A DNA stretch of 64,000 nt from NCBI RefSeq assembly GCF_016901775.1, contig NZ_JACJKW010000013.1, positions 1-64,000 on the forward strand. Reading direction: 5' to 3'. Below, piece by piece: positions 1 to 64,000 of the stretch; the stretch's first letter is position 1, and each line of letters begins with the position of its first letter. A program made the translations under genes and the position numbers. The notes under the pieces were generated by a model, which searched no databases, had not been told where the DNA came from, and was given only the letters and a program-made list of their open reading frames with translations. This stretch comes from Intestinimonas butyriciproducens. GTDB taxonomy: Bacteria; Bacillota; Clostridia; Oscillospirales; Butyricicoccaceae.

Positions 1-90
1 CGCCTTTGGCGCACACTGGCCCCTTGAGAGGTGCAAAAAGCCACGCACAGGTCGCAGCTTTTTGCAGATTGATTAAGATTAAAATCAGAA
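1..90 (+). repeat. Terminator-associated structured repeat, copy A (5' end outside window)
   Basis: This stretch matches the 3' two-thirds of the dispersed element seen at 5246, 20254, 41859 and 62334. It carries the short CGCC/GGCG apical hairpin, a CCCCTTGAG segment, and the hairpin formed by GCAAAAAGCCACG and CGCAGCTTTTTGC around the invariant loop CACAGGT, followed by the conserved GATTGAT. It is most like copy D. The left part lies before base 1, so its flanking gene and terminator cannot be seen. Confidence 0.75.
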
Positions 91-102
91 ACCCGAAGGC
101 AA

Positions 103-483
103 CAAAAAATCCCGCGCTGACAATCAGCCGGACTGCTTCCTTTTTTGCTCTGTCTCGCTCGCCGGGCTGTTTCACCCTGATTCCTTCCGGCGGAGCCGGA
201 GTACCCAGGCCCGCAGCCCAGCAAGCCAGGGAGAGGATGCCTGCGGCGGCTCGCCGCCCGGCCCGGCATCAAAAAAGCCCGTGCTGTTTGCCAGCCGGAC
301 TGCTTCCTTTTTGCTCTGTCTCGCTCGCCGGGCTGTTTCACCCCGGAAAAACTTCCTTTTTCCGGGGACCCCGCAGGATTGATTAGACGGAATACCGGCC
401 CGGCAACAAAAAAGCCCGTGCTGATAGTCAGCCGGACTGCTTCCTTTTTGCTCTGTCTCGCTCGCCGGGCCGGTATTCCGTCC
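103..483. repeat. Three imperfect copies of a ~62-bp non-coding unit
   Basis: A unit starting AAAAAAGCCCGTGCTG, then CAGCCGGACTGCTTCC and ending CTCTGTCTCGCTCGCCGGGC occurs at about 103-167, 271-332 and 405-470. The first copy differs at a few bases. The third copy is bracketed by a perfect 19-bp inverted repeat, GACGGAATACCGGCCCGGC at about 387-405 and its complement at about 464-482. A hairpin with a CCCCGGAAAAA arm lies between copies two and three. The only long reading frame through this stretch has no ribosome binding site or protein-like composition. I regard the region as non-coding repeat debris or a structured intergenic element. Confidence 0.7.
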
Positions 484-1010
484 ACCCGGCGAACAGACAG
501 TGGTATTTCATTTATATAGCGCAATCAGGCTGCGCTGCCCATGTGTTTTTCATCATGGACGATTTATGTTTGTAAGAGGAATTATCTTTGTGGATGATCT
601 TTGTTTTCTGGCATTTCTTTTTACACCGCCTCGCCTCCTTTCCTTTCCGTACTCTCTATGTAAAAGCCATTGGCTGGCTTTCCTGTCGATGAACTTAGTA
701 TACCTGGCATTTGTGTCCAAAGTTTGTACGGCTTTTAAATATTTTCCTTCGGCTTTTCCGTTATTTTTTCGTCAATTTGCCGATTTGCCGAACTTTTTTC
801 GTCGTTTTTGTTTATTTTGCCTTTTGCAGAAAGCAATGGGCTGTTCTTCAGCCAATTCTCTTTTTCCCTTCGTGAAATCACATAATAGTCTGAAGCTTTT
901 TTTATGCAAGTCGCTCAAATTTCACCCTTCCTACCATTCCTCCAAAATAAAAAATTAAATTTGTGAGCGTTTTAACGGAGTTTTTTGTTCCGTCAATTCC
1001 CAAAATAGTA
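484..1010. other. Long non-coding stretch upstream of fhs
   Basis: About 500 bases without a credible gene. The sequence is AT-rich and strongly pyrimidine-rich on the plus strand. A 152-codon open frame at 500-958 starts without a ribosome binding site and encodes a Phe/Cys/Leu-rich product typical of chance translation. No tRNA, riboswitch or rRNA pattern was recognised. It may hold distal promoter elements for fhs or an unrecognised RNA. Confidence 0.5.
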
Positions 1011-1060
1011 TATAATACAAAGTGGAAATAGGCAATTTGCACAGGACATCAATCCTGTGC
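1011..1060 (+). promoter_or_regulatory. Probable fhs promoter -10 and 5'-UTR hairpin
   Basis: A perfect TATAAT lies at 1011-1016, but no good -35 box at 16-18 bp spacing is visible. Downstream the leader can form an 8-bp hairpin, GCACAGGA (1039-1046) with TCCTGTGC (1053-1060) and a six-base loop. The leader does not match the tetrahydrofolate riboswitch consensus as I know it. The ribosome binding site AAGGAGG at 1085-1091 precedes the fhs ATG. Confidence 0.5.
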
Positions 1061-1099
1061 GGCAACTGACACAAATCCGATTTTAAGGAGGAAACTGCA

Positions 1100-2785
1100 A
1101 TGGCTTTCAAAAGCGACATCGAAATCGCACAAGCAACCACGATGGCTCCTATCGGGCAGATCGCCGCATCCATCGGCCTGACCGAAGACGAGCTGGAGTA
1201 CTACGGAAAATACAAAGCGAAGGTGGATTACAACCTTCTGAAAACCAAATATAAAGATACTCCCAATGGCAAGCTGATTTTGGTCACCGCCATCAATCCC
1301 ACCCCGGCTGGCGAAGGCAAAACCACTACCACGGTTGGTCTGGGTGATGCACTCCATCGCCTGGGCAAAAAGGTGGTCATCGCCCTGCGTGAGCCCTCTT
1401 TGGGGCCTGTGTTCGGCGTGAAGGGCGGCGCTGCCGGCGGCGGCTATGCCCAGGTGGTGCCTATGGAGGACATCAACCTCCACTTCACCGGCGACTTCCA
1501 CGCCATCGGTGCAGCCAACAACCTGCTGGCCGCAATGATCGACAACCACATCTACCAGGGCAATGCCCTGCAGATCGACCCCCGCCGGATCACCTGGCGC
1601 CGCTGCGTGGATATGAACGACCGGCAGCTTCGCTTCATCACCGATGGCCTGGGCGGCAAAGCCAACGGCATGCCCCGGGAGGACGGCTACGACATCACCG
1701 TGGCCTCGGAAGTGATGGCCGCTCTGTGCCTGTCCTCCGATATTCTGGACCTGAAGTCCCGGCTGGGCCGGATCATCATCGGCTACACCTACTCCGGACA
1801 GGCGGTCACCGCCCATGACCTGAAGGCCGAAGGGGCCATGACCGCCCTGCTGAAAGACGCCCTCAAGCCCAACCTGGTGCAGACTCTGGAAAAGACCCCC
1901 GCCTTTATCCACGGCGGCCCCTTTGCCAACATCGCTCACGGCTGCAACAGCATCACCGCTACCCGTATGGCTTTGAAACTGGGTGATTATGCCGTCACGG
2001 AAGCCGGCTTCGGCGCCGACCTGGGTGCGGAAAAGTTCCTGGACATCAAGTGCCGCATGGCAGGCTTTGTTCCTTCCTGCGTGGTCATCGTGGCCACTGT
2101 CCGGGCCCTGAAGAGCCACGGCGGCGTGGACAAGGCCGATCTGAACGAAGAAAATCTGGAAGCTCTGGAAAAGGGTCTGCCCAACCTGCTCAAGCACATC
2201 GAAAATGTGACCAAGGTATGGAATCTGCCCGCTGTGGTGGCCATCAACGCCTTCCCCACCGATACCCAGAAAGAGCTGGAACTGGTGGAACAGAAGTGCC
2301 GGGAGATGGGCGTCCATGTGGCCCTGTCCCAGGTGTGGGCCAAGGGCGGCGAAGGCGGCGAAGAGCTGGCCCGTGAGGTGCTCAAGCTCATCGACACCGC
2401 CGATCTGTCCCACTTCCAGTTCACCTATCCCGATGAAATGGGCATCGCTGAGAAGATCGAGACCATCGCCAAAACCATTTACGGCGCCGACGGTGTGGAC
2501 ATTCTCCCCGCCGCCAAAAAGCAGATCAAACAAATCGAGGAAATGGGATTTGCCCATGTGCCGGTGTGTATGGCCAAAACCCAGTATTCCCTCTCTGACG
2601 ACCAGAAGAAAAAGGGCCGTCCCCAGGGATTCAAGATCACCGTACGCAATGTGAAGATCTCCGCCGGAGCCGGCTTTGCTGTGGCCCTTACCGGCGATAT
2701 CATGACTCTGCCCGGCCTGCCCAAGGTCCCGGCTGCCGAACACATCGATGTGGACGAAGCCGGCAAGATCTCCGGCCTGTTCTAA
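1100..2785 (+). CDS. fhs: Formate--tetrahydrofolate ligase
   Basis: ATP-dependent ligation of formate to tetrahydrofolate, giving 10-formyl-THF, the entry step of the methyl branch of one-carbon metabolism. The 561-residue product has the usual family length. The P-loop [10 protein letters not shown] sits near residues 68-77, and the sequence is collinear with the family throughout. The ATG is preceded by AAGGAGG at 9 nt. It heads a block with fchA, folD and a formate/nitrite channel, so formate uptake and three successive C1 steps are encoded together. A hairpin without a T-tract separates it from fchA, which suggests read-through or mRNA processing rather than full termination. Confidence 0.97.
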
Positions 2786-2800
2786 TGTTTTTCTGCCGGT

Positions 2801-2826
2801 CTGCCCGCAGCCATGGCTGCGGGCAG
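2801..2826 (+). other. Perfect palindrome between fhs and fchA
   Basis: A 26-base perfect palindrome with arms CTGCCCGCAGCCA around a CATG centre. It is followed by ATTTCAG rather than a T-run, so it is not a normal intrinsic terminator. It may adjust the fhs:fchA mRNA ratio by partial termination or by protecting a processed 3' end. Confidence 0.6.
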
Positions 2827-2870
2827 ATTTCAGCTTACTTTTATCACAACAAAACAAAGGAGAAAAAACC

Positions 2871-3497
2871 ATGCTTCATCTGACCTGTGAGGAATTTCTC
2901 ACCCAGCTTTCCACAAAACAGCCAGTGCCTGGCGGCGGCGGCGCTTCCGCCTTGTGCGGTGCTTTGGGCGTGGCCCTGGGCAGCATGGTCTGCAACCTTA
3001 CCCGGGGTAAAAAGAAATACGCCGCCGTGGAAGAAGACATCCTGCGCATTCTGAAGGAAGGGGAAGAACTGCGTCTCCATCTGCAAAGCCTGGTACAGGC
3101 CGATGCCGATGCCTTTGAGCCTCTTTCCCAGGCCTATGGCCTGCCCAAAACCACTCCGGAAGAGGCGGCAAAACGGCAGGAAGTGATGGAAAAATGCCTG
3201 AAAGACGCCTGTCAGGTGCCTTTGCACATTATGGAAGCCTGTACCAAGGCCATTGCTCTTCTGGAAGAGCTGGCGGAAAAAGGTTCCCGCATTGCCCTGT
3301 CCGATGTGGGCGTGGGGGCCGCCTTCTGCCGGGCCGCTCTGGATGGTGCCAGTCTGAATGTATATATCAATACCAAACTGATGCAGGACCGGGAAACTGC
3401 TGCCCAGTGGGAAGAAGCAGCCGACGCCATGCTGAAAGAGTGGCTGCCCCGGGCCGATCAAGTGGTGGAAGCCGTCAAAGGCTCCATCCGCAAATAA
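2871..3497 (+). CDS. fchA: Methenyltetrahydrofolate cyclohydrolase (FchA/FTCD cyclodeaminase family)
   Basis: A 208-residue protein of the formiminotransferase-cyclodeaminase C-terminal family. In clostridial C1 pathways such proteins interconvert 10-formyl-THF and 5,10-methenyl-THF. The N-terminal PVPGGGGASAL glycine-rich signature and the following helical segments are typical. An upstream in-frame extension exists, but the ATG at 2871 has AAAGGAG at good spacing and begins where family members begin. It lies between fhs and folD. The folD product lacks the residues needed for cyclohydrolase activity, so this gene probably supplies that step. Confidence 0.93.
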   Translation: MLHLTCEEFLTQLSTKQPVPGGGGASALCGALGVALGSMVCNLTRGKKKYAAVEEDILRILKEGEELRLHLQSLVQADADAFEPLSQAYGLPKTTPEEAAKRQEVMEKCLKDACQVPLHIMEACTKAIALLEELAEKGSRIALSDVGVGAAFCRAALDGASLNVYINTKLMQDRETAAQWEEAADAMLKEWLPRADQVVEAVKGSIRK

Positions 3498-3512
3498 GGA
3501 GGAGGATGCAAC

Positions 3513-4370
3513 ATGGCTGAACTGCTGAAAGGCAAAGAAGTTGTAGCCGCCATGAAAGAGCGGCTGCTCCAGCAGGTAAACAAGCTGGAAGAAGCGGAAG
3601 TGCATCCCCAGATGGCCATTGTCCGCTGCGGCGCACGGCCGGATGACCTGTCCTATGAAGCCGGAGCCATCAAGCGCTTTTCCGGTCTGGGCATCGGTCT
3701 GCGGGTGGTGGAGCTGCCCCAGGACATCGACCAGCCCTCCTTTATTCAGGAGCTGGAGAAACTCAACAAAGACGACAGCATCCATGGGGTGCTGGTATTC
3801 CGTCCCCTGCCTGCCCAGCTGGACGAGGGAGTCATTAAATATGTCCTCTCCCCGGAAAAGGATATGGACGCCATGAACCCGGACAATCTGGCCAAGGTGT
3901 TTGCCGCCGATCCCTCCGGGTATCCTCCCTGCACCCCAGAAGCGGTGATGGAGCTTCTCAGCCACTTCGGCGTGGAGCTTTCCGGCAAACGGGTAACCAT
4001 TGTGGGCCGCAGCATGGTGGTGGGCAAGCCCCTCAGTATGATGATGCTGGCCAAAAACGCCACCGTCACCATCTGCCACACCCGCACCCAGGATCTCCCC
4101 GCCCGCACCCGGGAAGCCGATATTCTGGTGGCTTGCGCCGGCAAAGCCAAAATGATCACCCGGGACCATGTTTCCCCCGGTCAGGTGGTCATTGATGTGG
4201 GGATCAATGTGGATGAAAAGGGCAAACTGTGCGGCGATGTGGATCAGGCCGCCGTAGAAAATGTGGTAGCCCGCCTCACCCCGGTTCCCGGTGGTGTGGG
4301 CACGGTGACCACCAGCTGCCTGGCCCAGCATGTGGTCCGGGCCGCCATGAAACAAGCCGGTTTGAACTGA
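3513..4370 (+). CDS. folD: FolD-family methylenetetrahydrofolate dehydrogenase, cyclohydrolase residues missing
   Basis: NAD(P)-dependent oxidation of 5,10-methylene-THF. The 285-residue product has the full FolD fold: a PCTPEAV segment, the dinucleotide loop GRSMVVGKPLS, and the C-terminal PGGVGTVT signature. Aligned on Tyr48 and the Gly-Ile at 60-61, the position of the catalytic Lys (E. coli Lys54) is Ala52. The Gln of the VQLPLP motif (E. coli Gln98) is Phe96 in VFRPLP. The DVDGFHP motif reads DMDAMNP. Loss of both Lys and Gln predicts little cyclohydrolase activity, consistent with fchA next door. Start at ATG after GGAGGAGG. Confidence 0.93.
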   Translation: MAELLKGKEVVAAMKERLLQQVNKLEEAEVHPQMAIVRCGARPDDLSYEAGAIKRFSGLGIGLRVVELPQDIDQPSFIQELEKLNKDDSIHGVLVFRPLPAQLDEGVIKYVLSPEKDMDAMNPDNLAKVFAADPSGYPPCTPEAVMELLSHFGVELSGKRVTIVGRSMVVGKPLSMMMLAKNATVTICHTRTQDLPARTREADILVACAGKAKMITRDHVSPGQVVIDVGINVDEKGKLCGDVDQAAVENVVARLTPVPGGVGTVTTSCLAQHVVRAAMKQAGLN

Positions 4371-4380
4371 AAAACCCCAA

Positions 4381-4416
4381 GGGGCACGCCGGCCAAAGGC
4401 GTGCCCCTTTCTTTTT
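4381..4416 (+). terminator. Intrinsic terminator after folD
   Basis: Stem GGGGCACGCC (4381-4390) pairs with GGCGTGCCCC (4398-4407), followed by TTTCTTTTTT. The ribosome binding site of the next gene begins only a few bases later, so this may be a leaky terminator inside the C1 operon. Confidence 0.85.
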
Positions 4417-4436
4417 TGAAAAGGAGGATGGACATC

Positions 4437-5210
4437 ATGTATCAGGACGCACTCACGGCAGTGGCCCAGGGGGCGGAGAAAAAAGCCCGTCTTTTCTCCC
4501 GCCATCCCTTGGGCGCTCTCGTTTCCACTATGCTGGCCGGAGCCTATATCGGCTTTGGCGTGATTCTGGTCTTTACCGTAGGCGGCACCCTTTCCGCCGC
4601 CGGTTCCCCCTATACCAAGCTGATCATGGGACTGCTGTTTGGCGGGGCGCTGAGCTTTGTGCTCATGGCCGGGGCCGATCTGTTCACCGGAAACACCATG
4701 ACTATGACGGTAGGGGCTCTGGAAAAGAAGGTTTCCTGGAAGCAGTGTGCCTATGTTCTTTTGTTCAGTTACATCGGAAATCTCCTGGGAGCCCTTCTCC
4801 TTTCCCTGCTGATGCGCTGGGGCAATCTGTTCGGCAACGACGCCATAGAGTTTATTCTCCAAAGCGCCGAAACCAAAATGAACAGCTCCTTCCCCACCCT
4901 TTTCATCGCAGGCATTCTGTGCAACATCCTGGTTTGTCTGCCGGTGTGGTGCTCCTTCAAACTGCAAAGCGAAAGCGCCAAGCTGCTGATGGTCTTTTGG
5001 GGCATTGTCATGTTCATCACCCCTGGTTTTGAGCACTGTGTGGCCAACATGACTCTGCTGTCCTCCGCTTTGATGGCCGGTCAGGAGGCCGCCATTTCCC
5101 TGAGTGGCTTCTTTTGGAACATCTTGGTCTCCGGCCTGGGCAACCTGGTAGGCGGTGCTTTGGTGGTGGGCGGCGGCTACTATTTGATCTCCCACGGCAA
5201 AAAACAATAA
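4437..5210 (+). CDS. Formate/nitrite transporter (FNT family)
   Basis: A 257-residue membrane channel of the FocA/NirC family with about six membrane helices. FNT hallmarks are AGADLFTGNTM in the second third, a CNILVCLPVW segment, and FEHCVANM, whose His is the conserved pore-gating residue. AAGGAGG at 4421-4427 overlaps one possible ATG (4428), so the ATG at 4437 with 9-nt spacing is chosen. Its place after fhs-fchA-folD argues for formate as substrate. Specificity between formate, nitrite and hydrosulfide cannot be read from the sequence. Confidence 0.92.
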   Translation: MYQDALTAVAQGAEKKARLFSRHPLGALVSTMLAGAYIGFGVILVFTVGGTLSAAGSPYTKLIMGLLFGGALSFVLMAGADLFTGNTMTMTVGALEKKVSWKQCAYVLLFSYIGNLLGALLLSLLMRWGNLFGNDAIEFILQSAETKMNSSFPTLFIAGILCNILVCLPVWCSFKLQSESAKLLMVFWGIVMFITPGFEHCVANMTLLSSALMAGQEAAISLSGFFWNILVSGLGNLVGGALVVGGGYYLISHGKKQ

Positions 5211-5245
5211 GAGCTTTCCCATCCCGGCGGGTTTTCCGCCGGGAT

Positions 5246-5432
5246 TGGTCGCTTCGAAAAAGTGGCAAAAGCCACTTTTTCGAGTTTTTGCAAGGGGCTG
5301 CGTGCAGCCGATGGCCCACACTTGCCCCTTGAGAAGTGCAAAAACCGGCGCACAGGTCGCCGTTTTTTGCGGATTGATGAAAGATAGGGCAAACCATTCC
5401 CTTCACCATATTGACTTTTCCATCGTCTTCCC
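5246..5432 (+). repeat. Terminator-associated structured repeat, copy B
   Basis: The element lies directly downstream of the FNT gene, co-oriented with it. It begins with the perfect hairpin CGAAAAAGTGGC/GCCACTTTTTCG (5255-5282), continues with AGGGGC...GCCCCT, and then has the hairpin with invariant loop CACAGGT (centre about 5354) and GATTGAT. It is flanked by two similar hairpins: one at 5222-5244 (arms TCCCGGCGG/CCGCCGGGA, no T-run) and one at 5433-5453 (arms CCCGGCAGG/CCTGCCGGG, with T-run). The apical stem is short in this copy. Confidence 0.8.
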
Positions 5433-5460
5433 CCCGGCAGGAAACCTGCCGGGATTTTTC
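5433..5460 (+). terminator. Terminator downstream of repeat copy B
   Basis: Stem CCCGGCAGG/CCTGCCGGG with a 3-base loop, then ATTTTTC. It appears to be the functional terminator of the FNT transcript. A related hairpin at 5222-5244, upstream of the repeat, lacks the T-tract. Confidence 0.8.
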
Positions 5461-5513
5461 TTGACAAAATATCTCTACAAATGTAGAATAAAACTATACT
5501 ACTACATTTGTAG
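5461..5513 (+). promoter_or_regulatory. Promoter with twin BlaI-type operators
   Basis: TTGACA (5461-5466), 17 bp, TAGAAT (5484-5489) form a strong sigma-A promoter. Two 12-bp palindromes of the BlaI/MecI/CopY type (TACA-NN-TGTA core) overlap it: CTACAAATGTAG (5475-5486) across the spacer and -10, and CTACATTTGTAG (5502-5513) just downstream, ending next to the ribosome binding site. The layout predicts tight autorepression by the BlaI-family protein encoded at 5525. Confidence 0.88.
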
Positions 5514-5524
5514 AGGTGAACGCT

Positions 5525-5905
5525 ATGACTGCCATCCGCCGCCTGCCCGATGGGGAGCTGGAAGTGATGCAGGCCCTGTGGGACTGCGCTGTTCCCGCTT
5601 CCCGTGGAGAGATCGAAGAGCATTTTCAAAAGCGTTTTCAGCGCCGCCCGGCTATGACCACCCTTTTGACCCATCTCACCCGGCTGGGAGAAAAGGGGTT
5701 TGTCCGCATCGAGAAGGAAGGCCGCCAGAACCGCTACACCCCTCTGGTCTCCCGGGAAAGTTACCTGGCCCGCCAGGGCCAGTACTTTGTCCAGGATGTG
5801 TGCCAGGGGAACATGGGTATTCTGGCTGCCGCCCTTTCCGCCGGCGGCCTGACCCAAAAGGATCTGATGGAATTGCACCGTCTTTTGGAGGAAGGTGAAC
5901 TGTGA
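5525..5905 (+). CDS. BlaI/MecI/CopY-family transcriptional repressor
   Basis: A 126-residue winged-helix repressor. The N-terminal LPDGELEVMQALWD segment and the recognition region around MTTLLTHLTRLGEKGFV are typical of the BlaI family. The C-terminal helices dimerise, and the protein is normally cut by its partner M56 protease. A GTG at 5516 is in frame, but the ATG at 5525 has AGAGGTG at 6 nt and is preferred. The stop overlaps the start of the M56 gene, so the two are translationally coupled. No beta-lactamase or PBP gene lies nearby, so the regulon is unknown. Confidence 0.92.
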   Translation: MTAIRRLPDGELEVMQALWDCAVPASRGEIEEHFQKRFQRRPAMTTLLTHLTRLGEKGFVRIEKEGRQNRYTPLVSRESYLARQGQYFVQDVCQGNMGILAAALSAGGLTQKDLMELHRLLEEGEL

Positions 5906-7857
5906 TGACCATGAAGCTGATCCTCAGTCTGATTTTTGCCTTTGCCGCTGCCTGGGGCTTTTCCGCCCGGCAGCAGGAAGAGCGGGATCTGTTCTGGAAA
6001 CCGCTGAAAAAAGGACGGAAAACCGTACTGCTCTTTCCTTTACTTCTGCCCTGTTTTCTTCTGCTGCTCCTTTGTTTCCAGCTGTTTTTGCCCTCGGCCG
6101 ATTTTTTATCCCCCATTGCCTTGATCCTTCTGGGGTATCTCAGCTTGTATTTTGCCCTGCTTCTGCTCCTTCTGCCCCTGCTGCGCCGCTTCTTTTCTGC
6201 CAAGGCCTGCGCCAGTCTGTGGCTTCTGCCCAACCTGCTCTATCTGCTTTTCAACCTGGACAGAATGTTCACCCCCCGCATCATCCTGCCTCTCCCCTTT
6301 GCCTTTCGGCCCTGGATGGTCGTTGTATGGCTGGGCGGCTTTGTACTGATGCTTCTATGGCAAACGGTGACCCACCTGCGCTTTCGCCGCCGGGTGCTGA
6401 AAGACGCCACATTGGTGACCGATGAAAAAGGTCTCCGCCTGTGGCAGGAAGCACACGAAAAACCTGCAAACCGCCAGAAAAAGTTTCTCTCCTTTTCCGG
6501 CCACCTTCTGCCCCGCAGCACTCCTATGGCAATGGAAGAAGAGACTCTTCGTCTTTGGCGGGAGTGCCAGACCCGCAGCGGCTGCCGCCGGGAGATCCTT
6601 CTGCTCCGTTCTCCCGTGCTTGCAACCCCCCTCACTCTGGGGCTGTTTGACCGCACCCTGCGGCTGGTTTTGCCCCAGCGGGAATACACCCCGGAAGAAC
6701 TGGAGCTGATCTTCTGCCATGAAATAGGCCATATCCGCAATGAGGACATCAAAACCAAGGCCTTCCTGTTCTTCTCCCTGGCCCTGGGTTGGTTCAATCC
6801 CCTGATCTGGCTGGCCTGCTACAAAGTGGCCCAGGATCTGGAACTGAGCTGTGACGAAGGGGTGCTGTACCGCCGGGATGACAAAACCCGGCGTAAATAC
6901 GCTGCTTTGCTGCTGCATACCGCCGGAAGCAGCCTGGGGCTGACCTCCTGCCTCTCCGCCAACGGCCGCACCCTGCGCTACCGGCTGCGCCGGGTGCTCC
7001 ATCCCGGCAAAAAACTCTCCGGCGCCCTTCTCCTGGGACTGAGCACCTTCTTTCTGATGATGAGCTATGGCTCCATTGCCCTGGCTCAGCCGGCCCGCAC
7101 CGCCGATGAGCTGATCTTTCAGAACATCCCCTCCGACCATGTGATCCGTGATATTTTCCAGACAAACTACAATTCTCCACAATTCATCTACGCTTGGGAG
7201 GAAGAGGGATTGACCGACTATCTCAAAGGGCTGTCTCTTGCCCCTTTGCTCACCACCTCCCTGCCGGAAGAAGATTGGGAAATCACTATTACTTTCTCCA
7301 ATGACCAAAGCGCCACCCGGCTCACTCTTTCCCAGGATTTTCTCACAGCTTATCTGCCCTATGACAACAAAGGAGCCATCTATTACAAACTCACCGAACC
7401 TTTGGACAAAGAGGCCCTTTTTTCCTTCCTGGACCCTTCGGCCCCCGATCCCGACCCCGATCCCACACCTCCCACTCTGGATCTGTTCTTTGACCATCCG
7501 GAACTGGGGCAAAATCCCCTTTCCGCATCCCGCACCATTCTCAGTGAAAGCCGGGAGGGCGTTTTGCAGGAAGAACGGCCCTATTGGCAGTGGGAGGGGG
7601 ACCCCAGCGGCATCGCAGGTTTCCCCGCAAAAGAAGTGGGGCTGGATTTCTCCCTTCCCCTTCTGCCCGGCGGCACCATTCTGGTGAAGGAGCTGGAAGG
7701 AGCGCGGACATACTCCCTCCCGCTGGATGGGCTTACGGGGAATACGCTGCCGCTGGCCCCTTACAGCGCCCGCTATACCATCACCGCTTCCTTCTCCCAT
7801 CCCGTTCAAAACACCGTATACGAGGCGCAGTTCTGCTTTGATGTGCGGCTGCCTTAA
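5905..7857 (+). CDS. BlaR1/MecR1-like M56 membrane metalloprotease sensor
   Basis: A 650-residue polytopic protein. Several N-terminal membrane helices (to about residue 160) precede the cytoplasmic zinc-protease domain with HEIGH at about 272-276 and the downstream CDEGVLYR motif carrying the third-ligand glutamate. A membrane helix near 372-394 leads to an extracellular C-terminal region of about 250 residues. That region contains a Pro/Asp-rich linker and no recognisable penicillin-binding SxxK domain. By family knowledge it senses an outside signal and triggers cleavage of the co-encoded repressor. ATG at 5905 overlaps the repressor stop (TGATG); GGAGGAAGG precedes it. Confidence 0.9.
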   Translation: MTMKLILSLIFAFAAAWGFSARQQEERDLFWKPLKKGRKTVLLFPLLLPCFLLLLLCFQLFLPSADFLSPIALILLGYLSLYFALLLLLLPLLRRFFSAKACASLWLLPNLLYLLFNLDRMFTPRIILPLPFAFRPWMVVVWLGGFVLMLLWQTVTHLRFRRRVLKDATLVTDEKGLRLWQEAHEKPANRQKKFLSFSGHLLPRSTPMAMEEETLRLWRECQTRSGCRREILLLRSPVLATPLTLGLFDRTLRLVLPQREYTPEELELIFCHEIGHIRNEDIKTKAFLFFSLALGWFNPLIWLACYKVAQDLELSCDEGVLYRRDDKTRRKYAALLLHTAGSSLGLTSCLSANGRTLRYRLRRVLHPGKKLSGALLLGLSTFFLMMSYGSIALAQPARTADELIFQNIPSDHVIRDIFQTNYNSPQFIYAWEEEGLTDYLKGLSLAPLLTTSLPEEDWEITITFSNDQSATRLTLSQDFLTAYLPYDNKGAIYYKLTEPLDKEALFSFLDPSAPDPDPDPTPPTLDLFFDHPELGQNPLSASRTILSESREGVLQEERPYWQWEGDPSGIAGFPAKEVGLDFSLPLLPGGTILVKELEGARTYSLPLDGLTGNTLPLAPYSARYTITASFSHPVQNTVYEAQFCFDVRLP

Positions 7858-7862
7858 CGAAA

Positions 7863-7897
7863 AATCCCCTCTGGCAAAACCAGAGGGGATTTTTTAT
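7863..7897. terminator. Bidirectional terminator between M56 and MATE genes
   Basis: Stem ATCCCCTCTGG/CCAGAGGGGAT with a five-base loop, T-run on the plus strand and A-run on the left. It can terminate both convergent transcripts (M56 ends at 7857, MATE ends at 7907). Confidence 0.9.
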
Positions 7898-7906
7898 AAT
7901 TTTGAA

Positions 7907-9283
7907 TCAATTTTCTTTTTGTGGGTGCTGCTGTTGCAGTTTGCGGAACAGGCGTGAAAGCACCACCACGGCTGCCACGGCCAGAACCACCTCAGCGGTG
8001 AGCTGGGCATAGGCCAGGCCATACAGGGGGAACAGCTTGTTCAGAGTATACAGAGCGGGGATCTCCAGCACGATTTTCCGCATGATGGCGAAGAGGAAGG
8101 CCCATCCGCCCAAGCCGGTGGCCTGGAAAACGCCCACCGCCAGAAAGTCCACACAAAGGAAAGGCAGACCCAGGCAGAAACCCCGGAGGAAGCGGGTACC
8201 ATAATCGATAATGGCCTGGTTGTCCATAAACATCTGCACCAGAGGACCGGCCGCCAGGAAATAGATGGCGGACATGGTAAGGATAAAGCTCAGGGACAGT
8301 TTGACAGCAAAGAGCAGCGTTCCCTTCATCCGTTTCACATTGCCCGAAGCGTAGTTGTAACTGATCAGGGGCATAATGCCCTGGGACAGACCCATGGAGA
8401 TGTTCATGGGAACCATGTTGATCTTCTGGGTGATGCCCATGGCCGCCACGGCATTGGCTCCAAAAGCCGAAGTAAAGTTGTTGAGGATGGTCATGCCGGT
8501 GACATTGAGCAGGTTCTGGATGGAAGCGGGGATGCCCACAACGCACACGCCCCGGACGATTTGCTTTTCCATGCTGAATTTTTTGGGGGAGACGCACACA
8601 TAGGTATGCCCTCTTTTTTTATAAAGCAACACAAAGAAATACAGGCAAGCCACACAGTTGGAAATGAAGGTGGCCAGACCGGCGCCCTCGGCTCCCATAT
8701 CCAGCCCCCAGGGCAGAACAAAAATGGGGTCCAGCAGAATATTGAGCAAACAGCCGCTCATGGTTCCCACACTGGCATGAAGGGCAGAGCCTTCCGACCG
8801 CACCAGATAGGCCATCACCACATTCAGAATAGCAGGGGCCGCGCCAAAATTCACCGTCCACAGCAAATAGCCGGAGGTGGCCGCCGCCGTCTCCGTGCTG
8901 GCTCCCAGCAAAGTGAGCAGCGGCCCTTTGAACACGGTGCACAAAAGGGAAAAAAACAATCCTGCACCAATGGAGCAATAGAAAGCAAAGGCCGAGCTGC
9001 GGTACACCGTCTCATAGTCCTTCCGCCCCAGGGCCCGGCTCATCATGCTGGATCCGCCTACGCCGAAAAGGTTGTTGACGGCATTGAAGGCCAGGAGCAC
9101 CGGCGCCGCCAGGGTGACGGCGGCATTTTCAATGGGCTCATTAAGCATGCCCACAAAATAAGTATCGGCCAGATTATAAAGCACCATCACCAGCGCACTG
9201 AGTATGGTGGGAATGGCCAGCTGAGCCACCGCCCTGGGAATGGGCGTCTGCTCAAACAATCGGGTCTTTTCGCTGTCCTGCAT
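7907..9283 (-). CDS. MATE-family efflux transporter
   Basis: A 458-residue, roughly 12-helix cation-coupled multidrug or metabolite exporter. N-terminal TPIPRAVAQLAIPTILS and YNLADTYFVG are standard MATE signatures and recur in the second half (LSQGIMPLISYNYASGN). Two upstream in-frame starts exist. The ATG at 9295 directly abuts AAGAAGG, so the ATG at 9283 (12 nt from AAGAAGG) is preferred; the start remains uncertain by four residues. Divergent to a second MATE gene. Substrate unknown. Confidence 0.92.
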   Translation of the reverse strand: MQDSEKTRLFEQTPIPRAVAQLAIPTILSALVMVLYNLADTYFVGMLNEPIENAAVTLAAPVLLAFNAVNNLFGVGGSSMMSRALGRKDYETVYRSSAFAFYCSIGAGLFFSLLCTVFKGPLLTLLGASTETAAATSGYLLWTVNFGAAPAILNVVMAYLVRSEGSALHASVGTMSGCLLNILLDPIFVLPWGLDMGAEGAGLATFISNCVACLYFFVLLYKKRGHTYVCVSPKKFSMEKQIVRGVCVVGIPASIQNLLNVTGMTILNNFTSAFGANAVAAMGITQKINMVPMNISMGLSQGIMPLISYNYASGNVKRMKGTLLFAVKLSLSFILTMSAIYFLAAGPLVQMFMDNQAIIDYGTRFLRGFCLGLPFLCVDFLAVGVFQATGLGGWAFLFAIMRKIVLEIPALYTLNKLFPLYGLAYAQLTAEVVLAVAAVVVLSRLFRKLQQQHPQKEN

Positions 9284-9412
9284 GGGAAAAATCATCCTTC
9301 TTTCCGAGGGGATAGGCCGGCCTTGCCGGCAAAAAAGCAAGACGGAATCCATTCCGTCCTTATCTTTTTATTTTGAATGGTTTCGCTCCATCTGTCAAGC
9401 CCCTAAATTCCT

Positions 9413-9441
9413 TTGCATCTGTTTCCTTTCTTTGGTATACT
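9413..9441 (+). promoter_or_regulatory. Extended -10 promoter for the second MATE gene
   Basis: TGG-TATACT (-10 at 9436-9441, with the TGN extension at 9433) with a weak TTGCAT 17 bp upstream. It lies in the divergent intergenic region 55 bp before the 9497 start. Confidence 0.55.
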
Positions 9442-9496
9442 ATTGTTAGTTTCCTGACCATGACAGAGAAAAAGACACAAAGAAAGCGGTGGTTTT

Positions 9497-10879
9497 ATGA
9501 CTCCCTCTCCCTCGGCAGCCGACGCTCAATTCATCCGAATGACCGAAACCCCCATCCCCAGGCTCATCGGCAAGCTGGCCGTGCCCACCATTGTCAGCAT
9601 GATGATCACTTCCATTTATAATCTGGCGGATACCTTTTTCGTCAGCAAACTGGGCACCAGTGCCACCGGCGCAGTGGGCGTGGTGTTTTCCCTGATGGCC
9701 ATCATCCAGGCCGTGGGCTTTATGCTGGGCATGGGGTCCGGCGGCTATATCTCCCGGCTTCTGGGCCAAAAGCAAAACGACAAGGCCAATGAAGTGGCCT
9801 CTTCCGCCTTCTTTACCGCCGCCATGCTGGGTATCGCCATCACCTTGTTGGGCACCCTTTTTCTGGATACATTGATGCGGGCTTTGGGTGCCACCGAAAC
9901 CATTTTGCCCTATGCGGAGGAGTATGCCCAGGTGATTTTGCTGGGAGCACCTTTTATGTGCACCTCCTTTGTGATGAACAACGATCTGCGGGCCGAAGGC
10001 CAGGCCGTGCTGGCCATGCTGGGCATCGGCTTCGGCGGCCTTCTCAACATGGTGCTGGACCCGGTGTTTATCTTCACCTTTGATATGGGCATCCAGGGCG
10101 CCGCCATCGCCACCGTGCTCAGCCAGGTCGTCAGCTTTGCCATTCTGATTTCCCACTATATCCGGGGGCGCAGTGCCGTACGCATCCGGCTCCGGTGGGT
10201 ATCCCGCCAGAGGGCCGTCTATTGGGAGATTCTGCGCACCGGCGCGCCTTCTTTCTTCCGCCAGGGCCTGGCCAGTGTGGCTTCGGTAATGCTCAACCGG
10301 GCCGCCGGACTTTATGGCGACGCAGCCATCGCCGCCATGTCAGTGGTGGGCCGGGTATTCATGTTCATCCTCTCTGCTCTTCTGGGCTTTGGCCAGGGCT
10401 TTCAGCCGGTGGCCGGCTACAACTACGGCGCCCGCCGTTATGACCGGCTGCGCCAGGCCTATTTCTTCTGCCTGAAGGTGGGCGTGGTGGGGCTCTTCAT
10501 CATGGCAGCCATCGGCTTTCTTTTTGCCCCGGATATCATGGCCATTTTCCGTCGGGACGATCCTTTGGTCATCGCCATTGGCTCCCGGGCTTTCCGGCTT
10601 CAATGCGCTCTGCTTCCCTTCCAGGCTTTGGTGGTCATCTCCAATATGCTCTTCCAATCCATCGGCCAGGCCAAAGAAGCCACCCTGCTGGCCGTTTCAC
10701 GACAGGGCCTGTTTTTTCTCCCGTTGATCCTGCTGCTGCCCGCCCTCTTCGACAGCATTCTGGGCGTGCAGCTGGCCCAGCCCATCGCTGACCTGCTCAC
10801 CGCCCTTCTGACCCTTCCCCTGGTCATCCGCTTCTGGCGAAAGCTCTCTCTTCTCGAGAGCCAGGGAAAAGGCAACTGA
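9497..10879 (+). CDS. MATE-family efflux transporter
   Basis: A 460-residue MATE exporter, distinct from its divergent neighbour. The N-terminal TPIPRLIGKLAVPTIVSMM and YNLADTFFVSKLG signatures are followed by about 12 membrane helices. GFGQGFQPVAGYNYGARRYDR in the second half matches the repeated MATE motif. The ribosome binding site is weak (AGCGGTGG). Pairs of divergent MATE genes are common in gut Clostridia; there is no substrate clue here. Confidence 0.93.
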   Translation: MTPSPSAADAQFIRMTETPIPRLIGKLAVPTIVSMMITSIYNLADTFFVSKLGTSATGAVGVVFSLMAIIQAVGFMLGMGSGGYISRLLGQKQNDKANEVASSAFFTAAMLGIAITLLGTLFLDTLMRALGATETILPYAEEYAQVILLGAPFMCTSFVMNNDLRAEGQAVLAMLGIGFGGLLNMVLDPVFIFTFDMGIQGAAIATVLSQVVSFAILISHYIRGRSAVRIRLRWVSRQRAVYWEILRTGAPSFFRQGLASVASVMLNRAAGLYGDAAIAAMSVVGRVFMFILSALLGFGQGFQPVAGYNYGARRYDRLRQAYFFCLKVGVVGLFIMAAIGFLFAPDIMAIFRRDDPLVIAIGSRAFRLQCALLPFQALVVISNMLFQSIGQAKEATLLAVSRQGLFFLPLILLLPALFDSILGVQLAQPIADLLTALLTLPLVIRFWRKLSLLESQGKGN

Positions 10880-10890
10880 CTTCTTCATCC

Positions 10891-10930
10891 AAAAAGGCGT
10901 TTGCCGGGGAAACCGGCAAACGCCTTTTCT
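10891..10930. terminator. Terminator between MATE and the ispD operon end
   Basis: Long stem AAAGGCGTTTGCCGG pairing with CCGGCAAACGCCTTT, with T-runs readable on both strands. It serves the convergent ends at 10879 and 10937. Confidence 0.88.
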
Positions 10931-10936
10931 TCATTC

Positions 10937-11548
10937 TTACATGCCATAAGGCACTCGGAAAAACCGGGATTTCACCGGCGGAGGGATCCCCTCTTCCAGG
11001 CTCACCGGAGCAAAGCCAAACAAAGCGGCCATATCCATCAGCCGTTCTTCTTCCCGGCCTGTCCCCGGCTCACTCCACACCCGATGAAAGGGAAAAATAC
11101 GGGCCGTAGGCAGCAGACGGGAAACCTCTTGGGGAAAAGCCCCGGCCTGAGACGGAATACCGTACTCTGTGAGGATGCCCTTGCTTCCCCGGGCATACCA
11201 TCGGGAAAAGCGCCGGTTGGGAAGATAGCAGCCCATGAGCAACAGCTCCCCATCCTCCACCGAAAAGGAAAGAGCAGGTGCATGGAATACCGTGCCATAA
11301 ATCTGAGCCAGCTCTTCCGCCAAATCAGGGTCAAAGCCCTGGCGGCACACCGGATCCCAGCAAGTGAGCCAGCGGGTATCCGGCGGAAGTGCTGCGGCCA
11401 CCACATTTTCCTCTTCCCAAAGCTCTTCCTCCGGGCAGACAAAGGTATCGTCCAGCCGCAGCCCCGCCTGATGCAGCAGACGGGGAATCTCATCCAAAGA
11501 CTGTCTCTCCGGCAATAACACCATTACATTGCCAAAATAAGCGCCCAT
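10937..11548 (-). CDS. Conserved hypothetical protein, last gene of the ispDF operon
   Basis: A 203-residue soluble protein that I do not recognise. It has no signal peptide or membrane helix. It is Glu- and Pro-rich, with two Cys near the middle (TCWDPVCRQG) and a basic/aromatic C-terminus. GAAGGGG at 6 nt precedes the ATG. It follows ispF by 13 bp, so it is transcribed with the isoprenoid genes, but I see no motif linking it to that pathway. Confidence 0.75.
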   Translation of the reverse strand: MGAYFGNVMVLLPERQSLDEIPRLLHQAGLRLDDTFVCPEEELWEEENVVAAALPPDTRWLTCWDPVCRQGFDPDLAEELAQIYGTVFHAPALSFSVEDGELLLMGCYLPNRRFSRWYARGSKGILTEYGIPSQAGAFPQEVSRLLPTARIFPFHRVWSEPGTGREEERLMDMAALFGFAPVSLEEGIPPPVKSRFFRVPYGM

Positions 11549-11561
11549 ACCGATCCCCTTC

Positions 11562-12041
11562 TCACTGGCCCAGAAGCAAGGCCACGGCGTAGGCTTTCAT
11601 CCCTTCCATCCGGCCGGTAAAGCCCAGGGTTTCTTCGGTTTTCCCTTTGATATTCACCTGCTCCACCCCGATTTCCAGGGCTTGAGCCAGTTTTTCCTTC
11701 ATGGCCGGGAAATAGGGCAGCAATTTTGGTTTTTGGGCCACGATGATCAGATCCACATTTTCTATGCCGTAGCCCTCTTTTTTCAAAAGAGCCGCCGTGT
11801 GTTCCAAAAGCTGAATGCTGTAGATGCCTTTGTAAGCCGGATCGGTATCGGGAAAATGGCTTCCGATATCCCCCAATCCCGCGGCGCCCAGCAAAGCGTC
11901 GATGAGGGCATGGGTGGCCACATCGGCATCGCTGTGACCCAAAAGTCCCTTTTCATAGGGCACTTCCACCCCGCACAAAATCAGCTTGCGGCCTTCTTCC
12001 AGCCGGTGCACATCATATCCGTTTCCCACTCGCAACTTCAA
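11562..12041 (-). CDS. ispF: 2-C-methyl-D-erythritol 2,4-cyclodiphosphate synthase
   Basis: Fifth step of the MEP isoprenoid pathway: cyclises the IspE product to MEcPP, releasing CMP. The 159-residue length is normal. The zinc ligands are visible in GYDVHRL (Asp and His at 10 and 12) and in GHSDADV (His near 36). The C-terminal [13 protein letters not shown] motif is intact. The start overlaps the ispD stop by 4 nt, giving translational coupling of the IspD and IspF steps. Confidence 0.97.
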
Positions 12042-12784
12042 AGGTCCTTCCCCCCTCGTTCTGTTCCCAGACGCTCCAAAAGAACCTGGGCGATGTCCAG
12101 ATCTTCCGGCGTGGTGATCTTGATATTGTCATAGGAGCCCATGACAATGGCCGGGCGAATGCCCAGTTTCTCCACGGCGGCGCAGTCGTCGGTCACCTTT
12201 TCCCCTTCCTGGGCCGCTTTGCACAACGCCCCTTTCAAAAGATCGATGTCGGTGACCTGGGGTGTCTGCACCGCATACAAAAAAGCCCTGTCCGGCGTTT
12301 GCTGCACAAGGCCGTTTTCCACCACTTTGATGGTGTCCTTCACCGGCACGGCCGCTGTGGCGCACCGGGCTTCATAGGCTTTCTGACACACCTTTTCCGC
12401 AAGAGACGGCGTGAGCAGCGGCCGCGCCCCATCCTGCACCAATACAAACTCTGTCTGGGGACTGCATTCGCACAGCGCCTTATATACGCTGTCGGCCCGC
12501 TCCTGGCCGCCCCGCACCACCTTAAACACCTTGCTGATGCCAAATTCCCGGCAAATCTCCGTGATGGGGAGAAAATTCCCTTCCGACGCCGCCACCACGA
12601 TTTCATCCACGCAGGAGCTTTTTTCCAAAGCCAGCAAAGTATAGGCGATCACCGGCACGCCATGGATCTCGGCCAAAAGTTTATCCACTCCTTCCATCCG
12701 GCGGGCGCTGCCGCCGGCGGCCACCACTGCGGCGGTATAAGGACGCTCTTTCTTTTTAAACAAAGAATGCAGCTGTTTCAGCAA
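12038..12784 (-). CDS. ispD: 2-C-methyl-D-erythritol 4-phosphate cytidylyltransferase
   Basis: Third MEP-pathway step: transfers CMP to MEP. A 248-residue nucleotidyltransferase with the signature [16 protein letters not shown] (a variant of AAGxGxRMG..KQ) at 22-37, [15 protein letters not shown] and the YAVQTPQ motif. An N-terminal extension of about 16 residues ([13 protein letters not shown]) precedes the Rossmann-like core and is unusual but probably translated. It lies 50 bp downstream of the CarD gene, an arrangement common in Clostridia. Confidence 0.95.
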
Positions 12785-12834
12785 ATCCGATCCCCTCCCT
12801 CTCAGCCACTCCAGAGGACCGGCTGTCCTTTCTA

Positions 12835-13311
12835 CTATACCAATGTTTTTTCCACGATATGCTCGATCTGCCCATAATCCTGCTCCAACACCAAAGCCAA
12901 TTCCGAAACCAGGATCTTTTTGGCGCTGGAAAGCATTTTCCGTTCACCGGTGGACAGATTCTTCTGACCATCCCGCCGCCGCAGGCTGCGGATGACCACG
13001 GCCACCTGCTCCAGCTCGCCGCTGCGGATGCGCTGCATATTGTCTTTGTAGCGCTGATTCCAATTTCCCTCCTGACACACAGGCACCTCCTCCAGCCGGT
13101 CCAGAAGGCTCTGGGCCTCTTCCCGGGAGACGGCAGGACGCACCCCCACGGCCCCGCAGCTGTCACAAGGCAAAAGCAGCGTCATGGAGCCTACACACAG
13201 GCGCAAAAGGTAAAAAAGGCGCTCTTTCCCCCCTTCTTCCCGGGGTAGGATCTGCTCGATCACTCCCGCGCCATGCATGGGATGCGCCACCTTTTCGCCC
13301 ACTGTATACAT
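12835..13311 (-). CDS. CarD/TRCF-domain RNA polymerase-binding regulator
   Basis: A 158-residue protein starting with the CarD/CdnL RNAP-interaction domain (YTVGEKVAHPMHGAGVIEQI), followed by a helical C-terminal half. It binds the RNA polymerase beta subunit and influences open-complex stability, especially for rRNA promoters in other bacteria. GTG-ATG tandem starts occur; the ATG at 13311 has AAGGAGG at 7 nt. Usually, as here, it lies just upstream of ispD. Confidence 0.9.
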   Translation of the reverse strand: MYTVGEKVAHPMHGAGVIEQILPREEGGKERLFYLLRLCVGSMTLLLPCDSCGAVGVRPAVSREEAQSLLDRLEEVPVCQEGNWNQRYKDNMQRIRSGELEQVAVVIRSLRRRDGQKNLSTGERKMLSSAKKILVSELALVLEQDYGQIEHIVEKTLV

Positions 13312-13418
13312 CACGCCGCCTCCTTCTTTAAGCCGCCATACAGTGTCACCTATGTATCATTTTCTTTTTGTCATCAGTTTCAACAAAAATTCTCAGATTT
13401 TTGCTTCCATTTTATTCT

Positions 13419-13447
13419 ATTATACCACATTTTTCTCTTCAAAACAA
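13419..13447 (-). promoter_or_regulatory. Promoter of the carD-ispD-ispF operon
   Basis: On the minus strand TTGTTT (13447-13442), 17 bp, TATAAT (13424-13419) with a TGG extension in front of the -10 box. It lies about 110 bp upstream of the CarD start in an AT-rich, gene-free stretch (13315-13519). Confidence 0.75.
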
Positions 13448-13519
13448 GTAAAACCCCAGTTTCTCCGGGAGATTTCCCGAAAAATCGGGGAAAAATTTTG
13501 ATAGAACAAAATTTTATTT

Positions 13520-13864
13520 TTAAAGTTCCGGCTCCAGCAGCTGGAAGGGCTTGTCCAGTTCCATGCACAGCGAGATCACATTCCGTGTGCCCGGGGATTT
13601 GCCATCCCACAAACACAGCACCAGATCGGCTTTCTGCACGATCTCCCGATTGCGGACAATGGGCGCCACTTTTCCAAAAATAGTATAATTGGGCAGAATC
13701 TCCTCCAAGGGGATGTCCCGTTCCTGGGCCAGCCGCCTGGCCAGGCTGTCGGCGCCCTGGGCCCCGCCGCTGAGGATGACGGTCACGCCATTGGGAACAT
13801 TCTTTTTCAGCAGATCATAAAATTCCTCTCCCATGGTCCGGGATCCCACAATGGCCAGTTTCAC
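13520..13864 (-). CDS. SLOG-family (DUF2493-like) nucleotide-binding protein
   Basis: A 114-residue single-domain protein. The start MKLAIVGSRTM and the glycine-rich SGGAQGADSLARRLA match the SLOG/YpsA-DprA-like Rossmannoid fold thought to bind nucleotides or their derivatives. A later polar stretch (WDGKSPGTRNVI) matches the family's ligand-contact region. It is a stand-alone copy, not fused to an effector. Its biological role is unknown. Confidence 0.8.
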   Translation of the reverse strand: MKLAIVGSRTMGEEFYDLLKKNVPNGVTVILSGGAQGADSLARRLAQERDIPLEEILPNYTIFGKVAPIVRNREIVQKADLVLCLWDGKSPGTRNVISLCMELDKPFQLLEPEL

Positions 13865-13999
13865 AGCCTTTCCCCTCTCTTTCTCCAGGAAAACCCTTTT
13901 TTCCCTTAGCAGATTATCAACAGAATACCATTATTCTTGCAAAGTATCAACGGCTCCCAAGGGAATAGTAATAGGCGTGGCAGAAAGGAGTGGAATCTC

Positions 14000-15133
14000 A
14001 TGGACAAAAATCACAAACACAATCCCATCTGGGGCAAAATCGGCAAAGGCGCCGGGGCGCTGTCCCTGGTTCTTGCTGCCGCTTTGACCCTGTTTCCTTT
14101 GGGCGGCGAAGATGCTTTTGCCGCCGTCTCCGCCCAGATCGACAGTATCAATGTATCCAAAACCGACTCCGGCGAGATCGTTCGTCCGGAAAGCACCCGC
14201 CTCATTCCCCTTGGCCACACCACCGGCATCAAACTCTTCTCTGAAGGGGCCATGGTGGTGGGCTTTGCCCCGGTAGACGCTTCTTCCCAAAGCTCTCCGG
14301 CTGAAAAGGCCGGACTGCGGCTGGGTGACCTGATCATCAAAGTCAATGAAACCCCGGTAGACAGCAATGAATCCATGGCCCAGGCCGTAGAAAACAGCCA
14401 GGGAGAGGAACTGACCATCCATTTCAAACGAGGGGAAGAGGAAAAGACCCTTCAGGTGAAACCGGTGAAGGATGAAGCCAGCGGCGCCTATCGCATCGGC
14501 GCTTTTGTACGGGACAGCCTGGCCGGCATCGGCACCATCACCTTTGTAGACCCGGAAAACGGCGCTTTCGGCGCTCTGGGCCATGGCGTAGCCGACCAGG
14601 ACACCGGTGAATTGATGCCCATTGGCGGCGGCAGTCTGATGCCCTCTCAGGTGGCCGGGGTGGAAAAAGGTGAAGTCGGGTCCCCTGGCGAACTGGTGGG
14701 CGAATATGATCTGAATCATGACCAGGGTGTCCTTTACCAGAACACCCACAGCGGTATCTACGGAAAAATTACCGATTCCTCCCTTTATGAGGGACGGCAG
14801 GCCCTGGAGACCTCTCCCCGTTCCCAGGTCAAGGAAGGAAAAGCTCAGATCATCGCCAATGTAGAGGGAGATCATGTCTCCTATTACGATGTGGAGATCT
14901 TGAAGGTATACCCGGACGACGAGGATGAAAGCAACCGGAACATGATGATACAGGTGACAGACAAAGAGCTTCTCCGCAAAACCGGCGGCATCGTCCAGGG
15001 CATGAGCGGAAGCCCCATTGTGCAAAACGGCAAGCTGATCGGAGCGGTCACCCATGTGCTGGTGAACGACCCCACCCGGGGCTACGGCATTTTCATTGAA
15101 AATATGCTGGATACCGCTTACAGTCTGCAATAA
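14000..15133 (+). CDS. spoIVB: SpoIVB serine peptidase (stage IV sporulation)
   Basis: A forespore-secreted S55 protease that activates sigma-K processing by cutting SpoIVFA. The 377-residue protein has an N-terminal signal/anchor helix (about 15-40), a PDZ domain (about 85-150, AGLRLGDLIIKVN), and the peptidase domain with catalytic His at about 195 (GALGHGV) and Ser at about 336 (GMSGSPIV). Start ATG has AGAAAGGAG at 9 nt. GTATC and AATAGTA around 13944-13970 loosely resemble sigma-F/G promoter boxes, but the spacing fits neither consensus well. Confidence 0.96.
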   Translation: MDKNHKHNPIWGKIGKGAGALSLVLAAALTLFPLGGEDAFAAVSAQIDSINVSKTDSGEIVRPESTRLIPLGHTTGIKLFSEGAMVVGFAPVDASSQSSPAEKAGLRLGDLIIKVNETPVDSNESMAQAVENSQGEELTIHFKRGEEEKTLQVKPVKDEASGAYRIGAFVRDSLAGIGTITFVDPENGAFGALGHGVADQDTGELMPIGGGSLMPSQVAGVEKGEVGSPGELVGEYDLNHDQGVLYQNTHSGIYGKITDSSLYEGRQALETSPRSQVKEGKAQIIANVEGDHVSYYDVEILKVYPDDEDESNRNMMIQVTDKELLRKTGGIVQGMSGSPIVQNGKLIGAVTHVLVNDPTRGYGIFIENMLDTAYSLQ

Positions 15134-15146
15134 CACAGCCACACCC

Positions 15147-15181
15147 AAAGGGCAGCCATAATGGCTGCCCTTTCCTATTTT
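15147..15181 (+). terminator. Terminator after spoIVB
   Basis: Stem AAAGGGCAGCCAT paired with ATGGCTGCCCTTT, then CCTATTTTT. It isolates spoIVB from the small membrane protein gene that follows. Confidence 0.85.
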
Positions 15182-15193
15182 TCCCGGAACCTG

Positions 15194-15240
15194 CTGACAG
15201 GCAAAAAGCCATATGGTATAATAAATTCAATCCATATGGC
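15194..15240 (+). promoter_or_regulatory. Promoter enclosed by an inverted repeat
   Basis: CTGACA (15194-15199), 17 bp, TATAAT (15217-15222, with a TGG extension). The -10 box sits between perfect inverted 9-mers, GCCATATGG (15208-15216) and CCATATGGC (15232-15240). The arms could be an operator for a dimeric repressor or fold as a hairpin. It drives the 80-residue gene at 15256. Confidence 0.75.
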
Positions 15241-15255
15241 AAAGGGGGATTTCCC

Positions 15256-15498
15256 ATGACCGCATTTAAAAAACAGATCCTGCTTGGTGTCATTCTGGTG
15301 ATTTTGGCAAACATTCTGGCTTTTGCCTTTCACCGGGGCCTGTTTTCCAACATTGCCTGGATCGTTTACGGCCTGCTGTGGATCGTGCATCCGGTCTGCC
15401 CAGGGCAGATGGACGCCAAAAAAGGACGCTTGGCCGTCCGGCTGGCCGGTGCAGTGTGCATCCTCATCGGACTTGTGACCCGCTTTGTCGTTTCATAA
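15256..15498 (+). CDS. Small two-helix membrane protein between spoIVB and spo0A
   Basis: An 80-residue protein of unknown function. It has two clear hydrophobic helices (about 8-26 and 32-50) and a third weaker one at 62-78, with basic residues between them (DAKKGRL). It is preceded by AAAGGGGG and by its own operator-like promoter. Its position between spoIVB and spo0A, which are commonly adjacent in Clostridia, and its own promoter and terminator boundary suggest independent expression. Confidence 0.72.
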   Translation: MTAFKKQILLGVILVILANILAFAFHRGLFSNIAWIVYGLLWIVHPVCPGQMDAKKGRLAVRLAGAVCILIGLVTRFVVS

Positions 15499-15672
15499 AA
15501 ACCCCAAAGCCGAGAGAATGCTCGAAACCCCACGAAAGTTGTAAAATAGCCGCATTTTGTAAACAAATCAGGGTTTTGTTGTAAAAATAAATTGCAACAT
15601 TTCCGGTCGTTCCATCTTGAAAGGCCCCATCTGTTGTGGTATTTTATAGTTACAGCGCTGGTAACATACCAA

Positions 15673-15681
15673 TTTGTCAAA
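15673..15681 (+). promoter_or_regulatory. Candidate Spo0A box upstream of spo0A
   Basis: TTTGTCAAA matches the Spo0A-box consensus TTTGTCRAA exactly. It lies 17 bp before the spo0A start codon, a position that would suit autoregulation by repression. The rest of the 15499-15698 intergenic region is AT-rich. A TATAGT at 15645-15650 is a possible -10, with no clear -35. Confidence 0.55.
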
Positions 15682-15698
15682 TAACGGAGTTGTGAGTT

Positions 15699-16475
15699 AT
15701 GAATACCAAAATACGCCTATTATTGGCCGATGACAGCGGGGAGTTTCGTGCTCTTTTGCAAAAAAATCTGGAGGAACACCCTGAGATTCAGGTGGTAGGG
15801 GCCGCCGGCGATGGAGAAGAACTGGTACAGCTTTCTTCCCAGCTCTCCCCCGATATCATCCTCACCGATACTGTGCTGTCCAAACTGGATGGCCTGGCCG
15901 CCATCCGCCGCATCACCAGCGCCTCTTCCGGAAAGAAGCCGGTGTTTTTCGTTCTTTCGTCCTTTTCCAGCAACCAGATGGCCGCCGAAGCCGCAGCCCT
16001 GGGCGTCAGCTATTTCATGATGAAGCCCTGCAACATCTCCGCTTTGGCCGAGCGCCTCTGCAGCTATAAAAATCTTCCCGTTCCTATGCAGAATCCCACC
16101 GTCCGTGCGTTGGATCCGGCTGTGGATATGGAAATCCGGGTCACCGAAGTGATCCACGATATCGGTGTGCCTGCACATATCAAAGGCTATCAATATCTTC
16201 GGGATGCCATTATGATGACCATCGAAAACATCGATGTGGTCAATGCGGTCACCAAGGTGCTTTACCCCTCGGTGGCCAAGAAATACAACACCACCAGCTC
16301 CCGGGTGGAACGGGCCATCCGGCATGCCATTGAAGTGGCCTGGGATCGGGGCGATATCGAAGTACTGCAAAGCTATTTTGGCTATACGGTTTCCCAAATC
16401 AAAGGTAAGCCCACCAACAGTGAATTTATCTCCATGATCGCCGACAAGCTCCGTTTGCAGCTGAAGTGCGGTTAA
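15699..16475 (+). CDS. spo0A: Sporulation master regulator Spo0A
   Basis: A 258-residue response regulator. The receiver domain carries the acidic pair Asp11-Asp12, phospho-acceptor Asp57 ([13 protein letters not shown]) and a conserved Lys in FMMKPCN. The C-terminal sporulation domain (about 140-258) has the DNA-recognition helix region [19 protein letters not shown], nearly invariant in Spo0A. Gene order spoIVB-spo0A supports the call. Start ATG is preceded by CGGAG. A perfect Spo0A box lies directly upstream. Confidence 0.98.
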
Positions 16476-16490
16476 TGGGCTGATTGTAAA

Positions 16491-16531
16491 AAAGACCATG
16501 CCCTGATGTTTGGCACGGTCTTTCTTTTTTT
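16491..16531. terminator. Bidirectional terminator after spo0A
   Basis: Stem AAAGACC...GGTCTTT with an inner GCC/GGC pair set, and T-runs on both strands. It serves spo0A (ends 16475) and the convergent HAD gene (ends 16538). Confidence 0.85.
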
Positions 16532-16537
16532 GTTTTG

Positions 16538-17188
16538 TTACAGCCGGGCCAGGCCGGAAAGATGGGCGGGCTTTTCTACAATCCACTGGGCCCCGGCCTG
16601 CTCCAGTTCTTCCCGGCTTCCATAACCATAGAGCACACCGGCGCAGGGAATGTGATTTTCCAGGGCTCCCTGCACATCGTGCTTCCGATCCCCCACCATC
16701 AGGGCCTTTTCCGCCGGCCCTTTCCCGCAGTGATGCAAAGCATGGGCAATGACTTCCCCTTTTTTGCTTCGTGTCCCATCCAGCTGGCTGCCGGAAAGGA
16801 AATCAAAATAGCCCATGAGATGAAAATGCTCCAGAATCTCTTTGGCATAAGGCTCCGGCTTGCTGGTGGCCAGCGCCAGGCGGGCTCCGGCTTTTTTCAG
16901 TTCCTCCAAAGCCTCCGGTACGCCGGGATAGAGTTCATTTTCAAAAATGCCCTGTCTGCCGAAATATTCCCGGTATTTTTCAATAGCCTGCCGGGCCTTT
17001 TCCTGGGAAAAGCCGTAAAACTCCATAAAGGAATCCAGCAGAGGGGGGCCGATGAAGGGATAGAGCACTTTCCGATCAGGCACATGGATGCCGAAGCTCT
17101 CCAAAGCATAAGCTACCGAGCGGGTGATCCCCTCCCCCGGATCGGTGAGAGTACCGTCCAGATCGAACAAAATAGTCTGATATTTCAT
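16538..17188 (-). CDS. HAD-superfamily phosphatase (phosphoglycolate phosphatase-like)
   Basis: A 216-residue HAD-IA hydrolase. Motif I is FDLDGTLTD with its nucleophile and general-acid aspartates near residues 9-11. A helical cap follows, then motif III Lys in TSKPEPYAKEIL, and motif IV GDRKHDVQGA. It resembles Gph/PgmB enzymes acting on small phosphomonoesters; the substrate is unknown. Of three nested starts, the ATG at 17188 lies 9 nt after AAAGGA and is preferred. Its location downstream of the aldolase gene suggests possible co-transcription, but a terminator lies between. Confidence 0.88.
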   Translation of the reverse strand: MKYQTILFDLDGTLTDPGEGITRSVAYALESFGIHVPDRKVLYPFIGPPLLDSFMEFYGFSQEKARQAIEKYREYFGRQGIFENELYPGVPEALEELKKAGARLALATSKPEPYAKEILEHFHLMGYFDFLSGSQLDGTRSKKGEVIAHALHHCGKGPAEKALMVGDRKHDVQGALENHIPCAGVLYGYGSREELEQAGAQWIVEKPAHLSGLARL

Positions 17189-17217
17189 AAGCATAGTTCC
17201 TTTTTCCATCTTTTAAA

Positions 17218-17246
17218 AAATCGGGCGGAAAACCGCCCGATTTTTG
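17218..17246. terminator. Terminator after the aldolase gene
   Basis: Stem AAATCGGGCGG/CCGCCCGATTT with an AAAA loop and T-runs on both strands. It terminates the minus-strand aldolase transcript that ends at 17257. Confidence 0.88.
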
Positions 17247-17256
17247 TTTGATGTTT

Positions 17257-18192
17257 TTATGCTTTGCCGGAAGAACCCAGCACATCCCGGATCTTGTGCC
17301 GGACCATATCCTGGATGGCCTGACGGCCGTCGGCCAGATACTGCCGGGGGTCAAAGTGATCGGGGTGCTCGCTGAGATGCTTGCGCACCGCCGCCGTCAT
17401 GCACAGACGGAGGTCGGAGTCGATATTGATCTTGCACACCGCCAGGGATGCGGCCTGACGGAGCATCTCCTCGGGGATGCCGATGGCATCGGGCATGGAG
17501 CCGCCATACTGGTTGACCTGGGCCACAAACTCCTGGGGCACCGAGGAAGCGCCGTGAAGCACGATGGGGAAACCGGGCAGACGCTTCTGCACCTCTTCCA
17601 GAATGTCAAAGCGGAGACGGGGCTTCTGACCGGGTTTGAACTTATAGGCGCCATGGCTGGTGCCGATGGCAATGGCCAGGGAGTCCACGCCGGTGCGGGT
17701 GACGAACTCTTCCACCTCAGCGGGATTGGTGAACTGGGCGTCCTCATCGGACACATTCACATCGTCCTCGATACCGGCCAGCTTACCCAGCTCACCTTCC
17801 ACAGTGACGCCGTGGGCATGGGCGTATTCCACCACCTGGCGGGTGATGGCGATGTTTTCCTCAAAGCTGTACTTGGAGCCGTCGATCATCACAGAGGAAA
17901 AACCGCCGTCCACACAGGCTTTGCAGATGTCGAAGTTTTCGCCGTGATCCAGGTGGAGGGCGATGGGCAGACCGGTCTCCATGATGGCGGCCTCCACCAG
18001 CTTGATCAGATAATTATGCTTGGCATATTTCCGGGCACCGGCCGACACCTGGAGAATCACCGGAGAATTTTCCTCCATGGCCGCCTGGGTGATACCCTGG
18101 ACGATCTCCATGTTGTTCACATTGAAGGCGCCGATGGCATAGCCACCTTTGTAGGCCTTTTCAAACATTTCTTTTGTACTGACTAGCGGCAT
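17257..18192 (-). CDS. fba: Class II fructose-1,6-bisphosphate aldolase
   Basis: Zinc-dependent cleavage of fructose-1,6-bisphosphate in glycolysis. The 311-residue length matches the class IIB group. LHLDHGENF contains the catalytic Asp and a zinc His. VEGELG supplies Glu, and IGTSHGAYKF and VLHGASSVP provide the remaining zinc His residues and the substrate loop. With the PPi-phosphofructokinase at 20574 it gives two central glycolytic steps in the window. Strong AGGAGG ribosome binding site. Confidence 0.97.
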   Translation of the reverse strand: MPLVSTKEMFEKAYKGGYAIGAFNVNNMEIVQGITQAAMEENSPVILQVSAGARKYAKHNYLIKLVEAAIMETGLPIALHLDHGENFDICKACVDGGFSSVMIDGSKYSFEENIAITRQVVEYAHAHGVTVEGELGKLAGIEDDVNVSDEDAQFTNPAEVEEFVTRTGVDSLAIAIGTSHGAYKFKPGQKPRLRFDILEEVQKRLPGFPIVLHGASSVPQEFVAQVNQYGGSMPDAIGIPEEMLRQAASLAVCKINIDSDLRLCMTAAVRKHLSEHPDHFDPRQYLADGRQAIQDMVRHKIRDVLGSSGKA

Positions 18193-18238
18193 GATGTTTT
18201 CCTCCTGCTCCTATCGTTCCAAAGTAGGTCTTTTTGTT

Positions 18239-18267
18239 ATTGTATCAGAAAAACAGATGCCATGCAA
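18239..18267 (-). promoter_or_regulatory. Candidate fba promoter
   Basis: Minus strand TTGCAT (18267-18262), 17 bp, TACAAT (18244-18239), about 47 bp upstream of the aldolase start. Confidence 0.6.
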
Positions 18268-18380
18268 ATTTCTTTTCCTGAAAAATTGCGGTATGGTTTT
18301 TCCTGTTCTTGTATTTTGATTCTTTTTATTGTAAAATTAAGTCATACCCCGGAAAACCCAAAAAGAGAGGAATGAAATGT

Positions 18381-20207
18381 ATGAAAAAGCACAAACGATC
18401 CCGCGCAGCAATTTCCCTGTTCCTGGCAGTTTGTACCCTGTTCTCTCTCATCCTTCCCGTCACAGCCGCCGAAGAGGAAGGCCTTTCCTATGAGGTGATC
18501 ATCGATCCTCAGTATGAGGATGCAGGCTCCTTCTCCCAGGATCTGGCCGCTGTGAAAAAGAACGGCAAGTGGGGCTACATCGATACAGAGGGCAACACCG
18601 TCATCCCCTTCCAGTTCGACTATGCCTTCCCCTTCAGTGAAGGCCTGGCCGTGGTGGGCACTCTGGGCGAGCATCCCACATATGACGGCGCAACGGCCCC
18701 GGTGTATTTCTGGTCCATCCTGGACAAACAGGGCAATGTGACTCCCCTGCTCTATAAAGAGGAAGGGGACACCGAATACAAGCAGGCCAAGGAATTTGTG
18801 GATTTGCTGGATTCTTCCGCCAAAGTCTATTACCACAACGGCTATGTAGTGCTGGGCAGCATCATGTCGGTGGACAACTATGCCCCCAGTCTGGTGTTTG
18901 ACCGCACCGGCAAGCAGGTCTACCTGGGGGATTACTGGGTGGGCTACTGTCTGAATGAAGGCGCCTTCGCCGTCACCGAAGCCATGGGCGGCAACGGCCT
19001 TTATTTGGACGAAAGCGGCAAGCCCGTCCTGGAATTTTCCGAAGAAGCCTACACCCGCCCCTTCAACCAAGGTCTGTCTCCCCTGGCTAAGTACGATGTG
19101 GAGCGGGAGGGCTTTGTTTTTGGCTTCATCGACAAAAACGGTAAAACCGTGATTCCCTTCCAGTATCAGGACTTCTATATCCGGGGGATCTACACCACCT
19201 ATCAGATCTTCTGCGACGGCATCGCCTCTGTGAAGAATCTGAACGGCAAATGGGGCGGCATTGACAAACAGGGCAAGACCGTCATCCCCTTTGAATACGA
19301 TGCCCTGGGCACCTTCCTGGAAGGTCTGGCCTTTGCCTGCAAAGACGGCAAATACGGCGTCATCGACACCCAGAACAATGTGGTGGTTCCCTTTGAGTAC
19401 ACCCGGATCACTTCCTATTCGGATGGTCTGGCTGTGGCTGTGAAGGACGGCAGGGCTTTCTGCATCGACCGCTATGGCAAGGAAGTCCCCGGTTCCAACA
19501 CCATCTCCCAGGAAAGCTACTTCCCCGCCGGGCTGGAATCTTCTCTGACTATGACTCCTGATGAGATCATCACAGTGATCGAAAACGGCAAATATGGCTT
19601 TGCCCGCATCGGTTACACCCAGCCTCTGCCCCAGGAAGGCGAAATGTCCGACTGGGCTTATGAAGAAGTAACCCAGGCCATCCAGCATGGCCTTGTACCC
19701 GCCGATCTGCAGAATCAGTATTATGCCAACATCACCCGGGGCGACTTTGCCACCATCGTGGTGCAGCTTCTGGAAGTGGTTTCCGGCGACAGCATTGAGG
19801 ACATCGTTCTGGAAGAGACCGGCAAGACCCTGGAAGAGCTGGCCCTGACCTATCCCTTCTCCGATACCAACAGCTGGGATGTAGTGGCCGCCAATGCGCT
19901 GGGCGTCATCAACGGCCGGGGAGGCGGCATCTTTGATCCTTACAGCGCCATCAGCCGCCAGGACGCTGCCGCCCTTCTGATGCGTATTGGCAAATACATG
20001 GGCAAAACCGATGTGGATACTTCCGGCGCAGCTTTTGCCGACAATGCTTCGGTGGCTTCTTATGCCCAGGAAGCTGTGGCTTATGTAAAGGCCCTGGGCG
20101 TGATGAATGGCACATCGGAAACCACCTTCAGCCCCTTTGACACCTACACCCGCCAGCAGTCCTACATGACCATCTGGCGCCTGTACAATGTGATGGTTAC
20201 CGAATAA
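18381..20207 (+). CDS. Secreted WG-repeat protein with C-terminal SLH domains
   Basis: A 608-residue exported protein. A signal peptide (KKHKRSR followed by a hydrophobic core ending VTAAEE) precedes a region of WG repeats (about 55-390; NGKWGYIDTEG, NGKWGGIDKQG, DGKYGVIDTQN). About three SLH motifs (430-608; FADNASVASYAQEAVAYVKALGVMNG is the clearest) should anchor it to the cell-wall secondary polymer. The ATG at 18381 is chosen because the ATG at 18372 abuts the AGAGAGG Shine-Dalgarno. The function of WG repeats is not established. It ends in a terminator interrupted by repeat copy C. Confidence 0.88.
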   Translation: MKKHKRSRAAISLFLAVCTLFSLILPVTAAEEEGLSYEVIIDPQYEDAGSFSQDLAAVKKNGKWGYIDTEGNTVIPFQFDYAFPFSEGLAVVGTLGEHPTYDGATAPVYFWSILDKQGNVTPLLYKEEGDTEYKQAKEFVDLLDSSAKVYYHNGYVVLGSIMSVDNYAPSLVFDRTGKQVYLGDYWVGYCLNEGAFAVTEAMGGNGLYLDESGKPVLEFSEEAYTRPFNQGLSPLAKYDVEREGFVFGFIDKNGKTVIPFQYQDFYIRGIYTTYQIFCDGIASVKNLNGKWGGIDKQGKTVIPFEYDALGTFLEGLAFACKDGKYGVIDTQNNVVVPFEYTRITSYSDGLAVAVKDGRAFCIDRYGKEVPGSNTISQESYFPAGLESSLTMTPDEIITVIENGKYGFARIGYTQPLPQEGEMSDWAYEEVTQAIQHGLVPADLQNQYYANITRGDFATIVVQLLEVVSGDSIEDIVLEETGKTLEELALTYPFSDTNSWDVVAANALGVINGRGGGIFDPYSAISRQDAAALLMRIGKYMGKTDVDTSGAAFADNASVASYAQEAVAYVKALGVMNGTSETTFSPFDTYTRQQSYMTIWRLYNVMVTE

Positions 20208-20252
20208 TCATTACAATCGTCCTTTTTGGCCCCGGGCACTTGGCCCGGGGCC

Positions 20253-20459
20253 TAAGTGTATCGAAAAAGTGTCTGAAGCCACTTTTTCGAGCTTTTGCAA
20301 GGGCCTGCATGCAGCCGATTGGCCGCTTCTGACGGTCAATCGGCCACACTTGCCCCTTGAGAGGTGCAAAAACCGACGCACAGGTCGCCGGTTTTTGCAA
20401 ATTGATGAGAGGTAAAGCAAATCCTTCCCTTTGGCCATATCGTTTTTTCGACAGTCTGT
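20253..20459 (+). repeat. Terminator-associated structured repeat, copy C
   Basis: About 205 nt between two near-identical 27-nt terminator stems (20227-20253 and 20459-20485; 2 differences, both in the loop). The terminal inverted repeat is ATCGAAAAA at the 5' end and TTTTTCGAC at the 3' end. Inside are the hairpin CGAAAAAGTG..CACTTTTTCG, a long apical stem (GCCGATTG at about 20333 complementing CAATCGGC), and the hairpin with arms GCAAAAACCG/CGGTTTTTGC around loop CACAGGT. Co-oriented with the WG/SLH gene upstream. Confidence 0.85.
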
Positions 20460-20491
20460 GGCCCCGGGCATTTCGCCCGGGGCCTTTCTTT
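20460..20491 (+). terminator. Terminator downstream of repeat copy C
   Basis: GGCCCCGGG/CCCGGGGCC stem (20460-20484) followed by TTTCTTTC. The matching stem before the repeat (20228-20252) is followed by TAAGTG and has no T-run. Confidence 0.85.
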
Positions 20492-20493
20492 CA

Positions 20494-20522
20494 TTGCCAC
20501 AGAAGGGATTGTGTGGTAAAAT
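20494..20522 (+). promoter_or_regulatory. Promoter of the phosphofructokinase gene
   Basis: TTGCCA (20494-20499), 17 bp, TAAAAT (20517-20522), only 10 bp after the terminator that follows repeat copy C. Confidence 0.75.
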
Positions 20523-20573
20523 ACAGTTACACTTGATTTTTCAAATTTTATCTCTCCACGGAGGTCATGTACC

Positions 20574-21812
20574 ATGAACAAACTGAAAGGCGCCTGCCTT
20601 TTCGGCCAATCCGGCGGCCCCACATCGGTGATCAATTCCAGCGCCCTGGGCGTGCTGGAAACTGCGTTGGGTGAAGACTGCATCACCGCCGTCTATGGCT
20701 GTGCCCATGGCATCAAAGGCATTTTGAACGACTGTCTCTACGACATTTCCCAGGAGGACAAGAAGGAGCTGTCCCTGCTGCGGTATACCCCCTCTTCCGC
20801 CCTGGGTTCCTGCCGCTACAAGCTGAAGGACAGCAGCGTGGACGACACCGACTACAAGCGCATTCTGGAGATCTTCCAGAAATACAACATCCGCTACTTT
20901 TTCTACAATGGCGGCAACGACAGCATGGACACCTGCAACAAGGTCTCCAAATATCTGATGAGCCAGGGCTATGAGTGCCGGATCATGGGCGTGCCCAAGA
21001 CCATCGACAACGATCTGTTCGGCACCGACCACTGCCCCGGTTTCGGTTCGGCGGCCAAATACATCGCCACCTCCTGCATGGAGATCTACCAGGATGCCAA
21101 TGTATATGACACCGGCACCGTGGTGATCGTGGAGATCATGGGCCGCAATGCCGGCTGGCTCACCGCCGCCAGCGCCCTGGCCTCCCATATGGGCGGCGGG
21201 CCCGACCTGATCTATCTGCCCGAGCAGCCCTTTGACCTGGAAGCCGCCATGGCCCAGATCAAGGAAGTCTATGACAAGCGGAACAACTGCCTGGTGGCCC
21301 TTTCCGAAGGCATCATGGACAAGAATGGCAAATTCATCGCCGAATACGGCCAGGATGTGGCCACCGACGCCTTTGGTCACAAGCAGATGGGCGGCGCCGG
21401 AGCTTTTGTGGCAAACGAAGTGAAGAGCCGCTTCGGCTACAAGGTGCGCAGCATCGAGCTGTCCCTGCTCCAGCGGTGCGCTGCCCACTCCGCTTCCCTC
21501 ACCGACATCGAAGAAGCCTATCAGGCGGGCAAAACCGCCGTGGAGCTGGCTGTCAGCGGCGTCACCGACAAAATGGTGGCCTTTGAGCGGAAAGAGGGCG
21601 CAGAGTACCAGCTGGAAATGAAGCCGGTGCCTCTGGACATCGTGGCCAACACCGAAAAGAAAGTGCCCACCCAGTGGATCAAGCCCGACCACACCGGTCT
21701 CACCGATGACTTCATCGCCTATGCCCTGCCCCTGATCCAGGGCGAGACCCAGCTTCCCTACGAAAACGGCCTGCCCCGCTTTGCCCGGCTGAAAAAGGTT
21801 CTGGCCAAATAA
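20574..21812 (+). CDS. pfp: Pyrophosphate-type 6-phosphofructokinase
   Basis: Phosphorylates fructose-6-phosphate. The 412-residue protein belongs to the PFK family. GQSGGPTSVIN is the N-terminal phosphate-binding loop. GGNDSMDT at 113-120 carries Asp where ATP enzymes have Gly (GGDGS), and PKTIDND at 141-147 has Lys instead of the Gly of PGTIDND. Both are known markers of pyrophosphate use, which would make the step reversible and ATP-saving. Start has GGAGG upstream; own promoter and a perfect palindromic terminator. Confidence 0.93.
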   Translation: MNKLKGACLFGQSGGPTSVINSSALGVLETALGEDCITAVYGCAHGIKGILNDCLYDISQEDKKELSLLRYTPSSALGSCRYKLKDSSVDDTDYKRILEIFQKYNIRYFFYNGGNDSMDTCNKVSKYLMSQGYECRIMGVPKTIDNDLFGTDHCPGFGSAAKYIATSCMEIYQDANVYDTGTVVIVEIMGRNAGWLTAASALASHMGGGPDLIYLPEQPFDLEAAMAQIKEVYDKRNNCLVALSEGIMDKNGKFIAEYGQDVATDAFGHKQMGGAGAFVANEVKSRFGYKVRSIELSLLQRCAAHSASLTDIEEAYQAGKTAVELAVSGVTDKMVAFERKEGAEYQLEMKPVPLDIVANTEKKVPTQWIKPDHTGLTDDFIAYALPLIQGETQLPYENGLPRFARLKKVLAK

Positions 21813-21818
21813 CAATAG

Positions 21819-21862
21819 AGCAAAACAAAACGCCGCAGAATTCTGCGGCGTTTTGTTTTGCT
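21819..21862. terminator. Bidirectional terminator: 44-bp perfect palindrome
   Basis: The 44 bases form one uninterrupted palindrome centred on GAATTC, with outer arms AGCAAAACAAAACGCCGC. T-rich flanks occur on both strands. It serves pfp (ends 21812) and the minus-strand gene whose stop codon begins at 21863, immediately beside it. Confidence 0.9.
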
Positions 21863-22216
21863 TCAAAAATTATAATGGGGCGTTCCCTGGTATTCCGGCG
21901 GAATATCGTAACCGTAAAAATCCAGCATCTTCACCAGCCTGCAAGGCCTCTCCGGAAAGACCCACCGGTTGAGATAGTCGATGAAATCCGGCGCACCGTA
22001 TGCGGCCACTTGCTGGCCCGGGCCGATCTCCCGCAGGAATTTCTCCTTTTCCGGTCCATGCCACACCCACTCTGCGCTGAAACTTTCACAATAGCTTTCC
22101 AGATCCCGGGCCACCTCCCAGGGCACCCGATACAGCATGGCCTGGCTGTCGTGACTGAGGATGACTTCCTCCATTCCCTGTTGTTCTTCTCCATCATGGA
22201 AAACTGCTTTTTTCAC
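21863..22216 (-). CDS. Conserved hypothetical protein
   Basis: A 117-residue soluble protein with no motif I recognise. It is rich in Glu, Tyr and Trp (SAEWVWHGPEKEKF) and lacks membrane helices. It begins with GTG at 22216, supported by GGAGGGG at 9 nt. It is the last gene of a minus-strand string of short genes downstream of dinB. Function unknown. Confidence 0.65.
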   Translation of the reverse strand: MKKAVFHDGEEQQGMEEVILSHDSQAMLYRVPWEVARDLESYCESFSAEWVWHGPEKEKFLREIGPGQQVAAYGAPDFIDYLNRWVFPERPCRLVKMLDFYGYDIPPEYQGTPHYNF

Positions 22217-22237
22217 CTTTTTTGTCCCCTCCTTCCT

Positions 22238-22513
22238 CTACCATATCTGCAAAAGCCCGCGGACAATGAGAAAGATCCCGAAAACAGCAATACACAGCGC
22301 CCATCCATATTGCTTGGTTTTCACCGACTGACGCAGCTGTCCGATCCAGGCAATGAAAAACAAAGGCAGGCTGAGAAACACGCACCCCATCCCCACCAAA
22401 GTGCCGATGGTAAAGAAAGGATGAGGATAGGATACCCCGGCCCCTATCACCGCCAGAAGCAGCAGCAAACCCGCCATCGCCATGACCATGGCTGCCCTGT
22501 ACAGCCTTTTCAT
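22238..22513 (-). CDS. Small membrane protein, three predicted helices
   Basis: A 91-residue protein with hydrophobic stretches near 8-27, 35-58 and 70-89. A short basic loop (RQSVKTKQYG) separates the last two. GAGGAATGAGGG lies upstream. I do not recognise a family. It lies 21 bp before the 21863-22216 gene and after the 62-residue gene. Confidence 0.65.
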   Translation of the reverse strand: MKRLYRAAMVMAMAGLLLLLAVIGAGVSYPHPFFTIGTLVGMGCVFLSLPLFFIAWIGQLRQSVKTKQYGWALCIAVFGIFLIVRGLLQIW

Positions 22514-22522
22514 GTGATTCCC

Positions 22523-22711
22523 TCATTCCTCTCTCCATCTTCCGGTAATTTCTTCATTCACCGGTTCCAATTCCTTTTCCAGCAAGCATTGGAGATCCCA
22601 AAGCAGCTGCTCTTCCTCCACTTCCCGCGGGGCCAGCCTGCCTGTTTTCTCCCAGCGCAGCAGCATCCGGTATAAGGTCAGCGCCTCCCGATCTGTCAAC
22701 CTCAGCTCCAT
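22523..22711 (-). CDS. Small acidic protein of unknown function
   Basis: A 62-residue, highly charged, helical protein (ELRLTDREALTLYRMLLRWEK) with no membrane segment. An upstream in-frame extension exists, but the ATG at 22711 is 5-6 nt after AAGGAGG, a near-perfect Shine-Dalgarno. It could form a short coiled coil. Unknown function; part of the dinB-downstream group of small genes. Confidence 0.65.
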   Translation of the reverse strand: MELRLTDREALTLYRMLLRWEKTGRLAPREVEEEQLLWDLQCLLEKELEPVNEEITGRWREE

Positions 22712-22822
22712 GGGCTCCTCCTTCTGCTTTCCTTTCCGGCGTATTTTGTACAGTATAACAGAAAGAACCCATCCCATACCACTGGATTTTTCCAACGAAT
22801 TTCTTAACAATTCATGACAGGA

Positions 22823-23215
22823 TCAGGCTTTCTGCGGCTTTTTGTTCCCCTCCAGCAGGGCCCACACATCTTCTTCCTTTTCCATCCCATCGTAATCGCC
22901 GGTGAGCAGGCCCGGGTAGTGGTACACGATCCCCTCCTTCTCCCCTGCTTCCAGCTGCGCAAGCATGCGTTCCATACCGAATTTACCGATATACCGAACA
23001 AATGCCTGGGTCCGAAGGCTTTGCAGCACCGGGGCCTGGCAGGGAAACTCTGCACATTGCCAGCATCCCTCCAAAGTCCTGCTTTGGGCGCATGCATAGG
23101 GGCGGCACTGTTCCTTTTCCGGGCAGGCGCCCTCCCGGCAGCCCAGACACCCTTCCTTTTCCTCACACAGACAACAGGCCAGGCCGCAAAAACCCATTCC
23201 CTTTTCCCGTTTCAC
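22823..23215 (-). CDS. DUF3795-type cysteine-rich protein
   Basis: A 130-residue protein whose N-terminal half has clustered cysteines (FCGLACCLC, GCLGC, ACPEKEQC, GCWQCAEFPC), typical of DUF3795 proteins and suggesting zinc or Fe-S binding. The C-terminal half is helical with acidic residues. The GTG start at 23215 has AAGGAGG at 7 nt, placed within the end of dinB. It lies 2 bp after dinB and is almost certainly co-transcribed. No biochemical function is established for the family. Confidence 0.8.
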   Translation of the reverse strand: MKREKGMGFCGLACCLCEEKEGCLGCREGACPEKEQCRPYACAQSRTLEGCWQCAEFPCQAPVLQSLRTQAFVRYIGKFGMERMLAQLEAGEKEGIVYHYPGLLTGDYDGMEKEEDVWALLEGNKKPQKA

Positions 23216-23217
23216 TT

Positions 23218-24387
23218 TCAGTCCTCCTTTTTCAGCAAGGCGGCAGGGCGGATGGCTCCCGGGCCGAATTTATCCCATATACCATCGATAGACTGGCTGA
23301 GTTTTTCCTTTTTCCCATCGTCAAACAAGCTCATCTGCCCTGCTTCCCGGGTGAGGCGGATGGCGGTGACCCCCAGCATCCGAATGGGCTTATTGCCCTT
23401 CCAGGAGCGCTGATAAACCTGCCAGGCCGCTTGAAACAGGGGTGTCATGGCATTTTCCGGCTCATCCAGTTTTCCCTGGCGGTCGATGGTGACAAACTGG
23501 GGATCTTTGATGGTCACCTGCACTCCCCAGCAGCGCAGTCCCTGCCGCCGCAGCCGCCAGGCCACATCCTCGCACAAGGCCAGAAGCTGCCGGCGCACCG
23601 CCTCATCCCCCACCACATCCTGGCGGAAGGTGCGGTTGCGGCCAATGGATTTGGGGTCCTCTCCCTCGCCCCAGCGGCGCACCGGATCTTTCTCCAGGCC
23701 ATGCACCGCCAGATACAGACTGGCTCCATGCTTGCCCATCATCTCTTCCAGCGTTTCCCGGCTTTGCCGGTACAGATCGCCGATGGTGCCGATGCCCTTC
23801 TGCCGCAGCCGGGCCGCTGTCACCGCCCCCACCGACAGCATCTGTTCAATGGGCAGCGGCCACAGGATCTCCGCCACCTTTTCCCGGGGAATACAGGTAA
23901 CAGCGTCCGGCTTTTTCAAATCGCTTCCTATTTTGGCAAAGGTCTTGCAAAAAGACACCCCCACCGAAACGGTGAGCTGCAGTTCTTCCTTTACCGCCTG
24001 GCGGATGCGGTGAGCAATTTCTTCCCCCGTTCCAAACAAAACCTGGCTCCCCGTCACATCCAGATAACTTTCATCAATGCTGGCCGGTTCCACCTGGTCG
24101 GTAAACCGGCGATAAATGGCATTGGCCTTCTCATAATACTGGTGATACAAATCGTGATGGGGCGGCAACAACAGCAGCTCCGGACACTTCTTCCTGGCCT
24201 GCCAGATGGTCTCCGCTGTCTTGACACCCCGCTGTTTGGCCAGCTCATTTTTTGCCAGAATCACTCCGTGACGAGCCTGGGCATCTCCCCCCACCGCCAT
24301 GGGCACATTCCGGGCCTCCGGATGGAAGATCATCTCCACCGAGGCATAAAAGCCGTTCATATCCACATGCAGAATCTGCCGGTCCAT
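23218..24387 (-). CDS. dinB: DNA polymerase IV (Y-family translesion polymerase)
   Basis: A 389-residue error-prone polymerase. The palm has HVDMNGFYASVE near the N-terminus and the catalytic pair in ASIDESYLDVT. A helix-hairpin-helix region (LRQKGIGTIGDLY) and little-finger domain follow. QMSLF near residue 348 matches a beta-clamp-binding pentapeptide and is followed by about 40 further residues. The ATG at 24387 (AAGGAGG at 5 nt) is preferred over an upstream ATG at 24408. A LexA-like box lies directly upstream, consistent with SOS control. Confidence 0.95.
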   Translation of the reverse strand: MDRQILHVDMNGFYASVEMIFHPEARNVPMAVGGDAQARHGVILAKNELAKQRGVKTAETIWQARKKCPELLLLPPHHDLYHQYYEKANAIYRRFTDQVEPASIDESYLDVTGSQVLFGTGEEIAHRIRQAVKEELQLTVSVGVSFCKTFAKIGSDLKKPDAVTCIPREKVAEILWPLPIEQMLSVGAVTAARLRQKGIGTIGDLYRQSRETLEEMMGKHGASLYLAVHGLEKDPVRRWGEGEDPKSIGRNRTFRQDVVGDEAVRRQLLALCEDVAWRLRRQGLRCWGVQVTIKDPQFVTIDRQGKLDEPENAMTPLFQAAWQVYQRSWKGNKPIRMLGVTAIRLTREAGQMSLFDDGKKEKLSQSIDGIWDKFGPGAIRPAALLKKED

Positions 24388-24405
24388 GTCTTCCTCCTTT
24401 TTGTT

Positions 24406-24455
24406 CAAACGAATGTTCTGTTTTTATCATATCACATTTCTCTGCCTCTTTACAA
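24406..24455 (-). promoter_or_regulatory. dinB promoter with LexA-like box
   Basis: Minus strand TTGTAA (24455-24450), 18 bp, TATGAT (24431-24426). AGAACATTCGTTTG (24419-24406) follows and fits the Gram-positive LexA consensus CGAACRNRYGTTYG at 12 of 14 positions. The box lies between the -10 box and the start codon, where LexA binding would block transcription. Confidence 0.6.
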
Positions 24456-24478
24456 GCAGTATGAAAATCCGATATAAT
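24449..24478 (+). promoter_or_regulatory. Promoter of the M20 amidohydrolase gene
   Basis: TTTACA (24449-24454), 18 bp, TATAAT (24473-24478). Its -35 bases are the same base pairs as the -35 of the divergent dinB promoter. A CCC-TTCG-GGG hairpin follows in the leader. Confidence 0.7.
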
Positions 24479-24521
24479 GTATATATATCGCCCTTCGGGG
24501 CAGGAAAAGGGGAATTGATCA

Positions 24522-25877
24522 ATGGATCGGATCGAAGAAAAAATCTGTCAGATCATCGACAGCAAAAAGGATGAGATCATGGCCTTCGGCCGGGATATCT
24601 TCTGCCACGCCGAGCTGGGATACAAGGAACACCGCACCAGCCAGAAGTTTGTGGAGGAGATGGAAAAACTGGGTCTCACCTGTGAGACCGGCCTGGCCAT
24701 CACCGGCGTGAAAAGCTATCTCAAGCCCAAGGGAAGCCAGGAAGGCCCCACCTTGGCGGTGATCGGTGAGATGGACGCCCTGCCCATTCCCAATCATCCG
24801 GACGCCTGGAGCGAAACCGGTGCTTCCCATTGCTGCGGCCACAATGCCCAGCTTACCGGCGTTGTGGGTGCGGCCATGGCCCTCTGTGACCCGGAAGTGG
24901 CCCAGGCCATGGGAGGCAATCTGTGCTTCATGGCAGTGCCGGCTGAAGAATTTGTGGACATCGAGTTCAAATCCCAGATGATGAAAGAGGGCAAGCTGGG
25001 CTACGGCGGCGGCAAATGCGAGCTGATTCGCCTGGGAGCCTTTGACGACATCCAGATCGCCCTGGGCCACCACACTTTCCCCGGCGCCGATTACGGCATC
25101 TACAACAGCAGTAGCAACGGCTTTGTGAACAAGACTGTCACCTTCCAGGGCCGTTCTTCCCATGCTGCCGACGCCCCTCACGAGGGTATTGATGCCCTGA
25201 ACGCCGCCACCTCGGCCATGGTGAACATCGCTTTGCAGCAGGAGAGCTTCCGGGACGAGGACACCGTGCGTGTCCATGGCTTTATCTCCGGCGGCGGTAC
25301 TGCCGTCAATGTGATCGCCGATCATGTGACCATGCAGTATTCCGTCCGGGGCAAAACCCCCGAGGCCTATCTGGACGCTGCCAAAAAGGTGGACCGCTCC
25401 CTGAAAGCCGCCGCCATGGCCACCGGCTGCGGTGTCACCATCGAAACCATGGCTGGCTATATGTCCGGCGTGGTCAACCCGGATACCCAGGTGCTGGAAA
25501 GTGTTCTCCAGGATCTGGACGCCATGGGTCCCTATCACCATCGCCGGGATATGCTGACCCACGCCACCGGCAGTGATGACTTCGGCGATGTGGCAACCCT
25601 GATGCCCCTGGTTCATTTCTGCACCGGCGGCTATGTGGGCAATCTCCACAACCCGGATGTGCGGGTGGAAGACGAGTATCTGGCCTATGTGGTCACCGCC
25701 AAGATCTTTGCCCTCACCGCCTACCGGCTGATGAAAAATGGGGCGGAAAAGGCAAAGGAAAACATCGAGCACTATAAGGCTCCCATGACCAAAGAAGAAT
25801 ACCTGGCCTTCATGGATGGGATGCAGCGCACTGAGACCATCGACCCCGAACCCCTGCCCATTGTGGGAAAAGAATAA
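24522..25877 (+). CDS. M20-family amidohydrolase
   Basis: A 451-residue zinc amidohydrolase/peptidase of the M20 (AbgB/IAA-amidohydrolase-like) group, probably cleaving N-acyl amino acids or dipeptides. GEMDALP, HCCGHNAQ, PAEEF and GRSSHAADAPHEG carry the metal-ligand and dimerisation-domain motifs. THATGSDDFGDV near the C-terminus holds the last conserved region. There is no signal peptide, so it is cytoplasmic. Monocistronic, with its own promoter and terminator; substrate unknown. Confidence 0.9.
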   Translation: MDRIEEKICQIIDSKKDEIMAFGRDIFCHAELGYKEHRTSQKFVEEMEKLGLTCETGLAITGVKSYLKPKGSQEGPTLAVIGEMDALPIPNHPDAWSETGASHCCGHNAQLTGVVGAAMALCDPEVAQAMGGNLCFMAVPAEEFVDIEFKSQMMKEGKLGYGGGKCELIRLGAFDDIQIALGHHTFPGADYGIYNSSSNGFVNKTVTFQGRSSHAADAPHEGIDALNAATSAMVNIALQQESFRDEDTVRVHGFISGGGTAVNVIADHVTMQYSVRGKTPEAYLDAAKKVDRSLKAAAMATGCGVTIETMAGYMSGVVNPDTQVLESVLQDLDAMGPYHHRRDMLTHATGSDDFGDVATLMPLVHFCTGGYVGNLHNPDVRVEDEYLAYVVTAKIFALTAYRLMKNGAEKAKENIEHYKAPMTKEEYLAFMDGMQRTETIDPEPLPIVGKE

Positions 25878-25890
25878 ACCCACACCCTCA

Positions 25891-25929
25891 AAAATCCCCG
25901 GCGGAAAAACTTCCGCCGGGGATTTTTTC
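25891..25929. terminator. Bidirectional terminator after M20 gene
   Basis: Stem AAAATCCCCGGCGGAA/TTCCGCCGGGGATTTT with an AAAC loop. It serves the convergent gene ends at 25877 and 25932. Confidence 0.9.
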
Positions 25930-25931
25930 AG

Positions 25932-26447
25932 CTATTGTTGCCGCTTTCTCAGCGCCGTGACCAGTGCATACAGCCCCACAGCCGCCGGAGCCAGCAATAA
26001 GGTCAGCATCAGACCTTCGCCGCCGCTCCAATTCTCCGCCAAAGGGTCTGCAAGAAGATAGGAAAAAGTTTGGTACAGAGAAATATAGATATTCCTGGCT
26101 GAATGAACCGAAATGAGCTGGGTGAGAAAAATCAGGAAAAATCCGGCACTCAAAGTGAAAAACAAATGACAGGCCATGTCCTTCCAGGAATACTTGGCCC
26201 AGATCAGGCTGACAATAAGCAAAAGAAGCACAGCAGGCACCACATATCCCAGCGCCACAGCGCTCCAGGCCTGAAGCCGGGCCTCCCAGTCTCCGGGACT
26301 GCTTCCCATCCAGGGGATTTTTTCCTGCAAGGTAAAATAATGCCGGATGCTATACTGAAGCATCCATCCGCACCAGGCAGAAAAAGCGAAGACCAAGGCA
26401 AATAAAGCAGAAAAGAAAAACGACAAACCCCTGCTGCTTCTTTTCAT
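25932..26447 (-). CDS. Hypothetical membrane protein
   Basis: A 171-residue protein with about four hydrophobic helices (near 6-28, 60-85, 95-118, 145-165) and a basic C-terminus (RKRQQ). A GTG at 26465 is in frame, but the ATG at 26447 lies 6 nt after AAGGAGGGG and is preferred. It resembles other single-gene membrane proteins of low conservation; I recognise no family. It is divergent from the XRE regulator at 26664. Confidence 0.7.
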   Translation of the reverse strand: MKRSSRGLSFFFSALFALVFAFSAWCGWMLQYSIRHYFTLQEKIPWMGSSPGDWEARLQAWSAVALGYVVPAVLLLLIVSLIWAKYSWKDMACHLFFTLSAGFFLIFLTQLISVHSARNIYISLYQTFSYLLADPLAENWSGGEGLMLTLLLAPAAVGLYALVTALRKRQQ

Positions 26448-26597
26448 CAAAAACCCCTCCTTCACTCATTGATGCGCCCAAGGCTGCATCATTGGAACAT
26501 GGAATCTGGAACGGTTTTTCGGCCCATCCGATAGGGCCATCATGGCCCCTGTCTCCCCCGGAATTTGTTATTGATAGAATAGCACATTTTCTCAATG

Positions 26598-26639
26598 AGG
26601 TCAGCTGACCTTAAACACAAAATATTCCCTTGCTATGAT
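26598..26639 (+). promoter_or_regulatory. Palindrome and promoter of the XRE gene
   Basis: A perfect 14-bp palindrome AGGTCAGCTGACCT (26598-26611) abuts a possible -35 (TTAAAC, 26611-26616), with TATGAT (26634-26639) 17 bp on. It is the most likely operator for the XRE protein encoded at 26664. Confidence 0.55.
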
Positions 26640-26663
26640 TGAGCCAATGAGGGAGGAATCTTT

Positions 26664-26900
26664 ATGATCAATGCCACCAGCATAGGGAATATTTTACGGG
26701 AGCTGCGGGAGAAAAAAGGGCTCACCCAAGAGCAGTTGAGCGGCCTTGCCACTTTGGATCGAACCCATTACAGCAAAATAGAAAGAGGACTGGGCAGCCC
26801 CACCATCGATACCATCTTCAAAATTTTTTATGCCCTGGATATGAAACCCCATGAGTTGATCAAGTTCATGGAAGAACGGGTGGATTTTAATTTTAAATAA
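26664..26900 (+). CDS. XRE-family helix-turn-helix protein
   Basis: A 78-residue single-domain Cro/CI-type DNA-binding protein. The HTH spans about 8-62 (LRELREKKGLTQEQLSGLATLDRTHYSKIERGL), and a short acidic tail follows. GGGAGGAATC precedes the ATG. It has no partner toxin or effector next to it. The neighbouring divergent gene is the membrane protein at 25932, which may be its target. Downstream, 26901-27040 is AT-rich and gene-free. Confidence 0.88.
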   Translation: MINATSIGNILRELREKKGLTQEQLSGLATLDRTHYSKIERGLGSPTIDTIFKIFYALDMKPHELIKFMEERVDFNFK

Positions 26901-27040
26901 GTTGTGTTTTTTATAAAAGATTATTTTTTATTATTCGATTATTATAAACCATTGCACTCCTTTCTGTATAGAATCAAACCATCCAAAATAAAAATGTCCG
27001 TTTTGTCTATTCTTTCCATGCTGATCTCTTTACACACAGA

Positions 27041-27079
27041 AAAAGCCTCCGGCGAAAGATTCCGCCGGAGGTTTTTTTA
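27041..27079. terminator. Terminator at the end of the double-cubane reductase operon
   Basis: Stem CCTCCGGCG...CGCCGGAGG with A- and T-runs on both sides. On the minus strand it follows the DUF3343 gene, which ends at 27083. Confidence 0.85.
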
Positions 27080-27082
27080 TTT

Positions 27083-27322
27083 TTATCGGGGCAGTTTGGT
27101 GATTTCCTCCACCTGCACATTTTCCTCCTGTATCAGCTCCTTGACCCGAGGAATGTCCTCCACCTGGGACAATCGGACGGACACCCCGCAGCAAACGCTG
27201 CACTCCCGGGGCGTTGGAGCCAATGTACAGGGGATCTTCTCCCCTTTCAGCCGCTGGTACAATCGCAGGGCATTGGTATGATTGGGGAAAATCACATACC
27301 CTACCATCTGGGAAGAATCCAT
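27083..27322 (-). CDS. DUF3343 (putative Se/S-carrier-like) protein
   Basis: A 79-residue protein. GYVIFPNHTNALRLYQRL and the CSVCCGVSVRL motif with vicinal cysteines match DUF3343, a family annotated as possible selenium or sulfur carriers. The start ATG at 27322 lies 1 bp after the stop of the 2-hydroxyacyl-CoA dehydratase-like gene, so translation is coupled. The pairing suggests a role in sulfur supply or redox chemistry for its partner, but this is inference. Confidence 0.75.
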   Translation of the reverse strand: MDSSQMVGYVIFPNHTNALRLYQRLKGEKIPCTLAPTPRECSVCCGVSVRLSQVEDIPRVKELIQEENVQVEEITKLPR

Positions 27323-27323
27323 G

Positions 27324-28598
27324 TTATTCGCCCAGCATCTCCAGGAATGCGCCAATACGGGTGCGCAGCTGAGCCTCGTCCTGATCGGTGTAATCGGTCT
27401 CCAGACCCAGCACCGGGATGCCCTTTTCCTTCAGGGCCCGCTCCACATGGTAGCCTTCAGAGTCGTACAGGCTGCAGAACTTCAGGTTCACATCGATGAC
27501 GCCGTCTACCTGATATTCCTCTGCCAGGCGCAGAATGTCGTCGATCCGGGCGGTGTTGGGGGTGAAGCAGGCGCAGTTGATGTTCATATAACGGCGGGCC
27601 AGGGCTTCGATCTGTCCATCCAGAGTGGTCTGGCTCTCATCCACCAGTTTTTCAAAGTACCGGGTGCCGGTGCACATCTCTTCGGCCACCACGGCGCCGC
27701 CGCTGGTTTCGATGATGTGGTGCAGCTTCCAGTTGGGCACAGCCAGAGGCGTGCCGGTGAGCAGGATGCGCTTCTGTCCCTGGGGGAATACGCTGACACC
27801 GTTTTTGATGCGCTCGTCCAGCTCGTCACACAGCTTGTTGGTCATCTGGGTAAAGCGGGTGGGATCGTCATAGAAAGCGATCTGGGAGATCACCAAAGCG
27901 TCCTTGCCGCTGATGGGCAGATTCTTGTTTTTCCGGGTCTCATAGAGACGGGCCAGGGCGCGGCGCTTGTCGTTGATCAGCTTGATGGCAGCGCCCAGTT
28001 TTTCCGGGGTCACCTTGTTGCCGGTGACTTCTTCCACTTTTTCCATAAACAAACGGATCTCATAGGCCCAATCCTGGATGTCCTTTTCCCGCTTCATCTG
28101 GGGCAGCTGCATCACATAGGTAGGCACATCTTCGCCCAGGATCTCCCAGGCCTTCTTTTTGCCGTCGCAGGTGGTTTCGCCCACATACATATCGGCAATG
28201 CGGAAGAAAGGGCAGGTTCTGTCCAGCCGGGCGCCCACCGAAGCCTTGATCAGGGGGCAGGTGTTGGCAGGCAGGACTTTCTCGCCGCCGGGAACCCAGA
28301 ACTGAGAACCGCCGCACAGGCCAGTGGCAATGGCATCGGCAGCAAAAACGATCTCATCAGGCACATAGACACAGAAGGTGCCAAAAACCTTGCCGCCTTT
28401 TTTCTGATGCTCGATCAGCTCGGCGGGGCGCACCCCGTGGATTTCGGCAATGACGAAGTTATAATAATCCATCCCCTCAGGCCGGTTTTCCTGGCTGAGA
28501 TAAACCTGGCCGAACATGCCGGGCAAAACCTCACAAAGCTGGTCATGGGTCTCCAGATCCATGCCCAGGCTCTTCCACATCTCATGATAATCTGCCAT
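27324..28598 (-). CDS. Double-cubane-cluster-type anaerobic reductase (2-hydroxyacyl-CoA dehydratase family)
   Basis: A 424-residue protein of the HgdB/FldB-like superfamily. It has scattered conserved cysteines (GLCGGSQF, ANTCPLIKAS, DRTCPFF, ETTCDGKK, EEMCTG, NCACF, LKFCSLYDSE), the pattern of enzymes holding a double-cubane [8Fe-9S] cluster and of dehydratase beta subunits. Such enzymes need an ATP-dependent activator with an actin-like fold; none is in the window. It is a single-subunit type, with no partner alpha subunit. The physiological substrate is unknown. Confidence 0.85.
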   Translation of the reverse strand: MADYHEMWKSLGMDLETHDQLCEVLPGMFGQVYLSQENRPEGMDYYNFVIAEIHGVRPAELIEHQKKGGKVFGTFCVYVPDEIVFAADAIATGLCGGSQFWVPGGEKVLPANTCPLIKASVGARLDRTCPFFRIADMYVGETTCDGKKKAWEILGEDVPTYVMQLPQMKREKDIQDWAYEIRLFMEKVEEVTGNKVTPEKLGAAIKLINDKRRALARLYETRKNKNLPISGKDALVISQIAFYDDPTRFTQMTNKLCDELDERIKNGVSVFPQGQKRILLTGTPLAVPNWKLHHIIETSGGAVVAEEMCTGTRYFEKLVDESQTTLDGQIEALARRYMNINCACFTPNTARIDDILRLAEEYQVDGVIDVNLKFCSLYDSEGYHVERALKEKGIPVLGLETDYTDQDEAQLRTRIGAFLEMLGE

Positions 28599-28819
28599 GG
28601 GTATTCCCTTCTTTCTGAAAAATTGGTCGAAAACAAGTTTCCCTTGTTTAACAGAGTATCACTTCCCACCCTGCTTTTCCAATCGTTTCTATTTATAAAA
28701 TACTATGGCATTTATAGATAAAAACAATATCTCTTTTGGGGAGTTTTTGCTTTTTCTTGCCTTTTCCCACACTTTGTCTTACAATGGTGAAAACGGGGGA
28801 TTTGGAAAGGGATGATGGG

Positions 28820-30043
28820 ATGAAACGGTTGACAGGAGCTTTTTTCTGCCTGCTGGCCGCCTTGTGCCTTTGGCATGGCTTTCAGTTTGCCCGGGAGCAA
28901 ATCACCGATATCACCGTACTGGATGCCCTTATCACCAAAGTGGAACAGATCCAGATCCCCGGCAGCGAGCCCCAATACTACCCCACCGTGGAGTTTTCCT
29001 ATGAAGGGCAGCCCCACACCGTCCGGCTGATCCACAATCTGCCGCCCGATGGGATGCTTCCCATCACCCACACCGCCGACGGCAGCCCCTTTGTAGGCAG
29101 TGTCAGCATTCTGGCTTCCTGGGAAAGCAGTTCTTTTGGCTACCGCACCCAGATCGTCTACCATGAAAACCCTGACCGCATCTGCTTCTATCGCAATTAC
29201 GACCTGATCCAGAATGAACAGCTGTTCTACCTGTACTGTGCCGTTATCCCCCTGGGATGTGGGCTTGTGGTTCTTTTTTTCATGTGCCTTCTGGGCCGCC
29301 GGGTCCATCTGGAACAGCCTTTTCGTTATTCCCTCCGGGGAAAACCCAAAAAACCCGGGTATACCGCGCCCTTCCTGCTGCTGCTCTTCGGCGCTTCGGC
29401 CTTGTGGGGGGCCATTTACTACGGCGCTCCCCTGTTTCATCCTGATTGGGTTCGGGTCAAAGCTCTGCTCAGCGCCACCCACGGCTTACAAGGAGATTTT
29501 TACGCCGTCACCTCCCGGGGGCTGGACCGGCTCTCCGGCTGGCTTCTTCCTTCAGAGTGGTCTGTAGGCGATCTGGTGGATGCCTACTACGATGCCCAAA
29601 ACAATATGATCCATCTGCTGCCTTTGGAATCCCTCAGCGGCCTGCTGGCCCTGATCCTGGGTCTGATGGGGGTATTCTCTCTGTGCATGAGTCTGTATCT
29701 CATGGACGAACGCCATTATCTCCGCTGGCGCTTCCGCTTGTTTGAACCGGCTCCCCGGCCCCGGAAAAGAAAAAAGGAACAGCATTCCTCTCACTCCCAA
29801 CCAGCATCGGAAACAGCCGGCCTTTCTCCTCTTTCCTCGCCCACGGAAGCGGCCCTTCCTTCTTCATCCCATCCGAAGGAGAGCAAGCCCGGCAAAATCC
29901 CTTCCCAGAAAAAAGATAAAAAGAAAAACGATCCCAAGGAAAACAAATCGACTCCGCCCAAGCATTCCGGTCCCAAAAAACAATCACCATTGAAAAAGGC
30001 CAAGAAAAAACGGATGCAAAACAGGAAACGGAAAAAGGCGTGA
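28820..30043 (+). CDS. DUF3592-like membrane protein with Lys/Pro-rich basic tail
   Basis: A 407-residue protein. The N-terminal membrane helix (about 5-25) is followed by an extracytoplasmic domain whose YPTVEFSYEGQPHTV and IVYHENPDRI resemble DUF3592 modules. There are further helices near 150-175, 205-225 and 278-300. The last 100 residues are low-complexity, rich in Ser, Pro and especially Lys, ending RMQNRKRKKA. Such a tail could bind nucleic acid, phospholipid or cell-wall polyanions. ATG at 28820 has AAAGGGA at 7 nt. Function unknown. Confidence 0.72.
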   Translation: MKRLTGAFFCLLAALCLWHGFQFAREQITDITVLDALITKVEQIQIPGSEPQYYPTVEFSYEGQPHTVRLIHNLPPDGMLPITHTADGSPFVGSVSILASWESSSFGYRTQIVYHENPDRICFYRNYDLIQNEQLFYLYCAVIPLGCGLVVLFFMCLLGRRVHLEQPFRYSLRGKPKKPGYTAPFLLLLFGASALWGAIYYGAPLFHPDWVRVKALLSATHGLQGDFYAVTSRGLDRLSGWLLPSEWSVGDLVDAYYDAQNNMIHLLPLESLSGLLALILGLMGVFSLCMSLYLMDERHYLRWRFRLFEPAPRPRKRKKEQHSSHSQPASETAGLSPLSSPTEAALPSSSHPKESKPGKIPSQKKDKKKNDPKENKSTPPKHSGPKKQSPLKKAKKKRMQNRKRKKA

Positions 30044-30064
30044 TGCCAAAAGGAGCTGATGGAA

Positions 30065-30457
30065 ATGAAGTTGTTTTTCCGCAAACACCGGCTAGCGCTT
30101 CTGTTCCTCATTCTTTTGCTGCTATTCTTCCTCCTTCTTGTCCCCTGGTATCCCTTGGAGGATTGGGAAGAAATCTCCATCCAGCAGGTGCTCACCTGGT
30201 CACAGTCTGCTGCTATAACGGAAGAAATGGATCTCCAGCACATCCCCCTTTATCTGGGAACGCTGCAAATCTGGCCCCTTCCCCTTTCGGCCCCGCCGGA
30301 AGAAGGCTTTCTGGTAAAGTTCCTATACGATGAAGAGCCCTGGGAATTGGTGGTGGGTTCCCACAAGGCCATTCTCCGCCGGATGGGCCACACCCGGGGA
30401 TTTTCCGTGAAAAACCCTTCTGTCTGGTATGGCATTCTGGAACAGGCCAAGCAATAA
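30065..30457 (+). CDS. Hypothetical single-helix membrane protein
   Basis: A 130-residue protein with one N-terminal membrane anchor of about 20 residues (Leu/Phe-rich) and an extracytoplasmic soluble domain of about 100 residues. It follows the DUF3592-like gene by 21 bp and is probably in the same operon. AAAGGAG at 30049-30055 is 9 nt from the ATG at 30065 and only 3 nt from an ATG at 30059. I recognise no family. Confidence 0.68.
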   Translation: MKLFFRKHRLALLFLILLLLFFLLLVPWYPLEDWEEISIQQVLTWSQSAAITEEMDLQHIPLYLGTLQIWPLPLSAPPEEGFLVKFLYDEEPWELVVGSHKAILRRMGHTRGFSVKNPSVWYGILEQAKQ

Positions 30458-30458
30458 A

Positions 30459-30499
30459 AAAACAAGGGGGAAAGCAATGCTTTCCCCCTTGTTTTTTGT
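30459..30499. terminator. Bidirectional terminator after 30457
   Basis: A 19-bp perfect stem, AAAAAACAAGGGGGAAAGC pairing with its complement across an AAT loop, with T-runs on both strands. It also serves the minus-strand sulfite reductase gene ending at 30534. Confidence 0.9.
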
Positions 30500-30533
30500 T
30501 TATGATGACTGAATGACTGAACGACTATTTTGC

Positions 30534-31469
30534 TTAGCACTTGGCGCCGGCGACGGTTTCGATCTCCAGGATCTCTTCCTTCCGCTTAAGCAGATTGTCG
30601 GACACCAGCATCTTTTCCACTTTGTCCACGCCCAGGCGCTCCACAGTGTCGCCGAAACGCTCGCCGGAGATACCCTTCTGCTTGAAGAGCAGGATGGCCT
30701 TTTCCACCACCTTGAGCACTTCTTCCCGGGTAAACAGGGTCTGCAGGGGGCTGCCCATGCGCACCCGCTTGCCCCACTTGCCGCCTACATAGACCTTGTA
30801 CATGGTCTCGCTCTCTTCGGTGGCGCCGAAGCGGCAGGAGCCCGCGCAGCGGCCGCAGTTATTGCACAGGCTGGTATCGATGACCGCCCTGCCGTCCTTC
30901 ATGGAAATGGCGTTCATGGGGCAGGCATCGATCATGGAGCAGGAGGGGCAGCCTTTGCAGCCTTCGGGGATGATCTTGATGACCTTCTGGCCCACAATGC
31001 CCAGATCGTTCAGGTCGGGCTTGACGCAGTTGTTGGGGCAGCCGCCCACAGCGATCTTGAACTTATGGGGCAGGATCACATCGTGATAGCCGGTATAGAA
31101 CTTGTCATGGATCTCCTTGGCCAGGTCCTGGGTATCATACAGACCAAAGACACAGGTGGTGCCTTTGCAGCTGACCACAGGACGCACCTTGGAGCCGGTG
31201 CCGCCGGTGAGCATTCCGCCCTTTGCCACCGCTTCCTGGAAAGCGGGGATGTTGTCATAATGAATGCCCGGGCACTCCACAGTCAGCCGGGAGGTAAACT
31301 CGATCTTGCCATTGCCGTACTTGGCAGCGGCTTCGCTGAGCACCTGCATCTGCTGGGCGGTGAGGATGCCGTTTTCGGTGATGATCCGGCCGGAAAATTC
31401 CTCGGTGCCCCGGTTGAGCAAAAAGCCCTCTGCTTTGACTCGCTTGATATCGCTCTGTGTAATAGCCAT
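30534..31469 (-). CDS. AsrC-like siroheme/4Fe-4S sulfite (or nitrite) reductase with ferredoxin domain
   Basis: A 311-residue reductase. The siroheme-[4Fe-4S] ligand pattern is clear: Cys101 and Cys106 in SCKGTTCVFG, and Cys144 and Cys148 in GGCPNNC. An inserted bacterial ferredoxin segment carries two more clusters (C171-C174-C177-C183 and C202-C205-C208-C212). This architecture matches the small anaerobic sulfite reductase subunit, electrons coming from ferredoxin. No AsrA/AsrB partners are adjacent. ATG at 31469 has GGAGG at 8 nt. Divergent to a LysR regulator. Confidence 0.88.
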   Translation of the reverse strand: MAITQSDIKRVKAEGFLLNRGTEEFSGRIITENGILTAQQMQVLSEAAAKYGNGKIEFTSRLTVECPGIHYDNIPAFQEAVAKGGMLTGGTGSKVRPVVSCKGTTCVFGLYDTQDLAKEIHDKFYTGYHDVILPHKFKIAVGGCPNNCVKPDLNDLGIVGQKVIKIIPEGCKGCPSCSMIDACPMNAISMKDGRAVIDTSLCNNCGRCAGSCRFGATEESETMYKVYVGGKWGKRVRMGSPLQTLFTREEVLKVVEKAILLFKQKGISGERFGDTVERLGVDKVEKMLVSDNLLKRKEEILEIETVAGAKC

Positions 31470-31545
31470 ATTGTTATCCTCCATCGTCTTTCCATTCTGT
31501 TCAGGCTCTTCCTCACACCGAAAAGCCTTTTCTCATCGTGGTTCT

Positions 31546-31574
31546 ATTATACCCCTTGTCATCCATCAGGTAAA
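31546..31574 (-). promoter_or_regulatory. Sulfite reductase promoter
   Basis: Minus strand TTTACC (31574-31569), 17 bp, TATAAT (31551-31546), in the divergent region shared with the LysR gene. Confidence 0.7.
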
Positions 31575-31596
31575 ATAGTAATATTGAATCAAAACC

Positions 31597-31612
31597 ATAG
31601 GCAAAAACCTAT
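31597..31612. promoter_or_regulatory. Dyad, candidate LysR-protein site
   Basis: ATAGG-N6-CCTAT, a perfect 5-bp dyad between the divergent sulfite reductase and LysR genes, about 25 bp upstream of the LysR start. Position fits an autoregulatory LysR site, though the spacing is not the classic T-N11-A. Confidence 0.45.
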
Positions 31613-31638
31613 CACATTGCCAAAAGGGAGCGATTTTT

Positions 31639-32529
31639 GTGACCATCCGTCATCTGCGCATTTTCATCGCCGTGGCCGAGACCGGCAAAATGGGCCTGGC
31701 CGCCAAACAACTATATATTGCCCAGCCCACTGTCAGCCAGGTCATCGCCGATATGGAAAAAAGCTACGGCGTCAAACTCTTTGAGCGGCTGTCCAAAAAA
31801 CTCTACATCACACCCCAGGGAGAGCGTCTTTTGTCCTATGCCCGGCATATCGTCAGCCTTTTTGACGAAATGGAGCGCAGCATGCGCAATTCTTCGGCCC
31901 AGGTGCTTCTGCGGGTGGGAGCCACCATCACGGTGGGCGCCTGCGTCCTCTCCCCTATCATCCGCCGGTACGAAGAGCTGTTCCCCCTATCCCAGGTGCA
32001 GGTCTTTGTGGACAACACCCGGCTCATTGAAGAAATGCTGCTGGAAAGTCAGCTGGATGTGGCTCTGGTGGAAGGATCGGTGGAAAGCCCCGATCTGTGC
32101 ACCCTGCCGGTGATCGAGGACGAGCTGGTGCTGGCCTGCGCCCCCGACCATCCCTTTGCCTTCCGGGAAACCCTCCATCCGGAGGAACTGGAAGGCCAGA
32201 ACTTTGTCCTGCGGGAAAAAGGTTCGGGGACACGGGCCTTGTTTGAAGATTATCTTCACGCCAGACAAATTGAAGTCTGCCCCAAATGGGTATGCCACAG
32301 CGCCGACTCCATCCTCAGCGCCGTGGAAGCAGGCCAGGGACTGACGGTGATCTCCCGTCTGCTGGCCCAGCCTCGGGCGGCTGAGGGCCGCCTTCGGCTG
32401 CTGCGCCTGGCCGACGCCCGGCTGACCCGCTCCTTCCGGCTGGTGTACCACAAAAACAAATATCTGTCAGAGCCTTTGCGTCACCTGATGGACTGCATGC
32501 GTCAGTGTGCCATGACGCCGGAAGATTAG
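31639..32529 (+). CDS. LysR-family transcriptional regulator
   Basis: A 296-residue activator. The N-terminal HTH (about 1-60, MGLAAKQLYIAQPTVSQVIADMEKSYGVKLFER) precedes the periplasmic-binding-like effector domain. The GTG start has AAAAGGGAGCG upstream. It sits between the divergent sulfite reductase gene and the convergent CoA-disulfide-reductase-rhodanese gene, so it probably controls a sulfur-compound response. By analogy with CysL/CytR-type LysR proteins this is likely, but the effector is not known. Its stop is 4 bp from the convergent gene's stop. Confidence 0.92.
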   Translation: MTIRHLRIFIAVAETGKMGLAAKQLYIAQPTVSQVIADMEKSYGVKLFERLSKKLYITPQGERLLSYARHIVSLFDEMERSMRNSSAQVLLRVGATITVGACVLSPIIRRYEELFPLSQVQVFVDNTRLIEEMLLESQLDVALVEGSVESPDLCTLPVIEDELVLACAPDHPFAFRETLHPEELEGQNFVLREKGSGTRALFEDYLHARQIEVCPKWVCHSADSILSAVEAGQGLTVISRLLAQPRAAEGRLRLLRLADARLTRSFRLVYHKNKYLSEPLRHLMDCMRQCAMTPED

Positions 32530-32533
32530 AAGA

Positions 32534-34216
32534 TTATTTGGGATCGTAGCAGCCGTGGTCGGGAGTCAGCTTATCGTTGACAGCGATCTCATAGAACCGC
32601 CAGCCGCCGGACAAATTGTAGCAATCATAACCAAGGCCGGTGAGCATCCGGCAGGCCAGATAGCTGCGCAGGCCGGAATGGCAATGGATATAGACCGGCT
32701 TGTCCTGGGGCAGTTCCCCTGCTCTCTGACGCAGCTCATCCAAAGGGATATGGATAAAGCCGGGGATATGGCCCGCTTCCCGCTCAGAGGGAGTGCGTAC
32801 ATCCAGCAATGTGACCGAGCCGTCCCGAGGCAGCTTCTCCACATCGTTCCAGAAGAAGTTCTTCACCTTGCCGGTGAGGGTGTTTTCGATCACATAGCCC
32901 ACAAAGTTCACCGGGTCTTTGGCCGAACCGAAGGGAGGCGCATAGCACAGCTCCAGCTCGGTGAGGTCATAGGCGGTCATGCCGGCCCGGATGGCAGTGG
33001 CGATCACATCGCAGCGCTTGTCCACGCCGTCATAGCCCACCAGCTGCGCACCCAGAATCTTGCCGGTGCCCTTTTCATAAAGGGTTTTGATGGAGATGCC
33101 ATGCCCGCCGGGATAATAGCTGGCATGGGACTGGGAATAGGTATAGACCTTGTCATAATCCAGCCCGGCGGCCTGGGCAGCACGCTCATTGACGCCGGTC
33201 ATGGCCACAGTCATGTCAAAGATCTTCAGCACCGAAGAACCCAGGGTATTTTTATAGCTGCTCTTGATGCCGCAGATGTTGTCGGCGGCAATGCGGCCCT
33301 GCTTGTTGGCCGGGCCTGCCAGGGGCACATAGCTCTTCTGGCCGGTGACAAAGTCCACCACTTCCACAGCGTCGCCCACGGCGTAGATGTGCTCTTTGGA
33401 GGTCTGCATATACTCATTGACCACAATGGCTCCCTTGGCATTCAGCTCCAGTCCGGCAGACTGGGCCAGAGCGGTGTCGGGGCGCACGCCCACCGACAGA
33501 ATCACCATATCGGTCTCGATCTCTCCTTCAGACAGATGGAGAGTCAGCTTGCCGCCCTTGTCCTCCATGCTCTGAACAGCCTTGCCCAGCATCAGTTCCA
33601 CGCCCTGATCCCGGAGATAGCGATGGACTTCGGCGGCCATATCCCCATCCAGAGGGGCGATCACATGGTCGGCCAGCTCCACAATGGTCACATTCAGCCC
33701 GGCCTTTTTCAGGTTTTCCGCCATCTCCACACCGATATAGCCGCCGCCTACCACAACAGCGCTTTCGGGGAACTCTTCATCCACATAGTCCCGGATCTTC
33801 ACGGTGTCGGGAATGTTCCGCAGAGTGAATACCCGCGGATCGTCCACCCCATCCATCTTGGGCACCAGGGGCGCGGCGCCGGGGGACAGAATCAGCTCAT
33901 CATAGCTTTCGGTATAGTCCTCACCGGTCTGGACATTGTGCACGGTGACCTGCTTTTTCTCCGGATCGATGGCGGTGACTTCATTCCATACCCGCACATC
34001 CACATTGAACCGGCTGTTGAAGCTCTGGGGTGTCTGAAGGGTCAGGGCAGACTTCTTGGTGATCTCACCGCCGATGTAATAGGGCAGGCCGCAGTTGGCA
34101 AAGGAGATGTATTCTCCCCGCTCGAACATGATGATCTCTGCCTTTTCATCCAAACGACGCAGACGGGCCGCTGCGGAAGCGCCGCCGGCCACGCCGCCTA
34201 CAATCAAAACTTTCAC
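32534..34216 (-). CDS. CoA-disulfide/persulfide reductase fused to rhodanese domain
   Basis: A 560-residue flavoenzyme. The N-terminal FAD domain (VGGVAGGASAAARLRR) has the active-site Cys42 in SFANCGLPYYIGG. An NADH domain (VVVGGGYIGVEMAENL) and dimer domain follow, then a C-terminal rhodanese module (about 465-550) with catalytic Cys512 in HCHSGLRS. This fusion (CoADR-Rhd/Npsr type) reduces CoA- or protein persulfides and polysulfide with NADH. Its partner genes are the AsrC-like reductase and LysR, so the group likely handles zero-valent sulfur and sulfite. Confidence 0.93.
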   Translation of the reverse strand: MKVLIVGGVAGGASAAARLRRLDEKAEIIMFERGEYISFANCGLPYYIGGEITKKSALTLQTPQSFNSRFNVDVRVWNEVTAIDPEKKQVTVHNVQTGEDYTESYDELILSPGAAPLVPKMDGVDDPRVFTLRNIPDTVKIRDYVDEEFPESAVVVGGGYIGVEMAENLKKAGLNVTIVELADHVIAPLDGDMAAEVHRYLRDQGVELMLGKAVQSMEDKGGKLTLHLSEGEIETDMVILSVGVRPDTALAQSAGLELNAKGAIVVNEYMQTSKEHIYAVGDAVEVVDFVTGQKSYVPLAGPANKQGRIAADNICGIKSSYKNTLGSSVLKIFDMTVAMTGVNERAAQAAGLDYDKVYTYSQSHASYYPGGHGISIKTLYEKGTGKILGAQLVGYDGVDKRCDVIATAIRAGMTAYDLTELELCYAPPFGSAKDPVNFVGYVIENTLTGKVKNFFWNDVEKLPRDGSVTLLDVRTPSEREAGHIPGFIHIPLDELRQRAGELPQDKPVYIHCHSGLRSYLACRMLTGLGYDCYNLSGGWRFYEIAVNDKLTPDHGCYDPK

Positions 34217-34369
34217 AAAAAAGACCTCCTTTTTGTTCTGTTGTTTTGCTCAACTGTTGTTTTTATCATAACACATCGGAGAAGCAAAGTAAAATAGCAT
34301 CTTTTCATCTTTTTGATAGCCTTTTACCTATGAATCCCCGTTTTTTTCTCTCTCCCCGATCCGGCCTGC

Positions 34370-34398
34370 TTGTGACAAATGCAGAAAGGTGCTATACT
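34370..34398 (+). promoter_or_regulatory. pcp promoter
   Basis: TTGTGA (34370-34375), 17 bp, TATACT (34393-34398), 34 bp before the start codon. Confidence 0.75.
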
Positions 34399-34432
34399 GA
34401 CCAAAAGAACAAGCGGAGGAGGAAAGGGTCCC

Positions 34433-35074
34433 ATGAAAATTTTAGTGACGGGCTTCGAGCCCTTTGGCGGAGAGGCCATCAATCCGGCTCAGCAGATCGT
34501 GGAAAGTCTGCCGGAAACCATTTCCGGCGCTCAGGTGGTGAAAAAAATCGTCCCCTGTGTGTTTGGCGAGGCCATTAAACAGGTGCGTCAGGCCATGGAG
34601 CAGGAGCGGCCCGATATCGTTGTGTGCATCGGCCAGTCGGGCGGACGGCAGGCCATCTGCCCCGAACGGGTGGCCATCAACCTGCGGGACGCCCGCATCC
34701 CCGACAACAGGGGCAATCAGCCGGTGGATGAACCGGTGTTCGCCCAGGGAGAAAATGCCTACTTCTCCACTCTGCCCATCAAGGCTATGGTACAGGCCAT
34801 CCGGCAGGAAGGCATTCCCGCCCAGGTGTCCAACACCGCAGGCACCTATGTATGCAACGACCTGATGTACGGTCTTTTGTACCACATCCACCACAGCTTC
34901 CCCACTATCCGGGGCGGTTTCGTCCATGTGCCCTATGCCACCTGCCAGGTGGTGGACAAGCCGGGAACCCCGTCCCTTTCGGTGCCGGAGATGATAAAAG
35001 GCATCACGGCCGCTTTGGGGGCCTGCATGGAAAACGCCCAGGATGTGCACACCGCCGAAGGCGCAGAACACTGA
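34433..35074 (+). CDS. pcp: Pyroglutamyl-peptidase I
   Basis: A cytoplasmic cysteine peptidase (C15) that removes N-terminal pyroglutamate from peptides. The 213-residue protein starts MKILVTGFEPFGGE, a diagnostic motif. The catalytic triad is visible as Glu in CPERVAINLRDARIPDN, Cys in SNTAGTYVCND and His in GGFVHVPY. The ATG at 34433 follows GGAGGAGGAAAGGG. Monocistronic, between its own promoter and terminator. Probably used for peptide scavenging in an amino-acid-using anaerobe. Confidence 0.96.
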   Translation: MKILVTGFEPFGGEAINPAQQIVESLPETISGAQVVKKIVPCVFGEAIKQVRQAMEQERPDIVVCIGQSGGRQAICPERVAINLRDARIPDNRGNQPVDEPVFAQGENAYFSTLPIKAMVQAIRQEGIPAQVSNTAGTYVCNDLMYGLLYHIHHSFPTIRGGFVHVPYATCQVVDKPGTPSLSVPEMIKGITAALGACMENAQDVHTAEGAEH

Positions 35075-35129
35075 GCGTGTCACGGAAAGGACAAACGGTC
35101 TCTTTTCCCATGTTGTTTTCTGACAATGT

Positions 35130-35168
35130 AAAACCGGGTGACGGAATGGGTTCCGTCACCCGGTTTTT
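35130..35168. terminator. Bidirectional terminator after pcp
   Basis: Stem AAAACCGGGTGACGGAA/TTCCGTCACCCGGTTTT with a TGGG loop, T-rich on both strands. It also serves the aminotransferase gene ending at 35182. Confidence 0.9.
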
Positions 35169-35181
35169 CTTTTCTCTTTTA

Positions 35182-36345
35182 TCAATGTCCCATCAAGGCC
35201 TGGGTCTCTTCGATCCGGTCAAAAGCCTCTTTCAACCGGGGGATGCCCTGGGTACAGGCAATGCGTATAAATCCTTCCCCGGCTTTTCCGTACATCTCCC
35301 CTGGCATGGTGAGCACATGGGCCTTCTCCAACAAAGCCCGCACCGCCTGGAAGCTGGTCAGCCCGCTTTCTTTTATCGAAGGAAACAGATAAATGCTCCC
35401 CTGGGGTCTATGCACGCTCATCCCCGGAATTTTATCAATGCGTCCGGCGGCATATTCCAAACGGCGTTCAAACTCCGCAGCCACCTGAGGGGTGATCTCC
35501 TCCGCCTGGCGCAGCGCGTAGATCGCGGCGCGCTGGGAAATGCTGGGGGCTGTATACATCATAAACTCGTTGAGGTACTCTACCGCCTGAATGATCTCCG
35601 GCGGCGCCACCAGATTGCCCACCCGCATACCGGTCATGACAAAATTTTTGGAAAAGGAATTGACACACACCGTCCGGTGGCGCATACCCTGGACGGTGAT
35701 CATGGGGACGAACTGAGCCCCGCCAAAAACAAAACCGGTATAGATATCGTCACAAATGGCCAGCAAATTGTGACGGATGCAGATTTCCGCCACCTGCTGG
35801 AGGTTCTCTTTGGAATAGACGGCGCCGGTGGGGTTATTGGGGGTATTGATCAGAATCGCCCGGGTCCTGGGGGTGATCAGGCTTTCAAGCCGCTGGGGAT
35901 GGAGGGCAAACTGCTCTTCTCCCCGGGTCTCCAGGAATACCGGCACACCACCGGCCAGACGCACCTGGTCGGGATAGACTGTGAAATAAGGATCCGGGAT
36001 GATGACCTCATCGCCGGGATTGATGGTGGCCAGAAGAGCTTCTGTCATGCCGATGCATCCGGCAGTGGTGACAAACACTTCCTCCATATCAATGGAAAGG
36101 CCATAGGCCCTTTGATAATACCGGCAGATCTCCCGGCGCAGTTCCCGATCCCCCATGGGGTGCGTGTATTTGGTATGTCCCCGGCGTGCATCTTCAAAAG
36201 CCGGTTCCAGAATTTTTTCCGATGTGGGCAGATCCGGATCTCCGATGGTCAGATCGATCAGATCGGAATACTGCTCTGCCCCCTGGGCGAAATTGCTCCC
36301 TGCGGCCGATTGCAGACACCGGCGGGAAACCCATGTATGCTGCAT
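35182..36345 (-). CDS. Pyridoxal-phosphate-dependent aminotransferase (class I/II)
   Basis: A 387-residue fold-type I enzyme. DLTIGDPDLPT near the N-terminus, NTPNNPTGAVYSKENL for cofactor and substrate binding, CDDIYTGF, and SFSKNFVMTGMRVG with the Schiff-base Lys are all present. It resembles aspartate/aromatic or MalY-like aminotransferases; substrate specificity cannot be assigned. It is monocistronic on the minus strand. Confidence 0.92.
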   Translation of the reverse strand: MQHTWVSRRCLQSAAGSNFAQGAEQYSDLIDLTIGDPDLPTSEKILEPAFEDARRGHTKYTHPMGDRELRREICRYYQRAYGLSIDMEEVFVTTAGCIGMTEALLATINPGDEVIIPDPYFTVYPDQVRLAGGVPVFLETRGEEQFALHPQRLESLITPRTRAILINTPNNPTGAVYSKENLQQVAEICIRHNLLAICDDIYTGFVFGGAQFVPMITVQGMRHRTVCVNSFSKNFVMTGMRVGNLVAPPEIIQAVEYLNEFMMYTAPSISQRAAIYALRQAEEITPQVAAEFERRLEYAAGRIDKIPGMSVHRPQGSIYLFPSIKESGLTSFQAVRALLEKAHVLTMPGEMYGKAGEGFIRIACTQGIPRLKEAFDRIEETQALMGH

Positions 36346-36484
36346 ATGCTTACCCCTTTCTTTCTTTTTTCTTTTATCCTACCACATCCCGCGTCTATGA
36401 AAAAGAGCGTTTTTCTCTTCCGTCAAAAAAGGCTTGCGCCTTTCTTTTTGTTCCTTCATAATAACACCAAAGGAGGAATGCGCA

Positions 36485-37042
36485 ATGTCTCTGCTGGTCA
36501 TCTGGTGCAGCCCCAACCAAGAAGGGCTCACCGCAAAATGCAAATCCGCCCTGGTGAGCGGCATCCTGGAGTACGGTATGGAATGCAGTGAAGTGCATCT
36601 CAACCGGTTGAATATCGGCCGCTGCCAGGTGTGCTCCACAGGCTTCGGCCAGTGTGCCCAAAAAGGCACCTGTGTGCTGGAGGACGATTTCAACCGGCTC
36701 TATGCCCTGATGCAGCAATGCGATGCTCTGGCCCTGGTGACGCCGGTCTATTGGCATGATATGGCCGAACCCTTGAAAGCGCTGCTGGATCGGGTGCGCC
36801 GGTGCGACTGCAAGGTAAACCATGCCTTAAGCGGAAAAAAGGCCATGATCGTGGCCTGTGCCGGAGGTTCCGGCAACGGTGCTGTCCGCTGCCTGGGTCT
36901 GATGGAGGATACTCTGAAGCACATGGGAATGGATGTGCGGGAACGGATTCCCGTCACCCGTTTTTCTTCCAGCTATATGCCCAAGGCCATCCAAAGTGCT
37001 GCCTGGCATCTGTGCTATGAACTGAATGAAAAACCCCAATAG
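36485..37042 (+). CDS. NAD(P)H-dependent FMN oxidoreductase / flavodoxin-like protein
   Basis: A 185-residue flavodoxin-fold protein. The N-terminal WCSPNQEGLTAKC loop should bind FMN phosphate. A Cys pair region (CQVCSTGFGQCAQKGTC) and PVYWHDMAEPLKALLDR match iron-sulfur flavoprotein/NADPH-FMN reductase-like proteins. The cysteines could hold a cluster, but the classic ISF spacing is not clear. ATG at 36485 after AAAGGAGG. No operon partner. Confidence 0.85.
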   Translation: MSLLVIWCSPNQEGLTAKCKSALVSGILEYGMECSEVHLNRLNIGRCQVCSTGFGQCAQKGTCVLEDDFNRLYALMQQCDALALVTPVYWHDMAEPLKALLDRVRRCDCKVNHALSGKKAMIVACAGGSGNGAVRCLGLMEDTLKHMGMDVRERIPVTRFSSSYMPKAIQSAAWHLCYELNEKPQ

Positions 37043-37101
37043 CCCTTTTCCATAAAACCAGTGGATTTACCTGTAAATCTGCACACCTTGTCAAACACTC
37101 A

Positions 37102-37143
37102 AAACAAAGGCTCTTCCGGTTGTCCGGCAGAGCCTTTGTTTTT
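37102..37143. terminator. Bidirectional terminator 37102-37143
   Basis: AACAAAGGCTCT...AGAGCCTTTGTT stem with inner CCGG/CCGG pairing and T-runs on both strands, between the convergent genes ending at 37042 and 37144. Confidence 0.85.
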
Positions 37144-38979
37144 TCACTGTGAAATATATAAGATATCCAGAAAACTTCTCCCGCCGGGTGTTGCGTCCAG
37201 CATGCAAAGCGTGCCGTCTTCCATCGCGGTCAGCCGTTTCACCTCAGATCCGTCCACCTGTTTGGATAAAGTCAGCATCTTTTCCATAGGTTTTCCCTCT
37301 GCGGAGGAAAAAGCCTGAATGCTCTGTTGATCCTGGAGATAGAGAACCCCATCTCCCGCAGCCAGGCAGAAAAATTTGCCATCCTGCACTCTGGACCACT
37401 CCTCCCGGCCCGTCTGGCAATCCAGCCGATGGAGAACGGTTTCGCCGTCTTTTTCTGTAAAGAAAAAAAGGTTCCCCTGGGCATCCACATCAAAATCCAC
37501 TGCATCCGGATGGGTTTCCAGCAATCGTCCGCCGCTGTCAAAAATCTGGAGCGTATTCCGGGCTGTGTGCACGATAATCCGCTCTCCCCAAATCTGCATT
37601 TTGTCCACCGGCAGCAAAACGCTCTCCAGTTCTTCCTCCCCTTCTTTCGGGGAACATGGATCCAAGCCATCCAAAGTCACCGGCTCCCCTTGTGGAGTTC
37701 CATCGGGAGCAAAACGCTGCACCCACGCAGGGTCATCTGTTTTCTGAACAAAAAGCACAGCCAGGTTTCCCTGCCCGTCCAGGCAAATGGCGGAATACCG
37801 TTTTTCTTCTTCCCCCTGAGGTTTGCTGGCCGAAATGGTTTCTGGCAAAGTAAACATCACCTGGCGGGTGGACCAGTTTGTCACCTGATCCTCCGCAACC
37901 ACCATGACCCCATCTTCAAAGGGCACAAACAGGCGCTCCAGCCAATAGCCGGTGCCCAACTTCATAGCGGGCTGTTCATACCCCAGCGGCGAGACCTTGG
38001 CTCCCGCTATATAGGAGATCCCCTCCTGAAGGATCACTGGCTGCACTACCACCCCGTAGGAACAAAGAAACACAAAAAAGGCTGCCAAAGTGAGTGCCCT
38101 CCCGGCTTTTCTTCCTTTGACTCCCACCAAAGCGAAATTCAGACCCAATCGAAAACGCTGTATCACCCTATGACGGTAAAACCTGGGGCGATGGAAATTT
38201 CTCCATCCTCCTTCTGCCTTTTCCGGCTGAGCTGTCCGGATTGCCCGGTAGGTGCGCAGCAGCATTTCATAATAACTGTCCCGCTCCTCTTCCGGCAGTC
38301 CGGCCAGCACCTTGAAGTCGCACCGCAGTTCCAACAGCTGATCCAGCTGCCGCTTCAGCAGCCACATCACCGGATTCCACCAAAACACGCAGCAAAATCC
38401 GTAAAACATCAGCTTGATCCATTGATCCCTGTTGCAAAAATGCTGCCACTCATGAAGGAAAATGAGACGCAGATCCTCTTTCCTCCAATGGACCGGCGGC
38501 AGGCCGATGGTGGGTGTGAAAAATCCACTGACATATGGCGCCTTGATGTCTTCGGCTACACGGATGTCGCCTTTCCCCTGGGGAATGCAGCGGCGAAACA
38601 GCTGCATCACCTCTTCCGGCGCTTTCTCCCATGTCTCCATCTGTTTTTGATGCCGTCTAAATCCTGCAAACAAGCGGCCCAACAAAAAAAGAGCGCCCAG
38701 CAGCCATAAAAGAGCCAATCCCTCCCCCAAGGAAAGTTCCCCCCACAGCGTCCGGCCCAACCAGGCTCCGCTTTTTTCCAGCTCCACCTCCACCTGCTTT
38801 GCAAAGGGCAATTCCACAGGCAGCCACATCCGAAGCCCGGCCAAAAGCAGCAGAAAGCACAGCGGCCACAGCCCCAGCTTCATAACCCATGTGGTTTGAA
38901 AGGACAGCAGGATCAGCAGCAGGGACAGCACCCCGGAAACAACCAGGGCCGTCAAAAGAGAATAGAGCGTCACATTCAT
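37144..38979 (-). CDS. M56 metalloprotease sensor with large extracytoplasmic beta-rich domain
   Basis: A 611-residue BlaR1/MecR1-like protein. Three or four N-terminal helices are followed by the protease domain with zinc motif HEWQH at about 176-180 and a further helix near 295-311. The extracellular part (about 315-611) is not a penicillin-binding domain. It has short repeated strands such as DGQGNLAVLFVQK, DAQGNLFFF and DGVLYLQDQ, resembling a beta-propeller or six-bladed sensor. It overlaps the upstream repressor gene by 4 nt. It probably senses an unknown extracellular ligand. Confidence 0.85.
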   Translation of the reverse strand: MNVTLYSLLTALVVSGVLSLLLILLSFQTTWVMKLGLWPLCFLLLLAGLRMWLPVELPFAKQVEVELEKSGAWLGRTLWGELSLGEGLALLWLLGALFLLGRLFAGFRRHQKQMETWEKAPEEVMQLFRRCIPQGKGDIRVAEDIKAPYVSGFFTPTIGLPPVHWRKEDLRLIFLHEWQHFCNRDQWIKLMFYGFCCVFWWNPVMWLLKRQLDQLLELRCDFKVLAGLPEEERDSYYEMLLRTYRAIRTAQPEKAEGGWRNFHRPRFYRHRVIQRFRLGLNFALVGVKGRKAGRALTLAAFFVFLCSYGVVVQPVILQEGISYIAGAKVSPLGYEQPAMKLGTGYWLERLFVPFEDGVMVVAEDQVTNWSTRQVMFTLPETISASKPQGEEEKRYSAICLDGQGNLAVLFVQKTDDPAWVQRFAPDGTPQGEPVTLDGLDPCSPKEGEEELESVLLPVDKMQIWGERIIVHTARNTLQIFDSGGRLLETHPDAVDFDVDAQGNLFFFTEKDGETVLHRLDCQTGREEWSRVQDGKFFCLAAGDGVLYLQDQQSIQAFSSAEGKPMEKMLTLSKQVDGSEVKRLTAMEDGTLCMLDATPGGRSFLDILYISQ

Positions 38980-39371
38980 TTTCCCTGTCCTCTTTTTTCT
39001 TTCAGCATCTGCTCCAGTTCTTCCAGGGTATCCTCATCCAGAGAGAGCCCATCCAGCAAATCGCTGAAGAAATTTTTCACCACTTGTTTTTTTCCCTTCC
39101 CTCCGATCCCCATGGAACGAAGCTGGGACACAGCGTATTGGGACTGGGTAAAGGTGGGAGCAAAGGTACGCCCGTAATGGCTCCCTGTTTTCTGGTATCC
39201 CGCCACCTGAATGGCCCCCTTCTCCAGCATGCTGTTGATCAGGATGTGCAAAGAACTGTCTTTCCACCCTCTCTCACCGGGATGCTCCAGAATCTCGCTC
39301 CGGGACAAAGGACGATCCGCACTCCACAGAATGTCCATGATCTCCCATTCACTCCGGGTCAGTTTCTTCAT
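38976..39371 (-). CDS. BlaI/MecI-family transcriptional repressor
   Basis: A 131-residue winged-helix protein with the family start KLTRSEWEIMDILWSADRPLSRSEIL and a C-terminal dimerisation region ending in charged helices. It has an unusually long middle (PTFTQSQYAVSQLRSMGIGGKGKK). It is coupled to the M56 gene by an ATGA overlap. Unlike the first pair at 5525, no TACA-NN-TGTA operator is visible; a tandem repeat upstream is the best operator candidate. Confidence 0.88.
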   Translation of the reverse strand: MKKLTRSEWEIMDILWSADRPLSRSEILEHPGERGWKDSSLHILINSMLEKGAIQVAGYQKTGSHYGRTFAPTFTQSQYAVSQLRSMGIGGKGKKQVVKNFFSDLLDGLSLDEDTLEELEQMLKEKRGQGK

Positions 39372-39436
39372 AGGATCTCCTCCTTTTCCCCTGTGTTGTC
39401 TTTACCTTATCACCGATCCCAGGGTATGTCAATATA

Positions 39437-39468
39437 TTTTGTATTACTAATCTTTAATATCACTAATC
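39437..39468 (-). promoter_or_regulatory. Tandem 16-bp direct repeat upstream of second BlaI gene
   Basis: TTTTGTATTACTAATC (39437-39452) and TTTAATATCACTAATC (39453-39468) are adjacent and agree at 13 of 16 positions. On the minus strand they lie just upstream of a TTGACA (39432-39427), a likely -35 with no clear -10 partner. They could be binding sites for the BlaI protein or for an activator. Confidence 0.45.
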
Positions 39469-39581
39469 CTCTTTACTTTTTCCGATACGCATGAAGTCCC
39501 AGGGACCGCCGGCTGCCTTTGGCACCCTTCTGTGCCCTTTTTCATATCCTGCTAAGGAAAACATCTGACAGGAGGACAGCT

Positions 39582-40316
39582 ATGCCCTGCATTTACTTAA
39601 GCCCCTCCACCCAGGAGGGAAACCGCTATGTCACTGGCGGGACGGAAGAATACTACATGAACCTTCTGGCCGACGAACTGGTGCCTTATCTGCGCCCCAA
39701 TACCATCTGCTACACCCGGAATACCCCCGAAATGACGGCAGTATCTTCGGTGCGCCAGGCCAATCAAGGGAATTACGATTTTTATCTGGCTCTTCATTCC
39801 AATGCGGCCGGCCCATCCAATGCCGGTAAAGTACGCGGTTCACTGGTTTTTTATTACCCCACCAGCCAAAAGGGACGGCGTGCCGCAGAAATTTTCGCCG
39901 GCAATCTGCGGCTGATCTATCCTCAGCCTTCCCTGGTCCGCACCGTCTCCACCGCCACTTTATATGAAGTGGCCCGCTCCAAAGCTCCCGCCAACCTGGT
40001 GGAGATCGCCTATCACGACAACCTGGAAGATGCCCAGTGGATCACCGAAAACCTGCCGGCTATCGCCTCCAATCTGGCCGTCTCCCTCACCCAGTATTTC
40101 AATCTTCCCTTTATTGTCCCCGGCCCGGAATGGTGGGGAACGGTAGCCATTTCCAGCGGCGCTCTCAACATCCGCTCCCGTCCGGATCTCACTTCTTCGG
40201 TGATCACCCGGGCCTACAAGGGCGACCGGATCAAAGTGCTGGGCCATTGGAACGGCTGGTACAGTGTGGATTACAATGGCACGCTGGGCTATGCCAGTGC
40301 CCGTTACATCCGTTAA
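39582..40316 (+). CDS. N-acetylmuramoyl-L-alanine amidase-like protein with SH3 domain
   Basis: A 244-residue protein. Residues 1-175 follow the Amidase_3 pattern, with YVTGGTEEYYMN holding the zinc Glu and FYLALHSNA the second zinc His, while LVEIAYHDN lies near the catalytic region. The usual first His of the LDPGHGG motif is replaced (YLSPSTQEGN). The C-terminus (180-244) is a bacterial SH3 domain (INIRSRPDLTSS-like pattern). There is no signal peptide, so release would need lysis, a non-Sec route or a forespore role. ATG follows AGGAGG. Confidence 0.8.
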   Translation: MPCIYLSPSTQEGNRYVTGGTEEYYMNLLADELVPYLRPNTICYTRNTPEMTAVSSVRQANQGNYDFYLALHSNAAGPSNAGKVRGSLVFYYPTSQKGRRAAEIFAGNLRLIYPQPSLVRTVSTATLYEVARSKAPANLVEIAYHDNLEDAQWITENLPAIASNLAVSLTQYFNLPFIVPGPEWWGTVAISSGALNIRSRPDLTSSVITRAYKGDRIKVLGHWNGWYSVDYNGTLGYASARYIR

Positions 40317-40324
40317 GTTCTTTT

Positions 40325-40361
40325 GCAAAAGCCGGCTGCTTGCTTCAGCCGGCTTTTGTGC
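40325..40361 (+). terminator. Terminator after amidase gene
   Basis: Stem AAAAGCCGGCTG/CAGCCGGCTTTT followed by GTGCATTTTAACC. Confidence 0.8.
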
Positions 40362-40419
40362 ATTTTAACCATACACACTGTGCAAATCTCCAAAAGTGTA
40401 TTTTTATCGCTTTACCCTA

Positions 40420-40447
40420 TTGACTTTCTAGCAAACTGCCGTATAAT
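40420..40447 (+). promoter_or_regulatory. Strong promoter of an orphan transcription unit
   Basis: TTGACT (40420-40425), 16 bp, TATAAT (40442-40447). It is followed by a purine-rich leader and AGAAAGGA ahead of an ATG at 40501. The next terminator is at 40976, so a transcript of about 550 nt with no intact large gene is predicted. Confidence 0.75.
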
Positions 40448-40500
40448 AGAGACAAGAAGAACGAAAGAGCAAAAGAAAAAAGCAGAAAGGAATGAGACCA

Positions 40501-40992
40501 ATGGTTGAACAACAGAATCAGCGACCGGCTCTCAGTTTCCGTGAAAAGTCTTCGAAACTTGAAACGCTTCGAATTCCCTTTTAACATTCTATTTTTCACA
40601 CACCTGTCGCCCGGTTAGGGCAGAAAGAATTTCTCCAGAAGTGTCTTAGTGATGCTGGAAAAGGATCAGACCATTTCCAAAAGACAGAGCTTTGATTGCG
40701 GCAGAGGAAAATAATACAGAATCGTGAAGAATGTTTGATAGCGGAACTGAGCGACCCGGAGCAAAAAGCAATGGATTATCCCCCGATCCATTCCCTAAAA
40801 GCAAATAAATGCTTTCTCCTGTACCTTGACAATGAAAATCCTTCCTTTTATATAAGTGGCAAAAGCCGCTGACAAGAAAAAAAGAAGATGTCCATTGAAA
40901 AGGTTTTATCACCGTTCTTCTTTTTACATAGAGAAAATCAGAAAGGACTGGAAAAAAGTGATTTACAATTCCTGAGACCGCTTGTTTGGTAA
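40501..40992 (+). pseudogene. Decayed gene or short-peptide transcription unit
   Basis: An ATG with a ribosome binding site opens a 27-codon frame ending TAA at 40582. The same frame continues to 40992 with only two more internal stops (TGA at 40693 and 40870), giving open stretches of about 36, 58 and 39 codons. About 160 random codons should hold seven or eight stops. The stretch is more AT-rich than its neighbours and fills the only gene-free gap over 700 bp. It may be a disabled small gene, or a 27-residue peptide with a long 3'-UTR. I recognise no homologue. Confidence 0.4.
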
Positions 40993-41013
40993 AACGAACA
41001 AGCGGTCTTTTTT
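40976..41013 (+). terminator. Terminator of the orphan unit
   Basis: GACCGCTTGTT (40976-40986) pairs with AACAAGCGGTC (40997-41007), then TTTTTT. A perfect 11-bp stem. Confidence 0.9.
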
Positions 41014-41032
41014 GCTGTCTTCTGTTTTTTGC

Positions 41033-41061
41033 TGGACATTTCCCCTCCCCCGGGATACAAT
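41033..41061 (+). promoter_or_regulatory. Promoter of the 244-residue gene
   Basis: TGGACA (41033-41038), 17 bp, TACAAT (41056-41061), 28 bp before the ATG at 41089. Confidence 0.7.
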
Positions 41062-41088
41062 ATCCCTATATCACTCAGGAGGACTCCT

Positions 41089-41823
41089 ATGAACCAAGCT
41101 GATTTTGATGATTTTTTTGCTATCCTCAAGCCGGTGGTGGATCAGGGCCGCAGCGAGGACTTTTTCCGCCGCCATCCCCTGGAGCAGCTGAATCTGACCC
41201 AGCAGCAGGCGGTTCGCCTTCTCAAATATCTGGACGCAGGGAAATTTGCCTCTCTTTGCAAACGCTGCTTTGGCTTTGAGATGGACTATACCCCGGAAAA
41301 CCTGTTGTATCTGGACATTGTTGTCACCAGCCTGTGTGCTCTGGATCTGGATGAAACCAAACTCACCCGCCTGCTCTACCGGGATGCCAATATGCCCCAT
41401 GACTGGGACGATTCCGCCATGCAGCTTCTGCTCACCTACACCATCAAGGTGCATCACGAGGAACTGAAGGACCTTCTGAAAAGCGAAGCCTTCGGCCCCC
41501 GCCAGCTGATGGCTTATGTGGATGACAAGGTGATCGCCGATTTGATGGAAGGGATCAATGCCTATCTGTGCGAGACCTACCTGAACGGTTTTTCCGGTCA
41601 CTGGCGCTGCGATGCCCTGCGGGACGGTCACGCCGATGCCTTAGGGCTGGACACATTGGACCATGGCTATGTGTCCTTCCTGGATGCTGTCTATCGCCGG
41701 TTCTATGAAGAAGACCTGCCCCTGTGCTATGTGTTCTGCGCCCTTTGCGGACTGGATTACAGCGAAATGCCCCAGATCCTGGGTGCAAAATACCAGGCGG
41801 CCCCAGAAGAAACAAAGAAATAA
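41089..41823 (+). CDS. Conserved hypothetical protein
   Basis: A 244-residue, mostly helical, acidic cytoplasmic protein. It has no membrane helix and no motif I recognise. It contains several cysteines (KRCFGFEM, ETYLNGF preceded by LCE, CYVFCALCGL) that might bind a metal. AGGAGG precedes the ATG, and the gene has its own promoter. Its terminator is split by repeat copy D. Confidence 0.75.
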   Translation: MNQADFDDFFAILKPVVDQGRSEDFFRRHPLEQLNLTQQQAVRLLKYLDAGKFASLCKRCFGFEMDYTPENLLYLDIVVTSLCALDLDETKLTRLLYRDANMPHDWDDSAMQLLLTYTIKVHHEELKDLLKSEAFGPRQLMAYVDDKVIADLMEGINAYLCETYLNGFSGHWRCDALRDGHADALGLDTLDHGYVSFLDAVYRRFYEEDLPLCYVFCALCGLDYSEMPQILGAKYQAAPEETKK

Positions 41824-41858
41824 AAAGGACCCAGGTTTCAAAAAACCGAAACCTGGGA

Positions 41859-42039
41859 GAGCGTGTCGAAAAAGTGGCTTAGGCCACTTTAGGGGGTTTT
41901 GCAAGGGGCTGCATGCACGCCTTTGGCGTACACTGGCCCCTTGAGAAGTGCAAAAAGCCACGCACAGGTCGCGGCTTTTTGCGGATTGATAGGGGTAGGG
42001 CGGACGACCCTTTTCATTATATAGGTTTTTCGACAGTCT
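41859..42039 (+). repeat. Terminator-associated structured repeat, copy D
   Basis: A 181-nt element between two 31-nt terminator stems (41828-41858 and 42040-42070), identical except for one loop base. The terminal inverted repeat is TGTCGAAAAA at the left and TTTTTCGACA at the right. Inside are hairpin AAAGTGGC/GCCACTTT, AGGGGC...GCCCCT with a short ACGCC/GGCGT apical hairpin, and hairpin GCAAAAAGCC/GGCTTTTTGC around loop CACAGGT, then GATTGAT. Co-oriented with the 244-residue gene. The upstream stem is followed by GAGCG and has no T-run. Confidence 0.88.
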
Positions 42040-42077
42040 GACCCAGGTTTCGAAAAACCGAAACCTGGGATTTTTTA
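42040..42077. terminator. Terminator downstream of repeat copy D
   Basis: CCCAGGTTTCG/CGAAACCTGGG stem (to 42069) followed by ATTTTTTATTTT. It also lies at the end of the convergent XRE-membrane gene (stop at 42075). Confidence 0.85.
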
Positions 42078-43055
42078 TTTTGCATTTTTGGAAGGAAGCA
42101 GATCCAGCAGCATACGCAAGCCGGCAAACAACACTCCGGCCACCGGCCAGATGATCCAGGTGCTGCCCCATCGGCCGGTAACAAAGCTCCAGGCCAGATA
42201 GACAACCGTGACAATGGTCCAATAAAAACCCGAGATACTTTCCATTGTCCGGTTCTTTTCCTTTTCCCCCGGCTGAAAATCCCCTTGCTGAAGAAGTTTT
42301 TCCATGCTGGCCCAGCGAACACCGGGTATAATAAAAAACATTACCCCAACATCCACTAAAAACAATGTGATCACAAGCAAAATCACCATATAGAATTGAT
42401 CTTTCAACAGCGCCCCCAGAAATAATGGAATGGGCGAAAGGATGCAGATGCAGGCGCCGATCACATTGCACCGTGCATAGGTGGTCTTATATTCCTTCTG
42501 GCGCTGCTGCACCATGCCCCGCACGCCGTACTCTGTCTCGAAAAATTCCGTATCCAAAAATTCATAGGATCTGTTTTCAAAGCCACAAAAGATAAATACC
42601 GCCACCGCAGCCGCTACCATCATCAAGAGGATCATCAATCCTCCCACCCCGGCCAGCTCTTCGGAAATACCTCCCGGGCTGTATTCTGCCCAGGCCGCCA
42701 ACAGCAGCAGAGGTGCCACCGCCAGAATGCAAAGAAACACACCCACTGCAATGCGAATGGAAGCCCGCTCCCGCCAGGCCAGAAATTCATTGGCTTCTGT
42801 CAGTGTGACCCGCCGCACCGAAGTCTCCACTGCCACACCGGTATTTTCTTCGGTCTCCCGTTCGTCTTTCAGCAGATAATCCAGTGTCACCCCAAACAGC
42901 TCCCCCAGCTGCAAAATCTTTTCCATACTGGGAATGGTCTGTGCTCCCTCCCATTTGGCCACGGCCTGCCGGGATACATTCATCTTTTCCGCCAGCTCTT
43001 CCTGGGACCAGCCGTTCTTTTTCCGCAATCGGATGATCTTATCCGCCAATATCAT
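42075..43055 (-). CDS. XRE-family HTH protein with C-terminal membrane domain
   Basis: A 326-residue protein. An N-terminal Cro/CI HTH (about 1-62, IIRLRKKNGWSQEELAEKMNVSRQAVAKWE) is followed by a linker and about six membrane helices (near 100-125, 140-165, 215-235, 240-265, 285-305 and 308-322). Membrane-tethered XRE regulators of this kind are widespread in Firmicutes, though their signals are mostly unknown. The ATG at 43055 has GGAGG at 7 nt; the longer upstream frame is rejected. Confidence 0.88.
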   Translation of the reverse strand: MILADKIIRLRKKNGWSQEELAEKMNVSRQAVAKWEGAQTIPSMEKILQLGELFGVTLDYLLKDERETEENTGVAVETSVRRVTLTEANEFLAWRERASIRIAVGVFLCILAVAPLLLLAAWAEYSPGGISEELAGVGGLMILLMMVAAAVAVFIFCGFENRSYEFLDTEFFETEYGVRGMVQQRQKEYKTTYARCNVIGACICILSPIPLFLGALLKDQFYMVILLVITLFLVDVGVMFFIIPGVRWASMEKLLQQGDFQPGEKEKNRTMESISGFYWTIVTVVYLAWSFVTGRWGSTWIIWPVAGVLFAGLRMLLDLLPSKNAK

Positions 43056-43173
43056 CTCTTTCCCTCCCTCGTTGGATTCTGCCCCCATTATACTGTGAAA
43101 TCCTGTTTTCCGCCAGCAAAAAGAGGGTGGAAATCTGTCAACCATCGGTTGCATCCGGTATTTTTTCTTTCTC

Positions 43174-43202
43174 TTTACTTTAGTGTAAAACTATGATAAA
43201 AT
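43174..43202 (+). promoter_or_regulatory. Promoter of the 43247 gene
   Basis: TTTACT (43174-43179), 17 bp, TAAAAT (43197-43202), in the region divergent to the XRE-membrane gene. Confidence 0.65.
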
Positions 43203-43246
43203 CTTTTTAACAAAAACCCGCCTTCGGATTCCAAGGAGGTATGGCT

Positions 43247-44122
43247 ATGAAACGGCTCCCTTTGCTTCTGATCTGGATTTTCCTCATGCCCTTCCTGCTC
43301 TTTCCTGCCCAGGCCAACATGGCGGCTCCACAGAAAGAGGATGTGGGGTCTTCCATCACCTTTGAAAAGAATCAACAGCTGGCGGTTTTATCCCAAGTGC
43401 TGGACATTCAGGTGCAAGGTTCCCAGGCCGCCATCACCGCCTGCTACACCATGAAAAATACCACTCAGGAAGAGGTAACCACAGAAACCATGTTTCTCTC
43501 CCCTAATGTGGAAGAAAGCGGCACCCAGGTCACGGTGGGCGGCCAGGAGGTTCCCTTCTCTGTGGAGCATTATGGGATCAGCTATGATACCCGCATCGCC
43601 ACCCAGGACTGGCGCTATGCCGTCCTTTCTCCCGGCGATGGGGAAAATACTGCCCCGGGGGAGCAGGTGGACAGCATCACTTTTGAAATGACCTTCCAGC
43701 CGGAAGAACAGCTGGATGTGATCGTTTCCTATCGGTATCGCCTGGGCGGCTATCCTGACCTGGATTTCAACGCCAAATACGGCCGCATCCGCTACTACCT
43801 GGCCCCGGCCGCCATGTGGAAGGATTTCGGGAATCTTACCATTCATTTACAGCTGGATAATGCCATGCCGGTGCTGAAGGAAAGCAATCTGGATTTTGAA
43901 AAGGTGGGAAAGGGGGAGTATCAATATTCTTCCCCCACCCTTCCGGAAGGAAATCTGGAAATCACCATCGACGAAAACTGGTTCCAGACTATTTTCAGCA
44001 CCTTGCGCAATCCTTATCTGCCCATGATGCTGCTGATGTTCTCTCCCCTTCTTTTGATTCTGCTGCTGGCTGTCCTGTTTTTCCTCTGGCGCCGGCGGAA
44101 AAAGAAAAATAAGCAGGCATAA
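43247..44122 (+). CDS. Secreted/membrane-anchored protein of unknown function
   Basis: A 291-residue protein with an N-terminal signal peptide (KRLPLLLIWIFLMPFLLFPAQA). An extracytoplasmic beta-rich domain of about 220 residues follows, then one C-terminal membrane helix (about 257-280) and a basic cytoplasmic tail (WRRRKKKNKQA), i.e. a type I topology. The ATG at 43247 is 7 nt after AAGGAGG, while the ATG at 43241 is too close. Divergent to the XRE-membrane regulator, which may control it. No family recognised. Confidence 0.75.
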   Translation: MKRLPLLLIWIFLMPFLLFPAQANMAAPQKEDVGSSITFEKNQQLAVLSQVLDIQVQGSQAAITACYTMKNTTQEEVTTETMFLSPNVEESGTQVTVGGQEVPFSVEHYGISYDTRIATQDWRYAVLSPGDGENTAPGEQVDSITFEMTFQPEEQLDVIVSYRYRLGGYPDLDFNAKYGRIRYYLAPAAMWKDFGNLTIHLQLDNAMPVLKESNLDFEKVGKGEYQYSSPTLPEGNLEITIDENWFQTIFSTLRNPYLPMMLLMFSPLLLILLLAVLFFLWRRRKKKNKQA

Positions 44123-44157
44123 AAACAGCCTGACCCAATGGGTCAGGCTGTTTTTTA
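44121..44157. terminator. Bidirectional terminator 44121-44157
   Basis: Stem AAAAACAGCCTGACCC/GGGTCAGGCTGTTTTT with an AAT loop, between convergent genes ending at 44122 and 44155. Confidence 0.9.
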
Positions 44158-44406
44158 ACCTTTCAGGCCCCGCTCCTGCCGGTCCATATCTTCCACCACG
44201 ATATCAAAGATCTCTCCCAGCCCGGCACAGTACTCCAATACCTTCCAAGGGATATTGGTGTGAAAATGAATCTTGATCAGGTTTTCATCTCCCACAGCCA
44301 GCAAGCAGTCTCCGGGAATGTGATCTGTGATGTACTGGTGAATGGCATCCTCCGAAAGGTTTTCCCCTTCGATGAGCAGCTGCGTATCGTAACGATATTC
44401 CAGCAT
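44155..44406 (-). CDS. Stand-alone DAK-phosphatase/FakA C-terminal-like domain
   Basis: An 83-residue protein. EYRYDTQLLIEGENL, GDCLLAVGDENLIKIHFHTN and VLEYCAGLGEIFDIVVEDM match the C-terminal domain of FakA/YloV-type fatty-acid kinases, where it normally follows kinase and middle domains. Here only this domain is present. The ATG at 44406 has AGGAGG at 6 nt, so it is a real short gene, not a fragment of a visible longer one. It follows the dCMP deaminase gene by 10 bp. Its role as a free domain is unknown. Confidence 0.75.
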   Translation of the reverse strand: MLEYRYDTQLLIEGENLSEDAIHQYITDHIPGDCLLAVGDENLIKIHFHTNIPWKVLEYCAGLGEIFDIVVEDMDRQERGLKG

Positions 44407-44416
44407 ATGTTTCCTC

Positions 44417-44902
44417 CTAATCTTCCAGCTTATAGATGCTGTCGTCGTTTTCCACCCATTCCCACACCGGCACGGCCCGGATGTGTTTTTCCTTGTCCCG
44501 TGTGACCACCATTTCGATCCCCGCATTGATGATCAGCCGGCGGCACATGGCGCAGGACTCGGGATAATCGATCATCTCTCCTGTTTTCATATCCCGGCCG
44601 GCCAGATACAATGTGGCGCCGATCATGTCACTGCGCTGGGCAGAAATGATGGCATTGGCCTCGGCATGCACCGACCGGCACAGCTCATACCGCTGTCCTG
44701 AGGGAATGTTCAGATGCTCCCGCATGCAAAAATTCATATCGGCGCAGTTTTTCCGTCCCCGGGGTGCACCGGTGTAACCCGTGGCCACAATCTCATCGTT
44801 TTTCACGATAATGGCTCCGTAATTCCGCCGCAGACAGGTACCCCGTTCCAGCACGCTTTCGGCAATATCCAAATAATAATTCCGTTTATCGATCCGCTCC
44901 AT
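44417..44902 (-). CDS. dCMP/deoxycytidylate deaminase family protein
   Basis: A 161-residue zinc deaminase. The HAE motif in SVHAEANAI and the PESCAMCRRLI pair of cysteines form the zinc site. NCADMNFCMRE near residue 50 supplies the extra zinc-binding Cys/His typical of ComEB/dCMP deaminases. It makes dUMP for thymidylate synthesis. The start has only a weak ribosome binding site (GAGGCTGCGGGATGG context). It heads a two-gene unit with the FakA-like domain gene. Confidence 0.9.
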   Translation of the reverse strand: MERIDKRNYYLDIAESVLERGTCLRRNYGAIIVKNDEIVATGYTGAPRGRKNCADMNFCMREHLNIPSGQRYELCRSVHAEANAIISAQRSDMIGATLYLAGRDMKTGEMIDYPESCAMCRRLIINAGIEMVVTRDKEKHIRAVPVWEWVENDDSIYKLED

Positions 44903-44924
44903 CCCGCAGCCTCTTTTCTTTTTT

Positions 44925-45593
44925 CTAGTTTTGCTCCTGCAGCTGTCCCTCTTCCATCCGCAGCCGCCGCCCGGCCATGGCCGCTACCCCGGCATCGTGG
45001 GTGATGAGGACGATGGTATGCCCATTTTGGTTCATCCGGCGCAAAAGCTCCATCACCTGCCGCCCCGAAGGGGGGTCCAGATTTCCGGTGGGCTCATCTG
45101 CCAGAATCAGCGGCGGATGGGCGGCAATGGCCCGGGCAATGGCCACCCGCTGCTGCTGGCCGCCGGAAAGCTCCCAGGGCCTGTGATGAGCCCGGCGGGA
45201 AAGCCCCACCTGCTCCAAAGCCAGCCGGGAAAGCTCCCGCCGCTTTTCTCCGTCCATTCCCCGGAACACCAAGGGCAGTTCCACATTTTCCTGGGCGGTG
45301 AGGGAGGACACCAGATTGAAACTTTGGAACACAAAGCCGATTTCCCGGTTGCGCAAAACAGCTTTCTCCCTGCCGGACAACCGCCCCACCGGCACGCCGT
45401 CCAGCAAATACTCCCCTTGGGTGGGATCGTCCAGACAGCCCAGAATGTTCATCAATGTGGTTTTGCCGCTGCCCGAGGGACCGATGACCGCCACAAATTC
45501 TCCCGTGTCCACCTGCAGCTCCACATCCCGCAGCGCGTCTACCCGCAGATGGCCCTTGCCATAGGTCTTGGTCACATGGTGCAGAGTAAGCAT
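44925..45593 (-). CDS. ABC transporter ATP-binding protein (MacB/LolD-type), no adjacent permease
   Basis: A 222-residue ATPase. Walker A is GPSGSGKTT (about 38-46), the Q-loop VFQSFNLV, signature LSGGQQQR, Walker [13 protein letters not shown] and switch His in LITHD. This is the subgroup serving FtsX-type permeases (MacB, LolD, VexB). No permease gene lies next to it: the neighbours are a dCMP deaminase and repeat copy F. It may serve a distant permease or have lost its partner. AGGAGG precedes the start. Confidence 0.93.
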   Translation of the reverse strand: MLTLHHVTKTYGKGHLRVDALRDVELQVDTGEFVAVIGPSGSGKTTLMNILGCLDDPTQGEYLLDGVPVGRLSGREKAVLRNREIGFVFQSFNLVSSLTAQENVELPLVFRGMDGEKRRELSRLALEQVGLSRRAHHRPWELSGGQQQRVAIARAIAAHPPLILADEPTGNLDPPSGRQVMELLRRMNQNGHTIVLITHDAGVAAMAGRRLRMEEGQLQEQN

Positions 45594-45678
45594 TTGCCTT
45601 TCCTCCTATTATAAGCGCCCGCCTGTTCAAATTCAATCTTCTCTTTAGCTTTTCCCACCATCTCCCTTTCTATGCTGC

Positions 45679-45858
45679 AAAAAAGCTCCGGGCGGCGAGC
45701 CGCCGCTCCCGTTGCTCTCTTTGTCCTGGGTGGTTGTATACACCCAGGCAAAGAAAGTTTGCCTGCCAGGCACCGGGCCGCCCCTTGCGCCCCCCAAAGT
45801 GGCTTTCGCCACTTTGGGGGCACGCTCAAAGCTCCGGGCCATAGACCCGGAGCTTTTC
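45679..45858 (-). repeat. Terminator-associated structured repeat, divergent copy F (minus strand)
   Basis: Read on the minus strand, this follows the threonine-synthase-like gene. A terminator stem (CTCCGGG/CCCGGAG, 45828-45856) has only TTT before the element. Then come GAGCGTG as in copy D, the hairpin with arms CCCAAAGTGGC/GCCACTTTGGG, GCAAGGGGC, and an internal GGGTG-TATAC-CACCC-like hairpin. At the far end GCCCGGAGCTTT recurs (12-bp direct repeat, 45693-45682), now with TTTTTT. It lacks the CACAGGT hairpin and is the most degenerate copy. Confidence 0.6.
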
Positions 45859-45860
45859 TT

Positions 45861-46955
45861 TCAATAATCGGATTTCAGCCCGGCCCCGCACATGGTGATC
45901 AGGCAATCTTCCATGGCGTTTCCCTGGTCCTGCTGGGCCAGATAGGCGGCATAATTGGCTGCTGTGGTATGTTCGCAATAGATTCCTTTCCGGGCCAGAA
46001 TTTCTCTTGCTTCCAAAATTCTGTCCTCCGGCGCGTGAATGAACTGTACCGGATATTTTTTGGCATAAGCCAGAATCTCCCGACCCCGCATGGGAACACC
46101 GATGGCAATCCCCTCGGCCAGGGTGGGCTGGGGCGTCACCCGGACAGGATCTGTTTCTCCCCTCTCGGCCCCTTGCAGCAGCGGGTCACAATGCTCGCTC
46201 TGCACCGCCCAGACCTGGGGCATCCGGGAAATGACCCCGCTTTCCAGCAAATGCTCCAGAGCCAGCATGGCGCCCAGAAACAGGGTGCCATTTCCCACCG
46301 GGATCACAAGATTCCGGGGAATGCGGTGAAGCTGTTCCCACACCTCATAAATATAAGTTTTCGTTCCTTCATAGAAAAAGGGGTTATATACATGATTTGC
46401 GTAATAGACCCCTTCCCGCTCCACCTTTTCCCGGCAAACCTCAGCGCAATGATCCCGATTGCCCGGCACCACCGTACACTCAGCTCCATGGGCCCGGATC
46501 ATGGCGATCTTTTTAGGAGAGGTGCCTTCTGGCACGAAGATTTCGCAATCGATTCCAGCCCGGGCCGCATAGGCGGCGACGCTGTTGCCCGCGTTTCCGC
46601 TGCTGTCCTGCACCACCCGCTTCACTCCCAGCTCTTTGCAGTGGGCTATGAGCACAGCGGCCCCCCGGTCCTTATAGGACAAAGTGGGCATAAAATAGTC
46701 CATCTTCAAAAGCACATTCTGGGTAAGAGGAATCACCGGCGTCATTCCTTCCCCCAGTGAGACTTGTCTCCAGGCCTCCCCGGACAGCGCCATGAACCTG
46801 CGATACCGGAAGATGCTCCACTCATCCCTGTCCACATCTTCCGGAGAGAACCGGGGCGGTACAAAATCCAGGTCCCACAAGCCGCCGCATTCGCATTTGG
46901 GCTGCATGGTATGAATGCTCACCCTTTTCCCGCATTTGGAACAGACAAAATCCAT
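45861..46955 (-). CDS. thrC: Threonine synthase-like PLP-dependent enzyme
   Basis: A 364-residue fold-type II PLP enzyme. An N-terminal zinc-ribbon-like segment (VCSKCGKRV, CECGGLWD) is typical of one threonine synthase group. SYKDRGAAVLI holds the Schiff-base Lys and SSGNAGNSVAAYAARAG the phosphate-binding asparagine loop. GNGTLFLGAMLALEHL follows. Converts O-phosphohomoserine to threonine if the assignment holds; related enzymes use other phospho-amino acids. AAAGGAGG precedes the ATG. Not next to hom or thrB, so the name is provisional. Confidence 0.8.
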   Translation of the reverse strand: MDFVCSKCGKRVSIHTMQPKCECGGLWDLDFVPPRFSPEDVDRDEWSIFRYRRFMALSGEAWRQVSLGEGMTPVIPLTQNVLLKMDYFMPTLSYKDRGAAVLIAHCKELGVKRVVQDSSGNAGNSVAAYAARAGIDCEIFVPEGTSPKKIAMIRAHGAECTVVPGNRDHCAEVCREKVEREGVYYANHVYNPFFYEGTKTYIYEVWEQLHRIPRNLVIPVGNGTLFLGAMLALEHLLESGVISRMPQVWAVQSEHCDPLLQGAERGETDPVRVTPQPTLAEGIAIGVPMRGREILAYAKKYPVQFIHAPEDRILEAREILARKGIYCEHTTAANYAAYLAQQDQGNAMEDCLITMCGAGLKSDY

Positions 46956-47094
46956 CGTTCATCCTCCTTTTCGCCAAACCATTCCGGCCTTTCTCCTTTC
47001 ATAATATAAAACCTGCTCTCTCTTTTCAAGGAAAATCCCTGAATCGAGGAGCAAAGCCAAAATGGGCCCGGGAAACTTCCCGAGCCCACTGTAT

Positions 47095-48174
47095 TTATCC
47101 GGCCCTTTGTACCGAAGGAGCCTGCAAAACATCCATCAATTTTCCCAGATCCATTCCCGCCTGCAAACGGGCCATGTTCCGCCCCATTTCCTCCAAGTCG
47201 CCCTTTTGACACAGGGCGTCCTCGATCAGCCAGGACATGGCCTTGGGGTTTTCCGGAAGCACCAGGCCGATTTTCTCGTTTTTCAAAAAGGCACCATTTT
47301 CCTTTTCCTGCTCCAAGGTGGGATGGAAAGCAAACAAGGGCACTTGGGCGGCCATGGCCTCAAACAAAGTGAGCCCACCGGGCTTTGAAAGCATCAGGCT
47401 GGCTCGGCGCAGATACTTGTCCACCTGGTTTGTAAACCCCAGCACCTCCACCTGGGGATGCACCCCCTGAAGCTTTGCATAAAGCTCTTTGTTTTTTCCG
47501 GTGATGACGGTAATGTGCACCCCGGGAATCCGGGCCAGATTCCGATAAAATTCCGGATCTTCCGGCATCAGCCCCAGGCCGCCGCCCATCACCAGCACTT
47601 CCTTCTCCCTTTTTTCCTCTTTATCAGCCGGATAGAACCCAGGCCGCACCGGAATACCGGTAACCAGTACCTGCTGGGGGTCGATCCCCTTTTTCATCAG
47701 TTCCCGGAATGTCTTTTGAGACGGCACACAGTACAGGTCCACATGGGGAGCGATCCATTCGCTGTGACAGCGGATGTCGGTAACGCAGCTGATCAGCTGA
47801 AATCCCCCATGTCTTCCTTTGTATTCCGAAGCCAGACGGGTGCAAAGAGGCAGAGTGGAAAGGATCACCTGGGGCGTTGCTTCCTGCATCAGCCGGTGCA
47901 GGGTCCTGAGAAATTTGCCCTGGGCTGGAACCGGCATGGCCGGGCCTTCCCGATCCAAAGAGCGGTACAGGCGGTTGAACACCGGCCCGCCGTGACGGGC
48001 TACCATGGCAAACATTTTATAGATGCCCCGGCTTTTCCCCGGGAAAGTCTCTTCCACCAGATCGGCCACCCGGACCTGGGCCTGAGGGAACGCCGAACGG
48101 ATATGCTCTTCCAGGGCCAGAGCAGCACTCTGATGCCCCATACCGAATTTTCCCGTCAAAATCAAAATGTTCAT
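47095..48174 (-). CDS. Glycosyltransferase of the MGDG-synthase/MurG-like family
   Basis: A 359-residue GT28-type enzyme. The N-terminal LTGKFGMGHQSAALAL matches the MGDG-synthase family acceptor domain. The C-terminal half (MGGGLGLMPED, SKPGGLTLFEAMA) carries the UDP-sugar-binding GGGLG and PGG loops. It probably glycosylates diacylglycerol to make membrane glycolipids, perhaps lipoteichoic-acid anchors (UgtP-like). No signal peptide; membrane-associated from the cytoplasmic side. A weak hairpin at about 47062-47087 lies after the stop. Confidence 0.88.
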   Translation of the reverse strand: MNILILTGKFGMGHQSAALALEEHIRSAFPQAQVRVADLVEETFPGKSRGIYKMFAMVARHGGPVFNRLYRSLDREGPAMPVPAQGKFLRTLHRLMQEATPQVILSTLPLCTRLASEYKGRHGGFQLISCVTDIRCHSEWIAPHVDLYCVPSQKTFRELMKKGIDPQQVLVTGIPVRPGFYPADKEEKREKEVLVMGGGLGLMPEDPEFYRNLARIPGVHITVITGKNKELYAKLQGVHPQVEVLGFTNQVDKYLRRASLMLSKPGGLTLFEAMAAQVPLFAFHPTLEQEKENGAFLKNEKIGLVLPENPKAMSWLIEDALCQKGDLEEMGRNMARLQAGMDLGKLMDVLQAPSVQRAG

Positions 48175-48260
48175 TCTTTGTTCCCTCCTTGTGTTTTTAG
48201 TATAACAGCCCCTTCTTACAGCTCTCTTACGGGAATCCTTACAACTTTCTTAAACTCATA

Positions 48261-50870
48261 TCAGATGTTTTCCTGGCGCAAACCATCGATGATGTTCTGT
48301 TTTCCCACCTTCCGGCTCCCATAGAGCATGGTGATGCCCACCACCAGATAAACTGCGGCCACCGCAATGACCACGCTTCCCCAAGGGACAAAGAATCCAA
48401 AACCAAAGTTCCGGTCTACCGTGCGGTACAGCAGCACCATTACCAAAAAACTGAGGGGCAAACCGTAAAACAGCGCCTTGAGTCCATAGAACAGGGATTC
48501 ATATTTCATCATCTGGCTGAAGGCCTGGGGCGTCATGCCTACGCTTTTCAACATGGCAAATTCCCGTTTGCGCAAAGCAATGCTGGTGGAAATGGTGTTG
48601 AAAATATTGGCCACACTGATCAGGGCCAGCAGCACCACAAATCCATAAGTGAACACCTGGAGAATGATGGTCAGGCTCTCGCCGGCCTGGCGCTGCTCCG
48701 CCATGTTGCTGATAAAGATTCCTCTCTGGGTGCTGTCCGCTATCTGCTCTTCCAGGCTTTCGGCCAAAGCATCCGGGTCCTGGCTGGTAAAGAACATCTG
48801 CGTTCTGACGCTGTAACCTGGCTCCCCGGCAGGGGAAAGCGCCTGCATCAGGCTTTCCAGGGCATCTTCCTTCATCACCAGCACCATGGCCAGGGGATCT
48901 TCCAGATATTCCGGCATCCCCTGGGGCATCACATCGGTGGTGGCTGCAACGGTGATATTCTGAGAGGCCCCCGTTTCCATCCTGCCCTCACTGTCATAAC
49001 CGGTGATCTGTTCTGCACTTACCTGATCGCCTGCTTCCAGATGAAAAGCCTGGTATTTTTCAAACTGGTAGCCTTTCCGCTGCTGGACGGTATTCACCAG
49101 CACGGCCCCCTGCCCCAGGTCCCCCTGAACGCCGGCCTTCTCCAGATAAGCCTCCATGGTTTTGTCGTCCAAAGCCATGAGATACAGCCCGGTCTCAAAA
49201 CTTGTTTCCTTTTCCATTCCCTCGGGAAGCCGGTTCAGCGTTTCCTCTGTCAGCTGCTCTTTCGTCAAAGCAATGCGGACATTTTCCGCCCTTTGACTCA
49301 TGGATGCATCATCGGCCAACCCATCCTGGGCCAGCTGCCCGAAAAGCTGCTTTTGGGCCTGGGTCTCTTCCGGCGTATCCCCATAGGCCGAAACATACAC
49401 ATCGTAATTCACCCCGCTGAGGGTCATGGAATAGGCCCTTTGCAGATAGGCGGAAAAGCTGGAAGCGGTGAGAAACAGCACCACACTGATCACCAGAGAA
49501 AAGACGGTAGCCCGGTAGCGTCCCCGGTTGCGCTTTAAGTTTTTCAGCCCCAGATCGGCGGGAAAACCGAAAATCCAGCGGGTCAGCGGAGATGTGCGCA
49601 CCGTCCGCTGGCGCAGTTTGATGTCTCCCGTCTGCCGGATGGCCTCAATGGCCGAAATGCGGGAAGCCTTCCGGGCAGGAATATAAGCGGAAATAAAGAT
49701 GGTCAAAGCGGAAAGCGCCACGGCCAGCGCCATGGAAGCCCAACGGATGGTCACGCGAAGATCGGCTTCCATCCCGAAGGACTCCCGCATCATAGGACTG
49801 ATGCAGGAAAAGGTGATGCCGATGCCCAGAATGCCTCCCAACAGTCCCAAAGGAATGGCCACAGCCCCCAGCACCGCTCCTTCGAAAAAGACGCTGGCGC
49901 TTTTCTGCTGCCGGGTGGCGCCCACGCTGGAGAGCATCCCCAGATACCGGCTGCGCTCGGAAAGAGAGATGGCAAAGGCATTGTAAATCAAAGACACCGA
50001 CCCGATCATGATGATGACCACTACAATGGCAATGAGGATATACAAAGTATTCATGGTGGCGCCGTCATTGACCACCCCCATGGTGCGCAGCAAAGCATTG
50101 TTGAAGTACACCTGCCCCTGGCCGTCCAGACCCGCTTTCTCACCGGTGTCCTTGGCCTGCTGGAAAATTTCCGCCGTCACCTGTCTGACCTTCATCTGCA
50201 TGGTCAAAGGCTCCTGCTCCGGCTGCAAAAGGCCATAGATCTCGTAGCCTGCGGCGTTATGGTTCAGTCCCATCTGAGAAAAAGTGCCCACGATGGTAAA
50301 AGACAAGGCCTCTCCGCTTTTCTCAAAGACCTCCTCCGGGTTTAACCGGCTCTGATCGGCATATTCCACCGGCATACCGCTTTGAATGCCCCTCCGCATG
50401 CCCTGGGGCAAACGGATGGTGTCGCCGATCTTATACTGCTCATTGTCCTGAAGGAAGGAAGAAAGCACAATCACTTCCCCTTCTTTTTCCGGCATACGCC
50501 CGTCTTCCAGCTTCATGGGCAAAAGAGAAAAGCCGTTTTCATCGTAATTCTGCCAATAGAGATAGGGTCTGGACTCCCTTCCCGGGTCGGGCAGGGCCAG
50601 ATAGCCCACATTGTAATGGCACCCCGCCAGAGCATTGTCCGGAGACTTTTCCAGCTGGTCGGCCTGCTCCCGGGTGATGTTCACATATTTCACCTGCCAA
50701 TCCCCGGTGCGGGCCAGGGTATCCCGGCGGGCCAGATCCATAAAGGAACCGGTGAAGGTGGAAACCGCCGTAAGCATGGCCACCGAAATGACAATGCCCA
50801 GCACCGTCACCAGTGTCCGCCGCTTGTTCAGCAGCATATGGCGCAAAGTGAGTTTTTGAATCACATTCAT
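48261..50870 (-). CDS. FtsX-family ABC transporter permease
   Basis: An 869-residue permease. The first helix (about 18-40) is followed by an extracellular region to about residue 270, three helices near 280-405, then a second FtsX unit with a helix near 455, a further extracellular region and three closing helices at about 755-865. This duplicated MacB/FtsX plan is typical of exporters of lipids or antimicrobial peptides. Overlaps the ATPase gene by 4 nt (50867-50870). Next to a two-component system, as in peptide-antibiotic resistance modules. Confidence 0.93.
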   Translation of the reverse strand: MNVIQKLTLRHMLLNKRRTLVTVLGIVISVAMLTAVSTFTGSFMDLARRDTLARTGDWQVKYVNITREQADQLEKSPDNALAGCHYNVGYLALPDPGRESRPYLYWQNYDENGFSLLPMKLEDGRMPEKEGEVIVLSSFLQDNEQYKIGDTIRLPQGMRRGIQSGMPVEYADQSRLNPEEVFEKSGEALSFTIVGTFSQMGLNHNAAGYEIYGLLQPEQEPLTMQMKVRQVTAEIFQQAKDTGEKAGLDGQGQVYFNNALLRTMGVVNDGATMNTLYILIAIVVVIIMIGSVSLIYNAFAISLSERSRYLGMLSSVGATRQQKSASVFFEGAVLGAVAIPLGLLGGILGIGITFSCISPMMRESFGMEADLRVTIRWASMALAVALSALTIFISAYIPARKASRISAIEAIRQTGDIKLRQRTVRTSPLTRWIFGFPADLGLKNLKRNRGRYRATVFSLVISVVLFLTASSFSAYLQRAYSMTLSGVNYDVYVSAYGDTPEETQAQKQLFGQLAQDGLADDASMSQRAENVRIALTKEQLTEETLNRLPEGMEKETSFETGLYLMALDDKTMEAYLEKAGVQGDLGQGAVLVNTVQQRKGYQFEKYQAFHLEAGDQVSAEQITGYDSEGRMETGASQNITVAATTDVMPQGMPEYLEDPLAMVLVMKEDALESLMQALSPAGEPGYSVRTQMFFTSQDPDALAESLEEQIADSTQRGIFISNMAEQRQAGESLTIILQVFTYGFVVLLALISVANIFNTISTSIALRKREFAMLKSVGMTPQAFSQMMKYESLFYGLKALFYGLPLSFLVMVLLYRTVDRNFGFGFFVPWGSVVIAVAAVYLVVGITMLYGSRKVGKQNIIDGLRQENI

Positions 50871-51550
50871 TGCATTTTCACCTCATCCCTGGAGATGCGG
50901 CCGTCTTCAATGGAGATGATCCGATCGGCCTGGAGGGCAATGCGCTCATCGTGGGTGATGACGATCAATGTCTGCTGATATTCTTTGTGAAACATTTTTA
51001 GAAGCCCGATGATCTCGGCGCTGTTTTTGCTGTCCAGGTTGCCGGTGGGCTCGTCGGCCAGCACAATGGCCGGGTTGTTGATCAGTGCCCGTCCGATGGA
51101 TACCCGCTGCTGCTGGCCCCCGGACAGCTGATTGGGCAGATGCCGCAGCCGGTTTTGCAGCCCCAGGCTTTGCACCAGCTCCGAAAGGCGCTTTTCATCC
51201 ACCTTGTGCCCATCCAGAAGCAGGGGCAATGTGAGATTTTCCTCCACATTGAGCACGGGGATCAGGTTGTAAAACTGATAGATCAGCCCGATCTGCCGCC
51301 GGCGGAACACCGCCAGTTTGCTTTCGTTCAGCTGGTAAATGTGGGTGTTCTCCACATAAACTTTTCCTCCGGATGGCCGGTCCACTCCTCCTAATATATG
51401 AAGCAAGGTGGATTTTCCCGAGCCGGAGGGGCCGATGATGGCCACAAACTCCCCTTTCTTTACCGAAAAACTCACATCGTCCAAGGCCCGCACCCGGGTC
51501 TCCCCTTTGCCATATACCTTGGAAAGATGTTCTACGCGCAAAATTTCCAT
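50867..51550 (-). CDS. ABC transporter ATP-binding protein (partner of FtsX permease)
   Basis: A 227-residue ATPase. Walker [11 protein letters not shown]-loop IYQFYNLI, signature LSGGQQQR, Walker [13 protein letters not shown] and VITHD are intact. Its 3' end overlaps the permease start, so the two form one unit. The promoter region upstream carries three GTGAC repeats that may bind the response regulator encoded at 52672. Confidence 0.95.
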
Positions 51551-51587
51551 GCCGCGCCCTCCCTATCTGTACTAACATGATGGGTAC

Positions 51588-51642
51588 AGTATACCTGCTG
51601 CAAGTGACATTGCCGTGACTTTCTTTGTGACAATTTGGTCAC
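51588..51642 (-). promoter_or_regulatory. Promoter with phased GTGAC repeats upstream of the ABC operon
   Basis: Minus-strand -10 TATACT (51593-51588). GTGAC (plus strand) occurs at 51604, 51615 and 51627, spaced 11 and 12 bp, about one helical turn, with an inverted GTCAC at 51638. They cover the -35 region, which lacks a good hexamer. This is the expected design for an OmpR-type activator, probably the regulator encoded at 52672. Confidence 0.65.
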
Positions 51643-51669
51643 AAAAAAGCCGGGGAACATTCCCCGGCT
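51643..51669 (-). terminator. Terminator of the two-component operon
   Basis: Minus-strand stem AGCCGGGGAA/TTCCCCGGCT with a short centre, followed by TTTTTTGTG. It lies 8 bp after the kinase stop and before the ABC promoter. Confidence 0.88.
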
Positions 51670-51676
51670 GAAAGGG

Positions 51677-52675
51677 TCACACCGCTTCCTGATGGTAAAA
51701 CCGAATGACAAAATGCCCGCCCGGCCCGGGCAGCGCCGCAATATCTCCATTCTGCCCATTGAGAAAACTGCGGGTCATGGCCAGGCCAATGCCCACGCTG
51801 CCAGCGGCGGCATTTTTCCCCCGGTAAAACCGCTGGAACACATAGGGCACTTCTTCCCGGGGAATCCCCTCCCCGGAATCCAGGATCACCAGCTGGGTAT
51901 ACAGGGGATTGTCCTGTACCCGCACCTGGATCAGTCCCCCTTCCGGCGTGTGTTCCATGCAGTTTTTCAGCACATTCAAAAAAGCTTCCACCGTCCACTG
52001 TTTGTCGCAGAAAAGGAGTGTGTTTGTGTCTCCTGTGATTTTCACATCGATCCCCTTGATATCCAGGGGGATCTGAATGGGCTCCAGAGCCTTGCGCAGC
52101 AGATCGTCCACCGCTTCCGGCTTTCTGGCAAACCGGATGGCCCCGCCGTCCACCTTGGCCAGTTTCAGCAAGGAGGACACCAGCCACTGGATCCTCTGAA
52201 GCTGGGAAGCGATGCTGCGGGCAAATTCCTGCCGCTTCTCTTTTTCCAGTTCCTCCTGCCGAAGGAGATCGGTCATCATCAACATGGAGGTAATGGGAGT
52301 CTTCAGCTGGTGAGAGATGTTGGAGATGGCATCGGAAAGCGCCTGCCGCTCCCGTTGGATGATGTCCCTCTGTTCCGACAGTCGCAGCACCACTTTATAG
52401 ATCTCGGTGCGGAGAAGACCCATTTCTCCTTCCTTGTGATCCTGAATGTCCAGGGAGAAATCTCCGGCCGCCACCTGCTGAAGATAGTCGTTCAGCTGTT
52501 GGATCTGCCGGTAGCGCAGACGCTGAAAGCCCATGGAAATGGCAATGAGCAGCAAAAAGCCAAACAAGAAGGCAGGCACCGCCTGAGGGGCCCACAAAGA
52601 GACCAATCCGGTGACCATCCCCGCCGCCAGGGCCTGAACCAAAAAATAATAAAACAATTCCCGGTTGCGTATCAT
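51677..52675 (-). CDS. Sensor histidine kinase (short-sensor type)
   Basis: A 332-residue kinase. Two N-terminal helices (about 10-28 and 33-50) are separated by only a few residues, so there is no extracellular sensor domain. A HAMP-like linker precedes the phospho-acceptor His in SHQLKTPI. The N, G1 and G2 boxes of the ATPase domain follow (NCMEHTPEGG, DSGEGIP, GIGLAM). Such intramembrane kinases usually take their signal from a partner ABC transporter, as in BceS. Overlaps the regulator gene by 4 nt. Confidence 0.93.
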   Translation of the reverse strand: MIRNRELFYYFLVQALAAGMVTGLVSLWAPQAVPAFLFGFLLLIAISMGFQRLRYRQIQQLNDYLQQVAAGDFSLDIQDHKEGEMGLLRTEIYKVVLRLSEQRDIIQRERQALSDAISNISHQLKTPITSMLMMTDLLRQEELEKEKRQEFARSIASQLQRIQWLVSSLLKLAKVDGGAIRFARKPEAVDDLLRKALEPIQIPLDIKGIDVKITGDTNTLLFCDKQWTVEAFLNVLKNCMEHTPEGGLIQVRVQDNPLYTQLVILDSGEGIPREEVPYVFQRFYRGKNAAAGSVGIGLAMTRSFLNGQNGDIAALPGPGGHFVIRFYHQEAV

Positions 52676-53364
52676 GCCTTCGCCCCCCGTTCCAGCTTAT
52701 AGCCCACGCCCCGCACTGTTTTGATGATCCGGGGCGTCTGTGGATTGTCTTCCAGCTTTTCCCGCAGTCTTTTGATGTAGACCGTCAGAGTGTTGTCATT
52801 GACAAAATCCCCTGCCACATCCCAGATCCCCTCCAGCAGCTGGCTGCGGGTGAGCACCTGTCCGGGATGATTGAGAAAGGTAAGCAGCAGACGGTATTCC
52901 AGCGCCGTGAGAAAAACCTCTTCTCCCTGTCGCCATACCCGGGCCTCCTGGGTATTCACCAGGAGGGAACCAATGGTCAGCTGATGGGAATTTTCCCCGC
53001 CCCGCCGGGCGCGCCGCAGTACCGAACGGATCCGGCTGATCAGCTCCCGCACCCGGAAGGGCTTTGTGATGTAATCATCGGCCCCCATATCCAGTCCCAT
53101 CACCACATTGACCTCATCGTCCATGGCGGTGAGAAAAATCACCGGCGTGTCTCCCAGCTCCTTCACCCGGCGGCACAGATCGTACCCGCTGCCCCCAGGC
53201 AGCGTCAGATCCAGCAGACACAGATCGAAGGTTTTTTCCTCCAGAACCTTCAGGGCCGACGGGCAGTCCTCCCTCACCGTCACCTGATACCCTTCCTGTT
53301 CCAGAGAATAGGTCAGCCCCATCACAATGGCCTTGTCATCCTCCACCAGCAAAATATGCTCCAT
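52672..53364 (-). CDS. OmpR-family response regulator
   Basis: A 230-residue regulator. The receiver has an acidic pair in LLVEDDKA, the phospho-Asp in LCLLDLTLPGG, and conserved Thr and Lys (FLTAMDD, DDYITKPF). The winged-helix DNA-binding domain (about 130-226) ends with the wing TVRGVGYKLE. It heads an operon with the kinase, next to the ABC exporter unit. It likely activates the exporter on sensing a peptide or envelope stress. ATG after a weak ribosome binding site. Confidence 0.94.
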   Translation of the reverse strand: MEHILLVEDDKAIVMGLTYSLEQEGYQVTVREDCPSALKVLEEKTFDLCLLDLTLPGGSGYDLCRRVKELGDTPVIFLTAMDDEVNVVMGLDMGADDYITKPFRVRELISRIRSVLRRARRGGENSHQLTIGSLLVNTQEARVWRQGEEVFLTALEYRLLLTFLNHPGQVLTRSQLLEGIWDVAGDFVNDNTLTVYIKRLREKLEDNPQTPRIIKTVRGVGYKLERGAKA

Positions 53365-53486
53365 ACCCCTGTCGGCTCCTCCCGTATTCTTTCCTCCATT
53401 ATACCTGTTTTTTCTCTCTATGGAGTGACATTTTTGTCAGATTCCCCGGAGAGCAAATGTATACCGGTATTTTTTTGTTTTACCCC

Positions 53487-53515
53487 TTGCCCAACCGCAA
53501 TTTTTGCGGTACAAT
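53487..53515 (+). promoter_or_regulatory. YitT promoter with palindrome filling the spacer
   Basis: TTGCCC (53487-53492), 17 bp, TACAAT (53510-53515). The spacer is almost entirely a perfect inverted repeat, ACCGCAA-TTT-TTGCGGT (53494-53510). A dimeric repressor bound there would occlude both boxes. Confidence 0.65.
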
Positions 53516-53546
53516 GGCCCAAACTTTCAAAGAAGGTGTTTGCTTT

Positions 53547-54389
53547 ATGGCAAAGAAAAAAAGGACCCTTCCCCCCTTTGCTGCCATGACCATAGGGACG
53601 CTTCTGGTGTCTCTGGGCGTCTATTTCTTCAAGTTTCCCAACAACTTTTCCTTTGGCGGCGTCACCGGCCTGGCCGTTGTAGCGGCTCCCTACCTGCCTA
53701 TCAGCGCCAGTGATTTTACCTTTATCGCCAATATGCTGCTGCTTTTGCTGGGCTTTGTCTTTCTGGGGCGGGGCTTTGGCGTCAAAACCATTTACACCAG
53801 TTTGCTCATGAGCGTATCCCTCACCCTGCTGGAGCGGATCTTCCCTCTTTCTGCACCCCTCACCCAGGAACCGTTGCTGGAATTGGGCTTTGCCATTGCC
53901 TTACCTGCGGTGGGCGCTGCTTTTTTGTTCTCTGTGGGCGCCTCCGGCGGCGGCACCGATGTAATCGCCATGATCCTGAAAAAATACACCAGCATTGACA
54001 TCGGCCAGGCCCTGTTTTTCTCCGACCTGCTCTTTGTTTTGATGGGCGGTCTGCTTTTTGGCGTGGAAACCTTCCTCTTCTCCTTTGCCGGCCTTTTGAT
54101 CAAGTCCCTTCTGATCGACAATGTGATCGCCTCCATGAATCAGGTCAAGTGGCTCCAGGTGATCTGTTCCCACCCGGAAGAGATCTGCCGTTTCATCACA
54201 GAGGACCTGAAACGCAGTGCCACCTTATCCTCCGGCACAGGCGCCTTTACCGGCGAAGAGCGCTCCATCCTCTTTACCGCCATGACCCCTCGGGAGGCCC
54301 GCCGCCTGCGACAGTTCATTGCCGATGCCGATCCTTCGGCCTTTGTGATGATCTCCACCACCCATGAGATCATGGGCCGGGGATTCTGA
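53547..54389 (+). CDS. YitT-family membrane protein (DUF161 + DUF2179)
   Basis: A 280-residue protein with about five or six helices (first near 15-32). The glycine-rich ASGGGTDVIAMIL is the YitT-family signature, and a C-terminal cytoplasmic DUF2179 domain (about 200-275, TGAFTGEERSILFTAMTPREARRL) closes it. The molecular function of this widespread family is not established. The ATG at 53547 is preceded by AAGAAGG; an upstream in-frame ATG at 53457 would add a non-conserved leader and lies before the promoter. Confidence 0.9.
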   Translation: MAKKKRTLPPFAAMTIGTLLVSLGVYFFKFPNNFSFGGVTGLAVVAAPYLPISASDFTFIANMLLLLLGFVFLGRGFGVKTIYTSLLMSVSLTLLERIFPLSAPLTQEPLLELGFAIALPAVGAAFLFSVGASGGGTDVIAMILKKYTSIDIGQALFFSDLLFVLMGGLLFGVETFLFSFAGLLIKSLLIDNVIASMNQVKWLQVICSHPEEICRFITEDLKRSATLSSGTGAFTGEERSILFTAMTPREARRLRQFIADADPSAFVMISTTHEIMGRGF

Positions 54390-54396
54390 GTTTTTC

Positions 54397-54433
54397 AAAA
54401 AAGGCCCTCTGGTTTTTCCAGAGAGCCTTTTTT
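54397..54433. terminator. Bidirectional terminator after YitT gene
   Basis: AAAAAAGGC-CTCTGG pairs with CCAGAG-GCCTTTTTT with one mismatch. It serves convergent genes ending at 54389 and 54447. Confidence 0.88.
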
Positions 54434-54446
54434 ACCAAATAATTTT

Positions 54447-54998
54447 TTAGTTTTTCGGATCTTCCCGCATGGCCAGGATGGTTTTTTCGATCAGCTCATC
54501 CAAAGTCCAACCCAGACGGTCGGCGCCCTGCTGGATCACTTCCCGTGAACAACCGGCGGCAAACTTTTTGTCCTTGAATTTTTTCTTGGCCGAGGGCAGC
54601 TCCAGATCGGAAACGCTTTTAGAGGGGCGCATGCGAGCGGCAGCTCCCAGCAGGCCGGTGAGCTCATCCACGGCAAAAAGCACTTTTTCCATCTCGTGTT
54701 CCGGCTCGATCTCACTGCACAGGCCATAGCCATGACTGGCCACGGCGTGGATCATCTTTTCATCCAGCCCAGCTTCCCGCATCAGCTCCCGGCATTTGTG
54801 GCAATGTTCTTCCGGCCATTGCTCAAAATCCAGATCGTGGATCAGGCCCACAATGCCCCAAAATTCCTCTTCCTCGCCGTATCCCAACTCCCGGGCAAAA
54901 TAACGCATACAGCCTTCCACCACTTCTCCATGGCGGAGATGGAAAGGCTCCTGATTGTATTTGCACAGCAGCGCCCAGGCTTCGTCTCTGGTGATCAT
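54447..54998 (-). CDS. HD-superfamily predicted hydrolase
   Basis: A 183-residue single-domain HD phosphohydrolase. The metal site is built from His in EPFHLRHGEVVEG, His-Asp in GLIHDLDFEQWPEEH, His in ASHGYG and Asp in FAVDELTGLL. It resembles the predicted HD hydrolase group COG2316 in order and length. The substrate is unknown, possibly a nucleotide. No operon partner. It ends near the YitT terminator. Confidence 0.88.
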   Translation of the reverse strand: MITRDEAWALLCKYNQEPFHLRHGEVVEGCMRYFARELGYGEEEEFWGIVGLIHDLDFEQWPEEHCHKCRELMREAGLDEKMIHAVASHGYGLCSEIEPEHEMEKVLFAVDELTGLLGAAARMRPSKSVSDLELPSAKKKFKDKKFAAGCSREVIQQGADRLGWTLDELIEKTILAMREDPKN

Positions 54999-55086
54999 CC
55001 TTTGTCATCCTTTCTTTTTCCGGTCTGTACTTTTAAGGATAGCATAGCCCGCCTTTCTCTGCAACCGTTCCTTTTTTCATTTCCGT

Positions 55087-55115
55087 TTGACAAAAAGACC
55101 TCCGCCCTTCATAAT
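55087..55115 (+). promoter_or_regulatory. APC permease promoter
   Basis: TTGACA (55087-55092), 17 bp, CATAAT (55110-55115), 32 bp before the ATG at 55148. Confidence 0.8.
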
Positions 55116-55147
55116 GTACATATTCTGTAAAAACAGGGGGATTGATT

Positions 55148-56479
55148 ATGGAACAAAACAACAAGCGATATGGTCTTTTCACCGCCATCACCATGATCAT
55201 CGGCATCTGCATCGGTTCGGGTATTTTCTTCAAAAGCGACAATGTGCTGGTGGCCACTGGCGGCAGCGTGGTTCTGGGAGCTTTTGTCTTTGTTCTGGCT
55301 GCCATTGCCATTGTTTTCGGCGGCCTGGCCATGGGGCAGCTGGCCTCCCGCACCGACAAGCCCGGTGGAATCTTTACCTATTTTGAACAGTTTGCCGGTC
55401 CCCGCTGGGCCTGCGCTTTCGGCTGGTTCCAGGTCTTCATCTACTATCCTACCATCACCATTGTGGTCAGCTGGGTGGTGGGGATCTATGGTTCCATCCT
55501 CTTCAACATCCAGGCCAGTCTGGAAGAGCAGATCCTCATTGGCCTTGTATTCTGCGCCCTGTGCTTTCTCTATAATGTGCTGTGGGCCAAACTGGGCGGC
55601 TTTTTCCAGAACTTCTCCACCGTTGTCAAACTGATCCCGCTGGCTCTTCTGGGCATTGCCGGAATCCTCTGGGGCGATCCCATCGGCGGATTGCGCAGCC
55701 TGTCCTCCTCTTCTCTTTCCGGCATTGGTTGGCTGGCGGCCGTAGGCCCCATCGCCTATTCCTATGACGGCTGGGTGGTGTCCACCTCCATCTCCCATGA
55801 GGTGAGAAATGCCCGGCGGAATCTGCCCATTGCGCTGACGGCGGCCCCTCTGATCATTCTGCTCATCTATGTCATCTATTTTGTAGGCATCACCTGCTAT
55901 GTGGGACCGGAACAAGTGATGGCCCTGGGCGATGCCCATGTGACAGAGGCGGCGGCCAGCCTGTTCGGCAACACCTTTGCCAAAGCCATTACCGTGTTTG
56001 TGGTCATCTCGGTGATGGGCACTGTCAACGGTCTGGTGATGGGCTACATCCGTATGCCCTATTCCCTCTCCCTGCGCCAGGGGATGATGCCCTTTTCCTC
56101 CACCCTTTCCCGTATCCATCCCAAACTGGGCATCCCGGTGTATTCTGCGGCGTTCTCCTTTGTCATCTGCTGTATCTGGATGGTTCTCCACTATCTGGCC
56201 ACCCGCTTTAACCTGCTTCCCAACAGCGATGTGTCAGAAATCGCCATCGCCATCAGCTACCTGTTCTATCCGGTGCTCTATTTTGCCATCTACCGCCTTT
56301 ATAAAAAAGGGCAGATCAAAAGCCGGTGGCAAGGGACAGGGATCCCTGTGCTGGCCTTCTGCGGCTCTTTAATCATTCTATCGGGTGCGGTGCAGAACAA
56401 GCTCTTTCCCCTTTATCTGGCCTTGTGCGCTGTGGTGGCTCTTCTGTCTCAGTTTTACTGCCACAAAAAGCTGCCTTAA
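55148..56479 (+). CDS. APC-family amino acid permease
   Basis: A 443-residue permease with about 12 helices. The first helix GIGSGIFFKSDN-like loop (ICIGSGIFFKS) is the substrate-binding unwound segment of APC transporters. GPIAYSYDGWVVSTSISHEVRNARRNLP matches helix 6 and its loop. It resembles LAT/SteT-type exchangers, but the substrate is unassigned. ATG at 55148 after AGGGGG; strong promoter upstream. Confidence 0.92.
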   Translation: MEQNNKRYGLFTAITMIIGICIGSGIFFKSDNVLVATGGSVVLGAFVFVLAAIAIVFGGLAMGQLASRTDKPGGIFTYFEQFAGPRWACAFGWFQVFIYYPTITIVVSWVVGIYGSILFNIQASLEEQILIGLVFCALCFLYNVLWAKLGGFFQNFSTVVKLIPLALLGIAGILWGDPIGGLRSLSSSSLSGIGWLAAVGPIAYSYDGWVVSTSISHEVRNARRNLPIALTAAPLIILLIYVIYFVGITCYVGPEQVMALGDAHVTEAAASLFGNTFAKAITVFVVISVMGTVNGLVMGYIRMPYSLSLRQGMMPFSSTLSRIHPKLGIPVYSAAFSFVICCIWMVLHYLATRFNLLPNSDVSEIAIAISYLFYPVLYFAIYRLYKKGQIKSRWQGTGIPVLAFCGSLIILSGAVQNKLFPLYLALCAVVALLSQFYCHKKLP

Positions 56480-56490
56480 AAGAAAAAGAA

Positions 56491-56520
56491 AAAACCGGAC
56501 GCAATCGCGTCCGGTTTTTT
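56491..56520. terminator. Bidirectional terminator 56491-56520
   Basis: Stem AAAACCGGACGC/GCGTCCGGTTTT with an AATC loop and T-run. It lies between the convergent APC and AEC genes. Confidence 0.9.
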
Positions 56521-56521
56521 A

Positions 56522-57460
56522 TCAAATCAGCCCCATCTGTTTCAGACCGAAGATGATCAAAAACATGGTAAGCACCGAAAACAGTGTGGTGAAGGCCACT
56601 GACTGGCCGGCCAGATCGGCATCGGCCCCCTGCTGCTGAGCCATGATGAAAGAAGAAACGGCAATGGGTGCTCCCATCATGGTGGCCAGAGCCATCAGCT
56701 CCACATCCCGGAAGCCCATGGCCACAAAGATGGGCAGGAAAATAGCCGGGCAAATGAGCAGCCGTCCCACTACGATAATGACCAGCTGACGGAGAAAACG
56801 CTTGGTGTCCGAGAACTTAAAGAACCCGCCCAGGCTCACCAGACCCAATGGGGTGGCCACTTGTCCCATATCCACGATGGTCTCTTCCACCGCCTGAGGC
56901 AGAGGGATCTGAAACACCAGGAACACAATGCCCAGCAAAGAAGCGATGATCAGGGGATTGGTAATGATCCCTTTGAGGATCTTCTTCACATTCATTTTGC
57001 CATGGCTGAAGGTCTCCAAAGCAGCCACACTGAGCATATTGTACAGCGGGATGACAAAGGCGCTGATGATGGACACCACGCCCAGGCCCTCCTGACCAAA
57101 CACACCGGAAACAATGGGCACGCCGAACAAAATATAATTGCTGCGGAAAATGCCCTGAACCATCACGCCCCGCCGGGGACCATCCTTTTCCATCACCGGC
57201 ACCACCAGACAAAGGATCACGAAGGTGGCGAGCACCGAAATGACGGCAGTAAAGATGGTTTTCAGATCAAACATGGACTCCAGGTCGGACTGGTAGATGT
57301 TTGTGAACAGCAAAATGGGCAGAAACACCTTGAACACCAGGGTGTTCAGCTTTTTCAGCAGCGGTTCGTCCACCATATGGATCTGCCGGAGAAAATAGCC
57401 GATGGCCATGGTGAAAAACAGCGGCAGTACCACATTGATGGCTAAAATCAGATTTTCCAT
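56522..57460 (-). CDS. AEC (auxin efflux carrier/malate permease) family transporter
   Basis: A 312-residue protein with about ten helices in two halves. It has FKVFLPILLFTNIYQSDL in helix 2, GIFRSNYILFGVP in helix 4-5, and a C-terminal GAPIAVSSFIMAQQQGAD motif. AEC carriers move organic anions such as malate or other small metabolites. It follows lgt by 51 bp on the minus strand and may be read from the same promoter; no functional link is evident. Confidence 0.9.
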   Translation of the reverse strand: MENLILAINVVLPLFFTMAIGYFLRQIHMVDEPLLKKLNTLVFKVFLPILLFTNIYQSDLESMFDLKTIFTAVISVLATFVILCLVVPVMEKDGPRRGVMVQGIFRSNYILFGVPIVSGVFGQEGLGVVSIISAFVIPLYNMLSVAALETFSHGKMNVKKILKGIITNPLIIASLLGIVFLVFQIPLPQAVEETIVDMGQVATPLGLVSLGGFFKFSDTKRFLRQLVIIVVGRLLICPAIFLPIFVAMGFRDVELMALATMMGAPIAVSSFIMAQQQGADADLAGQSVAFTTLFSVLTMFLIIFGLKQMGLI

Positions 57461-57511
57461 TTTTGTTCCGGTTTCCCGGTCTCCCTCTTTTCTTCGCCCG
57501 CAGGCGTTTTT

Positions 57512-58486
57512 TTATTCGCCCTTTGAATCCTCGGACTCATCCTGAGACAGCGCTTCTCCCTTTTCTTCCGTCTCCCCTTTTTCCTCCTGGATCGTTTCCT
57601 CACGATCTTCTGCCTTTTCCTCCACTCCCTCTTTGGGCACAAGGCCCGGGGCGCTGAGATCAAAGGCCGGGATGCGTTTCCATGCCTTGGTGGAGTACAT
57701 CCAGATCAGGAAGATGGCGCCGGCAACGCAGCCGGCAAAACCCACCACCTGGGAAATGCGGATGCTGGTCTGGCCGATATACAGGCTGTCGGTGCGCAAT
57801 CCTTCGATCAGGCCCCGGCCAAAGCCGTACCATACACAGTACCAGGCGAAGATCTCCCCCCGGAATTTCCGGCGACCCGAGTAGAAATGCAGCACTGTGA
57901 AGCCCAGCAGGTTCCACAGGGATTCATACAGGAATGTGGGATGCACAGCCGCTCCCCCGCCGGTGGCGGTCTGGGAGATCACCATGCCCCAGGGCAGATT
58001 GGTAGCGGTGCCAAAGGCTTCCCCGTTGACAAAATTGCCCCACCGTCCGATGATCTGGCCGATGAGCAGCCCCAAAGCCCCCACATCCAGGAAAGACAGG
58101 ATGTTGAACCGGTGCCGGTTCTTCCGGCCAAAGAGCAGCACCATAAGAATCCCCACGATGACGCCGCCATAGATGGCAAGGCCCCCGTTCCAGATGGACA
58201 GCAGCTCATTCAGGTGATCCTTATAATAGTCCCAGCTGTTGAACACATAATAGGCTCTGGCCCCCAGCACGCCGCAGGGCAGAGCAATGATCAGCAGATC
58301 GATAACGGTATCGGGATCAGTTTCAAACTTTGGAGCCCGCTTCATCAGATACAAAGCCCCCAGCAGAAAAGCCATGGCCAGGATGATGCCATACCAGCGG
58401 ATGGGCCAGCCCCCCACATGAAAAGCTACCTGGTTGAGCTTGAACACCTTATCAAAAAGTCCCGGGAAGGATACATAATGGACCAT
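57512..58486 (-). CDS. lgt: Prolipoprotein diacylglyceryl transferase with acidic tail
   Basis: Transfers diacylglyceryl from phosphatidylglycerol to the lipobox Cys of prelipoproteins at the membrane. The 324-residue protein has about seven helices. IGRWGNFVNGEAFG is the Lgt signature, and HPTFLYESLWNL and RGLIEGLRTDSL contain other conserved residues. The last 50 residues form an acidic Glu-rich tail (EEKAEDREETIQEEKG) beyond the normal end. The ATG at 58486 is 7 nt after AAGGAGG. Confidence 0.95.
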   Translation of the reverse strand: MVHYVSFPGLFDKVFKLNQVAFHVGGWPIRWYGIILAMAFLLGALYLMKRAPKFETDPDTVIDLLIIALPCGVLGARAYYVFNSWDYYKDHLNELLSIWNGGLAIYGGVIVGILMVLLFGRKNRHRFNILSFLDVGALGLLIGQIIGRWGNFVNGEAFGTATNLPWGMVISQTATGGGAAVHPTFLYESLWNLLGFTVLHFYSGRRKFRGEIFAWYCVWYGFGRGLIEGLRTDSLYIGQTSIRISQVVGFAGCVAGAIFLIWMYSTKAWKRIPAFDLSAPGLVPKEGVEEKAEDREETIQEEKGETEEKGEALSQDESEDSKGE

Positions 58487-58607
58487 ATTCCGTCCTCCTT
58501 GCGTTTTTCCCACAAGCGGCCCTCAGCCACCCGCTTTTTTCAGAATAGCACACCCTCCGCCACAATTCAAGCCACGGCCGCAGGGCGGTCTTTTTTTACT
58601 ATTCATC

Positions 58608-58636
58608 TTGACAGAAGCAAAGATCCATGTTAAGAT
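58608..58636 (+). promoter_or_regulatory. Promoter of the ylxM-ffh operon
   Basis: TTGACA (58608-58613), 17 bp, TAAGAT (58631-58636), about 50 bp before ylxM. Confidence 0.85.
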
Positions 58637-58685
58637 ACATACCGTTGTAAAGGCACGACACTTTACATTGTGAGGAGGTCAAAGG

Positions 58686-59051
58686 ATGAAAAGCGATACT
58701 TTTCATATGTCCATGCTGTTTGATTTTTATGGCGAACTGCTCACCGACAAACAGCGGGAACTCTTTGACCTTTATTATAATGAGGATATGTCCCTCACCG
58801 AGATCTCCGAGATCGCCGGCATCACCCGACAGGGGGTGCGGGACGCCATTGTCCGGGCAGAAAGCATTCTGCGGGACACTGAGGACCGGCTCCAGCTGGT
58901 GCGCCGCTATTCCGGCATCCAGACCCAGGTGGACCAGATCGCCCAGGCCGCCCGCCTCATCGTTTCGGCTAATGCGTCGGGCCCCCGCAATTACGAGATC
59001 GCAAAGCAGGCCGACCTGATTTTGCAGACGGCCGCCAAACTTTCGGAATAG
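58686..59051 (+). CDS. ylxM: YlxM (UPF0122) HTH protein, SRP-associated
   Basis: A 121-residue sigma-70 region-4-like HTH protein. LLTDKQRELFDLYYNEDMSLTEISEIAGITRQGVRDAI is the characteristic core. In Gram-positives it sits directly upstream of ffh, as here (21 bp), and in streptococci it modulates SRP GTPase function. GAGGAGG upstream of the ATG. It heads the operon with ffh, rpsP, khpA, rimM and trmD. Confidence 0.93.
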   Translation: MKSDTFHMSMLFDFYGELLTDKQRELFDLYYNEDMSLTEISEIAGITRQGVRDAIVRAESILRDTEDRLQLVRRYSGIQTQVDQIAQAARLIVSANASGPRNYEIAKQADLILQTAAKLSE

Positions 59052-59072
59052 GGCTCAGCCCGGAGGAATCCC

Positions 59073-60413
59073 ATGGCCTTTGAAAGTCTCAGCGAAAAAT
59101 TAAACGGCGTATTCCAAAAGCTGCGCAGCCGCGGCCGCCTCACCGAAGCCGATGTGCGGGCCGCCATGCGGGAAATCCGTATGGCCCTGCTGGAAGCCGA
59201 TGTGAATTTCAAGGTGGTCAAGGACTTTATCGCCCGCGTCACCGAAAAAGCGGTGGGCGTGGAAATTCTGGAAAGCCTGACCCCGGCTCAGCAAGTCATC
59301 AAGATCGTCAATGATGAGCTGGCCGCTTTGATGGGCGGCACCCAAAGCCGCATCCACATGGCCAACAATCCCCCCACTGTGGTGATGTTTGTGGGCCTGC
59401 AGGGCGCCGGTAAAACCACCAACGCCGCAAAGCTGGCGGGCTATTACAAAAAGCGGGAAAACAAGCGGCCTTTGCTCTGTGCCTGCGATGTGTACCGTCC
59501 CGCCGCCATCAATCAGCTGAAAGTGGTAGGCGCTCAGCTGGATATCCCGGTGTTCGAACAGGGCCAGGGAGATCCGGTGGCTATCGCCCAGGCCGCTTAT
59601 GCCCATGCCAAGCAGCATGGCAACGATCTTCTCATTGTAGATACCGCCGGCCGGCTCCACATCGATGAAGAACTGATGGATGAGCTGAAACGGCTGAAAG
59701 AAGCTCTCCACCCCCATGAGATCATGCTGGTGGTGGACGCCATGACCGGCCAGGATGCCGTCAACGCCGCCTCGGCCTTTGACGAAGCGCTGGGCATCGA
59801 CTCGGTGCTCATTTCCAAGCTGGACGGCGACGCCCGGGGCGGCGCAGCCCTTTCGGTCCGGGCTGTTACCGGCAAACCCATCAAATTCTGCGGCACCGGC
59901 GAAAAGCTGGACGCTTTGGAGCCCTTCTACCCTGACCGCATGGCTTCCCGCCTGCTGGGTATGGGTGATGTGATGAGCCTGATCGAAAAGGCCCAGCAGA
60001 ATTTTGATCAGAAGAAAGCCCAGGAGCTGGAAAAGAAGATGCGGTCCGGGAAACTGACCCTGACGGATTTTTATGACCAGCTGTGCCAGCTGAAGGGTAT
60101 GGGCAGCATGGCCGACATCGCCGCCATGATCCCCGGCGCCGGAGGCAAAGCCTTGCAGGGTGCTCAGGTGGACGAAAAGCAGCTGGCCCGCACCGAAGCC
60201 ATCATCCTTTCCATGACCCCTTACGAGCGGGACAATCCGGAAGTGCTGAATTTCTCCCGGAAAAAGCGCATTGCCGCCGGCTGTGGTCTGAAGGTGGAGG
60301 ATGTGAACCGGCTCCTCAAGCAGTTCAACGCCGCCCAGCAGCTGATGAAGCAGTTTTCCGGCGTGGCCAAGCGAAAGGGCAAGGGCCTGCGTGGCCTGAA
60401 GCTGCCCTTCTGA
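59073..60413 (+). CDS. ffh: Signal recognition particle protein Ffh
   Basis: The SRP GTPase that binds signal peptides and targets membrane proteins. The 446-residue protein has an N domain, a G domain (P-loop GLQGAGKTT near 107-115, DTAGR, TKLD-like SKLDGDARGG) and the Met-rich M domain (about 300-446, LKGMGSMADIAAMIPG and the basic C-terminus GLRGLKLPF). Follows ylxM; ribosome binding site GGAGGAATCCC. Confidence 0.98.
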   Translation: MAFESLSEKLNGVFQKLRSRGRLTEADVRAAMREIRMALLEADVNFKVVKDFIARVTEKAVGVEILESLTPAQQVIKIVNDELAALMGGTQSRIHMANNPPTVVMFVGLQGAGKTTNAAKLAGYYKKRENKRPLLCACDVYRPAAINQLKVVGAQLDIPVFEQGQGDPVAIAQAAYAHAKQHGNDLLIVDTAGRLHIDEELMDELKRLKEALHPHEIMLVVDAMTGQDAVNAASAFDEALGIDSVLISKLDGDARGGAALSVRAVTGKPIKFCGTGEKLDALEPFYPDRMASRLLGMGDVMSLIEKAQQNFDQKKAQELEKKMRSGKLTLTDFYDQLCQLKGMGSMADIAAMIPGAGGKALQGAQVDEKQLARTEAIILSMTPYERDNPEVLNFSRKKRIAAGCGLKVEDVNRLLKQFNAAQQLMKQFSGVAKRKGKGLRGLKLPF

Positions 60414-60497
60414 TACTGATCCATCATCCCTTCTCCCCTGGAAGGCGATTTTGGCATAGAAAAAGAATATTTTTTGTAAAAACATGGAGGTACAATC

Positions 60498-60737
60498 ATG
60501 GTTAAGATCAGACTGAGAAGAATGGGCGCCAAGAAGGCTCCTTTCTACCGCATTGTTGTGGCCGATTCCCGCTATCCCAGCAACGGCCGTTTCATCGAGG
60601 AGATCGGCATCTACAATCCCCTGGTGCATCCTGCTGAGATCCGCGTGGATGCTGAGCGTGCCCAGCAGTGGATCAAGAACGGCGCCCAGCCCACCGACAC
60701 CGTTCGCGCCCTTCTGAAGAAAGCCGGGGCTCTTTAA
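60498..60737 (+). CDS. rpsP: 30S ribosomal protein S16
   Basis: A 79-residue ribosomal protein. [24 protein letters not shown] is the universal N-terminal signature. It begins after ATGGAGG, 84 bp downstream of ffh. It lies in the classic rpsP-khpA-rimM-trmD order of Firmicutes. Confidence 0.98.
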
Positions 60738-60755
60738 TCAAAGGAGAATGCCGAT

Positions 60756-60986
60756 ATGAAAGAGTTGCTTGTCTATATCGTCCAGCATCTGGTGGATAAC
60801 CCCGACCAGGTTTCTGTGGAGGCGGTGATGAGTGGCGACACCATGAACCTCCAGCTTCGCGTAGCCCAGGAGGACATGGGCAAGGTGATTGGCCGCCAGG
60901 GCCGCATCGCCAAAGAGATCCGCACCCTGATCAAGGCCGCTGGCCTGCGGGAGAATCTGCGGACCACAGTGGAGATCCTGGACTGA
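60756..60986 (+). CDS. khpA: RNA-binding KH protein KhpA
   Basis: A 76-residue single KH-domain protein (YlqC). GKVIGRQGRIAKEIRTLIKAA contains the GxxG RNA-binding loop (GRQG). In other Firmicutes it pairs with KhpB to bind many small RNAs and mRNAs and to influence cell division. 18 bp after rpsP, with AAAGGAG. Confidence 0.95.
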   Translation: MKELLVYIVQHLVDNPDQVSVEAVMSGDTMNLQLRVAQEDMGKVIGRQGRIAKEIRTLIKAAGLRENLRTTVEILD

Positions 60987-60994
60987 TCATCGGA

Positions 60995-61047
60995 GGCTGT
61001 TTTGGAAAGGCGGAGCCCCGTTTTTCCAAAACGGCCTTTTTCCTTTT
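60995..61047 (+). terminator. Terminator-like hairpin inside the rpsP-trmD operon
   Basis: GGCTGTTTTGGAAA (60995-61008) pairs with TTTCCAAAACGGCC (61023-61036) with one G-T pair, followed by TTTTTCCTTTTTT. It lies between khpA and rimM, so it should reduce, but not abolish, rimM-trmD transcription. Confidence 0.75.
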
Positions 61048-61079
61048 TTGATAACCAAAAAGAAATGAGGAGATACTCT

Positions 61080-61583
61080 ATGCCCGAGCTGCTGGAATGC
61101 GGACGCATCATCAACACCCACGGCGTGCGGGGAGAGGTGAAAATCGATCCCTGGTGCGATTCGCCGGTGCTTTTTGAACAGCTGTCCTGTCTTTATATCG
61201 ATGGTACGGCTTACTCCATCTCTCAGAGCCGTCCCCATAAAAGTTTCGTCTTGTGCAAGCTGGAGGGCATCGATTCCCTGGACCAGGCCATGACGCTGAA
61301 AAATAAAATAGTCTATCTGGACCGGGATCAGGTAGAACTGGAGGAAGGGGCCTATTTCATTGCCGATATCATCGGCTTTTCGGTTTATGACACCCGTACC
61401 CAGCAGATCATCGGCCAGCTGGAAGAAGTACGCCCCTCCCCCGCTTCCGATCTGTACTGCATTGCCACGCCCCGGGGACAGGTGCTCATCCCCGCCGTGC
61501 CCGCCTTTGTCAGTCGGGTGGATTTTGAAAACCGCTGTCTGGAACTGAATACCATTCCGGGGATGCTGCCCGATGAAAATTGA
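61080..61583 (+). CDS. rimM: Ribosome maturation factor RimM
   Basis: A 167-residue 16S-processing factor that binds S19 in pre-30S particles. The RimM domain starts ECGRIINTHGVRGEVKI, and the PRC-barrel half (FIADIIGFSVYD, LIPAVPAFVSRVDFENR) follows. The ATG at 61080 follows TGAGGAG; longer upstream frames run into the terminator hairpin and are rejected. Overlaps trmD by 11 nt. Confidence 0.95.
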   Translation: MPELLECGRIINTHGVRGEVKIDPWCDSPVLFEQLSCLYIDGTAYSISQSRPHKSFVLCKLEGIDSLDQAMTLKNKIVYLDRDQVELEEGAYFIADIIGFSVYDTRTQQIIGQLEEVRPSPASDLYCIATPRGQVLIPAVPAFVSRVDFENRCLELNTIPGMLPDEN

Positions 61584-62307
61584 CATTCTTACTCTGTTTC
61601 CAGGCATGATCGAAGGGGTTTTGGGAGAGAGCATCATCGGCCGGGGCCGGGAATTTGGCCTGATCGATATCAAAGCCCACAACATCCGGGATTACACTCT
61701 GGACAAGCACCGGCGCACCGATGACTATCCCTATGGCGGCGGCATGGGAATGGTGATGCAGTGCGATCCTCTTTACCGGGCCTGGGAAGAGGTGCGGGAG
61801 GGCGAAAAGGTACATACCATCCTGATGTCCCCCCAGGGAGCTCCCTTCTGCCAGGAAAAGGCCAAGGAGCTTTTGGCCCGTGACCGTTTTATTCTGGTTT
61901 GCGGCCATTACGAAGGCATCGACCAGCGTTTCATCGACGAATGTGTGGATGAGGAGATCTCCTTGGGGGATTTTGTTCTCACCGGCGGTGAGATTGCCGC
62001 CGTGGCCATTGCCGATGCGGTGTGCCGCATGGTGCCTGGCGTGCTGGCCGATGACCAGAGTTTTACCGATGAAAGCCATTTCTCCGGTGTGCTGGAATAT
62101 CCCCAGTACACCCGGCCGGAAGAATGGCATGGCCGTCGGGTGCCCGATGTGCTCCTTTCCGGCCATCACAAAAACATTGCTCAGTGGCGCAGGCTCCAGT
62201 CTCTTCTCCGCACCCGGGAGCGGCGGCCCGACCTCTTCCAGAAGCTTCAACTGACCCGGGAGGACCGGAAGCTGCTGGAACAATGGGAAGAGGAAGAAAA
62301 TAGCTAA
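61573..62307 (+). CDS. trmD: tRNA (guanine-N1)-methyltransferase
   Basis: Methylates G37 in tRNAs using SAM, preventing frameshifts. The 244-residue SPOUT enzyme has the N-terminal IDILTLFPGMI, the knotted region CGHYEGIDQRFID and SLGDFVLTGGE, and the C-terminal tRNA-binding domain. Overlaps rimM by 11 nt. It is the last gene of the operon, and its terminator carries repeat copy E. Confidence 0.98.
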   Translation: MKIDILTLFPGMIEGVLGESIIGRGREFGLIDIKAHNIRDYTLDKHRRTDDYPYGGGMGMVMQCDPLYRAWEEVREGEKVHTILMSPQGAPFCQEKAKELLARDRFILVCGHYEGIDQRFIDECVDEEISLGDFVLTGGEIAAVAIADAVCRMVPGVLADDQSFTDESHFSGVLEYPQYTRPEEWHGRRVPDVLLSGHHKNIAQWRRLQSLLRTRERRPDLFQKLQLTREDRKLLEQWEEEENS

Positions 62308-62333
62308 ACAAAAAAGCCGGTTTTCACCGGCTT

Positions 62334-62537
62334 GATCATGTCGAAAAAGTGTCTCAAGCCACTTTTTCGAGTTTTTACAAGGGGCTGCATGCAGCCGATT
62401 GGCCGCTTCCAGCGCTCAATCGGCCACACTGGCCCCTTGATAGGTGCAAAAAGCCACGCACAGGTCGCGGCTTTTTGCAGATTGATAAAGGGTAGGAGAA
62501 ACGGTTCCCCCAGGCAAATAAGTTTCCCTGCAGTCTT
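62334..62537 (+). repeat. Terminator-associated structured repeat, copy E
   Basis: A 204-nt element between two exact 24-nt copies of the trmD terminator stem (62310-62333 and 62538-62561). It starts with ATGTCGAAAAAG and the hairpin CGAAAAAGTG..CACTTTTTCG, then AGGGGC...GCCCCT capped by a long apical stem (GCCGATTG/CAATCGGC), then the hairpin GCAAAAAGCC/GGCTTTTTGC around CACAGGT, then GATTGAT. The 3' terminal repeat has decayed to CCCTGCAGTCT. Co-oriented with trmD. The upstream stem is followed by GATC and has no T-run. Confidence 0.9.
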
Positions 62538-62567
62538 AAAAAAGCCGGTTTTCACCGGCTTTTTTGT
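62538..62567. terminator. Terminator downstream of repeat copy E
   Basis: AGCCGG/CCGGCT stem with a TTTTCA loop and A/T tracts on both sides, reading TTTTTT on the plus strand. It also ends the convergent spoIIA operon (sigF stop at 62568). Confidence 0.85.
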
Positions 62568-63290
62568 TTACCCACCATTTTCCAGGATTTTCTTCACCTT
62601 TGCAATGGCCTTTTTTTCGATACGGGAAACCTGTACCTGGGACACCCCCAGGATCTGGGCCACCTTCTGCTGGGTCAGATCCCGGAAATACCGCAAAGCA
62701 AGCACCGTTTGCTCCCGCTGGGGCAGCAGAGCCATGGCCTCCCGCAGGGCCAGAAGCTCCACCCGGTCCTCTTCCTCATCGGGAGCCGGGCAAACATCCA
62801 TCAGCCGAAAGCCATCCTCTCCCCATTCCGCATTGAGGGACAGGGCGCTTTGGCAGGCTGTCTCTCCGGCGGCGATCTCCTCCGGCGTCAGCCCGGTTTC
62901 CTCTGCGATTTCCGAAAGCCGAGGCTCTCTCCCCAGAACACTTTCCAGCCGGGCCCGGGCCGCCATAACCCGATTCTGGTTCTCCTTCACGCTGCGGCTG
63001 ACCTTCAAAAGGCCGTCGTCCCGGAGAAACCGACGGATCTCCCCTGCAATTTTGGGCACAGCGTATGTAGAAAACTGCGTTGCAAAGGCCGGATCAAAGC
63101 CCTCCACCGCCTTCAGAAGCCCCATACACCCCAGTTGGTACAAATCGTCTTTTTCCACTCCCCGCCCCAGAAACCGGCGGACAATGCTCCACACCAATGG
63201 GCTGTTTTGGATCACCAGCTGTTCCATGGCCTCTTTGTCTCCCTGTTGGGCCTTTTGGATCAGCTCACACCGTTCCTCCTGGGCGGTCAA
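62568..63290 (-). CDS. sigF: RNA polymerase sporulation sigma factor SigF
   Basis: A 240-residue sigma-70 family factor for forespore-specific transcription. Region 2 (DLYQLGCMGLLKAVEGFDPAFATQFSTYA) and region 4 (LTQQKVAQILGVSQVQVSRIEKKA) are clear. The paralogue sigma-G is similar, but the position directly after spoIIAB with a 4-nt overlap identifies it as SigF (spoIIAC). Held inactive by SpoIIAB until SpoIIAA is dephosphorylated. Confidence 0.95.
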   Translation of the reverse strand: MTAQEERCELIQKAQQGDKEAMEQLVIQNSPLVWSIVRRFLGRGVEKDDLYQLGCMGLLKAVEGFDPAFATQFSTYAVPKIAGEIRRFLRDDGLLKVSRSVKENQNRVMAARARLESVLGREPRLSEIAEETGLTPEEIAAGETACQSALSLNAEWGEDGFRLMDVCPAPDEEEDRVELLALREAMALLPQREQTVLALRYFRDLTQQKVAQILGVSQVQVSRIEKKAIAKVKKILENGG

Positions 63291-63739
63291 ACCTGCCCTC
63301 CGGCGCCCAGACGCACCGAAAGCCGTTTTTTCATCCGTACTGCCGTCCCTTTTCCAGGCTGGGAACGGACGGTAACCTGGTCCATGAAGCTCTCCATGAT
63401 GGTAAAGCCCATGCCGCTGCGCTCCTTACCCCCGGTGGTGTACAGTGGCTGACGGGCCTTTTCGATATCGGAGATCCCCCTCCCTTTATCCCGCACCAGA
63501 ATCTCCACCAGACTGTTTTCAAAGATCTTTACCGACAGGGTAATCTTTCCCACACAATCGGGATAGCCGTGGACGATGGCGTTGGTCACCGCTTCGCTGA
63601 CGGCGGTTTTCAAATCGTTCAGCTCGTCCATGGTGGGGTCCAGCTGGGCTACAAAGGAAGCGGCACATACCCGTGCAAAACCTTCGTTCACCGAACGGCT
63701 GTCAAATGTTACTGTCATGGAATTGAGGGGTTTTTTCAT
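63287..63739 (-). CDS. spoIIAB: Anti-sigma-F factor SpoIIAB
   Basis: A 150-residue GHKL-type serine kinase and anti-sigma factor. AVSEAVTNAIVHGYP is the N box, VRDKGRGISDI the G1 box, and ERSGMGFTIMESFMD the G2 box. It binds SigF and phosphorylates SpoIIAA. The start overlaps the spoIIAA stop (ATGA) and the stop overlaps sigF by 4 nt. GGAAGGAGG lies upstream. Confidence 0.96.
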   Translation of the reverse strand: MKKPLNSMTVTFDSRSVNEGFARVCAASFVAQLDPTMDELNDLKTAVSEAVTNAIVHGYPDCVGKITLSVKIFENSLVEILVRDKGRGISDIEKARQPLYTTGGKERSGMGFTIMESFMDQVTVRSQPGKGTAVRMKKRLSVRLGAGGQV

Positions 63740-64000
63740 CTTTTTTCCTCCTTCCCCACAAACCGGACGATCCTGGGGATTCCGGCGGCATCAAAGACCC
63801 GCATGGCCTGGCGTGAAACGCCCCGCACGGTCAGACTGCCGCCAATGGCTCCCATCTGCCGGGCCGACTGCACCACCAGGGCGATGCCCGAACTGTCCAT
63901 AAAACTGACACCGGAAAAATCCAGCTCCAGGCGGGAAGGGCTCTGCTGGCTGATGGTCTCCTCCAGACTGCGCAGGGCGCTGAGGGCTTCGTGATGCCCC
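63736..64000 (-). CDS. spoIIAA: Anti-sigma-F factor antagonist SpoIIAA (5' end outside window)
   Basis: The C-terminal 87 residues or so of a STAS-domain anti-anti-sigma factor. FSGVSFMDSSGIALVVQSARQ holds the phosphorylatable serine in the conserved DSSG motif. Dephosphorylated SpoIIAA frees SigF from SpoIIAB. The start codon and promoter lie beyond base 64000. It completes the spoIIAA-spoIIAB-sigF operon order of Bacillus and Clostridia. Confidence 0.92.
   Translation of the reverse strand, partial: GHHEALSALRSLEETISQQSPSRLELDFSGVSFMDSSGIALVVQSARQMGAIGGSLTVRGVSRQAMRVFDAAGIPRIVRFVGKEEKR

Follow-up and report, generated by a model that had tools for sequence, protein, structure and literature searches.

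A short non-coding element inserts at terminator hairpins in Intestinimonas butyriciproducens and related bacteria, with duplication of the whole stem-loop

Downstream of trmD in Intestinimonas butyriciproducens, one terminator-like stem-loop occurs twice, with a stretch of non-coding DNA between the copies. We asked whether a mobile element had inserted at the terminator and duplicated it, and what such an element would have recognized. The DNA analyzed (hereafter the window) is a stretch of 64,000 nt that makes up positions 1 to 64,000 of contig NZ_JACJKW010000013.1. The features of the locus, read from the sequence except where another basis is given, are as follows.

61573..62307, forward strand: trmD (tRNA m1G methyltransferase; also Pfam PF01746, E 5.2e-60), whose terminator is the target
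62310..62333, forward strand: left copy of the duplicated terminator hairpin (AAAAAAGCCGGT-TTTC-ACCGGCTT)
62334..62537, forward strand: mobile element, non-coding, 204 nt (also by search of its own genome)
62538..62561, forward strand: right-hand hairpin copy, with the T-run after it
62568..63290, reverse strand: convergent gene, sigma-factor-like by eye only

The direct repeat at 62310-62333 and 62538-62561 is 24 nt long and has 0 mismatches across the intervening 204 nt, as the original prediction of an exact hairpin duplication after trmD had stated. That prediction also noted GATC after the upstream hairpin. The letters are there, but they are the element's own left end and not a replacement of the T's; the left end of the trmD copy reads GATCATGTCG, and the consensus is GAGCGTGTCG. 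Insertion had further been placed at the junction of stem and T-tract. One joint does lie there, but the two joints flank the whole stem-loop.

Searching the window's own genome (G000; 2.58 Mb in 74 contigs) with the element, as proposed along with the prediction, yielded at least 58 copies. The search for similar DNA gave 40 places besides small overlapping matches, and a left-end pattern added 16; the copy list comprised 57 places after merging, together with L119 and L121 and leaving out the end fragments L117 and L118, and 58 copies were measured (L038 itself left out). Locus-specific left and right repeats scoring at least 12 flanked 41 of these 58, and 35 of the 41 were 22-37 nt long. 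As a control, each of 56 copies was compared with up to 30 mismatched left/right pairs drawn from other copies. The repeat is not a chance product, because in 40 of the 56 it exceeded every mismatched pair; the remaining 16 did not. The repeats differed from locus to locus, and nearly all formed stem-loops preceded by A's and followed by T's, the pattern of bidirectional terminators (means of 4.4 T in the 8 nt after the right hairpin and 4.6 A in the 8 nt before the left; n = 41). Some hairpin pairs have diverged yet kept their pairing (e.g., L029 and L022). When the 17 copies without a repeat in place were read by eye, 13 had the left hairpin only, 1 the right only, and 1 was cut by a contig end; 2 of the 58 had no clear hairpin on either side (L039, and L019 with weak palindromes only), the configuration named beforehand as speaking against the prediction.

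The window itself contains two further complete insertions and part of another.

20227..20253, forward strand: left hairpin copy of the second element, by flank comparison
20254..20458, forward strand: second full element copy (L005), by search of its own genome
20459..20485, forward strand: right hairpin of the second element, sharing 93% identity with its left counterpart, by flank comparison
41828..41858, forward strand: left hairpin copy of the third element, by flank comparison
41859..42040, forward strand: third element copy (L036), whose last base is shared with the repeat, by search of its own genome
42040..42070, forward strand: right hairpin copy of the third element, 97% identical, by flank comparison
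1..93, forward strand: fragment of a fourth copy, truncated where the contig ends; these 93 nt are also the end of contig C14 (L035), where the rest lies

Because this 93-nt overlap is exact, L035 on C14 and L038 at window position 1 are one copy. Read together, the two contig ends give a 22-nt repeat with 20 matches. Window positions 98-480 hold three copies of a 48-76 nt repeat (AAAAAAGCCCGTGCTG...CAGCCGGACTGCTTCCTTTTT...CGCCGGGC) of a different hairpin-rich family, and the cut copy seems to have inserted in one of them.

Sites that are filled in one genome and empty in another provide the most direct evidence. Genome G337, a single contig, belongs to the same family as the window genome and to another genus; G400 is very close to G337 (99% over one 2.1-kb locus). 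Repeats scoring at least 12 surrounded 16 of 20 copies fetched from G337 and 11 of 11 from G400, where the count includes L399 (a 12-nt repeat with no clear hairpin) and L393 (at a contig end). For six G337 sites, the element and the extra hairpin were removed in silico, and the joined flanks were searched in G400. Three of the six are empty there, with uninterrupted matches of 100%, 99%, and 98% and one hairpin each (L374/L401, L383/L402, and L377/L403). Empty sites of exactly this kind had been proposed as support for the prediction, and at 98-100% identity they bear out insertion with duplication of the hairpin. Among the other three, L375 is filled in both genomes, the G400 copy corresponding to L371 lacks its left part and left hairpin, and L372 was matched over its right half only. 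Flank comparison added two insertions common to both genomes (L379/L390 and L385/L398). The single-hairpin empty sites imply that insertion creates the second hairpin, and the sites filled in G337 and empty in G400 imply that some insertions are recent. On these sequence comparisons, we regard insertion with duplication of a complete terminator hairpin as established.

An insertion 3′ of a gene that looks by eye like gdhA is common to G337 and G400; two congeners have a single terminator at that place (L342 and L349), and many have different hairpin-rich sequence there. The trmD neighborhoods of relatives, compared by eye for 11 of 18 loci, lend slight support: a single hairpin follows trmD in five of the 11 (L322 from G001, L328, L330, L331, and L332), but in the other six the next gene comes without a hairpin, and the G001 locus has a different next gene as well. 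Among the loci described here, we met no double hairpin lacking the element, a configuration named beforehand as refuting the prediction. Downstream of a gdhA-like gene (L343-L358), several species of genus g6 carry hairpin-rich sequence resembling decayed relatives of the element.

The duplicated block coincides with the hairpin. Among repeats scoring at least 20, which span 22-43 nt in G000 and 21-42 nt in G337/G400, the median offset of the hairpin center from the repeat midpoint is 0, and the two agree within 1 nt in 21 of 33 repeats in G000 and 17 of 24 in G337/G400. Seven of the 57 are off-center by more than 2.5 nt; five of them are lengthened by matches with element ends or a neighboring repeat (L018, L032, L372, L387, and L400), L393 is truncated, and the seventh is L052. 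Repeat length rises with hairpin length (Spearman 0.56, n = 41); the estimate is noisy, as the hairpin finder frequently extends too far. Loop sequences were compared in 68 pairs (41 from G000, 27 from G337/G400): 44 have the same loop in the same orientation on either side, 3 are inverted, 20 differ, and 1 is uninformative. The duplication is therefore of the ordinary direct kind, and some copies have changed afterwards, at times by inversion of the loop. Loci at which the loop of the left hairpin is inverted relative to the right include L373, L381, L390, and the G400 locus L406. Since the targets are alike in shape rather than in sequence and the duplicated length follows the hairpin, recognition of structure, also part of the original prediction, is strongly supported: the duplicated block varies in sequence and length with its target and stays centered on the hairpin. 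The element thus appears to pick its target by shape.

The element is about 180-250 bp long in G000 and has short terminal inverted repeats of approximately SAGMBTGTCRAAA. Its ends in G000 are GAGCGTGTCGAAAAAG on the left and, as reverse complement, CAGACTGTCGAAAAAC on the right; those in G337/G400 are CAGACTGTCAAAAA and CAGCKTGTCAAAGA. The parts of the trmD copy are as follows.

62339..62349, forward strand: left terminal inverted repeat (TGTCGAAAAAG), from sequence and copy alignment
62341..62370, forward strand: predicted left-end hairpin P1 (TCGAAAAAGTGTC/...CCACTTTTTCGA), with covariation
62378..62439, forward strand: closing stem CAAGGGGC/GCCCCTTG with a variable middle arm, here in its long form, from sequence
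62445..62479, forward strand: predicted hairpin P4 with the conserved internal motif ACGCACAGGTCG, with covariation
62521..62537, forward strand: right end, decayed here (CTGCAGTCTT; consensus TTTTTCGACAGTCTG), from sequence and copy alignment

The interior of G000 copies thus consists of the left-end hairpin, the closing stem, whose arm differs from copy to copy, and the hairpin bearing ACGCACAGGTCG; in relatives the motif of the P4 hairpin differs from that in G000 (e.g., CGACGCACATGTCGC). In an alignment of 32 of the 58 copies, 11 of 34 pairs change on both sides, compared with 3.5 in shuffles and 0-2 with slid partners. Pairing is kept in 97.9% of cells, a percentage that is favored more than the double changes because the structure was derived from the same alignment. 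No Rfam family reached its gathering score in the window copy (best 35.4 bits, with 79 required), and among 20 loci of relatives only tRNA and 6S neighbors did so. No gene was recognized inside any copy. Individual copies depart from this plan: the right end of L032 (G000 contig C74) resembles a left end (AGCGTGTCGAAAAA inverted), possibly marking a recombinant element, and L041 and L055 are variants, 254 and 244 nt long, in which the middle arm is greatly extended.

At a probability of roughly 70%, we favor a non-autonomous, MITE-like DNA element that is moved in trans, targets terminator hairpins, and has the whole stem-loop duplicated by gap filling. The trans-acting enzyme would link each end of the element to one strand of the target, at opposite feet of the terminator stem-loop (presumably the 5′ feet), while the target is probably extruded as a cruciform or single-stranded hairpin. 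Gap filling would then copy the whole stem-loop on both sides, so that the duplication would be as long as the hairpin. The enzyme may be a DDE-type transposase, and by analogy an IS1182-type transposase acting in trans is our leading guess; the fold may be needed for mobility. In a bolder version, which we consider rather unlikely, the conserved fold (RNA or single-stranded DNA) would actively assist an integrase that reads structure, serving as its cofactor. Any terminator hairpin would then be a target, the duplicated target would be a secondary structure rather than a fixed number of base pairs, and the element would represent a new class of non-autonomous element.

The RNA-like fold and its covariation would also suit a retroelement, a reverse transcriptase inserting folded RNA beside terminators in group IIC-like fashion and staggered second-strand cutting producing the duplication; terminators are indeed the insertion sites of group IIC introns in the accessible part of PMC4424553. 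Such an origin is nevertheless improbable: profile search found no RVT_1 match in G000, with its 58 copies, or in G344 and G015, the element stays below the gathering score of every Rfam family, group II introns included, and terminal inverted repeats fit DNA transposition better. We also know of no hairpin duplication by group IIC introns. A folded core and a hairpin target could equally recall the RNA-guided IS110/IS1111-like (DEDD) elements, the core being analogous to their bridge or seek RNA and a resolvase-like enzyme cutting the cruciform. Profile search for PF01548 found none in G337 and G400, whose insertions differ, or in G000, G344, G199, and G338, among others, and the targets have no common sequence; a long duplication is, to our knowledge, not expected of these elements. 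This reading is very improbable and largely refuted, although it would regain force if every carrier had a divergent DEDD enzyme. RAYT-like genes in G337, G400, and G015 (L422 1560-2045, L423, and L426; the two tested fall below the cutoff of NCBIfam NF047646) draw attention to a single-strand HUH (Y1/RAYT-like) transposase, and profile search placed Y1 in G337 and G400 and as contig-end fragments in G000. Against such an enzyme, which we judge as doubtful as a reverse transcriptase, PF01797 was unmatched in six carriers (G228, G403, G407, G199, G144, and G374) at E ≤ 1e-5, a threshold that could miss divergent members, no element lies beside the RAYT-like genes examined, and we know of no HUH insertion that makes such a duplication. 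The G337 RAYT-like gene contains GTAGGGCGGGGTG-type palindromes.

CRISPR spacer acquisition duplicates a repeat whole, and by analogy a Cas1-like integrase might duplicate a palindromic one here. CRISPR integrases make duplications of near-fixed length, whereas the length here varies with the hairpin, and we give this idea extremely little weight. The least credible account dispenses with insertion and regards the element as a host regulatory RNA whose flanking hairpins are kept alike by gene conversion or selection. Copies without repeats that seem to lie beside the same genes in different records (L150/L155; L134/L217/L280) are in its favor, but the three single-hairpin empty sites refute it as a general account. 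Profile searches for reverse transcriptase, IS110, and Y1 extended over 28, 30, and 30 genomes, carriers and non-carriers, and none of the three fits. No transposase appeared among the neighbors either, where 963 ORFs were clustered and the heads of the 45 largest clusters were, by eye, ordinary-looking genes. The left-end pattern matches opened in G000, G001, and G015 were short elements, fragments, and chance matches, with no autonomous transposon having the same ends.

The favored reading, a MITE-like element with a trans-acting enzyme, has partial precedents. The accessible parts of PMC4923244 and PMC5678879 describe IS1272/TnSha1 (IS1182 family; ~1.9 kb, with its own transposase) as inserting in inverted repeats or terminator hairpins regardless of sequence, replacing or partly deleting the stem-loop, and making no target duplication. 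Targeting of structure, which the original prediction suggested, is thus not wholly without precedent, although IS1272 deletes its target. The present element shares with IS1272 a hairpin target without sequence preference, a target size that follows the hairpin, and terminal inverted repeats; it differs in being non-coding and in duplicating the whole stem-loop that IS1272, as described there, deletes or replaces. Its outcome corresponds to "pathway b," which Wan et al. 2017 (PMC5678879, in the part available) drew beside the IS1272 model as an attack at the 5′ feet of a cruciform that duplicates the stem-loop, and not as the behavior of IS1272 itself. Group IIC introns are similar in inserting at intrinsic terminators and in their structured RNA, and dissimilar in using a reverse transcriptase and a ribozyme (PMC4424553, accessible text), the element having no group II match. 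ISPsy8, ISPa11, ISPpu9/10, and ISRm22, found in REP palindromes, likewise have palindromic targets; the available portion of PMC1525189 has them target one sequence family, insert within the palindrome, and make duplications of 0-6 bp that are fixed for each IS. The IS1202 group resembles the element in its unusually long duplications (16-28 bp), whose targets are not identified in the accessible part of PMC10132070; unlike the element, it encodes a TnsB-related transposase and has ends that begin with TGT, and hairpin targeting is not described in that part.

The closest kind is a MITE-like element with structure-dependent target choice. Like the bacterial MITEs described in the available text of PMC10969869, the element is short, non-coding, and intergenic, with terminal inverted repeats and target site duplications; unlike them, its duplication is a hairpin of variable length, its fold is common to several genera, and its parent IS was not found. 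Such conservation of the interior between genera is unusual for an ordinary MITE. Neither the element family nor an observed whole-hairpin duplication is described in the open-access literature searched (subscription papers and ISfinder lay outside). Within that literature, the new points are duplication of whole hairpins accompanied by empty sites, an interior that covaries, and a wide distribution.

A covariance model built from the G000 copies was used to score the top 8 candidates in each genome; it matched 39 of the order's 394 genomes (its own included, and some resting on weak E-values) and 18 of 169 genera. The fold is well conserved between genera. Ten carriers examined more fully had 2 to 17 places per genome, counts that include some weak matches produced by overlaps or as echoes on the opposite strand. 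Named carriers of the motif among the matches listed include Flavonifractor, Pseudoflavonifractor, Oscillibacter, and other Oscillospiraceae (at least 120 stretches matched). For 82 matches in 80 of these stretches, 63 lay far enough from the locus end to measure, in search windows that are short for longer elements, and 21 of the 63 had a repeat scoring at least 13; at least two of the 21 (L208 and L250) look like chance and not hairpins. At L150 and L155, from two genomes, a folded element of related type occupies what seems to be the same site, between genes that by eye resemble infB and rbfA; it shows no evident hairpin repeats and may be an old copy or a domesticated one. The records of L134, L217, and L280 have neighboring genes in common beside the element, which suggests an old shared insertion or a kept function. 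Plasmid and phage collections gave a partial match in Vescimonas fastidiosa pMM35_01 (L432) and one unannotated phage record; the L432 match is flanked by a DUF1667 gene and by a gene for a glycerol-3-phosphate responsive antiterminator. In two IMG/VR contigs, viral by database label (L430 and L431), the element model matched at three places (E 2.6e-10 to 1.3e-12).

These insertions supply natural evidence, with empty sites, for the duplication of a whole stem-loop that had been drawn as one model pathway (PMC5678879) and is unreported for IS1272 in the accessible part of that source. Each insertion is marked by its hairpin duplication, and the near-identical G337 and G400 carry different insertions, so it should be possible to find the enzyme. 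A shape-reading integrase could be developed into a tool that adds DNA at the ends of genes while leaving genes unbroken. For the bacteria themselves, the finding reveals an element family with no Rfam match that is spread through one order of gut-type bacteria, the Oscillospiraceae among them.
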